Origin: Candidatus Yanofskyibacteriota bacterium
GTDB lineage: Bacteria; Patescibacteriota; Minisyncoccia; 2-02-FULL-40-12; IGHO2-01-FULL-4-A
Assembly: GCA_903897805.1 (NCBI GenBank)
Contig: CAIUCV010000020.1
Location: 1-43,774, forward strand
Direction of reading: 5' to 3'
Length of the DNA stretch: 43,774 bases
Of the stretch, positions 1-43,774 are shown one piece after another. The translations under genes were made by a program, and so were the position numbers. Below the pieces are notes generated by a model. It was not told where the DNA came from, did no database searches, and worked only from the letters and a program-made list of their open reading frames with translations. Position 1 is the first letter of the stretch. Every line of letters begins with the position of its first letter.

Positions 1-72
1 ATGCTGGCGGCAAACGCAGCGGCCCCAGAAGGCACTATGACCTTCGCCCAATATCCCCAAAGTCCTTTCTGA
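1..72 (+). CDS. Possible 3' end of a CDS truncated by the window edge (...GTMTFAQYPQSPF*)
   Basis: Open frame 1 from base 1 to TGA at 70-72; too short to identify. Confidence 0.25.
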   Translation: MLAANAAAPEGTMTFAQYPQSPF

Positions 73-212
73 AAATTTCTTAGATAGGGGGTCGTTCTAG
101 CCGCTAGTTCCAAATTGTACTTGACGGATAAGATGACGTTGAAGAACCTTGACAAGAAAAATTGGGAACGATACCATGTTCGTATTGTTCTTTCTTTTTT
201 TAGGAGGCCAGA

Positions 213-431
213 ATGAACTACGGTGTTCTTACTCATATGCGAAGAGATGCCCTGATAAGTGCCGGCAAGAAATTATTGAGATTACGGGGCGACAAATACA
301 TTGATGATACCAGGGGCCTCGGAGATGATTATTGTTGGGAGTGCGGGCACATAGCGCCAAAAGAGGAATTTCTGAAAGAAAACAAGTGTCCAAGCCCCGA
401 CTGCCCGTTTCCCAAAAATTGGAATGATTGA
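213..431 (+). CDS. Small hypothetical protein with zinc-ribbon-like CxxC...CxxxxC pattern
   Basis: Strong SD (AGGAGG) upstream of ATG; CWEC...CPSPDC motif; terminator downstream. Confidence 0.6.
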   Translation: MNYGVLTHMRRDALISAGKKLLRLRGDKYIDDTRGLGDDYCWECGHIAPKEEFLKENKCPSPDCPFPKNWND

Positions 432-449
432 GCGGGAATTTATCAGCTA

Positions 450-475
450 GCCGAGAAATCTCGGCTTTTTATTTT
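450..475 (+). terminator. Rho-independent terminator
   Basis: GCCGAGA-AA-TCTCGGC stem followed by TTTTTATTTTT. Confidence 0.75.
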
Positions 476-585
476 TATCAACGTCTTGCGATGACGTTGA
501 TAGGAAGCGGAGGCGATGGTGCTTTAGGGAAGTATCATCGCCGGAGCTTGCTTTTTAGGTAGCTGTGTTTTACCATATACCTTCC

Positions 586-1935
586 ATGTCCTATAGATAC
601 GTCCCGATAATTGTAGTCGTCGTCGCGGTCTTTTTAGCCTTCTTTGTTTACCCAACTGCTTTTGACAAAGGGGCCGACTTTTTAAATTCCAAACTTCATC
701 TCAAGGGAGCGGGTTTTGAGATCCCCCATTTTTTCAAAGTTTCGCCGTTTCGCTTAGGGCTCGATTTGCTCGGTGGTACCCGTTTGGTTTATCAGGCGGA
801 TCTTGCCGGCGTTGAAGGCGGGAGCGTAGCCGATGCCATGGCCGGCGTCCGCGATGTAATTGAGCGCAGGGTCAATCTTTTCGGCGTGACGGAGCCGCTG
901 GTCCAGATAGAAGGGAATGACCGTCTTGCCGTTGAACTGGCCGGCATAAAAGACATTAATCAGGCGATTCAGCTCATCGGGCTGACGCCGTTTCTTGAAT
1001 TTAAAGAACAGCGCGCGTCGGATGAAACCCAAAAAATTCTGGATGCCCAAAAGAAAGGGCAACAGCTGGACGAAGACCCGTATTTTAAATCAACGGGCTT
1101 AACCGGCAAGCAGTTGCAACGTTCGCAATTGACATTTGACCAAACAACCGGCCAGCCGCAGGTCTCTCTCGAATTGAACAGCGATGGTGCAAAACTTTTT
1201 GCCGATATAACCAAGCGCAATCTGAATAAGATCGTAGCAATATACGTTGACGGCCAGCCGATCAGCACGCCCGTTGTCCAGTCGGAAATTCCTAACGGCC
1301 GTGCTGTCATTTCCGGCAAGTTTTCAGTCCAAGAAGCCAAACTTTTAGTAAACCGCCTGAACGCCGGTGCCCTTCCGGTGCCGATTAAATTGATTTCCCA
1401 GCAGACAGTCGGCGCTTCGCTGGGCCAGGATTCTTTAGAAAAATCGCTCCGAGCCGGAGTATATGGCCTGTTGCTAGTGGCCCTTTTTATGATTTTGTTC
1501 TATCGTCTGCCTGGCGTGATATCGGTATTGGCCCTGCTGATTTATATCGCCATTGTTTTAACCGTTTACAAATTACTTCCCGTGACTTTGACTATCGCCG
1601 GCATAGCAGGATTTATACTTTCTCTGGGTATGGCCGTTGACGCCAATATTTTGATTTTTGCCCGCTTGAGGGAGGAGCTGGCAGGTGGCAGGACGTTGTT
1701 GCAATCTGTTCACGACGGTTTTCACCGGGCCTGGTTTCCCATTCGCGATAGCCACGTAACTACGCTTTTGGGCGCGTTGGTCCTGTTTATGTTTTCCACT
1801 TCTTCCGTTAAAGGTTTTGCCCTGACTTTGGGCATCGGTGTGTTGACCAGCTTGTTTACAGCAACCGTAGTTACCAGATTGTTTTTAAACCTGTTCGTCG
1901 GTCCGCGAACGGAAAAGAGGAGATGGCTGTTCTGA
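586..1935 (+). CDS. secD: Protein translocase subunit SecD (ORF opens at 565; likely start ATG 586)
   Basis: LGLDLLGGTRL, GMAVDANILIFARLREEL motifs; adjacent to secF. Confidence 0.93.
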   Translation: MSYRYVPIIVVVVAVFLAFFVYPTAFDKGADFLNSKLHLKGAGFEIPHFFKVSPFRLGLDLLGGTRLVYQADLAGVEGGSVADAMAGVRDVIERRVNLFGVTEPLVQIEGNDRLAVELAGIKDINQAIQLIGLTPFLEFKEQRASDETQKILDAQKKGQQLDEDPYFKSTGLTGKQLQRSQLTFDQTTGQPQVSLELNSDGAKLFADITKRNLNKIVAIYVDGQPISTPVVQSEIPNGRAVISGKFSVQEAKLLVNRLNAGALPVPIKLISQQTVGASLGQDSLEKSLRAGVYGLLLVALFMILFYRLPGVISVLALLIYIAIVLTVYKLLPVTLTIAGIAGFILSLGMAVDANILIFARLREELAGGRTLLQSVHDGFHRAWFPIRDSHVTTLLGALVLFMFSTSSVKGFALTLGIGVLTSLFTATVVTRLFLNLFVGPRTEKRRWLF

Positions 1936-1936
1936 T

Positions 1937-2824
1937 ATGAAACTAATCTATAAAATTATGTTTTTCTTCTCAGTGGGGCTGACCATTGCAGCTATCGTTT
2001 TAGTAGCGACTTTTGGTCTGCGATTTGGCGCGGACTTTAAGGGCGGTTCTGTTATGGAGATCGTCTTTAATGACCAAAGACCGTCGGTGGATGAGCTTGG
2101 TAAAGTTGTCAGTGCGGTGAAGGGAGTAAGTGATGTCAGTGTCAGCCCGGCGGGCGACAAGGGCGCCTTGCTAAGATTGAACGATGTGGACGAGGAAACT
2201 CACCAGAACATCCTCGGCGCCATTTCCGGCAAGTTCGGAAAGATAACCGAAAATCGTTTTGATTCAATCGGCCCTACCGTAGGCAACGACTTGAAAAGCA
2301 AAAGCATAAAAGCAATCATAATCTCGCTTTTGGCGGTGGTGGTCTATCTTGCCATTGTTTTTAGAAAACTTTCCTTAGTTTTGTCTCCGTGGGCTTTGGG
2401 GCTGTCTGCGGTTGCGGCTTTAGTTCACGATGTTCTCGTGCCCATCGGTCTCTTTACTCTGCTTGGCCACTATTTAAACATAGAGATAACTTCCGTCTTT
2501 GTGGCCGCCGTTTTGACGATACTCGGTTATTCCATTTCCGATTCCGTGGTTGTCTTTGACAGGATCAGGGAGAACGTATTGAGATTCGGAGCCAGGGAAA
2601 ATTTTGGAGAGATTGTTCATAAAAGCATTATGCAAACCCTGGTTCGTTCGCTGAACACGACCTTCACCGTTCTGCTTTCTCTCGTCGCCATATTTTTCTT
2701 CGGCGGCGAATCAATCAAATATTTTGCCCTGGCCTTGATAGTGGGAGTTTTCTGCGGCGCCTATTCGTCAATTTTCATCGCATCGCCGATACTGGTTTGG
2801 TGGGGGAGAGGACGGCGGACTTGA
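1937..2824 (+). CDS. secF: Protein translocase subunit SecF
   Basis: FGADFKGGSVMEI, GYSISDSVVVFDRIREN motifs. Confidence 0.93.
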   Translation: MKLIYKIMFFFSVGLTIAAIVLVATFGLRFGADFKGGSVMEIVFNDQRPSVDELGKVVSAVKGVSDVSVSPAGDKGALLRLNDVDEETHQNILGAISGKFGKITENRFDSIGPTVGNDLKSKSIKAIIISLLAVVVYLAIVFRKLSLVLSPWALGLSAVAALVHDVLVPIGLFTLLGHYLNIEITSVFVAAVLTILGYSISDSVVVFDRIRENVLRFGARENFGEIVHKSIMQTLVRSLNTTFTVLLSLVAIFFFGGESIKYFALALIVGVFCGAYSSIFIASPILVWWGRGRRT

Positions 2825-2887
2825 CATCAGAAGCCGCGGTTGATATCCTGTTGTTTGACTTATTTTTAGCCTTGTGCTATCTTTATA

Positions 2888-2954
2888 CTTAGAAAATAGA
2901 ACGTAGAAAATAGAACGGGGAAAACCCCAGACTCTATTTTCTAGATTCTAAGTT
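2888..2954. repeat. Nested inverted repeat (AT-rich hairpin with GC core)
   Basis: ACTTAGAA...TTCTAAGT, AGAAAATAGA...TCTATTTTCT and GGGGAAAACCCC nested; left arm also contains a direct repeat TAGAAAATAGAACG. Confidence 0.7.
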
Positions 2955-2968
2955 CTAGTTTCAGATTT

Positions 2969-4024
2969 ATGACAAATTTGACTAACGCAGTCAGAGGGGT
3001 GGTCGGCCAGCTTTTGGCAGTTTTAAATACCCGAAACCGTGATGTAATTTCGCGGCGTTTTGGCTTGAAAACCGGCAGGAAGGAAACTCTGGAATCAATA
3101 GGCCAAAGTTACGGAATTACGCGGGAGAGAGTCAGGCAGATTGAAGAGGTGTCCCTAAAGCAAATTAGAGAAAATTTTCGCAGCGGCGCGGACGCCAAAA
3201 TTAAGCCTTTTATCGCCCTGGCGGAGAATATTTTGGATCAGGCTGGAGGCGTGATAAGAGAAGAGGGCCTTTTTGCCAAGTTTTCTGGCGTTGGCAAGGA
3301 AAGCCCGGCCAATGCCGCTTTGACCTTCTTCCTAATGTTGAACGGAAAGTTTAAGAGATTTGCCGAAGATAACGATTTTCATACTTTTTGGAGCTTGTCG
3401 GATGGGCACGCCGAATCGTTTAAAAAGTCGGTTTCCATGTTTGTGGGTGCGCTGGCTAAAAACAAAGTGCCCATTGCCGAATCGGCCGTCGTTGATTTTT
3501 ATGAAAAATCAGGAGCCCTGACTAAAAGCGTTTCTTCCTCCACGATTGTTTCTTATCTCGCAATCTCCAAAAATATTGACAAGAACGTATTTGGGCAAGT
3601 CGGCTTGACCAGCTGGCCGGACATTAAGCCCAGGGGCGTCAAAGACAAAGCATTTTTGGTGCTCAAAAAATTCGGCTCACCGAAACATTTCCGGGAGATC
3701 ACTCAAATGATAAATACCACCGGATTTTGCAACCGCAAGGCGAATACCCAAACCGTTCACAATGAACTTATCAAGGACAAAAGATTCGTACTCGTAGGCC
3801 GCGGGCTGTATGGCTTGGCGGAGTGGGGCCTGAAAGCAGGCACGGTAAAAGATGTTTTGGTTGACCTCCTGCGTTCCGCCGGCAAGCCCCTCCTAAAGGA
3901 TGAGATCTTGGCGAACGTTTTGTCTCACAGGATGGTTAAAGAAAACACGATACTTTTGAACTTGCAGGATTCCAAAGTTTTTCAAAAGAGAGAAGACGGA
4001 ACATTTACTCTCCGCGAAGCGTAA
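2969..4024 (+). CDS. Sigma-70 region 4-like HTH fused to a HARE-HTH (RNAP delta-like) domain protein
   Basis: ESIGQSYGITRERVRQIEE at N-terminus; C-terminal VLVDLLRSAGKPLLKDEIL HARE-like segment. Confidence 0.75.
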   Translation: MTNLTNAVRGVVGQLLAVLNTRNRDVISRRFGLKTGRKETLESIGQSYGITRERVRQIEEVSLKQIRENFRSGADAKIKPFIALAENILDQAGGVIREEGLFAKFSGVGKESPANAALTFFLMLNGKFKRFAEDNDFHTFWSLSDGHAESFKKSVSMFVGALAKNKVPIAESAVVDFYEKSGALTKSVSSSTIVSYLAISKNIDKNVFGQVGLTSWPDIKPRGVKDKAFLVLKKFGSPKHFREITQMINTTGFCNRKANTQTVHNELIKDKRFVLVGRGLYGLAEWGLKAGTVKDVLVDLLRSAGKPLLKDEILANVLSHRMVKENTILLNLQDSKVFQKREDGTFTLREA

Positions 4025-4030
4025 GAACTA

Positions 4031-4113
4031 GTTTGTAGTGAGTAGTGAGTAGTGAGTAGTTTTTTGCTCTCAAGATTTGGCAACTACCAACTACAAACTA
4101 CCAACTACAAACT
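4031..4113. repeat. GTAGT-type tandem/inverted repeat hairpin
   Basis: AGTTTGTAGTGAGTAGTGAGTAGTGAGTAGT on the left vs CAACTACCAACTACAAACTACCAACTACAAACT on the right. Confidence 0.75.
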
Positions 4114-4189
4114 CTACTTTTTGTTCTCAGAAATCCTTAGTCCACTTAAAACAGCTTTTTCATTGCTGATAAGATACTGGTGGGCCTAT

Positions 4190-5398
4190 ATGCCTATTTT
4201 GCTGTTTTTGGTTATGCTTGAAAGCTGGCTTACGTATATAAAGCAAAAATACCTTTTGTCTATCAAGTGGGTTTTGCTGGAAGTAAAACCGCCGCCGGAC
4301 GTGGAGAAGAGCCCGAAAATAGCCGAGAATATATTTTCCGGTTTGCACGGCGTTTATTCTAAGCCGGTCAAGTGGAGAAAGAAGTTTTTTGAAGGAAAAG
4401 TTCAGGACTGGTTTTCTTTTGAGATCGTCGGGAATGGCGGGGAAATTAATTTTTATATTCGTACTCCTGAAGACCTGCGCAATTTGGTTGAAGCGCAGGT
4501 CTTTGCTCAATATCCAAGTGCAGAAATTAAAATTGCCGATGACTATGTTGACTCTCTGCCCCGCTATTTGCCGACGGAAGAATACGACCTCTTCGGTGCG
4601 GAGCTGATTTTTACTAAAGAGGATGCTTATCCCATCAAGACGTATCCCTTTTTTGAAGAGGAATCGGGCAAGGGCGAATTTAAGAGAACCGACCCTCTAG
4701 CGCCCCTTGCCGAAACAATGAGTGCCATTGAGCCGGGGGAGCATCTCTGGCTTCAGTTACTGATAAGGCCGACCGGTGATGCCTGGGCAAAAGAAGCTCA
4801 GCCGGTATTAGATAAGCTTGTGGGCAAAGAACCAAAAAAAGAAAGAGACGCCCTTGGGGCAGTAGTTGATTTTATAGACGAGTTGCTTCCTGGAGGCGCA
4901 GCGGCGGGTGAAAAAAAAGAAGAGAAAGAATTTTCACAAATGAGACTTACTCCGGGCCAGAAATTCGTGCTTGAGCAGGTAGAAAATAAAATCGCAAAAC
5001 TAGCATTCAAGGCCGGTTACAGATTTCTTTACATTGCCCGCAAAGAACTTTTTCGCCGTCCTCGCGTTTCCGCCGTTATCGGCATGTTTAAGCAGCTCTA
5101 TTCAAATAATCTTAATACTTTTAAGCCGAATGGTGATACGGATACTTCCCCAAGTGGCTGGTTCCCATGGCTCTTTCCTTCGCATAGAGGATTTTTTGCC
5201 GACCAACAGGAATTTAAACGCAAATGGCACATTTACCAGGCATATAAGAAAAGGGCTTTTGTCAGGAAGGTCGTGATTTTGAATACCGAAGAACTGGCGA
5301 CACTTTTTCATCTGCCGGGCATCGGCGTGAAAGCGCCGGCATTTCCGAGGGTGGAGGCCAAAAAGGGCCAACCACCAGTAGGATTGCCTACTAAATAA
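4190..5398 (+). CDS. Membrane-anchored hypothetical protein paired with the downstream coupling ATPase (ORF opens at 4052 inside the repeat; start uncertain)
   Basis: N-terminal TM segment, long soluble domain, stop 2 nt before the next start. Confidence 0.6.
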   Translation: MPILLFLVMLESWLTYIKQKYLLSIKWVLLEVKPPPDVEKSPKIAENIFSGLHGVYSKPVKWRKKFFEGKVQDWFSFEIVGNGGEINFYIRTPEDLRNLVEAQVFAQYPSAEIKIADDYVDSLPRYLPTEEYDLFGAELIFTKEDAYPIKTYPFFEEESGKGEFKRTDPLAPLAETMSAIEPGEHLWLQLLIRPTGDAWAKEAQPVLDKLVGKEPKKERDALGAVVDFIDELLPGGAAAGEKKEEKEFSQMRLTPGQKFVLEQVENKIAKLAFKAGYRFLYIARKELFRRPRVSAVIGMFKQLYSNNLNTFKPNGDTDTSPSGWFPWLFPSHRGFFADQQEFKRKWHIYQAYKKRAFVRKVVILNTEELATLFHLPGIGVKAPAFPRVEAKKGQPPVGLPTK

Positions 5399-5400
5399 TT

Positions 5401-6990
5401 ATGGCGAAGGTAAGCGATAACAACGATGTGGTATTATTCGGCGAAACGAACTTTCGTAATAAGAAAGTAACTTTCGGCATTAAAATTGATGATCGCCGCC
5501 GGCACATATACATTGTCGGTAAGACCGGTATGGGCAAGTCGGAATTATTGAAAACCCTCGCCATACAAGATATTCAAGCCGGGCGCGGCCTTGCCTTCAT
5601 TGACCCTCACGGCGACCCCGTGGAGGACCTTTTTGCCCACATTCCGGAGGAGAGGATAAAAGACGTCATATACATTAATCCGGCCGATTTGGAATATCCG
5701 ATTGCGTTTAATGTGATGGAACAGGTTGACCCGGATAAGCGGCACTTGGTCGCCGACGGCGTAATGGGCGTTTTTAAAAAAATATGGGTTGATGTCTGGT
5801 CGCCGCGGATGGAATACATTTTAAACAACACGATCCTGGCATTGCTGGAAGTTCCGGACTCAACACTGCTCGGCATCAACCGAATGCTTGCCGAAAAAGA
5901 TTTCCGCAACTATGTGGTCAACCAACTGACAGACCCGGTGGTAAAAGCGTTCTGGACCCAGGAATTTGCCAAATACGCCGACAGATTCGCTTCCGAGGCG
6001 ACGGCTGCGATTCAGAATAAAGTCGGCCAGTTTGCTTCCTCGACCTTGGTCAGAAACATTATCGGCCAGCCAAAATCAACGATAGATATGCGGGGGATCA
6101 TGGATGACCAGAAAATTTTGCTGGTCAACATTTCCAAGGGCAGCATAGGAGAAGATGCGTCGCGCCTCCTGGGCGCTTTGATAATAACCAAGATTCAATT
6201 AGCGGCGATGTCGCGTGTTGATACGCCCGAGCGCGAAAGAAAGGATTTTACTTTGTTTGTTGACGAATTCCAGAGTTTCGCCACGGCCTCTTTTGCGAAT
6301 ATAATGTCGGAAGCGCGAAAGTATCACCTAAGCTTGGTTGTCGGGCATCAATACATTGCTCAAATGGATGAAACTGTGAGAGATGCGATTTTCGGCAACG
6401 TGGGCACGATTATAGCTTTTCGCGTCGGAGCCGAAGATGCGGAGATGCTGGAAAAAGAATTAACCCCCGAATTTTTGGCGCAGGACATCGTGAATCTGGG
6501 AATGAGAGAAGTTTATATAAAGCTGATGATAGACGGCTTGGCTTCCAGGGCGTTTTCGGCAAGAACGATGGATACACCCAGCCCCTTGCCGGTCAATAAT
6601 CGCCAGAAAGTAATTGAGTGGTCGCGGGAACATTATGCCGCCAAGCGCGATGAAGTGGAAAAAGCAATTGCCGAGTGGCACGCCCCGTTAATGGAAGAGA
6701 GACCAATGGCGTCTCGCCCAGCCGAGAGAGGCCCGAGCCGGGTGGCTTATCCGCCGCCAAGACAAGAGCCGGTTAGACAGCCAAGTCGCGATACTTTTTC
6801 AAGACCGGCACCAAGGCCAAGGGCAGAAATGACGAGGCCGGTACCGCTTTCCGAAGCTTTGAAACAGGACCCCGTAGATTTTAGGGGTCGCAAATTTTCG
6901 CCGAAACCCGCACCGGTCAAGCCGAAAGTAGAAGTGGATGTGGAGGGGTTGCGGAAGGTTTTGGAAGAGTCGGGGGCAAAGAAAGAGTAA
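5401..6990 (+). CDS. Type IV secretion/conjugation coupling-type ATPase (TraD/VirD4/DUF87-like)
   Basis: Walker A GKTGMGKSE, Walker B FTLFVDEFQSF, GLAFIDPHGD; Pro-rich C-terminal tail. Confidence 0.85.
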   Translation: MAKVSDNNDVVLFGETNFRNKKVTFGIKIDDRRRHIYIVGKTGMGKSELLKTLAIQDIQAGRGLAFIDPHGDPVEDLFAHIPEERIKDVIYINPADLEYPIAFNVMEQVDPDKRHLVADGVMGVFKKIWVDVWSPRMEYILNNTILALLEVPDSTLLGINRMLAEKDFRNYVVNQLTDPVVKAFWTQEFAKYADRFASEATAAIQNKVGQFASSTLVRNIIGQPKSTIDMRGIMDDQKILLVNISKGSIGEDASRLLGALIITKIQLAAMSRVDTPERERKDFTLFVDEFQSFATASFANIMSEARKYHLSLVVGHQYIAQMDETVRDAIFGNVGTIIAFRVGAEDAEMLEKELTPEFLAQDIVNLGMREVYIKLMIDGLASRAFSARTMDTPSPLPVNNRQKVIEWSREHYAAKRDEVEKAIAEWHAPLMEERPMASRPAERGPSRVAYPPPRQEPVRQPSRDTFSRPAPRPRAEMTRPVPLSEALKQDPVDFRGRKFSPKPAPVKPKVEVDVEGLRKVLEESGAKKE

Positions 6991-7286
6991 TGCTTGTTAA
7001 TTACCCCGATTTTTCGCTCCGTGTCCTGCGCGATAAAATCCTGTTGTGATTTTATTCGTTTTCCTGGATAAAAAAATCGTACCCCTTCCACTTCGCCCCT
7101 TCGGGGTTCCGCTACGTCCCAATTTTGTTTATCAGCGAAAAACTTCGTAAATTTCAATGGATTTGTTACCTGCCCAGCCGCCAAGACGCAAAAATTTGGG
7201 CGGGCTCGCTCCAACCTTTAGAATTATTACACTCAGGAAGCAAAAAAGAGGCAACGATTCGCGTTGTGTAGGCGGATAAAATAAAT

Positions 7287-7511
7287 ATGGCTTGGATAAT
7301 AATAGAAATAATAGCAATAGTCTTAGTCATATTTTATTTTCGCCGTGGGCGGAATGCAGTTTGGGGCGGTTTAACCCTCGGGATTATTATTGGGCTAGTA
7401 GTAATGATTTTTAAAGGCTACGACATATTTCTAATTATGAAAATTGGATCAATGGGAACAATTTTGGGATTTATCACTGAATTATTAGGGAAATTGTCTA
7501 GTAAAAAATGA
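7287..7511 (+). CDS. Small membrane protein
   Basis: Hydrophobic ORF, 74 aa. Confidence 0.45.
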   Translation: MAWIIIEIIAIVLVIFYFRRGRNAVWGGLTLGIIIGLVVMIFKGYDIFLIMKIGSMGTILGFITELLGKLSSKK

Positions 7512-7600
7512 CCCTCCTAAAACAAAATTGGTTTAAGTTAAGGGCCTTAGGGTCTAATAGCGGGCTTTGTGTTTTATGACAAGGCCTATCTATAAAATCT

Positions 7601-7891
7601 ATGAAAGAATGGCTTAAAAAATACTGGATAATCGTTCTAGTAATTCTAGTAATAACTGGGGCTTATTCTTACAAGCATTGGTACGTTCCCTATAGTGACC
7701 TAAAGAAAGGTTTTGTAATTGTAGATACTTTTAATTGCCCAGCTGGTCATCCTATTAAAGCTCATTTGGGTAGTATGATTTATCATTTCCCGGGCGACCC
7801 GTACTATGATCGGACCAGTGCGGCTAACGGCTATTGTTTTGATACTGCTCAACACGCTAAACAGCAAGGTTTTAGAGCAATAATTCGGTAG
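7601..7891 (+). CDS. Membrane-anchored small protein with 'sunset'-like domain
   Basis: N-terminal TM then CPAGHPIKAHLGSMIYHFPGDPYYDRTSAANGYCFDTAQHAKQQGFR, matching the CPIKGN...YHxPG..YYDRT...CF pattern. Confidence 0.65.
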   Translation: MKEWLKKYWIIVLVILVITGAYSYKHWYVPYSDLKKGFVIVDTFNCPAGHPIKAHLGSMIYHFPGDPYYDRTSAANGYCFDTAQHAKQQGFRAIIR

Positions 7892-7903
7892 TAATTCGAT
7901 ACT

Positions 7904-8488
7904 ATGAGTAAAAAAGTCGTGGGAATCTTAATAATAGGAGGCATATTAATCGGGGGCTATTGGCTATATCACGATAAAAACCGGGTTGCCCGGCCCATAG
8001 AAAATAAGGTTAATGAGCCTAGTCCTAAAGATACAATAATCTCCAGCTTTCTAGAAAAATATTCTGCAATCAATACAACAATTGATGGCAATACAAACTA
8101 CACATTTCAACTTGAAGACCAACTCATTAAACAAGGCAAGCCCGTCGTTCTTACTGGCCAGATAGACGATATTTTTAGAAAAGGTGATAAATTTTACCTG
8201 CGCATTTCTCCTAGCTGGTTTGATTTTGGAAGTCCGCAAAAATATTACACATTAGGTGGATGTGAGGATAAGATAGACGAGATAGCTAGTAGAAAAACTG
8301 ACGCATCGTTTGATGAAGATGAGTATGCGATTGTGGCAAAAATAGATAGCGTCAAAAAGCCCATTTTAAAGATTGACGGTTCAATTACCGAAGAGAACGA
8401 TGTAGAGTTGGAATATGCGTCATCAGACATTTTCTTAATTACTGGCGAATGTATTGATTTAGCTTTAATAAAAGATAATAAACTCTGA
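7904..8488 (+). CDS. Hypothetical single-pass membrane/secreted protein
   Basis: N-terminal TM, continuous ORF, good context. Confidence 0.55.
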   Translation: MSKKVVGILIIGGILIGGYWLYHDKNRVARPIENKVNEPSPKDTIISSFLEKYSAINTTIDGNTNYTFQLEDQLIKQGKPVVLTGQIDDIFRKGDKFYLRISPSWFDFGSPQKYYTLGGCEDKIDEIASRKTDASFDEDEYAIVAKIDSVKKPILKIDGSITEENDVELEYASSDIFLITGECIDLALIKDNKL

Positions 8489-8541
8489 TTCCACCAAATC
8501 GATGACCTAGCTAAAGCAAAAAATAATAACGCTTGATCTAT

Positions 8542-9684
8542 ATGCTGTATAAAATATCCCAAGGCCAATTATGGATAGTAAGGATAATTGCCATAATACT
8601 AGTTATTATCTTTTTTGGTTTAGCCTCCGACTCATATAATAACGGGGCCCTTTATTTTATATTCGGCATTCTCATAGCCGGCCTCTACCTTTTTTATGAA
8701 ATAGGCTGGCGGAATGCCAATAAGAATATTAAGAAGCAAGTCATCATAGCCAAAAAGGAGCTCGTCGAAGAAGAAAAAGAATATGTAAAAAGGTGGTCAT
8801 GGGGTGCTATGTGTTTGGGGTTTTGGTGGGCTATCTTCAGTAAGATAAAATGGTACACCTTTTTGTTTCTGATACCCTTTGCCAATATTTTTTTCTTATT
8901 TTATTTTGGTAAAACTGGCAAAAAGTTTTCTTGGACCAAGGGCCCATGGACTAGTTTTAATGAGTTTCGAAAACGCCAGAAAATACTTGATAAAATAGGC
9001 AAGATACTTTTTGTTTTCTGGATAATAGGTGCGATAAGCGTTCTCTCTACTCTCTTGTTGCTACAACTAGGGGAAGCTAGGGCTAAGGCCAGAGATGCAA
9101 AACGTATTGCCGACATCAATCAAATCAGATCAACGCTAGAGCTATATTACGACGACCACAATGGCGTTTACCCAAACGATACCGATAGTTTATCAGGGTA
9201 TTTTGTTAACGGTCAGATACCCGAAGACCCTTTAACATATAAGCAATATAGTTATAAAGTGCTAGATAGTAATAATCGTTATTACATCAATGGCGGGGTT
9301 AATATTAGATCGTGCGCATCCATTTATTGTCCTGTAATCGCCACCACCAACGCGGGCTATGTAAGCGGTTTAAAACCGAGTTTTAATAACGACTGGTATG
9401 AATGGCAATTTCATTTTGCAGAAACACCATTAAAAACCGAGACTGGCTACATAGGCAAGAACCTTGTAAGTGTAAGTAAGACGAAAAATGCTGGCTATCA
9501 TATATGGGCAGAATTGGAAAAATATAATAAAGCCGCCCTTTCCAGCGATGACGATATCGTAGATCCAATATTTGACGCGAATGGTAACCTCAATTTTGCT
9601 GGCGGAGTAAATGGTGCCAATGAAAGTTGTACTTCGGGCGATGCAATCGATTGTGTGTATGATTTGGGAGTGGTGCCTCAATAA
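8542..9684 (+). CDS. Polytopic membrane protein fused to a type IV pilin/GspG-like C-terminal domain
   Basis: GEARAKARDAKRIADINQIRSTLELYYDDHNGVYP pilin-like segment after an internal TM helix; N-terminal hydrophobic helices. Confidence 0.7.
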   Translation: MLYKISQGQLWIVRIIAIILVIIFFGLASDSYNNGALYFIFGILIAGLYLFYEIGWRNANKNIKKQVIIAKKELVEEEKEYVKRWSWGAMCLGFWWAIFSKIKWYTFLFLIPFANIFFLFYFGKTGKKFSWTKGPWTSFNEFRKRQKILDKIGKILFVFWIIGAISVLSTLLLLQLGEARAKARDAKRIADINQIRSTLELYYDDHNGVYPNDTDSLSGYFVNGQIPEDPLTYKQYSYKVLDSNNRYYINGGVNIRSCASIYCPVIATTNAGYVSGLKPSFNNDWYEWQFHFAETPLKTETGYIGKNLVSVSKTKNAGYHIWAELEKYNKAALSSDDDIVDPIFDANGNLNFAGGVNGANESCTSGDAIDCVYDLGVVPQ

Positions 9685-9696
9685 TCAAGGAATAAT

Positions 9697-10014
9697 ATGA
9701 CCTGGCTAAAACAAAATTGGTATAGGCTCGCTATAATTCTAATAATGCTAGGCGCATTTGGCGACTTTCCTTATTCTTATTACCAGTTTTTAAGATGGGC
9801 CACGGCAATAGCTAGTTTTTATTTGGCCTATTCTGCGTATAAAAATAAAAGAACCGAATGGACTTGGATTTTCGCTATTATCGGCATTCTTTTTAATCCA
9901 ATCGTGCCTTTTTACTTAGAAAGAGAGATGTGGCAATTCTTTAATTTGGCAGTCGCTGTCATTTATTTTATCTCAATATTCAAGTTTAAATTTAATCATG
10001 GGCAACAAATTTAA
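9697..10014 (+). CDS. Small membrane protein
   Basis: Multiple hydrophobic segments. Confidence 0.55.
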   Translation: MTWLKQNWYRLAIILIMLGAFGDFPYSYYQFLRWATAIASFYLAYSAYKNKRTEWTWIFAIIGILFNPIVPFYLEREMWQFFNLAVAVIYFISIFKFKFNHGQQI

Positions 10015-10504
10015 AGATTTCTTATACGGATTGGGGGGAATAGGTTTTATGATTTTGATAATTGGAGGTTTTGCGTTGCTAATTATGGGGGGAGCTAAGC
10101 TATTCGAGACTCTTTATCCTGCCCTAGAAAAGATTAGTACTGTTGTTTGGGGCATAGTTTGGTTATTAATATTCCTCTCCATAGCTCCTCGACTTAGAAA
10201 TTTTACTGGTAATTGGATTATCACTGGTACTTATATCGGAGGTGCCATTTTTTGGCTTTTGTGTTTCTATATTACCTATTCCTTATGGGGATTCCTAGGC
10301 ATTTTAATAGGGGTTCTGATGTTCGGGCTGGGAGTATTTTTCACGGCTCTGTTGGCTCTAATCTTTAGTGGCCAATTTATGGGAGCTCTCGGCGTCGCAT
10401 TTGTTCTAATTCAGATTTATTTGTTTAGATATCTAGGCGCTTGGATTATCACTAAATATAGGCCGAGGCAGGAGTTAAAAGAATTAGATACTATTGACAA
10501 GTAA
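9998..10504 (+). CDS. Polytopic membrane protein
   Basis: Overlaps the upstream stop by 17 nt; hydrophobic. Confidence 0.55.
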   Translation: MGNKFKDFLYGLGGIGFMILIIGGFALLIMGGAKLFETLYPALEKISTVVWGIVWLLIFLSIAPRLRNFTGNWIITGTYIGGAIFWLLCFYITYSLWGFLGILIGVLMFGLGVFFTALLALIFSGQFMGALGVAFVLIQIYLFRYLGAWIITKYRPRQELKELDTIDK

Positions 10505-10511
10505 TTAGAAA

Positions 10512-10534
10512 TTGTTGAAGTCTGACTTCAACAA
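10512..10534. repeat. Inverted repeat TTGTTGAAGTC-T-GACTTCAACAA
   Basis: Perfect 11-bp arms, 1-nt spacer. Confidence 0.7.
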
Positions 10535-10645
10535 ACTTCAAGGGCCGTTTCTGACCTTCTCGAGTTATCCACCTTTGGCCTATTGTGCGGAAAATCAGAG
10601 GTTTGCTACAATAAAGATAGGAATCTTAAAAACTAAGACATCACA

Positions 10646-10759
10646 AAAACCGTTTAATAAGTATCGGGCTTAAGGGCGTCGTAAGATTCCTTGCCCGATG
10701 TGGTTTCTCCTCGAGTGATGTCTGGGAGGAACTATGCCTGGTACTTATTAAGCGGTTTT
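10646..10759 (+). ncRNA. Candidate structured RNA: 18-bp closing stem enclosing two hairpins (three-way junction)
   Basis: 10646-10663 pairs with 10742-10759 (18 bp, one G-U); hairpin 10664-10698 (TCGGGC..AAGG/CCTT..GCCCGA); hairpin 10703-10732 (GTTTCTCC/GGAGGAAC); promoter-like TTGTGC-18-TACAAT upstream. Confidence 0.65.
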
Positions 10760-10827
10760 GTTTTGTTGGGCGGTGGTCATAGAGATGGCCCGCCTCGGGG
10801 AAAAGAGGTAGAGAGGAGGTTTTGTAA

Positions 10828-11031
10828 ATGCAAAATATTTCTGCTATCTCGCAAGTTTGCTTTCCGACCGAGGACGGGCAGTGGCTGGTTTGTAACGCCG
10901 TTAGGCGTAACGGCCAACTCATTGTTGCCAAATCTGGAAAATGGTTCAAGTTTAGAGCCTATCAGAAGAGGAAGAAGTCCTCGGCAGAAACATTGAAAGA
11001 CGCCTTATCGGCGTCTCCAACATTATCTTAA
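10828..11031 (+). CDS. 67-aa hypothetical protein
   Basis: SD GAGAGGAGG upstream of ATG; basic protein MQNISAISQVCFPTEDGQWLVCNAVRRNGQ... Confidence 0.6.
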   Translation: MQNISAISQVCFPTEDGQWLVCNAVRRNGQLIVAKSGKWFKFRAYQKRKKSSAETLKDALSASPTLS

Positions 11032-11093
11032 GAATTAAAATTTAGAGTTGTAAGTTTTCTGTCTTTATGACCACCACCCAATAATGCAAATTG

Positions 11094-11217
11094 AAAATAC
11101 TCAATTGGAAGGTAGTATGGGCCCTAAGCACTGTGGAAGATGCGCCAGTCTCTAAAACTGGTAAGCGGAGTTCAAGTCTCCGAGGGTCCACGCCTGCCTT
11201 TCAGTTGGGTATTTTTT
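11094..11217 (+). ncRNA. Candidate RNA: tRNA domain enclosed in a 22-bp outer helix, followed by a U-tract
   Basis: 11094-11115 pairs continuously with 11194-11215 (22 bp incl. 4 G-U); 3' arm runs into TTTTTT. Confidence 0.75.
11119..11190 (+). tRNA. tRNA(-like) with anticodon CUA (amber/Sup), A73, no encoded CCA
   Basis: Acceptor GGGCCCT/AGGGTCC; D arm GCA/TGC with GG in the loop; anticodon arm CCAGT-CTCTAAA-ACTGG; T arm CGGAG-TTCAAGT-CTCCG. Confidence 0.72.
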
Positions 11218-11268
11218 AATTAAAACGAGCTTAGCAAGTTATCCACAATGCGTCAATAGCTGAGTACA

Positions 11269-11305
11269 TTATACCCCCATCCCTAATAGATGGAAAAGTG
11301 TATAA
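11269..11305 (+). other. Hairpin TTATAC..CCATC/GATGG..GTATAA
   Basis: Two stacked complementary segments; terminator-like CCGCATTGCTGTGG + TTTTTTATTTTT at ~11431-11460. Confidence 0.4.
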
Positions 11306-11548
11306 GTTGATATGGTAAACTTAATGAAACCGTCTAAAACTGATAAAACCAGCTTCTTGACGCTTCTTTATCAAACTACGTTTTCTCCCATTGCTCAAAA
11401 ATGAGCGAGCTCTGATGGTTAACAAAAAACCGCATTGCTGTGGCTCTACTTTTTTATTTTTACGCTTAAAACATTTCTGGGTTGCGAAAAATCCGATTTG
11501 ATGCTAAAAGATAGCTAAGAACTTTAAAAACTTTTGAGAGGAAAAGCT

Positions 11549-12841
11549 ATGACGCCAAAATGGGTTCCATGGCCCGGCGATGGCCAGATCGATATAAGAC
11601 CGATATCTCCAATTGTTGACGATTATTATTTTCGCCGGTTGAGCGATAAAAAGCAGCTTGGTTTTTCTTATCTTGTTTTTCCGGGAGCGACGTACGATCG
11701 CCGGCGGCACGCCATGGGTACCTTTGTTAAAACCCGGGAGTTTGTTTCTCGTATGGTTGAACAAGGACTTTTGACCGCCAACCAGGCCGTCAACTTGGGC
11801 CTGTTTGGCCTTCTGCACGACATCGGCCACGGGCCATTCTCCCATGTGATAGAAGCGTTCACAAAAATCAAACACGAGCAGTACGGATTGGTTATTTTGG
11901 AAAAAATGGCCGATACAATCGGGGCTTGCGGCGGCGATGTGGAATTTATAAAGGCCTATATGTCGGGCAAGGATCCGGCCGGGGCAATTGTGATGGACAA
12001 AAATTTCGGAATGGATAAACTGGATTATCTTGTACGCGATCAGGAGGCGATAGAATTCGGTCCGAATGTCCGCTGCTGCGTTGAAAGCGTCCTCAACCAC
12101 CTGATTTACAAAGACGGCGAAATGATGGTGGATTTGAAGGCTCTTGACGCCGCCATTGAGATCCAGAGGGCGTACATGTATTTTTATCGGAACGTCCATT
12201 TGGGGAAAAGCTCGTATCTTATCCAGCGTTTTATGCAGAAACTGATGTTCCAGCTGCTTAATACGCCCAAGGAAGACGGTGGAATCACCGAGGAAGAGCT
12301 TTGGGAAATGGTTGACGGAGACGTGATTTATGCTTTGAAAAAATGCAAAAACGAAACGGTAATAAACGGGATAAGTATTTTTGACAGGGGAGTCAAGCAT
12401 TTTCCGAAGACGGCGCTTTCCATCAGATTACAAGGGTACGAATGGCTTGAACGGCAATCCGGAAAACCAATTCATGTTATCGGCGCGAGGAAGGAATTTT
12501 TTGAGAGATTTTTTCAAAGGTCAAAAGCGGGGGATTTGGAGCAGGTTGAGGCTCGCATTGCCAAGGCCATCGGCGTTGAGAGCTGGGAGGTAGCAATAAG
12601 CCACATTGTTGAAAAGGGTCGGTTTATTCCTCGCGACATCAAGGTTTTTAACGGTCCCACCGTTTATTCGCTTAAAGAAATGGACCCGCGTTATTTTGAT
12701 TTACTGGCCGAAGAACTGGATAAATATCTGTGCGTAAGAGTTTGCGTCGTTCCCGAACACCGCCAAATTCTTTTTGAGAAATGGAGAATCGCCCTTGAAA
12801 TCATCTGTAATTATATGTTGTATGAATCGTTTATTCTTTGA
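11549..12841 (+). CDS. HD-domain (SAMHD1/dGTPase-like) phosphohydrolase
   Basis: RRRHAMGT...LLHDIGHGPFSHVIE motif; SD GAGAGGA. Confidence 0.8.
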   Translation: MTPKWVPWPGDGQIDIRPISPIVDDYYFRRLSDKKQLGFSYLVFPGATYDRRRHAMGTFVKTREFVSRMVEQGLLTANQAVNLGLFGLLHDIGHGPFSHVIEAFTKIKHEQYGLVILEKMADTIGACGGDVEFIKAYMSGKDPAGAIVMDKNFGMDKLDYLVRDQEAIEFGPNVRCCVESVLNHLIYKDGEMMVDLKALDAAIEIQRAYMYFYRNVHLGKSSYLIQRFMQKLMFQLLNTPKEDGGITEEELWEMVDGDVIYALKKCKNETVINGISIFDRGVKHFPKTALSIRLQGYEWLERQSGKPIHVIGARKEFFERFFQRSKAGDLEQVEARIAKAIGVESWEVAISHIVEKGRFIPRDIKVFNGPTVYSLKEMDPRYFDLLAEELDKYLCVRVCVVPEHRQILFEKWRIALEIICNYMLYESFIL

Positions 12842-12865
12842 TTTCCGATTGGTTTCGTGTTAAAA

Positions 12866-12942
12866 TAAACCTGCTGAAGAAGCCCTCCTTCGTCCCGCCT
12901 TGGCGGGACTTCGGACGGGCACAGCAGGTTTTTATAATTTTA
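12866..12942 (+). terminator. Long nested terminator hairpin
   Basis: AACCTGCTG...CAGCAGGTT enclosing GCCC..GGGC and GTCCCGCC-TT-GGCGGGAC, then TTTTTATAATTTT. Confidence 0.7.
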
Positions 12943-12981
12943 GTTTTCCGAAGCTCTGATGTAAATCGGAGCGTAGGAGAC

Positions 12982-13054
12982 CCGCCCATAGCTCAATTGG
13001 TAGAGCAATTCCCTTTTAAGGAAGAGGTTGTAGGTTCGAGACCTACTGGGCGGA
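12982..13054 (+). tRNA. tRNA-Lys (UUU)
   Basis: CCGCCCA/TGGGCGG acceptor, GCTC/GAGC D stem, loop CTTTTAA, T arm GTAGG-TTCGAGA-CCTAC. Confidence 0.95.
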
Positions 13055-13058
13055 CGGT

Positions 13059-13856
13059 TTAAATTTTTAGTTTCTTGGCCCTGACTTTTGTTTTCAGGAG
13101 CCGCGAAGCGGCTCCGGAGAATTTTACCGGATCTCCTGTTGTGAAATAAACCGTTGAGGCCCCGTGTCCATTTTCAGTACCCGATGTACGGAGAAGGTAC
13201 TTTACCCTTCTGGCTATCGCTTTGCCGGAATCAATTAACTTTGCCCTGAAAGGGCTCAGTCGCTTGATGGTCGTTTTTAGAAACGGGTAATGGGTGCAGC
13301 CCAGAACGATATAGTCCGGCTTGGAACGGGCCGCCTTTTGAAGATACTTTCTCAACAAAGTTTTTATTTCGGGGGAATTAATTTGGCCCTCCTCAACCAG
13401 ATTTTCCAGTTCGGGACAGCCGATGTTGGCTATTTTGACCCCGATTGCATTTTGACGTATCAGATTCTTCAAGTAAGAGCTTTTGGCCGTTGCCGGCGTT
13501 GACAAAATGGCGATGCTCTTATTGTGGGATAGACGAGCGGCCGGTTTTATCGCCGGTACGGTGCCGACAAACGTAACAGAGGGATATTTTTTTCTGAGAA
13601 ATTCTATAGCGTAACAAGTCGCCGTATTGCAAGCGACCACGACCATTTTGACTCGTTTTCCGATGAAATACTTAATAATCCTACTTGTTAACAGTCGGAT
13701 TTGAGCCGGGGTTTTTCCTCCGTAGGGAATGTTTTTCTGGTCAGCAATGAAGATATAATTTTCCTGGGGCAACAGCTTTTTTATTTCGCGCAGTACGCTC
13801 AAGCCGCCGACCCCCGAATCAAAAATTCCTATAGGTCTTGTATCCATAATCTTCAT
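13059..13856 (-). CDS. murI: Glutamate racemase
   Basis: IGIFDSGVGGLSVLREI, VVACNTATCYA, IVLGCTHYPFL motifs. Confidence 0.93.
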   Translation of the reverse strand: MKIMDTRPIGIFDSGVGGLSVLREIKKLLPQENYIFIADQKNIPYGGKTPAQIRLLTSRIIKYFIGKRVKMVVVACNTATCYAIEFLRKKYPSVTFVGTVPAIKPAARLSHNKSIAILSTPATAKSSYLKNLIRQNAIGVKIANIGCPELENLVEEGQINSPEIKTLLRKYLQKAARSKPDYIVLGCTHYPFLKTTIKRLSPFRAKLIDSGKAIARRVKYLLRTSGTENGHGASTVYFTTGDPVKFSGAASRLLKTKVRAKKLKI

Positions 13857-13948
13857 TATAGGGTCAGGTTCTAATATTTTCCACTAGGGCGAACCGTCAA
13901 AGGATTTAAGGATTTGCCGCGATGGACCCGTTGGGGTATATTAGATAT

Positions 13949-14161
13949 ATGAAAATATGGAATTGGCTTTTATACATAACAAATAATGAAAAGGAGTCCC
14001 GCCATGAGCAACTCTTTGATATTGCCTTTTTTATCATTAATACCACCGCAATCATCTTCGGAATCGCCATGTTCATTATCTATGATGAGCCGCAGTGGAT
14101 ACCGGTCCTTGTGATAGAGTACACTTGGGCGCTGGATAATATGCGGCACAACCGGCCATAG
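13949..14161 (+). CDS. Small membrane protein
   Basis: Hydrophobic ORF. Confidence 0.4.
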   Translation: MKIWNWLLYITNNEKESRHEQLFDIAFFIINTTAIIFGIAMFIIYDEPQWIPVLVIEYTWALDNMRHNRP

Positions 14162-14249
14162 ACCGGGGTCCGTTACCCCCCAATTGACAAAATTTCTCTC
14201 TTAGCTTACTTTAAAGAGGCGTTCTTTGACTTTAAAAAGAGGGTAGGCC

Positions 14250-14495
14250 ATGCGGAGATTCTGGATTTGGTATGATAAGTTAAACGAACCGTGGCGGTTA
14301 TTCCTCTGTCTTTTTTTGGTTGCAATAGGAACCGGCGCGATTGGTTTCGGAGCAGGAGTGCAGAATCCTCATTTGAAATTTGGATTAAGGTTGGGTGGAT
14401 GGGCCTTTCTCTTTTTCTTGATTTTGAGCCGAATTAGATCCTTGAACAAAGAGGGAAAATCCAAAGGGTTTAAAATCTCCGGTAGGCGGCTATAG
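14250..14495 (+). CDS. Small membrane protein
   Basis: Two hydrophobic segments; terminator directly downstream. Confidence 0.5.
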   Translation: MRRFWIWYDKLNEPWRLFLCLFLVAIGTGAIGFGAGVQNPHLKFGLRLGGWAFLFFLILSRIRSLNKEGKSKGFKISGRRL

Positions 14496-14496
14496 G

Positions 14497-14524
14497 GCGG
14501 GGCATACCCCGTCTTTATTTTTTT
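14497..14524 (+). terminator. Rho-independent terminator
   Basis: CGGGG-CATA-CCCCG then TTTATTTTTTT. Confidence 0.7.
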
Positions 14525-14587
14525 GACAGAATTACGGGGGGAGAGGATAATGAGCGTAATTAGGACTTTAACAATCAGGAGGGACTT

Positions 14588-15502
14588 ATGTTTCCGGCGC
14601 TGAAAGAATTTTTGACGGAATTTTTAGCGAGGGTTTTGAGGAGAAGAAAGGAAGAACCATTACTTGTCATTACTGCAAGGCCGGTGAAAGTAGTCGGCAT
14701 TTGGGGTTGGAGCGCGGGAAACCGCATGGTTAGCATGTTTTTTTCTCTAATCGTTCATCTCCTTGTTTTGCTTTTTTTATTTGTCGTGTTTAAGCCCCCG
14801 ATTGTAACAAAAACAGCCAGGGGACTGGTAACTTTTATTTCGCCGGTTGAAATTCCGCCCTATGTGGCAAAGGTGCCTCCGGGGAAAGGGGGAGGCGGTG
14901 GTGGAGATAGGTCGCCTTTGCCTCCAAGCAAGGGCCGGTTGCCAAAAGCTGCCCCGCGGCAGTTTACACCTCCGACAGCTGTGATACAAAATCAGAATCC
15001 AAAACTGATTATGGAACCTACTCTGGTTATTCCGTCGGATATCAATCTTCCCAGTGTAAATTTGCCTGACTATGGAGACCCCTTTGCGAAAATTGGCCCC
15101 CCGTCTAGCGGCCCCGGTTCCGGTGGCGGTATTGGGACGGGAAGCGGAGGTGGAGTCGGGCCGGGCAAGGGTCCAGGACTTGGGCCGGGCGAAGGCGGCG
15201 GATTTGGCGGCGGAGTATTCCATACAGGCGGCGGAGTGTCTGTGCCTCAACTGCTATATAAAGTTGAACCCGAGTATTCAGAAGAAGCGCGAAAAGCAAA
15301 GTTCCAGGGAACGGTTTTGCTTACTGCCATAGTGGACGTAGATGGTGGGGTAAAGGATATTAAAGTCATACGGTCGCTAGGCTTGGGCTTGGATGAAAAG
15401 GCCATAGAAGCAATTAAACAATGGCGGTTCCGCCCGGGCATGAAAGATGGCAAGCCCGTCGCCACCTATGCAAATATTGAGGTAAATTTCCGGCTCTTGT
15501 AG
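14588..15502 (+). CDS. TonB-family C-terminal domain protein with Gly-rich linker
   Basis: N-terminal TM; VEPEYSEEARKAKFQGTVLLTAIVDVDGGVKDIKVIRSLGLGLDEKAIEAIKQWRFRPGMKDGKPVATYANIEVNFRL. Confidence 0.88.
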   Translation: MFPALKEFLTEFLARVLRRRKEEPLLVITARPVKVVGIWGWSAGNRMVSMFFSLIVHLLVLLFLFVVFKPPIVTKTARGLVTFISPVEIPPYVAKVPPGKGGGGGGDRSPLPPSKGRLPKAAPRQFTPPTAVIQNQNPKLIMEPTLVIPSDINLPSVNLPDYGDPFAKIGPPSSGPGSGGGIGTGSGGGVGPGKGPGLGPGEGGGFGGGVFHTGGGVSVPQLLYKVEPEYSEEARKAKFQGTVLLTAIVDVDGGVKDIKVIRSLGLGLDEKAIEAIKQWRFRPGMKDGKPVATYANIEVNFRLL

Positions 15503-15571
15503 CCGGTTTTGTTTTTGGGCAAGACGGCACCTTTGCTTTATTCGATTTTTTATATTACGATAAGTTTAATA

Positions 15572-16876
15572 ATGAGAACCCCGATTGTAGAAACAAAAAA
15601 TAAGGTCGGCGAAAGCGTTGAACTTTTCGGTTGGGTGCAGACGATTAGAAATCAGGGAGCTATCAAGTTTATCATAATAAGAGACGTGTCCGGGGTTATC
15701 CAAGCGGTGGTTGTAAAAAATCCCCGAGTAGCCAAAATAGCCGATTCTTTAACCCTAGAGTCGGTAGTTAAAGTTGTGGGCCTGGTTAAAGAAGAAAAAC
15801 AAGCCCCAGGCGGTCTCGAGGTCACCGTTAATGAGATTGAGATTTTGTCTTTAGCGGCACCCGAGCTGCCAATACCGGTTATTGAAAAGACTGGCGAAAC
15901 AGAATTGCCCAAAAGATTAGATTGGCGCTGGCTGGATCTGCGTAAGCCGGAGAACCTTTTGATTTTTCAGGTCTGGACTATAATGGAGCGAGCTTTTGTA
16001 GATTACTGCACCGATAATGGCTATATCGAGATACACTCGCCCAAACTGATGAGTGCTCCCAGCGAATCGGGCGCGGAGCTGTTTGAGGTCAAATATTTTG
16101 AGAGAAAGGCGTACTTAGCGCAGTCACCGCAGTTTTACAAACAAATGGGAATGGCTTCCGGTTTTGAAAGAGTTTTTGAGATTGGGCCGGTTTTTAGGGC
16201 CAACCCCTCTTTTACTTCGCGCCACGATACAGAGTTCACCGGTTATGATATTGAGATTTCGTTTGTCGAGTCTCATTACGATGTTATGGCCGAAGAGGAG
16301 AGATTCATAGCGGCGATGTTACAAGCCGCCAAGGATCAATATGGAGAAAAAATTAAAAAAACTTTAGGTGCCGAGGTCAATGTGCCGAGAATTCCTTTCC
16401 CCAAAGTTACAATGGCAGAAGCTAAAACCATACTTAAAAAACTAGGCGTGCCAAGCGAGAGTGACGGCGATCTTAATCCGGAAGAAGAAAGAAAATTAAG
16501 CGAGTATATAAAAGAAAAAGAGGACCACCAGTTCGTATTTGTTACCGATTATCCTAAAGAAGTTCGCCCATTTTATCACATGCGCCACACCGATAATCCC
16601 GAACTTACTAAAAGTTTTGACCTTCTTTTTAACGGTCTGGAAATCACTACCGGCGCACAACGTGAACATCGTTATGACGTTTTGGTCAAACAAGCTAAGG
16701 AAAAAGGGCTCAAACTGGAGCCGATTCAGTTTTATCTCAATTTTTTCAAATATGGCTGTCCTCCGCATGGCGGACTTGGTTTTGGGCCTACAAGGTTTTT
16801 GATGCAGATGCTCGGTCTTAACAATGTCAGAGAGGTAACTTACTTATACCGTGGCGTGAAAAGGCTTGAACCCTGA
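15572..16876 (+). CDS. aspS: Aspartyl-tRNA synthetase, short archaeal/eukaryotic-like form without the bacterial GAD insertion
   Basis: Class II motifs FRANPSFTSRHDTEFTGYDIE and GCPPHGGLGFGPTRFLMQMLGL; ~434 aa. Confidence 0.88.
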   Translation: MRTPIVETKNKVGESVELFGWVQTIRNQGAIKFIIIRDVSGVIQAVVVKNPRVAKIADSLTLESVVKVVGLVKEEKQAPGGLEVTVNEIEILSLAAPELPIPVIEKTGETELPKRLDWRWLDLRKPENLLIFQVWTIMERAFVDYCTDNGYIEIHSPKLMSAPSESGAELFEVKYFERKAYLAQSPQFYKQMGMASGFERVFEIGPVFRANPSFTSRHDTEFTGYDIEISFVESHYDVMAEEERFIAAMLQAAKDQYGEKIKKTLGAEVNVPRIPFPKVTMAEAKTILKKLGVPSESDGDLNPEEERKLSEYIKEKEDHQFVFVTDYPKEVRPFYHMRHTDNPELTKSFDLLFNGLEITTGAQREHRYDVLVKQAKEKGLKLEPIQFYLNFFKYGCPPHGGLGFGPTRFLMQMLGLNNVREVTYLYRGVKRLEP

Positions 16877-16877
16877 T

Positions 16878-17366
16878 ATGGATTATCACCCGGTGGTACA
16901 AAAAATATTAACGTTATTGAAGAATGATGGCTGTTGGTTTGAGACATTTGAACACGAACCTGTTAGGACAAGCGAAGAGGCGGCGAAGGTAAGGCCGGAA
17001 TATTCTCTTTGCCAAGGGGCCAAAGCTTTAATTGTCAGAGCCAAAATCCGTCAAAACAAAAGAAATTTCGTTATGTTGGTTTTCCCAGCTGATTTGAAGT
17101 TTGATCGAGATAAAGTTGAAGCCTTGCTCGAAGCCAAAGATGTTCGTTTGGCTTCTGAAAGCGAAGCAGATTCAATAACCGACGGTGTCCAGCTGGGGGG
17201 AGTGCCGCCGTTTGGTAATCTATTCGGCCTAGAGGTCTTAGTTGATAGCTCTCTTTTTAGAAATGAAAAGATTATTTTTAATGCCGGCGATAGAAGATTT
17301 TCAATAGGTATGAAATCGGATGATTATAGAAGGTTGGTTAAGCCGAAAGTTTGCGAGATTGTCTGA
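16878..17366 (+). CDS. YbaK/ProX-family (aminoacyl-tRNA deacylase-like) protein
   Basis: FEHEPVRTSEEAAKVR...GAKALIVRAK...GVQLGGVPPFGNLFGLEVLVD. Confidence 0.8.
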   Translation: MDYHPVVQKILTLLKNDGCWFETFEHEPVRTSEEAAKVRPEYSLCQGAKALIVRAKIRQNKRNFVMLVFPADLKFDRDKVEALLEAKDVRLASESEADSITDGVQLGGVPPFGNLFGLEVLVDSSLFRNEKIIFNAGDRRFSIGMKSDDYRRLVKPKVCEIV

Positions 17367-17389
17367 TTTAAGCCACCATATGAAGACCG

Positions 17390-18361
17390 ATGCGTTTAAA
17401 ATCAATTTTACCTACAATTCTGCTCGGGTCGTTGTTGCTCATCGCGGGTTTTTTTGTTTGTCTGACGGAGATTCAAGGGGGACGGCCCCCTTCGGTAGGC
17501 TCAGGGCAAGCCGTTCAGCCGACTCCTGTCAGTAACAACGAAACCCGCTCAGGGCAGGCTTTTCTTCTTCCTGTTTCCGAAACCAGCTATCTGCCGGTCC
17601 GCGATTTTAATGTTCCGGAACCCGTCTTGGACGCAAAGGCGGCAGTGCTTTTTGACGTCCGCTCAGGCCGTTCTCTTTATTCCAAAAACCCGAACCAGCG
17701 GTTGCCGATCGCCTCAATTACAAAATTAATGAGTGCAGTGGTCATTTTGGATAATTTGAATCTCAACGATGTTTTCACCGTGCCTGCCGAAGATATAAAT
17801 GTTGACGGCAAGGGTGCCGATTTTTATAAAAATGAGCAATTGCATGGCGCTGACCTTTTCAAAATCATGCTTATTAAATCATCAAATGATGCGGCTTTGG
17901 TTTTTGCGACCGCAGCACAAAAAGCGGGGATTGATTTTGTTGCCAAGATGAATGAAAAAGCCCAGGCCCTTGGCATGGCCAACACCAAATTTGCCGACCC
18001 TGCCGGGCTCAATGACCACGACGCTTTTTCCACAGCCTCGGATTTGGTAAAATTAGTGCGTTATGTTGCGAGATACGATTTAATATCGCGGACATTAATG
18101 ACCAGCTCGGCAACTGTTACATCAATTGACGGCAAGGCGGTTCATAATTTAGTTAACACCAATCAGCTTTTAGGTCAGATTCCCGATGTGATTATGGGGA
18201 AAACCGGCTATACCGACAATGCTCTAGGAACGATGGCACTGGAAGTTGGCATTAACGAAGGCCGTGATACAATTATTAGCATTATCCTCGGCGCCAAAGA
18301 CCGTTTCACGGAAACCGAAAAATTAATTCAATGGAGTAAAACAGCTTATCGCTGGCAGTAA
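17390..18361 (+). CDS. D-alanyl-D-alanine carboxypeptidase (S11 family)
   Basis: SITKLMSAV (SxxK), SSNDAA (SxN), GKTGYT (KTG). Confidence 0.9.
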   Translation: MRLKSILPTILLGSLLLIAGFFVCLTEIQGGRPPSVGSGQAVQPTPVSNNETRSGQAFLLPVSETSYLPVRDFNVPEPVLDAKAAVLFDVRSGRSLYSKNPNQRLPIASITKLMSAVVILDNLNLNDVFTVPAEDINVDGKGADFYKNEQLHGADLFKIMLIKSSNDAALVFATAAQKAGIDFVAKMNEKAQALGMANTKFADPAGLNDHDAFSTASDLVKLVRYVARYDLISRTLMTSSATVTSIDGKAVHNLVNTNQLLGQIPDVIMGKTGYTDNALGTMALEVGINEGRDTIISIILGAKDRFTETEKLIQWSKTAYRWQ

Positions 18362-18374
18362 TGGAATCCCGTTA

Positions 18375-19445
18375 ATGGAAGAGCAAATTTTTACAATTTT
18401 CAATGTAGTCAGAATTTTCACGGTGGCGACACTGGCATTTTTTGTTGCGATGATACTTACGCCTTTGTGGACGAAGATTTTGTATAAATACAAGCTTGGA
18501 AAGCAATTAAGAACGGAAGGCGCTCCTATTTTCAACAAACTTCATAAAAGCAAAGAGGGGACTCCGACAATGGGCGGGGTCGTGATATGGGTTACGGTGT
18601 TGATTTTGACATTATTCTTCTGGTTAGTGGCGCGGCATGTGGACGGGTTTTGGTCCAAAGTTAATTTTTTCTCAAGGGCACAGACATGGCTGCCGCTCGG
18701 GGCTTTGATCGTTGCAGCGCTTTTCGGGTTGCTGGATGATGTTTTGGGTATACTGCGTATTGGGCCGAAAGGCGGGGGACTCCAGATGCGCTATCGGATT
18801 TTGCTGTACATGCTGGTCGCTATCGGTGGTGCTTGGTGGTTTTATTCCAAGCTTGGTTTTAATACCATAAACCTTCCCTTTTTGGGCGATGTAGTGGTCA
18901 ACTGGTGGTATGTTCCGATTTTCATTTTTATCATTGTCGCCACCTCTTTTTCGGCGAACGAAACCGACGGGCTTGATGGTTTAGCCGGTGGAGTTTTTTT
19001 GACGATGTTTGCGGCATACGGAGCGATTGCCTTTGACCAAGGAAGAATGGATTTGGTTACTTTTATCGCCGCGATTATGGGAACACTGGTCGCTTTTTTG
19101 TGGTTCAATATTTATCCGGCAAAGTTTTTTATGGGTGATACCGGTTCAATGTCCTTAGGCGTGGTTCTGGGGGTAATAGCCATGCTGACCAACACGCCGT
19201 TTTTATTGATTCCCATCGGTTTTATCTTTGTGATTGAGTCAGGGTCGGTCATAATTCAAGTTTTATCCAAACGTCTGCGCCGCAAGAAAATTTTTCTTTC
19301 CACGCCGATCCATCATCACTTTGAAGCCAAGGGCTGGCCCGAGACCAAAGTTACGATGAGATTCTGGATGATAAGCGCGATTGGCGCAATCATAGGCCTT
19401 ATCATTTTCTTAGTTGATTCTAAAATCCCGCCTTTGTTTGGCTGA
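18375..19445 (+). CDS. mraY: Phospho-N-acetylmuramoyl-pentapeptide-transferase
   Basis: GTPTMGGVVIW, NETDGLDGLAGG, MGDTGSMSLG, TPIHHHFEAKGWPETKVTMRFW. Confidence 0.93.
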   Translation: MEEQIFTIFNVVRIFTVATLAFFVAMILTPLWTKILYKYKLGKQLRTEGAPIFNKLHKSKEGTPTMGGVVIWVTVLILTLFFWLVARHVDGFWSKVNFFSRAQTWLPLGALIVAALFGLLDDVLGILRIGPKGGGLQMRYRILLYMLVAIGGAWWFYSKLGFNTINLPFLGDVVVNWWYVPIFIFIIVATSFSANETDGLDGLAGGVFLTMFAAYGAIAFDQGRMDLVTFIAAIMGTLVAFLWFNIYPAKFFMGDTGSMSLGVVLGVIAMLTNTPFLLIPIGFIFVIESGSVIIQVLSKRLRRKKIFLSTPIHHHFEAKGWPETKVTMRFWMISAIGAIIGLIIFLVDSKIPPLFG

Positions 19446-19530
19446 TATTAGCCAAAATCCAAACGAAGGGTTGGGTTATTAAGTTTTTTGATAATTGCCG
19501 AAAGGCGGTTTTTATTTTAGAATTTAGCTA

Positions 19531-20625
19531 ATGCAGATGTCAAAATCCGGCAAAATACTTACAATCCTAACCTTTGTTTTGGTAATTTTTGGTTTGGTAA
19601 TGCTTTCTTCCGCAGGGGTGGTTGAGGGGCAGAACAAATTCGGCTCCCCGTATTACTATTTGATGCACCAATTTTTGTATGGAGCATTGCCGGGAGCTGT
19701 CATTTTTTTGCTCTTTTCCAGAATAAATTACAAATTCTGGAAGAAAATCGCCCTGCCGCTTTTAATACTTGTTATCGCTCTCTTGGTCTTGGTTTTTGTC
19801 CCCGGCATTGGCTATAGCGTTAAAGGAGCGCAGAGGTGGGTGGGTTTCAAATTCTTAAGTTTCCAGCCGTCAGAGTTTTTAAAACTGGCGCTCATCATTT
19901 ATTTAGCGGCATGGTTTGGCCGATACGAGGGACGGATAAATACGGGGCTTCGTTCAATTGCCCCCTTCTTTTTGGTGTTCGGTTTTGCGGGCCTCTTGTT
20001 ATTGCTCCAGCCTGACATGGGCACCCTCGTGTTAATCACGCTAATTGCCCTGTCAATGTATTTTTTTGCCGGCGCCAAATTTTCTCATTTCATTGTTTTG
20101 ATTCTTGTACTCGCTATTTTATTAGGCACTTTTTCCGTTCTTGAACCCTATAGATTTGATAGATTAAAAGCATTCTTTAATCCGACGGCGGATAAACAGG
20201 GGGCGGCTTATCATATAAATCAGGCGCTTTTGGGCATTGGTTCTGGGGGTATTTTTGGTTTGGGATTCGGGCAAAGCCAGCAAAAATTATTTAATTACCT
20301 GCCCGAACCGGTTGGTGATTCCATATTTGCGATTATTGTTGAGGAACTCGGTTTTGTCGGGGCCATTGTTCTGCTTGCGCTTTTCCTGATGCTGGCCCTG
20401 GTCCTAATTAACGTCGCGGGAAATGTCCACAACCAATTCGGTAAATTGCTGGCCTTGGGAGTTATGACTTGGATAATCGGCCAAGCCATCGTTAACATTT
20501 CTGCCATCTCCGGGCTTATCCCTCTGACTGGGATACCGCTGCCTTTTATCAGTTTCGGCAGCTCCTCTTTGGTTACCATGCTTGCGGGCTTAGGGATAGT
20601 GGCCAACATTTCCAGACATTCGTAG
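19531..20625 (+). CDS. FtsW/RodA/SpoVE family glycosyltransferase
   Basis: KGAQRWVGFKFLSFQPSEFLKLALI; GLIPLTGIPLPFISFGSSSLVTMLAGLGIV. Confidence 0.9.
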   Translation: MQMSKSGKILTILTFVLVIFGLVMLSSAGVVEGQNKFGSPYYYLMHQFLYGALPGAVIFLLFSRINYKFWKKIALPLLILVIALLVLVFVPGIGYSVKGAQRWVGFKFLSFQPSEFLKLALIIYLAAWFGRYEGRINTGLRSIAPFFLVFGFAGLLLLLQPDMGTLVLITLIALSMYFFAGAKFSHFIVLILVLAILLGTFSVLEPYRFDRLKAFFNPTADKQGAAYHINQALLGIGSGGIFGLGFGQSQQKLFNYLPEPVGDSIFAIIVEELGFVGAIVLLALFLMLALVLINVAGNVHNQFGKLLALGVMTWIIGQAIVNISAISGLIPLTGIPLPFISFGSSSLVTMLAGLGIVANISRHS

Positions 20626-20631
20626 TAGCCT

Positions 20632-20672
20632 TAAAACTAAAACCCGCCTCATCGGCGGGTTTTAGTTTTAGT
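20632..20672. terminator. Bidirectional terminator between convergent genes
   Basis: TAAAACTAAAACCCGCC...GGCGGGTTTTAGTTTTA. Confidence 0.85.
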
Positions 20673-20928
20673 CCTTTTTGATTGATTTCGTCAGTCGCGA
20701 TTTCAGCCGGCTGGCCCTGTTTTTCTTGATTGTTTTGCCTTTAGCGGCTTTGTCCAGGGCCTTATAGACTTTGGGCAATAGCTCTTTGGCTTTATCAAAC
20801 TCTTTTGCCACTACTGCTTTCCGGAACTCTTTAACCAAAACCCGGAAGGCATTCTTCCTTTTTGTATTCTGCACCTGTTTTCTTTTTGACTGTCTTAGGG
20901 CCTTTTTGGCCGATTTGGTAATTGGCAT
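20668..20928 (-). CDS. rpsT: 30S ribosomal protein S20 (start inside the 122-aa ORF)
   Basis: MPITKSAKKALRQSKRKQVQNTKRKNAFRVLVKEFRKAV...NRASRLKSRLTKSIKK. Confidence 0.92.
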   Translation of the reverse strand: MPITKSAKKALRQSKRKQVQNTKRKNAFRVLVKEFRKAVVAKEFDKAKELLPKVYKALDKAAKGKTIKKNRASRLKSRLTKSIKKD

Positions 20929-21203
20929 ATTTAGAACTTGCGCGCTTTTCGCCGCGAAGCCCCGAATTCTTGCGGGCTTGGCGCGGCTCAAAGCCGCAGG
21001 GGGTTTGTCCAATTTCTTCGTTAAGCGCTCCGGCACTCCCTCAACGTAGCTCTACTACGTCTCGGTTCATTCCTTGCGCTCGCCTTGAACTTGGCCAAAC
21101 GCGTACAGTTCTAATGCTAATACATTCTTGATTTTTTTGCAAATTAAAAACAGAAAACCTCGTACCAGACGAAGCACGAGGCTTCCTGTATACGAGGCGA
21201 TGA

Positions 21204-21641
21204 CTACGCAGTGAGATGTTCCAGCACGACCTTCTCGACGGAAGGCAGGATTTCCTGCCAGGAGAAAACGCGTGCCTTTTTGATCCTAACCACGTACGGC
21301 TGGAGTACGACCTCGGCCACGCCCCTAATATTGAAAAGGGCTCGGACCATCGGGGTCATCTCCCTCGGCTGCTGGTCGGGGCTTTCGAAGGTGAGGATCG
21401 CCCTCTCGGTAACCGCAGCCGACACATGTAGCGTGCATATCTCAGGGTTCAAGTGGTACTCATGCTTCAGCTGGAACTCACTGTTCCGGTTCGCATAGCG
21501 GAGCTGGAGAGCTCGCCCGACTTTGGTGAGCCAGATTCCGAACCGTCCCACTGCCATGCGGAAGGGAAGATTGGTGAAGAACTGCTTTAGAAACTGCATC
21601 GGACTACCCCCTTGTGTTTGTTGGTGTTGTTGCCGTGACAC
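21204..21641 (-). CDS. Nfu/NifU N-terminal (scaffold) domain protein lacking the Cys-bearing NifU domain; start may be an internal Met
   Basis: MVRALFNIRGVAEVVLQPYVVRIKKARVFSWQEILPSVEKVV. Confidence 0.7.
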   Translation of the reverse strand: MSRQQHQQTQGGSPMQFLKQFFTNLPFRMAVGRFGIWLTKVGRALQLRYANRNSEFQLKHEYHLNPEICTLHVSAAVTERAILTFESPDQQPREMTPMVRALFNIRGVAEVVLQPYVVRIKKARVFSWQEILPSVEKVVLEHLTA

Positions 21642-21749
21642 AAGCCTCTAAAGAGTGGCAAGCTCCAAAGAGTATAGCTACCTTAGCTACAAACTAATTA
21701 TACCATATCTCGCCTAGAAATGCAAGGGTTTGGGTGGGGGTCAAGCTTG

Positions 21750-21926
21750 CCCCCTGATTTTTCTGACTCTATCTGCCGACTAGCAAATTGACGAGTTGAG
21801 CGTATATTGTTCCGTATGAAATATGCGGGTCGCGAAGCAGGAATGGATAACCGCATATTTCCAGGAACAATAGCTCAACGAGGACAATTTGCAGGAAGGC
21901 ATGATACCGGAAGAAAAATCAGGGGG
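21750..21926. repeat. Large nested inverted repeat (about 49 paired bases)
   Basis: CCCCCTGATTTTTCT/AGAAAAATCAGGGGG, GCAAATTG/CAATTTGC, GTTGAG/CTCAAC, TATTGTTCC/GGAACAATA, GAAATATGCGG/CCGCATATTTC in nested order. Confidence 0.85.
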
Positions 21927-23937
21927 TGAGCGTGGCCTCTTTTCTTAGTTTTAATACCTCCTCCCTTAAATAAAGCGCGTATTCAAACCGTAGTTCTTTG
22001 ACTGCCCGTTCCATCTGTTTGGTCATTACTTCTATACGACGAGCCACTGGCAGTTTTTCCAAATCTTCTTTGCCGTCAATCGGGTCGTAACTGTACCACC
22101 TTGAAATTTTGGATTTTTTGGAAGACGGTAAATCCGAGCGTTTAACCGCTTTCTGGATTGACGCAGGAGTTATACCGTGCTTGGCGTTATACTCTTCCTG
22201 AATCTTACGCCTGCGCTCAGTTTCGCGAATTGCATTTTCCATTGATCCGGTCATTTTATCGGCGTACATTATCACGTGGCCGTCCAAATGCCTTGCCGCC
22301 CGCCCCATCGTTTGGATCAAAGAGGTTGCGTTCCGCAAAAAACCTTCTTTGTCGGCGTCCAGAATTGCAATCAGCGATACCTCGGGCAAGTCCAGCCCTT
22401 CTCGCAGCAAATTAACCCCGACAATCACGTCGTAATTTCCCAGCCGCAAGTCGTGGATAATTTCCAGCCGCTCCAGCGTTTTTATTTCCGAATGTATGTA
22501 ATTTACCTTAATGCCTTTTTCCGCGAGATGCTCGGATAAATCCTCCGCCATTCTTTTTGTCAGCGTGGTAATCAAGATTCTCTGACCCGCTACTACCCGC
22601 TTTTTTATTTCGTCTATCAAATGGTCAATTTGATTATGCGTGGGCCTGATCTCGATCGTCGGGTCCAGTAATCCCGTCGGCCTGACAAGTTGCTCGGTCA
22701 ATCCGTTCTTGCCGGATTTTTTAAGCTCATATTCTTTCGGTGTGGCCGAAAGATAGATAACTTGATTGACGCTTTTTTGAAACTCGGGAAAACGCAGCGG
22801 CCGGTTATCCAGGGCCGATGGTAAGCGGAAACCGTATTCAATCAAAGTTGATTTTCGCGAGTGGTCGCCGTGGAACATCCCCCGTAATTGCGGGATTGTG
22901 AGATGGGATTCGTCTATGATTGTCAGAAAATCACCCTTGGTTTTGAAAAAGTCCAAAAGGGCAAATGGCGGCTCGCCCGGTTCTCTGAAATCAAGATGGC
23001 GGGAGTAGTTTTCTATGCCATGGCAGTAGCCGGTGCGTTTTATCATACGGGTGTCCTCTTCAGTTCTTTGTTTCAAACGCTCAGCCTCCAAATACAAGCC
23101 CTGTTTTTTTAATTTGATTAAGTGCTGCTGCAATTCGGCTTTTATGTTTGCAATAGCGAGGTCAATCCGGTCGTCCGTGGCTACCCAGTATTTGGCGGGA
23201 AAGATTCTTGTTTCTACTATTCTCTCATAGGACAACTCTTTTTCTAAAAGAGCATCCTGGTCAAAGCTTTCCGCGACCATAATTCTGGTTATCTTATCAC
23301 CACTTAATTTTATTTTCGTAACCTTGTCGCCGGACGGAGGGACTATTTCAATTTCGTTCACGCCTTTCCTAAAAGCCCCTCTTTTGAGTTCAATATCTTG
23401 ATCATATTGGAGCCGCAATAAGCCCTTGATAATTTCTTTGGGTGAAATTTTCTGGCCTTCAAAAAGGTGCAAGGATAATTTTTGATAATCTTCGGGTGAG
23501 CCGAGGTTGTAAATGCAGGAAACGGAGGCGACAATAATGACATCGTCGCGCGTCAAAAGCGCTTGAGTGGCGGCATGGCGCAGGCGGTCAATCTCTTCGT
23601 TTATTTTTGCGTCTTTTTCTATGTAAGTATCGGTGTGAGGGATATAGGCCTCGGGCTGGTAGTAGTCATAATAGCTGACGAAATAGTGGACGGAGTTGTG
23701 AGGAAAGAATTCGCGGAATTCCTGATAGAGCTGGGCGGCAAGCGTCTTGTTATGGGATATAACTAGCGTCGGTTTACCGATATTGGCGATGACATTAGCG
23801 ATAGTGAAAGTTTTACCCGAGCCGGTCACGCCCAAAAGCGTCTGGTGCTTTTTGCCATCCAAAAGCCCCCGAATTAATTTTTCAATTGCTTCGGGTTGGT
23901 CTCCTGTTGGTTTGAATTTAGATACTAATTTAAACAT
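21919..23937 (-). CDS. uvrB: Excinuclease ABC subunit B (true start MFKLVSKFKPTGDQP)
   Basis: GVTGSGKTFTIANVI, YYDYYQPEAYIP, IHSEIKTLERLEII, GVNLLREGLDLPEVSL. Confidence 0.95.
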   Translation of the reverse strand: MFKLVSKFKPTGDQPEAIEKLIRGLLDGKKHQTLLGVTGSGKTFTIANVIANIGKPTLVISHNKTLAAQLYQEFREFFPHNSVHYFVSYYDYYQPEAYIPHTDTYIEKDAKINEEIDRLRHAATQALLTRDDVIIVASVSCIYNLGSPEDYQKLSLHLFEGQKISPKEIIKGLLRLQYDQDIELKRGAFRKGVNEIEIVPPSGDKVTKIKLSGDKITRIMVAESFDQDALLEKELSYERIVETRIFPAKYWVATDDRIDLAIANIKAELQQHLIKLKKQGLYLEAERLKQRTEEDTRMIKRTGYCHGIENYSRHLDFREPGEPPFALLDFFKTKGDFLTIIDESHLTIPQLRGMFHGDHSRKSTLIEYGFRLPSALDNRPLRFPEFQKSVNQVIYLSATPKEYELKKSGKNGLTEQLVRPTGLLDPTIEIRPTHNQIDHLIDEIKKRVVAGQRILITTLTKRMAEDLSEHLAEKGIKVNYIHSEIKTLERLEIIHDLRLGNYDVIVGVNLLREGLDLPEVSLIAILDADKEGFLRNATSLIQTMGRAARHLDGHVIMYADKMTGSMENAIRETERRRKIQEEYNAKHGITPASIQKAVKRSDLPSSKKSKISRWYSYDPIDGKEDLEKLPVARRIEVMTKQMERAVKELRFEYALYLREEVLKLRKEATLTP

Positions 23938-23944
23938 ACGTTCG
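23931..23944 (-). promoter_or_regulatory. LexA/DinR (SOS)-box-like sequence over the uvrB start codon
   Basis: Minus-strand CGAACGTATGTTTA vs Gram-positive consensus CGAACRNRYGTTYC (13/14). Confidence 0.4.
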
Positions 23945-24030
23945 TATCTTGTCTTTGAAATCAGTATTCCGACTTTGACAAATATAGCGTCGCTAGTAAC
24001 GCAGGAACCCTCCTGCCTTTCCCTCAACCT

Positions 24031-24062
24031 CATTAGGTACTTTCTGCAGAAAGTACCTAATG
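24031..24062. repeat. Perfect 32-bp palindrome
   Basis: CATTAGGTACTTTCTGCAGAAAGTACCTAATG is its own reverse complement. Confidence 0.95.
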
Positions 24063-24263
24063 ACCGCTCAAGCGGCTAAAGGGTCTGCGGGAGCAGGCTT
24101 CCCGCTACTCGCTCGCTTATTTGTTACCAAAGTCCTCATAGATGATTTCAAAAACAAGATGCTCGCTTCGGCTTAAAATCATTTGTTCCTACTGTGTCTG
24201 TTGACAACTTATGGCTTGTTTCGGTACAATATGGCCAGTTCTTAAAATAGGACGGAGGGACAT

Positions 24264-24470
24264 ATGTTCGGAGCTGGCATTGGATTTTTTGCTTTTTTGG
24301 TTTTCTGGTATCTTATTGCAATCAAGTACGACCAACGTAACATGGAAACCAGCGGTAATACATTGGCAATTACATTCTGGTCCTTAATCTTAGCTATTAT
24401 TGTTGGGGGTTCCTCCCAGTGGGGGCTCTACTTGGTCGTCCAAAGCGCCGTCAAAAGCGTTGTTAAATAA
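24264..24470 (+). CDS. Small membrane protein
   Basis: SD CGGAGGGA upstream of ATG; two hydrophobic segments; terminator downstream. Confidence 0.55.
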   Translation: MFGAGIGFFAFLVFWYLIAIKYDQRNMETSGNTLAITFWSLILAIIVGGSSQWGLYLVVQSAVKSVVK

Positions 24471-24486
24471 ATTAGCTTAGCCCTAC

Positions 24487-24511
24487 CGCCCGGAAACGGG
24501 CGTTTTGATTT
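24487..24511 (+). terminator. Terminator-like hairpin
   Basis: CGCCCG-GAAA-CGGGCG then TTTTGATTTG. Confidence 0.6.
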
Positions 24512-24544
24512 GTAAAAAATCCCGATAAGCTATAATATTTACTT

Positions 24545-25129
24545 ATGATCAGCTATCTTTGCGGGATGGTAATGGCGGCAACGGATAAGTATATGATCGT
24601 TGATGTTAATGGCGTTGGTTACCGCGTCACTATGCCGGGAAAAAGCTTGAATAGTATAGCAAAAATCGGCTCGCAGGTCAAGCTTTTCACGCACTATAAT
24701 CTAAACCCAAGGGACGGGACGGTTGAGCTTTACGGCTTCCAAACTCCGGAGGAACTGAATTTTTTTGAACTTCTTACCTCGGTTTCCGGCATTGGCCCAA
24801 AATCGGCGCAGGCGATAATTTCTTCAGCCGATCTGCAGTCGCTACAGATAGGAATTATAAGAGGCGATGATGAATATTTGAGAAAGATTTCGGGAATGGG
24901 GCCGAAGATGGCCCAGAGGTTGATTTTGGAATTAAAAACTAAGATTATGGCTACCGGAGCGATGGTAGGAACTGAATTAGGACCCGAATCAGAAGCTATG
25001 GACGCGCTAATAGCTCTCGGGTATTCGCAATATCAGGCGCGCGACGCAGTCAGGCAGGTTTCGGAAAAAAACAAGACAGTGGAGGAGAAAATCAAAGAAG
25101 CATTGAGAATTCTTAGCTTCAAAAAATAG
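24545..25129 (+). CDS. ruvA: Holliday junction DNA helicase RuvA
   Basis: MISYLCGMVMAATDKYMIVDVNGVGYRV; LTSVSGIGPKSAQAI; C-terminal ALIALGYSQYQARDAV. Confidence 0.93.
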   Translation: MISYLCGMVMAATDKYMIVDVNGVGYRVTMPGKSLNSIAKIGSQVKLFTHYNLNPRDGTVELYGFQTPEELNFFELLTSVSGIGPKSAQAIISSADLQSLQIGIIRGDDEYLRKISGMGPKMAQRLILELKTKIMATGAMVGTELGPESEAMDALIALGYSQYQARDAVRQVSEKNKTVEEKIKEALRILSFKK

Positions 25130-25139
25130 TTTGAGCGAG

Positions 25140-25368
25140 GCCAATCCCTTGTTTTCGCGACCTCGCAGCCAAGCGAATCAGCGAATCAGCGAACAGAGAA
25201 TCAGAATTTGTCTAAAATTTGGGGTCGAGCCCTGTCCCGAGCGAAGTGAGGGACATTTCAAATGTGGCGAGGGGCGATACAAAGCTTGCTCCGAAATTTT
25301 AGAAACAAATTCTGGTTCAAATGAGCCGATGAGCGAAGGCGAGGACAAAGCGAAAATAAGGGATTGGC
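25140..25368. repeat. ~229-nt composite inverted repeat overlapping the femX-like start
   Basis: GCCAATCCCTTGTTTTCGC / GCGAAAATAAGGGATTGGC (19 bp, 1 G-U); CCTCGC/GCGAGG; AGAATTTGTCTAAAATTT / AAATTTTAGAAACAAATTCT; TGTCCC/GGGACA. Confidence 0.85.
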
Positions 25369-26305
25369 TAAGCAATCTTTTTTACAAACTAACGAATGGG
25401 CTAATTTTCAAAGATCGCTGGGGCGGGAGGTTTTTGAGTATGAGAAAAACGGGGTTTCAGCGAAAATTATTAGGCATAGTTTACCGTTCGGGAAAAATTA
25501 TCTGTATATTCCACACGGGCCGGAGATGGATTTTAACACCATGGTAGGCGGGTTCAAAAGCCCGACCCGAGGTTTTGTTGATTATCTGCTCGGCTTGAGC
25601 CGGCAGGAAAAGTCAATCTTTGTGAAAGCAGAGCCGCTTACTGGAAATGTAGCCCAGATACTAGTTGAGGCAGGATTTAAGAGAGCTCGCAAAGAAATAC
25701 AGCCGTCCAAGACGGTGATTGTTGATATTCAAGAGAGCGATATAAACTTGCTCGCGGCAATGCACTATAAAACCAGATACAACATTAAAGTTGCCGAAAA
25801 TCACGGAGTAATCGTGGACGAAAGCAGAGACACAGCAACATTCTGGCGCTTACTTCAAAAGACAACCACACGAGATGAATTTTCCAGCCACCCGAAAAGT
25901 TATTACGAAAAACTTTTAAACTTTGATTGGGGCGACGACGGTCCGAAAGTTAAACTTTTTTTAGCGAAATATGAAAACAAACCAGCGGCGGCGGCAATCG
26001 TGTTAATTTACGGCGGGGTAGGATATTATCTTCACGGTGCTTCCGACTATGAACATCGCTCGGCGATGGCCCCCTTTATGCTTCACTGGCGCATCATTCA
26101 GTTATTGAGAAAGGCCGGGGTTGAAAATTACGACCTATGGGGGATTAATGCAAGAAAATGGCCCGGAGTAACCCGCTTCAAATTGAATTGGGGCGGCCGG
26201 ACAATTGACCGCCCGGGCTCTTTTGATCTGCCTATTTCTAAAACTTGGTACTTCGCTTACAAAATCGGCAGCCGTGCCTACCGGCAGGCAAGGAAAATTT
26301 TCTGA
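25364..26305 (+). CDS. FemX/FemAB-like peptidoglycan bridge aminoacyltransferase (TTG start)
   Basis: FLQTNEWANFQRSLG; MHYKTRYNIKVAENHGV; YYLHGASDYEHRSAMAPFMLHWRIIQLLRKAGVENYDLWGI. Confidence 0.85.
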   Translation: MAKQSFLQTNEWANFQRSLGREVFEYEKNGVSAKIIRHSLPFGKNYLYIPHGPEMDFNTMVGGFKSPTRGFVDYLLGLSRQEKSIFVKAEPLTGNVAQILVEAGFKRARKEIQPSKTVIVDIQESDINLLAAMHYKTRYNIKVAENHGVIVDESRDTATFWRLLQKTTTRDEFSSHPKSYYEKLLNFDWGDDGPKVKLFLAKYENKPAAAAIVLIYGGVGYYLHGASDYEHRSAMAPFMLHWRIIQLLRKAGVENYDLWGINARKWPGVTRFKLNWGGRTIDRPGSFDLPISKTWYFAYKIGSRAYRQARKIF

Positions 26306-26314
26306 TTTTTTCAA

Positions 26315-27583
26315 ATGTTTCAAGAAAGCGGTCTACTGAACAAAATTCTTAGTCTGGGCAGGAAAATAATCCCGAGGAGGATTTTTAAATTGGCACAGCC
26401 GATTTATCACTGGTGCCTTTCAATACTCGGTGCTGTTATTTACCGTTTCCCGTCGCGGTCAATGAAAGTAATTGCAGTTACCGGAACAAAAGGGAAATCG
26501 ACCACTGTTTTTATGGTTTCTAAGATCTTTGAGGAACAGGGCAAGCCGGTCGCGGCAATAGGTTCTTTGGGATTTAAAATCAAAGACCACACATGGCCGA
26601 ACGCCCTGAAGATGACTCTCCCGGGCCGGCTGAAACTGCAGAAGTTTTTATACCAGGCAAAAAAGGCCGGATGCGAATATGTTGTCTTGGAAGCAACCTC
26701 CGAGGGTATCGCCCAGAACCGTCTTGCGGGCGTTGATATTGATTGCGCCGTTTTTACCACTCTTCATCGCGAACACCTTGAGAGCCACGGCTCTTTTGAA
26801 AATTACCTTGCCGCCAAACAAAAGCTTTTTTTAAAAACAAAAAATAGGCATATTTTGAACATTGACGACCCCTATTTTGAAAAGTTTGCCAATTATTCGG
26901 CGAAAACAAAGATAACTTTCGGGGAAAGGTGGGGGATGATTACGGGCGAGAACTTGAGAACAAAAAGCGAAAAATTGGACTTGAAACTGTTGGGGGATTT
27001 TAACGAATACAATGCCCTTGCTGCTTTGTCCGTGGCCTCCGCTTACAATCTCGATATGGATAAAGCAGTCGCGTCCCTAAACTTGATTGAGTCGGTTCCC
27101 GGCAGGATGGAAGTTATCTGTTCTGGAAAAGGGTTTGACGTTATCGTTGATTATGCTCATACCCCCGATTCTTTGGAGGCGGTTTATAAGAATCTGAAAC
27201 CACGCGCCCATAAGCTGATTTGTGTTTTAGGGGCGGCGGGGGGCGGCAGGGATAAATGGAAACGGCCGGAATTCGGGAAAATTGCCGCAAAATATTGCGA
27301 TGAGATAATTTTAACCAACGAAGACCCATACGACGAGAACCCGGAGGAGATTTTAGACCAAATTGAAAGAGGAATCCCAACAAACAATCTTCCGACGTCC
27401 GACATCGGAAAATTGCAAAAAATTATGGACCGCAAAGAAGCCATTAAACAGGCCTTGACGTTGGCAAACGAAGGAGATTTAATAGTAATAACCGGAAAGG
27501 GGTCGGAAACCTCCATCGCGGTTGCCGGAGGCAGGAAGATCCCCTGGTCCGATAAAGAAGTTGTGGAAGAACTTTTAAAATAG
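26315..27583 (+). CDS. Mur ligase, MurE-like (UDP-MurNAc-tripeptide synthetase family)
   Basis: VTGTKGKSTT, ESVPGRMEVI, VDYAHTPDSLEAVY, NEDPYDENPEEI. Confidence 0.85.
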   Translation: MFQESGLLNKILSLGRKIIPRRIFKLAQPIYHWCLSILGAVIYRFPSRSMKVIAVTGTKGKSTTVFMVSKIFEEQGKPVAAIGSLGFKIKDHTWPNALKMTLPGRLKLQKFLYQAKKAGCEYVVLEATSEGIAQNRLAGVDIDCAVFTTLHREHLESHGSFENYLAAKQKLFLKTKNRHILNIDDPYFEKFANYSAKTKITFGERWGMITGENLRTKSEKLDLKLLGDFNEYNALAALSVASAYNLDMDKAVASLNLIESVPGRMEVICSGKGFDVIVDYAHTPDSLEAVYKNLKPRAHKLICVLGAAGGGRDKWKRPEFGKIAAKYCDEIILTNEDPYDENPEEILDQIERGIPTNNLPTSDIGKLQKIMDRKEAIKQALTLANEGDLIVITGKGSETSIAVAGGRKIPWSDKEVVEELLK

Positions 27584-27602
27584 AAAAGAGGAAAGGAGAA
27601 AG

Positions 27603-28823
27603 ATGGGAAAGCGTTTGATCGTGCAAAAATACGGCGGCTCTTCCGTGGCCAATGTTGAACGCATACAAAATGTGGCCAAAAGAGTAGTCGGTTATAAAAA
27701 GAAGGGGAATGATTTAGTGGTAGTGGTTTCAGCTTTGGGTGATACCACTGATGAATTGATTGAACTGGCCAGCCAGATAAATAGCGAACCTTCCGAACGC
27801 GAGATGGATATGCTGCTGTCAACGGGAGAACAGATTTCTGTAGCGCTATTGGCTATGGCCATTCATAAATTAGGTTTTGAGGCGATCTCTTTTACCGGGG
27901 CGCAGGTAGGCATTATTACGGATACCACTCATACCCGCGCCCGGGTCATCAAGATCAATACCCAAAAAATAAGGAAAGAGCTAGCCAAAGGCAAAATCGT
28001 TATTGTCGCCGGATTTCAAGGCGTGGCTCTAAACCACGATATCACCACTTTAGGTAGGGGCGGTTCGGATCTCACTGCGGTGGCCTTGGCCAAAGAATTA
28101 AAGGCCGATCTATGCGAGATATATACGGATGTCCCCGGTATTTATACTGCAGATCCTCGCATAGAGCCCAAGGCCAAAAAAATCGACATCATCACTTATG
28201 ACGAGATGCTGATAATGGCTTCTTTGGGTGCCCAGGTGATGCAGGCTCGTTCCATCGAGGTAGCGAAGAAATTTAATGTGCTGATACATGTGCGCTCTTC
28301 TTTTTCGGATAAACCCGGGACCATGATTACAAAGGAGGGGAAAAAAATGGAAGGTGTTCTTGTCAGGGGCGTAACTTTAAATAAAAGCGAAGTTAAAATT
28401 GCAATATATGCCGTTCCTGACCGTCCTGGCATTGCCGCTACAATATTTAACCAGTTAGCCAAAATGGGCGTGAGCGTAGATATGATTGTGCAAAACGTAA
28501 GCCATTTTCGTCAGACTGATATATCCTTCACGGTAAATAAGGCCGATGCACCCAAAGCACTAAGACTCACGAGGAAAGTTGCCTCAGAAATTAAAGCGGG
28601 CGAGGTTGTTGAGGATCAGGATATCGCGCGCATCTCAATAGTTGGCGTGGGCATGAAATCTCATCCCGGAGTGGCGGCAGCCATGTTTGAATCTCTGGCC
28701 CGAAACAAAATAAATATTGAAATGATTTCCACATCCGATATCAGCATATCCTGCATTATCAAAAAGAAATTTGCTGAGGCTGCGGTTAAGGCTTTGCATG
28801 AAAAATTCGGCTTGGCAAAATAA
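27603..28823 (+). CDS. lysC: Aspartate kinase
   Basis: IVQKYGGSSVANVERI; TLGRGGSDLTAVALA; C-terminal tandem ACT domains. Confidence 0.93.
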   Translation: MGKRLIVQKYGGSSVANVERIQNVAKRVVGYKKKGNDLVVVVSALGDTTDELIELASQINSEPSEREMDMLLSTGEQISVALLAMAIHKLGFEAISFTGAQVGIITDTTHTRARVIKINTQKIRKELAKGKIVIVAGFQGVALNHDITTLGRGGSDLTAVALAKELKADLCEIYTDVPGIYTADPRIEPKAKKIDIITYDEMLIMASLGAQVMQARSIEVAKKFNVLIHVRSSFSDKPGTMITKEGKKMEGVLVRGVTLNKSEVKIAIYAVPDRPGIAATIFNQLAKMGVSVDMIVQNVSHFRQTDISFTVNKADAPKALRLTRKVASEIKAGEVVEDQDIARISIVGVGMKSHPGVAAAMFESLARNKINIEMISTSDISISCIIKKKFAEAAVKALHEKFGLAK

Positions 28824-28838
28824 GTTTGACAACCATCT

Positions 28839-28869
28839 TACAACGGGCTTTCGCCCGTTTTATTTTTTT
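28839..28869 (+). terminator. Rho-independent terminator
   Basis: ACGGGC-TTTC-GCCCGT then TTTATTTTTTT. Confidence 0.85.
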
Positions 28870-28872
28870 GTT

Positions 28873-29325
28873 ATGATAGTGCTGATGGAGCTTGATGAAC
28901 AAAAATGGACTGGTTTACTCTGGTTGCTGATAATTCTTGTTTTAATCGGCTTTGCCGCGGCAACAATATATTTCGAGCGCGACAACAAAGATCTGGCCGC
29001 TGCTGTTCAGTCGTCTGTTAATTACCCCACGCCCGCTCGTCAACCCCGGCTTTATACCGTTTATTATGGCCTTGGCGTTTTCAGCCCGACCAACATACGA
29101 ATCCACGTCGGTGATAGCGTAAAGTTTCAAAACGACAGCGATACGCCGATTCGTATTGTTTCTGACCGCTCTGGCGGCGTGCCGGAGCTGGCGGGCCTTG
29201 ATAGCGTAAATGATGTGCCCTCAAAGGACTCCTTTACTTTTACATTTACCGAATCGGATACTTTCGGATATCATAATGGTAAGAATCCGAGCGAGGAAGG
29301 GACTGTTATTGTTAGGCCGCAATGA
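28873..29325 (+). CDS. Membrane-anchored cupredoxin-like protein
   Basis: N-terminal TM; FSPTNIRIHVGDSVKFQNDSDTPIRIVSD...SFTFTFTESDTFGYHNGKNPSEEGTVIV. Confidence 0.75.
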   Translation: MIVLMELDEQKWTGLLWLLIILVLIGFAAATIYFERDNKDLAAAVQSSVNYPTPARQPRLYTVYYGLGVFSPTNIRIHVGDSVKFQNDSDTPIRIVSDRSGGVPELAGLDSVNDVPSKDSFTFTFTESDTFGYHNGKNPSEEGTVIVRPQ

Positions 29326-29606
29326 AAAACCCATTAACGTTTAAAATTGAATCATGGCTTGGATTGGTCATCGTTTTAATAATTTCCATTTTCTTGGTAG
29401 GCTGGTTTTTAATTGCCGTGAGGAACTTTAATTCCGACACCGAAATTCTCAATTCTTCAATCACGAAATTGAAAATCGTTTCACCCGAGGAGAAATCACT
29501 GATTGACCAGTGGCTTCAGCAAGACAATATCGGAATCTCCGCATCGGAAGTCGGCTACAGGTATATAATCCAAAAATTTCCCGATAAACCCTGGCTTGCC
29601 CGATAG
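29322..29606 (+). CDS. Small membrane-anchored protein
   Basis: ATGA overlap with upstream CDS; N-terminal TM. Confidence 0.55.
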   Translation: MKNPLTFKIESWLGLVIVLIISIFLVGWFLIAVRNFNSDTEILNSSITKLKIVSPEEKSLIDQWLQQDNIGISASEVGYRYIIQKFPDKPWLAR

Positions 29607-29618
29607 TGAAATTTCCAA

Positions 29619-30449
29619 ATGATTAAATTTAAATTCCCACTTTTTTTAAGAATTCTCCTCCTGTTCGGCCTTACTCAACTGGCTGGCATCTACGCGGCTT
29701 ATAAATTTTTGCCTGCGCTGGGTCCTGTCCAGCCGGTGGGGATTAGCGGATTTTCTTTCTACGACTTCGCGATTTTAGTGATTTTTGTTCTTTTCCTCAT
29801 TTTCATAGTCAGGAGATTTAAATTAGTAAGTTCGGTCTTCTTCAAGGTTTTTTTGACCGTTGTCGTGTTTGCGGGGGCTCAAGCGATGTTTGCTCTTTGG
29901 TTCTCCCCGCTTATTTCAGCTTTCATTGCGGTTTTACTTTTGGTTCTATTTTGGTTTTTTAATAATGTTTTCCTGCAGGACTTGATGATGATTTTGACGT
30001 TTGCGGGCGTAGGGGCGGTTTTGGGAATTTCTCTCGCGCCGGGGACCGTAATCCTGATTTTGGTCATTCTCTCTTTCTACGATATTATCGCGGTTTACAA
30101 AACAAAGCATATGGTTGAGCTTGCCGAAGCGATGATTCAGTCGCGGGCAATTTTCGGGTTTGTCGTCCCCGCGTCATTCGGAGGTTTCAAGGAGCGTATG
30201 ACACGAGTTTCGCCGGGCGGACAGTTTATGATCTTGGGGTCGGGCGATGTGATTTTGCCCCTGCTTCTATCTGCTTCTTTGGTTAGGACATCGCTAAGCC
30301 AGTCTGTAATTGTCGCTTTCTTTTCCGCCCTCGGCCTGTTCTTAATGCATTTGATATTTACTAATCAAAAAATCCGTCGTCCCATGGCGGCATTACCGCC
30401 GATAGCCTTGGCGTCAATTATTGGGTATTTAGTCGCTATACTTTTTTAA
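29619..30449 (+). CDS. Presenilin/signal-peptide-peptidase-like intramembrane aspartyl protease
   Basis: SFYDIIAVYKTKHMVELAEAM (YD), MILGSGDVILPLLL (GxGD), MAALPPIALAS (PAL-like); polytopic. Confidence 0.82.
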   Translation: MIKFKFPLFLRILLLFGLTQLAGIYAAYKFLPALGPVQPVGISGFSFYDFAILVIFVLFLIFIVRRFKLVSSVFFKVFLTVVVFAGAQAMFALWFSPLISAFIAVLLLVLFWFFNNVFLQDLMMILTFAGVGAVLGISLAPGTVILILVILSFYDIIAVYKTKHMVELAEAMIQSRAIFGFVVPASFGGFKERMTRVSPGGQFMILGSGDVILPLLLSASLVRTSLSQSVIVAFFSALGLFLMHLIFTNQKIRRPMAALPPIALASIIGYLVAILF

Positions 30450-30484
30450 CATCTAAAACTTATTAGGAATTTAGAAAAAATTTT

Positions 30485-31843
30485 ATGAAAATTTTTTTCT
30501 ATGGTGGTGCCCGTTCTGTTACCGGCGCGAATTATTTGCTGGAGAACGAGTCCATCAAAATGTTGATTGATTGCGGATTAAATCAAGGCACAAAATATGC
30601 CGAGGATTTGAATTATCAGCCGTTCAATTACAACCCCGAAGAAATTGATTATGTTTTCGTGACGCACAGTCACATTGACCATATAGGCCGCCTGCCCAAG
30701 CTCTTTAAGGACGGATTCGGAGGAAAAATTTATACCACGGTTGCGACACGCGATTTAATGGCCGTTGCCTTGCCCGACAATATGAAACAAATTCAGCAAG
30801 AGGCGAAAGAAAATGGGCATCCTCCTCTTTTTGAACAGAAGGATTTGGACGGTTTAATGTCTTTGGTTCAAGGCATCAATTACTACGAGCCGATTGATTT
30901 AGGAGATGGCGTCAAAGTTATTTTTCATGACGCCGGCCATATACTTGGCTCGGCGATCATAGAAGTCCAATGGCCGGACAAAAAAATCTTTTTTTCAGGC
31001 GACTTGGGTAATTCCCCGACACCTCTTTTGCGGCCCAGTGATACAATAAGCGGCGCCGACTATGTCGTGGTTGAGTCCGCTTACGGCGACCGTGTGCACG
31101 AGGCCCGGGCAGAGCGGAAAGAGAAATTAATCAGTGTAATTGAAAATACTATCGGGCGCGAAGGAGTGTTAATGATCCCGTCCTTTGCCATAGAACGCAC
31201 GCAGGAACTTTTATTTGAGTTGAACGAGTTTTTCAATACCAATCGCATCCCGAAAGTGCCCATATTTATTGACAGTCCCCTGGCTATCAAAATGACCGCC
31301 GTTTACAAAAAGCATTCCGAGTATTTTAACAAAGAAGCCGTGTACTTGATCAAATCCGGCGACGATATTTTTGATTTCCCCGGCCTTAAAATGACCGCGA
31401 CAACCGAGGAGTCAAAAATGATAAACGACATTCCGCCGCCAAAAATCATTATCGCCGGTTCGGGTATGAGTCAGGGCGGCAGGATCCTACATCATGAGAT
31501 CAGATATCTTCCGGACCCCAAAAGTACTATTTTATTTGTGGGCTATCAGGTTGACGGCAGCTTGGGGAGGCGCATACAAAAAGGCGAGAAGGAAGTCAGA
31601 ATCCTCGGCCAGTCAGTGCCCGTTAATTGCCATGTTGAGAATTTAAGCGGCTATTCGGCCCACGCCGACCAACCCGGTCTTTTGAAATGGATTGCCGGCT
31701 CAAAGCAAGACGGCAAGAAACCCAAAGAGGTTTTTGTCGTGCAAGGGGAAGAAGAAGCGGCGGGAACCTTGGCTAATTTAGTGCACGACAATCTCGGCAT
31801 CAATGCCATCGCACCGCAGACAGGGGACAGCTTCGAATTATAA
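30485..31843 (+). CDS. Metallo-beta-lactamase/beta-CASP RNA-processing nuclease (CPSF-like)
   Basis: VFVTHSHIDHIGRLP, FSGDLGN, AGSGMSQGGRILHH, SGYSAHADQ. Confidence 0.88.
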   Translation: MKIFFYGGARSVTGANYLLENESIKMLIDCGLNQGTKYAEDLNYQPFNYNPEEIDYVFVTHSHIDHIGRLPKLFKDGFGGKIYTTVATRDLMAVALPDNMKQIQQEAKENGHPPLFEQKDLDGLMSLVQGINYYEPIDLGDGVKVIFHDAGHILGSAIIEVQWPDKKIFFSGDLGNSPTPLLRPSDTISGADYVVVESAYGDRVHEARAERKEKLISVIENTIGREGVLMIPSFAIERTQELLFELNEFFNTNRIPKVPIFIDSPLAIKMTAVYKKHSEYFNKEAVYLIKSGDDIFDFPGLKMTATTEESKMINDIPPPKIIIAGSGMSQGGRILHHEIRYLPDPKSTILFVGYQVDGSLGRRIQKGEKEVRILGQSVPVNCHVENLSGYSAHADQPGLLKWIAGSKQDGKKPKEVFVVQGEEEAAGTLANLVHDNLGINAIAPQTGDSFEL

Positions 31844-31853
31844 TGACCTTGAC

Positions 31854-31885
31854 CCCCACACTCAACGAAAGTTGAGTGTGGGGGT
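31854..31885. terminator. Strong hairpin with GAAA tetraloop (terminator-like, weak U-tract)
   Basis: CCCCCACACTCAAC-GAAA-GTTGAGTGTGGGGG. Confidence 0.7.
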
Positions 31886-31968
31886 TGACTTTACCAACTA
31901 TATGTTCTATTTTGGTTCCGGTGGCGATCTTTGAAAAATTAAGCCACAATTCCTAAGAGGAGGGCAAG

Positions 31969-33039
31969 ATGATCAGATTATTCGTGGAAAGCCCCGGACA
32001 GGCCAACCCAAATTTGGCCTTAAGATGGTGTGTTGACAAGGAAACGCTTGACGAATTAAAGGAGAAGGGCGTAAAGAATCCGCAGCTTTTGTTAGTGGTG
32101 GCGCAACATCCTGACCAGTGGAGCGTGAGGGAGATTGAAAGGAAACTGATACCCCTGGACCAGGCGATGGAGTGGTTGGAGTTCAATCGGCCGGGGCGCC
32201 ATACGATTTATGCCACAATTGTTTGGGATGATGGCGACGACGCCGGTTGGTTTAAAGTGCGGAGCCTTTTGGAGAGGAGCGGAAGCAGGTTTGAACGGGA
32301 AATGTTTAATTATGATGGCAAATTTTCACGTACTTATCAGGGTTTAGTATGCAAACACAGTCTTGATGAAGGTTCGGTTGATGTGATTGTGGCGGAGGAA
32401 CTTTTTGCCAAAAAGCCGCCGGCATGGCTGAATTGGTGGGTCAATTTATGGTTTAGGGCCACGGAGATTCCTCAGCCGACAAATCAATGTTATTTCCGTC
32501 GGCGGGCGATTCTTGCCTTCACGATCCAACCAATCCCGGTATTCATCTGGGCTTTGCTGATATCATTGACGCGGCTGGTCATGGCAGCGGCCTATTTACT
32601 GTGTGGCATGAGGGGTATTAGTTTCAAACCGGTCATTCATCCGTTCAAGCTTTGTTTAGGTAACATCGAGCGGGATATGGGCTCCTCGGTTTTTTTGGAA
32701 GATAAGTATGGCAAGTCGCGTTTTAGCTTTATCGGCCGCGGGCTGCGGACAATTTGGCGGGCCTTAGCGCCTCCTCCTAGTGCCGAAGAGTTAGAGCGCA
32801 GACAGCAAGACGAGAAGGAGCGGATAGAGAAAAAATCAGGCGAGGTGGCTCGCAAAGCAAGAGAAAAGCAAGAACGTGAACAGAAAGAATTTGGGGCATT
32901 TTATGAAGAACTTCAGGACGTTGTCTGTATCGGCGTTCCTTTGAAGCCGAAGCTTGAGTTATTGCCGGAGAGGCGGAGAACTATCCATCTGCGATACAAG
33001 GATTTGAAAGTAAAAGTTTGCAAGCCATACGCCCGCTAA
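31969..33039 (+). CDS. Hypothetical membrane protein with C-terminal coiled coil
   Basis: SD AGAGGAGGG; long ORF; hydrophobic segment near the middle. Confidence 0.65.
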   Translation: MIRLFVESPGQANPNLALRWCVDKETLDELKEKGVKNPQLLLVVAQHPDQWSVREIERKLIPLDQAMEWLEFNRPGRHTIYATIVWDDGDDAGWFKVRSLLERSGSRFEREMFNYDGKFSRTYQGLVCKHSLDEGSVDVIVAEELFAKKPPAWLNWWVNLWFRATEIPQPTNQCYFRRRAILAFTIQPIPVFIWALLISLTRLVMAAAYLLCGMRGISFKPVIHPFKLCLGNIERDMGSSVFLEDKYGKSRFSFIGRGLRTIWRALAPPPSAEELERRQQDEKERIEKKSGEVARKAREKQEREQKEFGAFYEELQDVVCIGVPLKPKLELLPERRRTIHLRYKDLKVKVCKPYAR

Positions 33040-33051
33040 GATATAGATACA

Positions 33052-33077
33052 TACCAGCGTGAACCGCTGGTTTTTTG
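33052..33077 (+). terminator. Rho-independent terminator
   Basis: CCAGCG-TGAAC-CGCTGG then TTTTTT. Confidence 0.8.
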
Positions 33078-33136
33078 TACTTGTACCTTGATTTTTTTCA
33101 CAATTTTTGCTATCATAAGATATCGTTCTAACATAG

Positions 33137-35476
33137 ATGAGCGTTTTTAATGTAGACAATTTGGAAATAAAAGACGAACTCGCGCTGATACCGCTTAAAA
33201 ATGTGGTGCTTTTTCCGCATGTTGCCATCCCGCTTTTAGTCCAGAGGCCCAAATCAGTCAATAGCTTGAATTTCGCAGCCTCTCAAGATAAGCTTGTTGT
33301 TTTTGTCGCCCAGAAAAATATTTACGACGACGTTGACCAGAAGGATATCTTCAAGGTGGGGACGGTGGGCAGGATTTTTGAAATTCACCGGCTGCCAGAC
33401 GGCTCGGCCAAAATTAACGTTGAAGGGATCGCCCGCGTGAGAATAAAAGACATTTCTCAGGTAGAACCATTTTTCAAAGCAAATATTGAGCCCATCAAAA
33501 CCGTACCGACGCGCGGCGTGGAGGCCGAGGCCTTGGTGCGGGCTACGGTTGAGCAGTTCAAGAAGCTGACGGAAGTCAGGGGAATGCCCGCTGTCGTCCA
33601 AGACCTCATTACGGCGCTGAATCAGGTGAAAGATCCCGAACAGATAGTGTATCTCGTTGTGATTAATCTTAATCTTGAGCTTAAAGACCAGCAGGATATT
33701 TTGGAAACGATTGACCCGATTGATGCGCTGAAGAAAATAAACTTTTTCATTTCCCGCGAGTTTGAAATAATTGAGGCCGAGAAAAATGTCGTCAAAGAGA
33801 CGAGAAAACAGCTGGGCAAAATGCAGAAAGAAGTATTTTTGCGCGAACAGATGAAGAGCATTGAAAAGGAGCTTGGTATGGACGGCGAAAAAGGCGAGAT
33901 TGATATCCTGAAGGCCAAGATTAAGTCAGTCGGCATGCCCAAAGAAACCGAAGTAAAGGCGCTGAAAGAGTTGGACCGTTTAGAAAGAATGCCGTCATTC
34001 AGCCCCGAAATTTCTTATTTGCGAACTTATCTTGATTGGCTTGTTGAACTTCCGTGGTCTAAAAAATCCGGCGACAAAAAGCTTGAGCTTAAAAACTCCG
34101 AGAAGATTCTGAACGAAGACCATTACGGTTTGAGAAAGGTCAAAGAAAGAATTCTTGAATATCTTGCCGTCCAAAAACAAGTGGGCAAGATCAAAGGGCC
34201 GATTTTGTGCTTTGTCGGCCCGCCCGGTACCGGTAAGACATCAATAGGCAAATCAATTGCCCGCGCTTTGGGGCGCAAATTCATCCGCGTGTCTTTGGGT
34301 GGCTTGAGAGATGAGGCTGAAATCCGCGGGCATAGGCGAACCTATGTTGGCGCCTTGCCGGGTAGAATTGTGCAGGGGATTCACGGCGCGGGGACTCGCA
34401 ATCCGGTTTTTATGCTTGACGAGATTGACAAGGTCGGCATTGATTTCCGCGGCGACCCTTCCGCGGCGCTTTTGGAAGCCCTTGACCCCGAGCAAAATTT
34501 TTCGTTTTCCGACCATTATCTGGAAGTTCCTTTTGACCTTTCCGATGTTTTGTTCATTACTACGGCCAATATCTTGGATACTATTCCTCCCGCTTTGCGC
34601 GATCGGCTGGAAATAATTGAATTCCCGGGCTACACCGAAGACGAAAAACTTCACATCGCTAAGCAGTTTTTGTTGCCCAAACTTTTCCGTGAGCACGGTT
34701 TGAAAGATAAAACTCTTGCCTTCACCGACCAGGTTTTGGCGGATATAATACGCAAACATACCAGAGAAGCGGGGGTGCGCGATTTGGAACGCCAAATCGC
34801 GACCATTATCAGGAAAGTAACGCGCAAAATCGTTGAGAAAAAAGCGAAAGGCAAAATATTGGTTAATTCCAAGACGTTACATACATATCTCGGCCCCATA
34901 AAATACAGCCATCAGGAGGCGGAAACCAAAGACGAAATCGGGGTGGCAACGGGGCTGGCGTGGACTCCCGTTGGCGGCGAGGTTTTATCAATTGAAGCGT
35001 CAAGAATGCCGGGACGGGGCAAATTATTGCTGACTGGCCATTTGGGCGAAGTGATGAGAGAGTCGGTGCAGGCGGCATTGAGCTTTGCCCGGTCTCAAGC
35101 GGCCAAGCTCGGTATAAAAGAAGATTTCTATAAAGAAGACATACATGTCCATGTGCCGTCAGGCGCTATTCCAAAAGATGGCCCTTCGGCGGGCATTGCT
35201 ATGGCAACCGTTATAATCTCACTCCTTACTAACAGGCCGATCAAAAAAGATATAGGTATGACGGGAGAAGTAACATTGAGAGGCAAGGTATTGGAAGTCG
35301 GCGGGGTAAAAGAAAAAATACTGGCCGCTCACCGGGCGGGGCTGAAGACGGTGATTCTACCGGCGGATAACAAAAAAGACATAGCCGAAGATATTCCCCG
35401 CGAGATCCGACGCGACCTGAAGTTCAGGTTCGTCAAAAATATGGACGAGGTATTGAAGATAGCATTAAAGAAATAA
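33137..35476 (+). CDS. lon: ATP-dependent protease La
   Basis: GPPGTGKTSIGKSIARALGRKFIRVSLGG; KDGPSAGIAMATVIISLLTNRPIKKDIGMTGEVTLRG. Confidence 0.95.
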   Translation: MSVFNVDNLEIKDELALIPLKNVVLFPHVAIPLLVQRPKSVNSLNFAASQDKLVVFVAQKNIYDDVDQKDIFKVGTVGRIFEIHRLPDGSAKINVEGIARVRIKDISQVEPFFKANIEPIKTVPTRGVEAEALVRATVEQFKKLTEVRGMPAVVQDLITALNQVKDPEQIVYLVVINLNLELKDQQDILETIDPIDALKKINFFISREFEIIEAEKNVVKETRKQLGKMQKEVFLREQMKSIEKELGMDGEKGEIDILKAKIKSVGMPKETEVKALKELDRLERMPSFSPEISYLRTYLDWLVELPWSKKSGDKKLELKNSEKILNEDHYGLRKVKERILEYLAVQKQVGKIKGPILCFVGPPGTGKTSIGKSIARALGRKFIRVSLGGLRDEAEIRGHRRTYVGALPGRIVQGIHGAGTRNPVFMLDEIDKVGIDFRGDPSAALLEALDPEQNFSFSDHYLEVPFDLSDVLFITTANILDTIPPALRDRLEIIEFPGYTEDEKLHIAKQFLLPKLFREHGLKDKTLAFTDQVLADIIRKHTREAGVRDLERQIATIIRKVTRKIVEKKAKGKILVNSKTLHTYLGPIKYSHQEAETKDEIGVATGLAWTPVGGEVLSIEASRMPGRGKLLLTGHLGEVMRESVQAALSFARSQAAKLGIKEDFYKEDIHVHVPSGAIPKDGPSAGIAMATVIISLLTNRPIKKDIGMTGEVTLRGKVLEVGGVKEKILAAHRAGLKTVILPADNKKDIAEDIPREIRRDLKFRFVKNMDEVLKIALKK

Positions 35477-35494
35477 ACCCTTTTCCAGATGTGC

Positions 35495-35523
35495 TTGACA
35501 GGCAAGTTGGTAAATGTTATTTT
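35495..35523 (+). promoter_or_regulatory. Sigma70-like promoter TTGACA-17-TATTTT
   Basis: Hexamers and spacing upstream of the 35551 ORF. Confidence 0.4.
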
Positions 35524-35550
35524 TTTTAGCATATAGTCGCGGATTGATCC

Positions 35551-35991
35551 TTGAAAACGGAGAAAAAGATGAGAGAGTGGGCAATGGATTCAACCTTCTA
35601 CCTCGCCCTTATTGTTTTATTGTTGGGGGTCTCAACTTTTTTAGTCGGCGGGATCAAGAAATACTTCCCGAAATTGTTTCTCGTTATTTCCTCTGCGAAG
35701 GTAACTTGGCCGGCCGCGATTTGTTTTAATCTGATTGACGGCTTGATCACCTGGATATATTTAGCGCGGGACGGAGTAAATCTAGGCATGGAGTCAAACC
35801 CTCTGGTTAGATTTGTCCTCCAGCAACTGGGCATTGGGAACGGCTTAATTGCACACAAGGCCATCATCACCATCTTCATCCTCATTCTTTTAAAGATTTA
35901 CTCACCATTTTCAAGAACCGTTTTAGCTGTTGTTTTTTTTCTTTTGTGCGTAAACAACTTTCTGTTTATTTTCTTTGCCGGCCCCGCTTAA
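35551..35991 (+). CDS. Hypothetical polytopic membrane protein
   Basis: Hydrophobic ORF, start uncertain (TTG 35551 or downstream ATG). Confidence 0.55.
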   Translation: MKTEKKMREWAMDSTFYLALIVLLLGVSTFLVGGIKKYFPKLFLVISSAKVTWPAAICFNLIDGLITWIYLARDGVNLGMESNPLVRFVLQQLGIGNGLIAHKAIITIFILILLKIYSPFSRTVLAVVFFLLCVNNFLFIFFAGPA

Positions 35992-36012
35992 ACAATAGGG
36001 GGCTTTTTTGTT
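35979..36012 (+). terminator. Rho-independent terminator
   Basis: GCCCC...GGGGGC then TTTTTTG. Confidence 0.7.
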
Positions 36013-36074
36013 CTGTTGACGTCTGTTGATTGGCTGTGGAAGATTTTATTGGAAAAAATGGTAAAATAAATATA

Positions 36075-37220
36075 ATGCTGGAAAATTTGAGACCAAACAA
36101 GTTTTGGTATGCGGTGGCAGTTCTGGTCGGTTCTACTGTCGGTGTAGGGATATACGGAATGCCATTTGCTTTTCAAAAAGCCGGCTTCGGTGTCGGCCTC
36201 TTATTTTTACTGGGCGTAGTCGGCCTGGTTTTATTGTCCAATCTTTTATACGGCGAGGTTGTTTTGCGTACCCATGAGCGTCATCAGTTTGTCGGCTACG
36301 TGAAGAAATATCTTGGCCCTTGGGCGCAGAAATTTAACTTGTTTCTTTTCTGGGTCGCAGTTTACGGCGCGCTTGTCGGCATTATCATCATAAGCGGAGA
36401 TTTTTTGACCAACATTTTATCTCCTTATTTTAATTTTTCGCCTTTTGCGTTCAGCACCATTTTCCTGATTGCCGCTTCAATTTTGGTGCTAAGGGGGCTG
36501 AAAACGGTTTCCAGATTTGACTTCTTTATGATGGCGCTGCTCGGTTTTATAGTTCTGCTGATAGCTCTGCTGGGAGTCAAACGCGTTGACATTGCAAACT
36601 ATACTTTGGGGGCAAAAGATTTTTGGTTTTTGCCGTTCGGCGTTGTTTTATTCGCGATGAATTCTATGCCGGGCATTCCTTTAGTGAGAGAGGCCCTGAT
36701 TGGCAGCGAGAATAAGCTCAAGAAAGCGCTGATAGCCGGCACGATCATCCCCGCAATTTTGTATCTTGTTTTTACGGTTTTTGTCGTGGGAGTTTCCGGA
36801 GATTTCACTTCTCCCGACGCGATATCCGGTCTTTTAGGATTTTTAGGGCCCAAAATAGTTTTTGTAGGTTCGCTTTTCGGCTTCTTGACCTCATCAACAA
36901 TTTTTCTTAATCTCGCCACTTCTTTGAAAGAATCGCTCCGCCAGGATTTCCATTTTAAACATTGGTGGGCGTGGCTCTTGGCGATACTGCCGCCATATCT
37001 ACTCTTCTTTTCCGGAATCAGGAATTTCATTGATATAGTCGGGCTGGTCGGCGGAGTGGCGATAAGTTTGGAAGCAATCTTGCTGGTTTTTGTTTACATC
37101 TCCGCCAAGAGAAACGGCGACAGGATTCCCGAATACTCCATCCGCCTCCCGCGCCCCGTTCTTTATTTGATGATGGCGGTATTCGCGGCGGGGGCAGCGT
37201 ATACGTTGATAATCAAGTAG
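36075..37220 (+). CDS. Amino-acid permease (aromatic amino acid/APC-like)
   Basis: AVAVLVGSTVGVGIYGMPFAFQKAGFGVGLLFLLG; ~11 TM. Confidence 0.75.
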   Translation: MLENLRPNKFWYAVAVLVGSTVGVGIYGMPFAFQKAGFGVGLLFLLGVVGLVLLSNLLYGEVVLRTHERHQFVGYVKKYLGPWAQKFNLFLFWVAVYGALVGIIIISGDFLTNILSPYFNFSPFAFSTIFLIAASILVLRGLKTVSRFDFFMMALLGFIVLLIALLGVKRVDIANYTLGAKDFWFLPFGVVLFAMNSMPGIPLVREALIGSENKLKKALIAGTIIPAILYLVFTVFVVGVSGDFTSPDAISGLLGFLGPKIVFVGSLFGFLTSSTIFLNLATSLKESLRQDFHFKHWWAWLLAILPPYLLFFSGIRNFIDIVGLVGGVAISLEAILLVFVYISAKRNGDRIPEYSIRLPRPVLYLMMAVFAAGAAYTLIIK

Positions 37221-37235
37221 CCGCGAGCCCTAATT

Positions 37236-37266
37236 AAATAAAAAAAGACCGTCATCGCTGGCGGCC
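37236..37266 (-). terminator. Rho-independent terminator (minus strand)
   Basis: Minus: GGCCG...CGGTC then TTTTTTTATTT. Confidence 0.65.
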
Positions 37267-37453
37267 GAGGTTCTGCTCCCTCTAGGCTCTCCATTTGATT
37301 TCAGTTCAAACGGGGACAAAAACTGTTTACCCATGCTTTTACGCCCAAGGATTTTGGGGCAACCTTTCGGATGGGACAGTTTTTCTGGTCTATCCAGTCC
37401 CTGTGCCTGTTTATTTTTCGTCGGACTCAGCAGGCGCCGACTAGAGCGCGCGT
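37267..37453 (-). ncRNA. Structured RNA segment downstream of a 26-codon ORF
   Basis: 37318-37334/37371-37384 stem (14 bp with 3-nt bulge), GCCCAA/TTGGGGC hairpin, CTGG/CCAG hairpin, GTCGG/CCGAC hairpin at 37420-37441. Confidence 0.5.
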
Positions 37454-37534
37454 CTACTTCTTTTTCGGCGCGTTCTTTTTGGGCTTGACAGGAACCAGCC
37501 TCTTCAAGCCGCCCTTGGAACCAAATTGTCCCAC
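37454..37534 (-). CDS. 26-aa basic peptide MGQFGSKGGLKRLVPVKPKKNAPKKK (GTG start)
   Basis: SD AAAGGAGG (plus 37541-37548), 6 nt spacing to GTG, near-consensus promoter upstream. Confidence 0.6.
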   Translation of the reverse strand: MGQFGSKGGLKRLVPVKPKKNAPKKK

Positions 37535-37562
37535 AGGACACCTCCTTTCCGAATCTATTACA

Positions 37563-37592
37563 AGTATAGCATAATTCTTATAGCATTGTCAA
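37563..37592 (-). promoter_or_regulatory. Near-consensus sigma70-type promoter TTGACA-18-TATACT
   Basis: Minus strand -35 at 37587-37592, -10 at 37563-37568. Confidence 0.75.
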
Positions 37593-37665
37593 TGGTATTT
37601 GTCTGCCCAGAACGCCAGGCAAAAAGTAATGAGGGCGGAGCGGCTTTTTATGCTAAAATCAATCT

Positions 37666-39021
37666 ATGCAACGATTTTTTAGTAAACTGGAGAGTTGGGT
37701 TTTTTATCTTTTTGTTTTTGCCATTCCGTTTGAGACGCGGCTGATTATGGCGCGATGGACGCGGCCGTTTAACGAATGGACGGCGGGATTCGTTTACGGA
37801 ACGGACATTTTGATTTTTCTATTGTTTATTTTTTGGATAGTCAGAGTTTTGAAAACCAAAAGCTCCGGTGAGATCAAATCCTCTTTTGCCGAGACGTTCA
37901 GGTTGAAATGGTCAAACCCCCACTTATGGCTCGCCGGATTTTTTATAGTTTCCGCCCTGTCAATTTTTAACTCTCGCATCATAGGCCTCTCGCTTTATCA
38001 ATTATTAAAACTGGCCGAATTCATCGGCTTTTATTTTTATTTGCGGTCGGCTTTCGGAAAGGTCTATAAATTTAAGGAAGTTCTGATAACTATCATCGCT
38101 TCGGGGATCTTTCAGGCTGTAATCGCTATCGCGCAGTATTTTAAGCAGGGGAGTTTGGGTTTGAAATTACTTGGCGAAAGCCCGCTCTCCATAAACGCCA
38201 CCGGTGTCGCCGTTTTTATTGCCGATTCAGAAAAATATCTCCGTGCTTATGGCACAACTCCTCACCCGAATGTTTTGGCCGCTTGGCTGTTCCTTGCAAT
38301 TTACGCTTTTTATTTTTGGTATTTTTACTATTTTAGATCGGAGAAATTCCAATTCAAGAATTTATGGTGGATTGCGGTCTACGCAATATTATTATTCGGA
38401 TTATTTTTTACTTTTTCAAGAGTTATTATCGGCCTTTGGGCGTTGGGAGCGGCAATCATGGTTTTGTTGCTTTTCAAGAGGAGTTTCCGCGGTTTTTTGA
38501 TGGCGGCCAAGCAACACGCAGTTACTATTGCCGTTATTACCTTAGTGACCAGTGGTTTATTTGCTGCCTTGTTCTGGCCGCAGGTTAAATCGCGGGCGCT
38601 GGTTTCAATGGACGAAGAAGCGGTAACGCAAAGAATTTTTTACAACCAAATTGCGGGATCGGTAACTATAGCCAACCCTATATTGGGCGTCGGAATCGGG
38701 CAGTCCGTGCCGCAGTTGATGGCCCGGCTTAAACATTGGCCTTCATACATCTACCAGCCGGTTCACAATATCTATTTATTGATTGCCAGCGAGACCGGCT
38801 TTGTGGGTCTTGGCATGTTTATCTTATTCCTCTTTTTCATTTTTTGGGGTTTCGTGCGGCGAGCCGATTTTAAAAAGCCCTACTCGTTTCCCTTTTTGAT
38901 TTTTGCACTTTCAATTTTATTGATGGGTCTTTTTGACCATTTTCTCTGGACTCTCCAGCAGGGGAGCTTAATTTTCTGGATGACGCTCGCCCTAATCAGT
39001 TTGAATCCCGACCTTGGATAA
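37666..39021 (+). CDS. O-antigen ligase/polymerase-like (Wzy/WaaL family) membrane protein
   Basis: YQPVHNIYLLIASETGFVGLGMFI signature; ~10+ TM. Confidence 0.8.
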   Translation: MQRFFSKLESWVFYLFVFAIPFETRLIMARWTRPFNEWTAGFVYGTDILIFLLFIFWIVRVLKTKSSGEIKSSFAETFRLKWSNPHLWLAGFFIVSALSIFNSRIIGLSLYQLLKLAEFIGFYFYLRSAFGKVYKFKEVLITIIASGIFQAVIAIAQYFKQGSLGLKLLGESPLSINATGVAVFIADSEKYLRAYGTTPHPNVLAAWLFLAIYAFYFWYFYYFRSEKFQFKNLWWIAVYAILLFGLFFTFSRVIIGLWALGAAIMVLLLFKRSFRGFLMAAKQHAVTIAVITLVTSGLFAALFWPQVKSRALVSMDEEAVTQRIFYNQIAGSVTIANPILGVGIGQSVPQLMARLKHWPSYIYQPVHNIYLLIASETGFVGLGMFILFLFFIFWGFVRRADFKKPYSFPFLIFALSILLMGLFDHFLWTLQQGSLIFWMTLALISLNPDLG

Positions 39022-39049
39022 GGCCCGTTCGGGAGGGACGGGCCACTTC

Positions 39050-39079
39050 TTGACATAAAAGACGACATGATGATACTAT
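39050..39079 (+). promoter_or_regulatory. Promoter TTGACA-18-TACTAT
   Basis: Upstream of the 39119 ORF. Confidence 0.6.
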
Positions 39080-39118
39080 TATTTCGTACTTTACCAACCA
39101 AAGATTGGAGATGCAAAG

Positions 39119-39508
39119 ATGAAGATTCATGTTTTTGACACAATTGGTCCCGACCCCGTCGACAGCACGCAAGTCATCGTGCATTGCGGCAAATCTTTAA
39201 CCATTAAACCTTTGGAAGGGCAAGGAAGCGTCGAGAAATGTAGGGAATGCTTTGAAAAATCCCAGCAGTTTATGGCGACTTATCCTAATCTTGTCGTTCA
39301 CACTATTTTTGTTGGGGAGGAACCCGAACCCAAAGAAGAAGTGACGGTTATAATTTCCAAAAATGACTGGCCAGCCCTTTTGAGGGGAGACATAGGAATT
39401 TTGGAGGTAACTTCCCCGAGCAAGATAGGGGCATTAATGGCTCGATTCGGCATGAGCCAAGCTAGTCAAGAAAAAAACTCAATAAAAGTGAGAATCACCC
39501 CGGTTTAG
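39119..39508 (+). CDS. Hypothetical protein
   Basis: Own promoter and downstream terminator. Confidence 0.6.
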   Translation: MKIHVFDTIGPDPVDSTQVIVHCGKSLTIKPLEGQGSVEKCRECFEKSQQFMATYPNLVVHTIFVGEEPEPKEEVTVIISKNDWPALLRGDIGILEVTSPSKIGALMARFGMSQASQEKNSIKVRITPV

Positions 39509-39522
39509 AACTCTCTCCCGCG

Positions 39523-39549
39523 AAGCGGCCTTTCAGCCGCTTTTATTTT
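39523..39549 (+). terminator. Rho-independent terminator
   Basis: AAGCGGC...GCCGCTT then TTATTTTT. Confidence 0.8.
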
Positions 39550-39617
39550 TAATAAACCCTGTTGATATCTGGCTATTTGGGTAATCTGGGGGAGTTGTGG
39601 TATACTCTGAATACAAT

Positions 39618-40922
39618 ATGAAGATTTCTAAAAAACTGTGTTTTTGCTTACTTTTAGTAGGCGTTTTTGCTTTTGTGCCGTTCGCTGGCGCTTCAGCGGA
39701 TAGCGGTCGGTATTTTGTAAAGTCAACAAAAGGATTTTGGAAAAATTCGCTCAGTGCCAGGAACAGCTTTGATAACGGATTCACCGCTGACCTTTCTGAT
39801 TTTCAGGTCAGGTTTGCCAAGCTTTTTGGAGTTGAAGTGGAGCCGGTTGCCGTCCTCCAAATACTGCCGGATGAAAATTTAACTTTGGATAAGGACTCAG
39901 CCGAACCGACCGAGACACCAACCAAGGCACCAAGCCCAACGCCAACCCCAAGTTCTACCAAAATCCCGACCTCCGGGATTATCAAAGGGCAAAAGGGAGT
40001 GGTTCGTTATGTACCCTCTGACCAAACGCCGTGGGGGATTGAAACGATTTATAATGACCTGAAGATTGCTTCTACCTCCGGAGGTCTCGGCACGAAAGTA
40101 GTCGTGTTGGATACGGGGGTAAATATTAATCACCCCGATTTAAAAAATCGCGTTGCCCAATGTAAGGATTTCACCAATTTAAGATTTCCGGTTATAAATA
40201 ACAGTTGCGACGACGGAAACGGCCACGGCACGCATGTCGCGGGAATTGTTGCGGCAGATGGCGGCACGGATAAGTTGGGGATATACGGAGTCGCGCCCGC
40301 GGCGAAACTCTTTGCTTATAAAGTTTGCGGTGCAAACGGGTCCTGTTATGCCGATGATATTGCCATGGGATTAAGAACGGCGGCTGATCAGGGCGCTAAT
40401 GTTGTAAATATGAGCTTTGGCACTGATAAAGATATTCCGCTTATCCGCGATGCAGTTAATTATGCCGTGTCAAAAGGAGTGTTGCTAGTTGCTGCCGCCG
40501 GCAATGACGGGCCGTTTCCTGACAGCATTGACTATCCCGCGGCCTATGCTTCGGTGGTAGCTGTCGGGGCTGTTGGAAAGTCATCATCTGGAGAGTTGAC
40601 TGTGGCCGGTTGGAGTTCGCGTGGCATAAATTTATCAACCAAGCTCGGAGTAATTGAAGACCGCGATATTGAATTTGCAGCGCCGGGCGATTCCATTGAA
40701 TCAACATGGAATAACGGCGGCTATGTGGTTTTATCGGGCACTTCCATGGCTTCGCCTTTTGTAGCTGGATTGGCCGCTAAATACTGGCAGTCGGGTGCGG
40801 AAAATAAGCTTCGAGCTGCAACCACTCGTAGTTTCCTGCGTTCGCTGGCCGTGGACATTCTTCCGGTCGTCGGCGAGGATAATTATTCCGGATTTGGATT
40901 GCCGCAAGTGCCCAAACAATAA
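39618..40922 (+). CDS. Secreted subtilisin-like (S8) serine protease
   Basis: Signal peptide; VVVLDTGVNINHPDL (D), GHGTHVAGIVA (H), LSGTSMASPFVAGLAA (S). Confidence 0.92.
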   Translation: MKISKKLCFCLLLVGVFAFVPFAGASADSGRYFVKSTKGFWKNSLSARNSFDNGFTADLSDFQVRFAKLFGVEVEPVAVLQILPDENLTLDKDSAEPTETPTKAPSPTPTPSSTKIPTSGIIKGQKGVVRYVPSDQTPWGIETIYNDLKIASTSGGLGTKVVVLDTGVNINHPDLKNRVAQCKDFTNLRFPVINNSCDDGNGHGTHVAGIVAADGGTDKLGIYGVAPAAKLFAYKVCGANGSCYADDIAMGLRTAADQGANVVNMSFGTDKDIPLIRDAVNYAVSKGVLLVAAAGNDGPFPDSIDYPAAYASVVAVGAVGKSSSGELTVAGWSSRGINLSTKLGVIEDRDIEFAAPGDSIESTWNNGGYVVLSGTSMASPFVAGLAAKYWQSGAENKLRAATTRSFLRSLAVDILPVVGEDNYSGFGLPQVPKQ

Positions 40923-40942
40923 AATAAAATATTAAATACAGA

Positions 40943-40968
40943 ACCCCGCCGACGGCGGGGCTTTTTAG
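40943..40968 (+). terminator. Rho-independent terminator
   Basis: CCCCGCC-GAC-GGCGGGG then CTTTTTAG. Confidence 0.85.
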
Positions 40969-40996
40969 TTTTTCCGGCAACTGTTATAATCAGAAC

Positions 40997-41659
40997 ATGG
41001 TCAATCGCGTCATTCGCCATCTCGTAGTTTCCGATTTCGTCCTGAATTTCGCTTTTGGGCTTTTGTCGCCGATCTTTGCGGTCTTTGTACTGAAGAATAT
41101 AGGTGGCGGTTCGCTGAAAGTTATCGGTTTGGCAACCACTTTTTATTGGATTGCCCGGACGGTAACCACCGTGCCTCTCTCCCGTTTTTTGGACAGGACC
41201 AACGGCGAGCGTGATGAATTTTATTTTATCGTGACCGGCTCGTTCATAATGTCATCGGTTCCTCTTTTTTATCTGTTCGCATCCTTACCGTGGCATATCT
41301 ATTTGATTCAATTCGTCCTTGGACTGGCTAATTCAATGGCCGTGCCGGCATGGCGTATCTTGTTCACCGACCACATTGACCGCGGCCGAATCGGCTTTGA
41401 ATGGTCGCTGGAAGACATTGCTATCGGAACTTCCGTTGCTGTCAGTGCTTATCTCGGGTCTCTGCTCGCGGATAAATTCGGCTTCGGAGTCGTTTTCGTC
41501 ATATTGGCCATACTCGGATATTTGGCCACAATAATCCTTATGCGGCTTTATAATGAAGCAAAAACCTTAGCTCAAATAAAACGCGAGGGTAGATGGAAGA
41601 TTTTGGAACTGAAGCGTAAAACCATCCCTACGCCTCTTAAAACCGACGAGAGCCACTAA
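40997..41659 (+). CDS. Half-size MFS-like transporter (about 6 TM)
   Basis: LLSPIFAVFVLKNIGG...TVPLSRFLDRTNGERDEF; ends after ~6 TM. Confidence 0.65.
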   Translation: MVNRVIRHLVVSDFVLNFAFGLLSPIFAVFVLKNIGGGSLKVIGLATTFYWIARTVTTVPLSRFLDRTNGERDEFYFIVTGSFIMSSVPLFYLFASLPWHIYLIQFVLGLANSMAVPAWRILFTDHIDRGRIGFEWSLEDIAIGTSVAVSAYLGSLLADKFGFGVVFVILAILGYLATIILMRLYNEAKTLAQIKREGRWKILELKRKTIPTPLKTDESH

Positions 41660-41773
41660 CTTTTTTCTTTCATTATAAGGTCTGGCTTTAAACCGCCGAG
41701 AGGCGGTATTGATTTTTTGCCCGATTTTTGTTTTCATATCAGAGGTTATTTTACAAAATAAAGGGAGCAAAAA

Positions 41774-42961
41774 ATGAGATACTACGACACGGTTTACGCA
41801 AGACATTGCAATGGCGGTTGGGAATTGCCGCCAATCCTGGAGCGTCTTAGTCATACGGTTGAGGCGGTACGAGCGCGGGAGATCACCCAAGCAGTAATGC
41901 CTAATTATCTGATTATTCACGGCCCTATTCCGAGTCGGTTCCAGCACGGCATGGGCGTTGCTTTTTTAACTTGGATAATGTTAAGAAAAAATTCTATTCT
42001 GGCCGATTATTCCGATCTTTTTCTCGCCTCGGCCCTGATGCATGACTGGGGCTCGCCTTGTCTTTCTCATCTGCCTGAATATTTTCTGAAAAGATCAACC
42101 GGTATGGACGGCGAATCATTCCTGAAATATGTTCTTGAAAATTCTTACGATGCCATCAATGTTTTGAAGGAATTTGATGTTGATTATGGAGACGTCGTTA
42201 GGATCGTTACGGGGAATTTCGGTCCATCGGGAACCGTACTTAAGGGCTCAATGGACTTGGATAATCTTGATAATGTTTTAAGATACGCGCTGGCCGCGTC
42301 TCTTCGCGGCAGGAAGCCGAATGTAATTGAGATTGCTGCTTCGTTCAGGTTCAACAGCGAGGAGTGGGTGTTATATGACAGATGTCTAAAAAGCGTGAAG
42401 CGGTGGCAGGCGTCTCGCAACGCGGTCTATTCTGAGATCGGTAAGCAATCCCATCTCTCTCCGGCAATGATGATTTTCAGAGCGATTGATTTGGCTTATC
42501 GTGAAGGCCGGATTGATAAGGATTTCTTTTTGATGAACGATTGCGATGCTATTACGTATCTGGCCGGTTGCAACGAAAAAACCTCCACCCTGATACAACG
42601 AGCTGTTTATTGGAATTGGTACGATGAAATTTTTTCCGTTGAAGTGCCTTACGCCACTTCGGTTATCGGCGACTTGGCCGAGGACAGCGGAAACAGGGGC
42701 ACGATCGCCGATATCATTTGCGAGGAACTGGGGCTTGGGCTGGAAGATGTCTGCGTCTATGTCGGCAAGGGCAAGGAGAAAAGGCGGGTAACTGTTCCGT
42801 TCGTTTCCGCCGACGGCGAAAAAATATTTTTTGACGACAGTGACGGCGGATCAGCCTATCGCTTTAAAGTTTTCGCTAATCCGGAGCTGGCACCTTCTAA
42901 ACTGGCGCGAATCAAAAACTTAGCGGACAAAATCGCTTCCGGAGACATCCCGATTGTTTGA
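41774..42961 (+). CDS. Divergent HD-domain (SAMHD1-like) protein
   Basis: SRFQHGMGVAFLTW...ALMHDWGSPCLSH; SD AAGGGAG. Confidence 0.75.
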   Translation: MRYYDTVYARHCNGGWELPPILERLSHTVEAVRAREITQAVMPNYLIIHGPIPSRFQHGMGVAFLTWIMLRKNSILADYSDLFLASALMHDWGSPCLSHLPEYFLKRSTGMDGESFLKYVLENSYDAINVLKEFDVDYGDVVRIVTGNFGPSGTVLKGSMDLDNLDNVLRYALAASLRGRKPNVIEIAASFRFNSEEWVLYDRCLKSVKRWQASRNAVYSEIGKQSHLSPAMMIFRAIDLAYREGRIDKDFFLMNDCDAITYLAGCNEKTSTLIQRAVYWNWYDEIFSVEVPYATSVIGDLAEDSGNRGTIADIICEELGLGLEDVCVYVGKGKEKRRVTVPFVSADGEKIFFDDSDGGSAYRFKVFANPELAPSKLARIKNLADKIASGDIPIV

Positions 42962-42965
42962 ACGA

Positions 42966-42992
42966 AAACCAATCCCGCCAAAACGGGATTTT
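42966..42992 (+). terminator. Rho-independent terminator
   Basis: AATCCCG-CCAAAA-CGGGATT then TTTGTTTT. Confidence 0.75.
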
Positions 42993-43027
42993 TGTTTTGG
43001 GGGAAGGGTTTTCCATAGGCACGGGCA

Positions 43028-43056
43028 TTGACATTGAAAATTCAATATGATAAGAT
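43028..43056 (+). promoter_or_regulatory. Promoter TTGACA-17-TAAGAT
   Basis: Upstream of the PEP-CTERM-like CDS; SD AAGGAGG at ~43069. Confidence 0.6.
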
Positions 43057-43088
43057 AAGTATGTGCCCTAAGGAGGGGTTACGAAAAG

Positions 43089-43774
43089 ATGAGGAAACTC
43101 ACCTTTCTCTGTTCTTTGATCATCCTCGCGGTATTCCCCGTGGTCGCATTGGCGACCACGATCACCTTCTCGAGCGACCTGCTCAACGAGGGTAACAGCA
43201 TAACGAGCGCCAACGTCTTTGTTACGCCAGTCGAGGCTTGGGCCGTGGCTCCCTGGATTAGCTATGCTAACACTGGAAACGGCGGAACTTCGCCGCCGAA
43301 CACCACCATCGGTGGAACACCAACCGCAGTGTTTACCGAGAGCATTACTTTGCCCTACGGCGACAACAGCGGCTGGTTCCAGGGGTGGGCGGACGACACC
43401 ATGTCCGTCATGATTTACAACTCCCTGCATCCCGACGGGCTGCTTCTCCATCCGGCGAACGATGTCTATTCCCCACACTGCGTGGGACAGCCAATCGGGT
43501 GCGTGCAAGGGATGTCGTGGACGGGGACGTTGGACAATACGATCCTGGCCCAGGGCGTCAACACCTTCAGCATGTCCGCGTATCAGCTCTGGGGCGACGG
43601 TTTCGCGGTGGCGTACCAAGGCGAAGTCAACTCCACTCCCGAGCCGGCAACCATGGCCCTCATCGGCTTCGGTCTCTGGATAGCCATCGGTTCATGGCGG
43701 GAATTGCATAGCCCGCACGGTCACTATCACGGCAACGAATATTTTCCTCACGAGCACCATGAACACGAAGGTTC
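43089..43774 (+). CDS. Secreted protein with PEP-CTERM-like sorting motif and His-rich tail; truncated by the window edge
   Basis: My translation: MRKLTFLCSLIILAVFPVVALA...NSTPEPATMALIGFGLWIAIGSWRELHSPHGHYHGNEYFPHEHHEHEG; no stop before the edge, so absent from the ORF track. Confidence 0.75.
   Translation, partial: MRKLTFLCSLIILAVFPVVALATTITFSSDLLNEGNSITSANVFVTPVEAWAVAPWISYANTGNGGTSPPNTTIGGTPTAVFTESITLPYGDNSGWFQGWADDTMSVMIYNSLHPDGLLLHPANDVYSPHCVGQPIGCVQGMSWTGTLDNTILAQGVNTFSMSAYQLWGDGFAVAYQGEVNSTPEPATMALIGFGLWIAIGSWRELHSPHGHYHGNEYFPHEHHEHEG

Follow-up and report, generated by a model that had tools for sequence, protein, structure and literature searches.

Several described systems share properties with the locus reported here. 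Transfer-messenger RNA (tmRNA, RF00023) unites in one RNA a short open reading frame (ORF), an alanine-type (G3:U70) tRNA-like domain and pseudoknots. Type III toxin-antitoxin systems (ToxIN) place a pseudoknotted RNA and an intrinsic terminator ahead of a small protein gene. The mascRNA of MALAT1 (RF01684), cut by RNase P, forms the tRNA-like 3′ end of a longer transcript, in this instance a eukaryotic long noncoding RNA. GOLLD, ROOL and OLE are large, ornate RNAs of mobile or viral genomes that fold very stably (PMC12286853). Finally, tRNAs with stop anticodons are found in Patescibacteria or their viruses: the tRNA-Gly UCA of patesciphage RSA-ATP1 is a suppressor tRNA that matches a recoded genome (PMC13059738). 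The locus described below bears a likeness to each of these systems and departs from each.

The locus lies in a stretch of 43,774 nucleotides (hereafter the window) from a Candidatus Yanofskyibacteriota genome (Patescibacteria), which comprises 23 contigs with 621,693 bases in total and has a completeness of 90%. A preliminary description of the window had proposed an amber-anticodon tRNA at 11119–11190 of the forward strand, on which the parts of the element given below also lie. Both ARAGORN (11119–11191, anticodon CTA at position 34) and the Rfam tRNA model RF00005 (11119–11190; 45.6 bits, threshold 29) call it; its score places it 35th of the 36 tRNA matches in the genome, and the fold is that of a genuine, if weak, tRNA. 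The cloverleaf is as had been drawn: a 7-bp acceptor stem with G3:U70, a 5-bp anticodon stem with loop CU[CUA]AA (anticodon at 11152–11154), a 5-bp T stem with loop UUCAAGU, and A73 with no encoded CCA. The oddities are equally real: A8 stands with U14 and the D stem is weak (3 bp), G18G19 being present.

The acceptor stem (GGGCCCU/AGGGUCC), with G3:U70 followed by A73, has the hallmarks of tRNA-Ala, and the nearest tRNAs in the same genome are the three tRNA-Ala genes (CGC, UGC and GGC). Together these features strongly indicate, as far as sequence can, a tRNA-Ala derivative for which alanine is the likely amino acid. The label 'Pyl' that ARAGORN attaches to it reflects the anticodon only. 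tRNA-Pyl has a 6-bp anticodon stem, a single base between acceptor and D stem and a D loop lacking GG; the 5-bp anticodon stem, A8-A9 and G18G19 of the window tRNA speak against that identity. BLASTN with the tRNA region against 100 relatives and phages returned only the self-match. A pattern search for tRNAs with anticodon CTA (spacing as in the window tRNA, 14 nt before the T loop) found no other example, by the patterns used, among the 100 relatives and the class sample: the remaining matches were tRNA-Arg(UCU), tRNA-Ser(GCU) and non-tRNA sequences. Elsewhere in the source genome (L016 150–222 and L019) are a tRNA with an odd anticodon loop, of which ARAGORN reads two bases, 'gc', and a tRNA-like match at C16:44193–44262 (37.4 bits) that ARAGORN does not call.

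Does this tRNA read UAG? One explanation is that it is a working alanyl amber suppressor: RNase P would free it, AlaRS would charge it through G3:U70, and alanine would be inserted at UAG at a low level, which might have a regulatory use or make the tRNA a mistranslation payload of a mobile element. The full cloverleaf, G3:U70, A73 and the kinship with tRNA-Ala are all as such a suppressor would have them and, since AlaRS does not read the anticodon, some insertion of alanine at UAG may occur. The use of TAG in the genome speaks against this explanation. As had been noted, ten coding sequences end in TAG (of 40 in a hand-made list for the window). A larger sample of 277,772 bases was made up of the window plus 12 other stretches of the genome; of the 255 ORFs in it that reach 100 codons and do not overlap, 68 end in TAG, 135 in TAA and 52 in TGA. 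TAG is thus an ordinary stop, neither rare nor recoded, and from its use we infer the presence of release factor 1. The count of three TAG codons among the ten with an immediate second stop (7891, 20625 and 29606) holds, but the excess it hinted at does not: in the 278-kb sample a stop at +1 follows 1 of 68 TAG codons versus 15 of 187 TAA or TGA codons. The three in ten is therefore a small-sample effect, and we reject an adaptation to read-through by tandem stops. Nor does reading TAG as sense meaningfully extend ORFs around the tRNA: in the insertion described below a single likely gene (7601–7891) is prolonged in the 3′ direction, and by no more than one codon. With these observations, the singular CTA anticodon and the comparison of homologous elements given below, we regard a working suppressor as improbable.

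The structure in which the tRNA is embedded was overlooked in the preliminary description. A leader and a trailer enclose the tRNA in a 27-bp helix (I3; 11089–11219, with a core of 11094–11115 paired with 11194–11215) of −31.5 kcal/mol. This is the strongest such helix among the 34 tRNAs of the genome that were tested (mean −11.4, next −20.0 kcal/mol), and the region 11086–11222 folds with z = −8.0. At the end of the 3′ strand of the helix is a run of six T residues (11212–11217), a possible terminator of the whole unit. Another way to account for the tRNA, that it is a decayed ordinary tRNA-Ala whose anticodon drifted after capture and which happens to lie beside unrelated inverted repeats, draws on the weak D arm, A8/U14 and its low rank among the tRNAs of the genome; a helix unique among 34 tRNAs, and one that recurs around tRNA folds in four homologous elements (see below), make such decay very unlikely.

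A structured RNA of ∼600 letters, extending from about 10607 to 11217, has the tRNA as its 3′ module. Inverted repeats and folding define three modules in series: a hairpin, P1; a long-range helix, I1, around an ORF; and I3 around the tRNA. A promoter-like site of weak consensus, read from the sequence (TTGTGC-18-TACAAT; 10583–10612), precedes the element. P1 is a long terminator-like hairpin (10646–10759; z = −6.2) whose arms, 10646–10669 and 10736–10759, form 24 pairs and are followed by TTTTGTTTTGTT. It belongs to a 5′ domain with two further pairings. The first, with 10 of 10 positions complementary, joins AGGAATCTTA (10619–10628) to TAAGATTCCT (10682–10691) in the first inner hairpin of P1; the second is a pseudoknot, PK2 (10637–10722), in which all 8 positions of GACATCAC (10637–10644) are complementary to GTGATGTC (10715–10722) in the loop of the second inner hairpin. 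I1 (10757–11090) pairs 10757–10785 with 11062–11090 through 26 base pairs, and the ORF that it encloses (10828–11031) encodes a basic protein of 67 aa behind a Shine-Dalgarno sequence, AGGAGG, at 10814–10819, 8 nt 5′ of the ATG.

The stability of this fold is far above that of shuffled sequence. Region 10617–11220 gave z = −21 with 20 shuffles and −10.4 with another set of 25; in a test common to several elements the window (−10.4) stands beside three homologous elements (L082, −9.3; L084, −11.5; L132, −14.3), against −0.7 to −1.4 for coding controls. A control stretch holding a nearby tRNA-Lys scored −5.7; wherever a tRNA is present, it therefore accounts for some of the extra stability. The non-Watson-Crick positions of ten helices comprise 23 G·U and 3 A·C, a count biased by the choice of helices.

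Searches with the small protein identified homologues at six other loci, four in genomes of Patescibacteria and two on viral contigs. The viral locus L082 was found first, from the ORF, and the others through growing alignments: L084/L088 in Patescibacteria group bacterium UBA926 (genome G539), L089 in Candidatus Nomurabacteria, L132 (genome G209), L136 (genome G279) and L133 on the second viral contig. An Erf-like recombination gene on the contig of L082 speaks for an origin in a phage. Further profile matches (L085–L087, L091–L093 and L137) were set aside, those inspected being without either the motif or the RNA structure around it. BLASTN finds no alignable DNA between the window and L082. 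The order P1, ORF in a helix, tRNA or tRNA-like fold in a helix is nonetheless common to the window, L082, L084, L132 and L133, so that four of the six loci found by protein share the tRNA-in-helix architecture, with both I1 and I3. The element in L136 has P1 and I1 and lacks the tRNA; that in L089 consists of P1 and the ORF only.

The protein itself is real, as the nucleotide differences between the window and L082 at identical residues imply: 16 of 17 fall at codon position 3. Across the elements it ranges from 45 to 78 aa, with consensus CFxxxDG..hCNxhxRNGxxhxxKSGKWxKF..KKK. AlphaFold predicts a small five-stranded domain with medium confidence (pLDDT 71). A search of solved structures (PDB) with this model returned nothing below E 0.1, the protein has no match in Pfam, PHROGs, NCBIfam, PADLOC or PDB, and searches of phage and plasmid records also found nothing.

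Comparison of the 5′ domains points to conserved pairing. P1 of L089, L133 and L136 shares the motif TGGCGTAGG...ACGC...CCTACG. The segment 5′ of ACGC pairs with an upstream segment that lies mostly in a hairpin loop (kissing helix K1), and the segment 5′ of CCTACG pairs with an upstream strand of 6–10 nt (PK2). A scan of viral contigs for the RNA motif alone gave matches on 13 contigs: ten were chance matches in coding or unrelated sequence, one was L133, and two were new elements, L148 and L149. Both have the same 5′ domain and a run of six to seven T residues behind P1, followed by a different small ORF and no tRNA. For the five alignable homologues the pairings were tested at positions fixed by the motifs, PK2 being out of register in the MAFFT alignment. 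Combined P was 1.6e-4 for K1 and 1.5e-6 for PK2; segments matched their own partners over a greater length than swapped ones (PK2, 8.4 versus 5.35; K1, 6.2 versus 4.55). In the window, L084 and L132 the domain has diverged too far for alignment with these five, but by eye it shows similar pairings with upstream loops. In the window, PK2 alone gave P = 0.033, and the pairing of AGGAATCTTA with TAAGATTCCT is the probable counterpart of K1. An unguided pairing test was nominally significant for the window, L082 and L089 but not for L084.

Nine elements are thus available. All have the P1 hairpin, and in most a run of at least six T residues follows closely (L082, L089, L132, L133, L136 and L148); in the window the sequence there is T-rich only. 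The small proteins downstream of the 5′ domain in L148 (10540–10700) and L149 (minus strand, about 6470–6630) have 42–51 aa and contain RNGKKIYARDYxLK; this family is perhaps distantly related to the window protein. At 10250–10300 of L148 a perfect sigma-70-like promoter (TTGACA-17-TATAAT) stands ahead of this domain and points to a small RNA made in abundance.

A tRNA or tRNA-like fold within I3 is present in five of the nine elements. That of L084 (1239–1331, minus strand; 52.3 bits) has anticodon AGU, a long variable arm and a Thr-like acceptor; that of L133 (45.4 bits) has anticodon UGU in the loop CCUGUAA, with C at position 33. In L132 the acceptor (GGUGGGU/ACCCACC) and T arm are intact, the rest is poor and the anticodon arm degenerate (21.2 bits); in L082 an acceptor with G3:U70 (GGGCGUA/UACGUCC) and a T arm accompany a degenerate anticodon arm, without an Rfam match. 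L089, L136, L148 and L149 have no such module, which must therefore be optional. The notion that members always carry tRNAs of synthetases blind to the anticodon (Ala, Ser, Leu) was dropped, L084 being Thr-like with a Thr anticodon.

Conservation of CUA across orthologues had been proposed as a test of the amber tRNA, and the anticodon fails it: in the eight relatives the anticodon loop varies, degenerates or is missing, and none has CUA. What recurs is the acceptor-T-arm half held in a helix and not an anticodon, which suggests that selection acts on the fold and not on decoding. Since CUA is not conserved, suppression of UAG is unlikely to be the function of the element. The preliminary description had offered a low-level suppressor, a non-decoding mimic and a pseudo-tRNA as readings. 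Its cloverleaf and CUA anticodon stand, and the best fit is a module of a larger RNA that does not decode.

In the window the element is part of an insertion. Four relatives have secD, secF, g2969, g4052, a TraG-like gene and an HD gene in contiguous order, with gaps of about 60–415 bp, and lack the insertion. In the window the TraG-like gene ends at 6990 and the HD gene starts at 11534 or 11549; between them (6991–11533) lie 4.5 kb of lower GC content (0.36–0.42, versus about 0.45–0.48 around) with genes for small membrane proteins and the RNA element. The part from 6991 to 10504 holds five or six small ORFs, mostly of membrane type, one of them DUF6804. No integrase or transposase was recognised in the insertion. 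Among 392 genomes of the class, 2 had matches to the protein (E 1e-4), and among 389 genomes of a phylum sample 2 had clear matches, the source genome included in both counts; the element is rare and sporadic across Patescibacteria and viral sequences. A transposase of IS1595/ISXO2 type lies directly upstream of the element in L082 (167–1027), and in G539 a cytosine methylase and a HaeIII-like endonuclease (L117 7958–9933) adjoin it.

This setting raises the possibility of an attenuated RNA-protein unit that is toxin-antitoxin-like or interferes with phages, in which the pseudoknotted 5′ RNA would be made separately and hold the small basic protein in check. The order promoter, pseudoknotted RNA, intrinsic terminator and small protein is that of ToxIN, terminator included, and occurrence on viral contigs, the HaeIII-like restriction-modification pair in G539 and the sporadic distribution are in keeping with it. 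Yet no tandem antitoxin repeats were seen; searches of Pfam, NCBIfam and PADLOC gave no toxin of the ToxN, CptN or TenpN type, or of any other toxin family; the protein of 45–78 aa matches no known fold; and ToxIN has nothing like the long-range helices and the tRNA module. We think such a unit conceivable, if on the unlikely side.

At the level of sequence, the comparisons demonstrate the 5′ domain (P1, K1 and PK2), the conserved small basic protein, I1 in most elements, I3 with a tRNA fold in five of nine, and the insertion in the window. The explanation that we favour, and hold to be reasonably probable, is a mobile RNA element, transcribed autonomously and carried by Patescibacteria and viral (phage) genomes, in which the tRNA forms the 3′ module. 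Transcription would start at the element's own promoter, and many transcripts would end at P1, acting as intrinsic terminator or attenuator, to yield a pseudoknotted small RNA; opening of P1 and PK2, or read-through, would give the long form. From this the protein would be translated, its ORF lying in a closed RNA loop; being small and basic, it probably binds nucleic acid, perhaps its own RNA. The tRNA fold would serve as a 3′ end signal that marks or protects the end of the transcript: RNase P and CCA-adding enzymes recognise the acceptor-T-arm half. The module in the window would have arisen from a tRNA-Ala by drift of the anticodon to CUA, and some insertion of alanine at UAG may be a side effect. 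Against this explanation, the long leader-trailer helix could hinder RNase P. A more elaborate version, in which a mobile RNA under pseudoknotted-attenuator control carries the alanine-inserting amber tRNA as an active payload that alters or poisons the reading of stops in the host or in competing phages, other members carrying other odd tRNAs, strikes us as decidedly doubtful.

The mobile RNA element that we favour differs from the remaining described systems in several respects. Unlike tmRNA, its tRNA is contiguous, with its own anticodon arm, rather than built from two RNA ends, and its ORF has its own start and Shine-Dalgarno sequence. A search of the element with RF00023 gave no tmRNA match, and the genome has a separate, normal tmRNA (C5:49451–49805), which rules out a replacement of that RNA. 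Unlike suppressors of the RSA-ATP1 type, it occurs where TAG is an ordinary stop, its CUA is unconserved and its tRNA is embedded in a structured mRNA. GOLLD, ROOL and OLE share with it large size, mobile or viral surroundings and a very stable fold; the element, in contrast, has a conserved ORF, an apparent intrinsic terminator in its 5′ part and no Rfam family of its own, only tRNA reaching threshold when covariance models were run on the window, L082, L084, L089, L133 and L136. The RF01684 match is at chance level (17.4 bits, E 1.7). Searches of the open-licence literature found no description of the element.

Taken together, the element appears to represent an undescribed class of RNA with covarying pseudoknots, found in Patescibacteria and on viral contigs, that fuses in one predicted transcript an attenuator-like RNA, a small protein without family match and a tRNA fold. 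It shows how a genome with the standard code can harbour a tRNA with a stop anticodon whose purpose need not be decoding, which calls for caution in surveys of suppressor tRNAs; if the tRNA of the window is charged, it would also offer a natural supply of alanine at UAG that can be tested.
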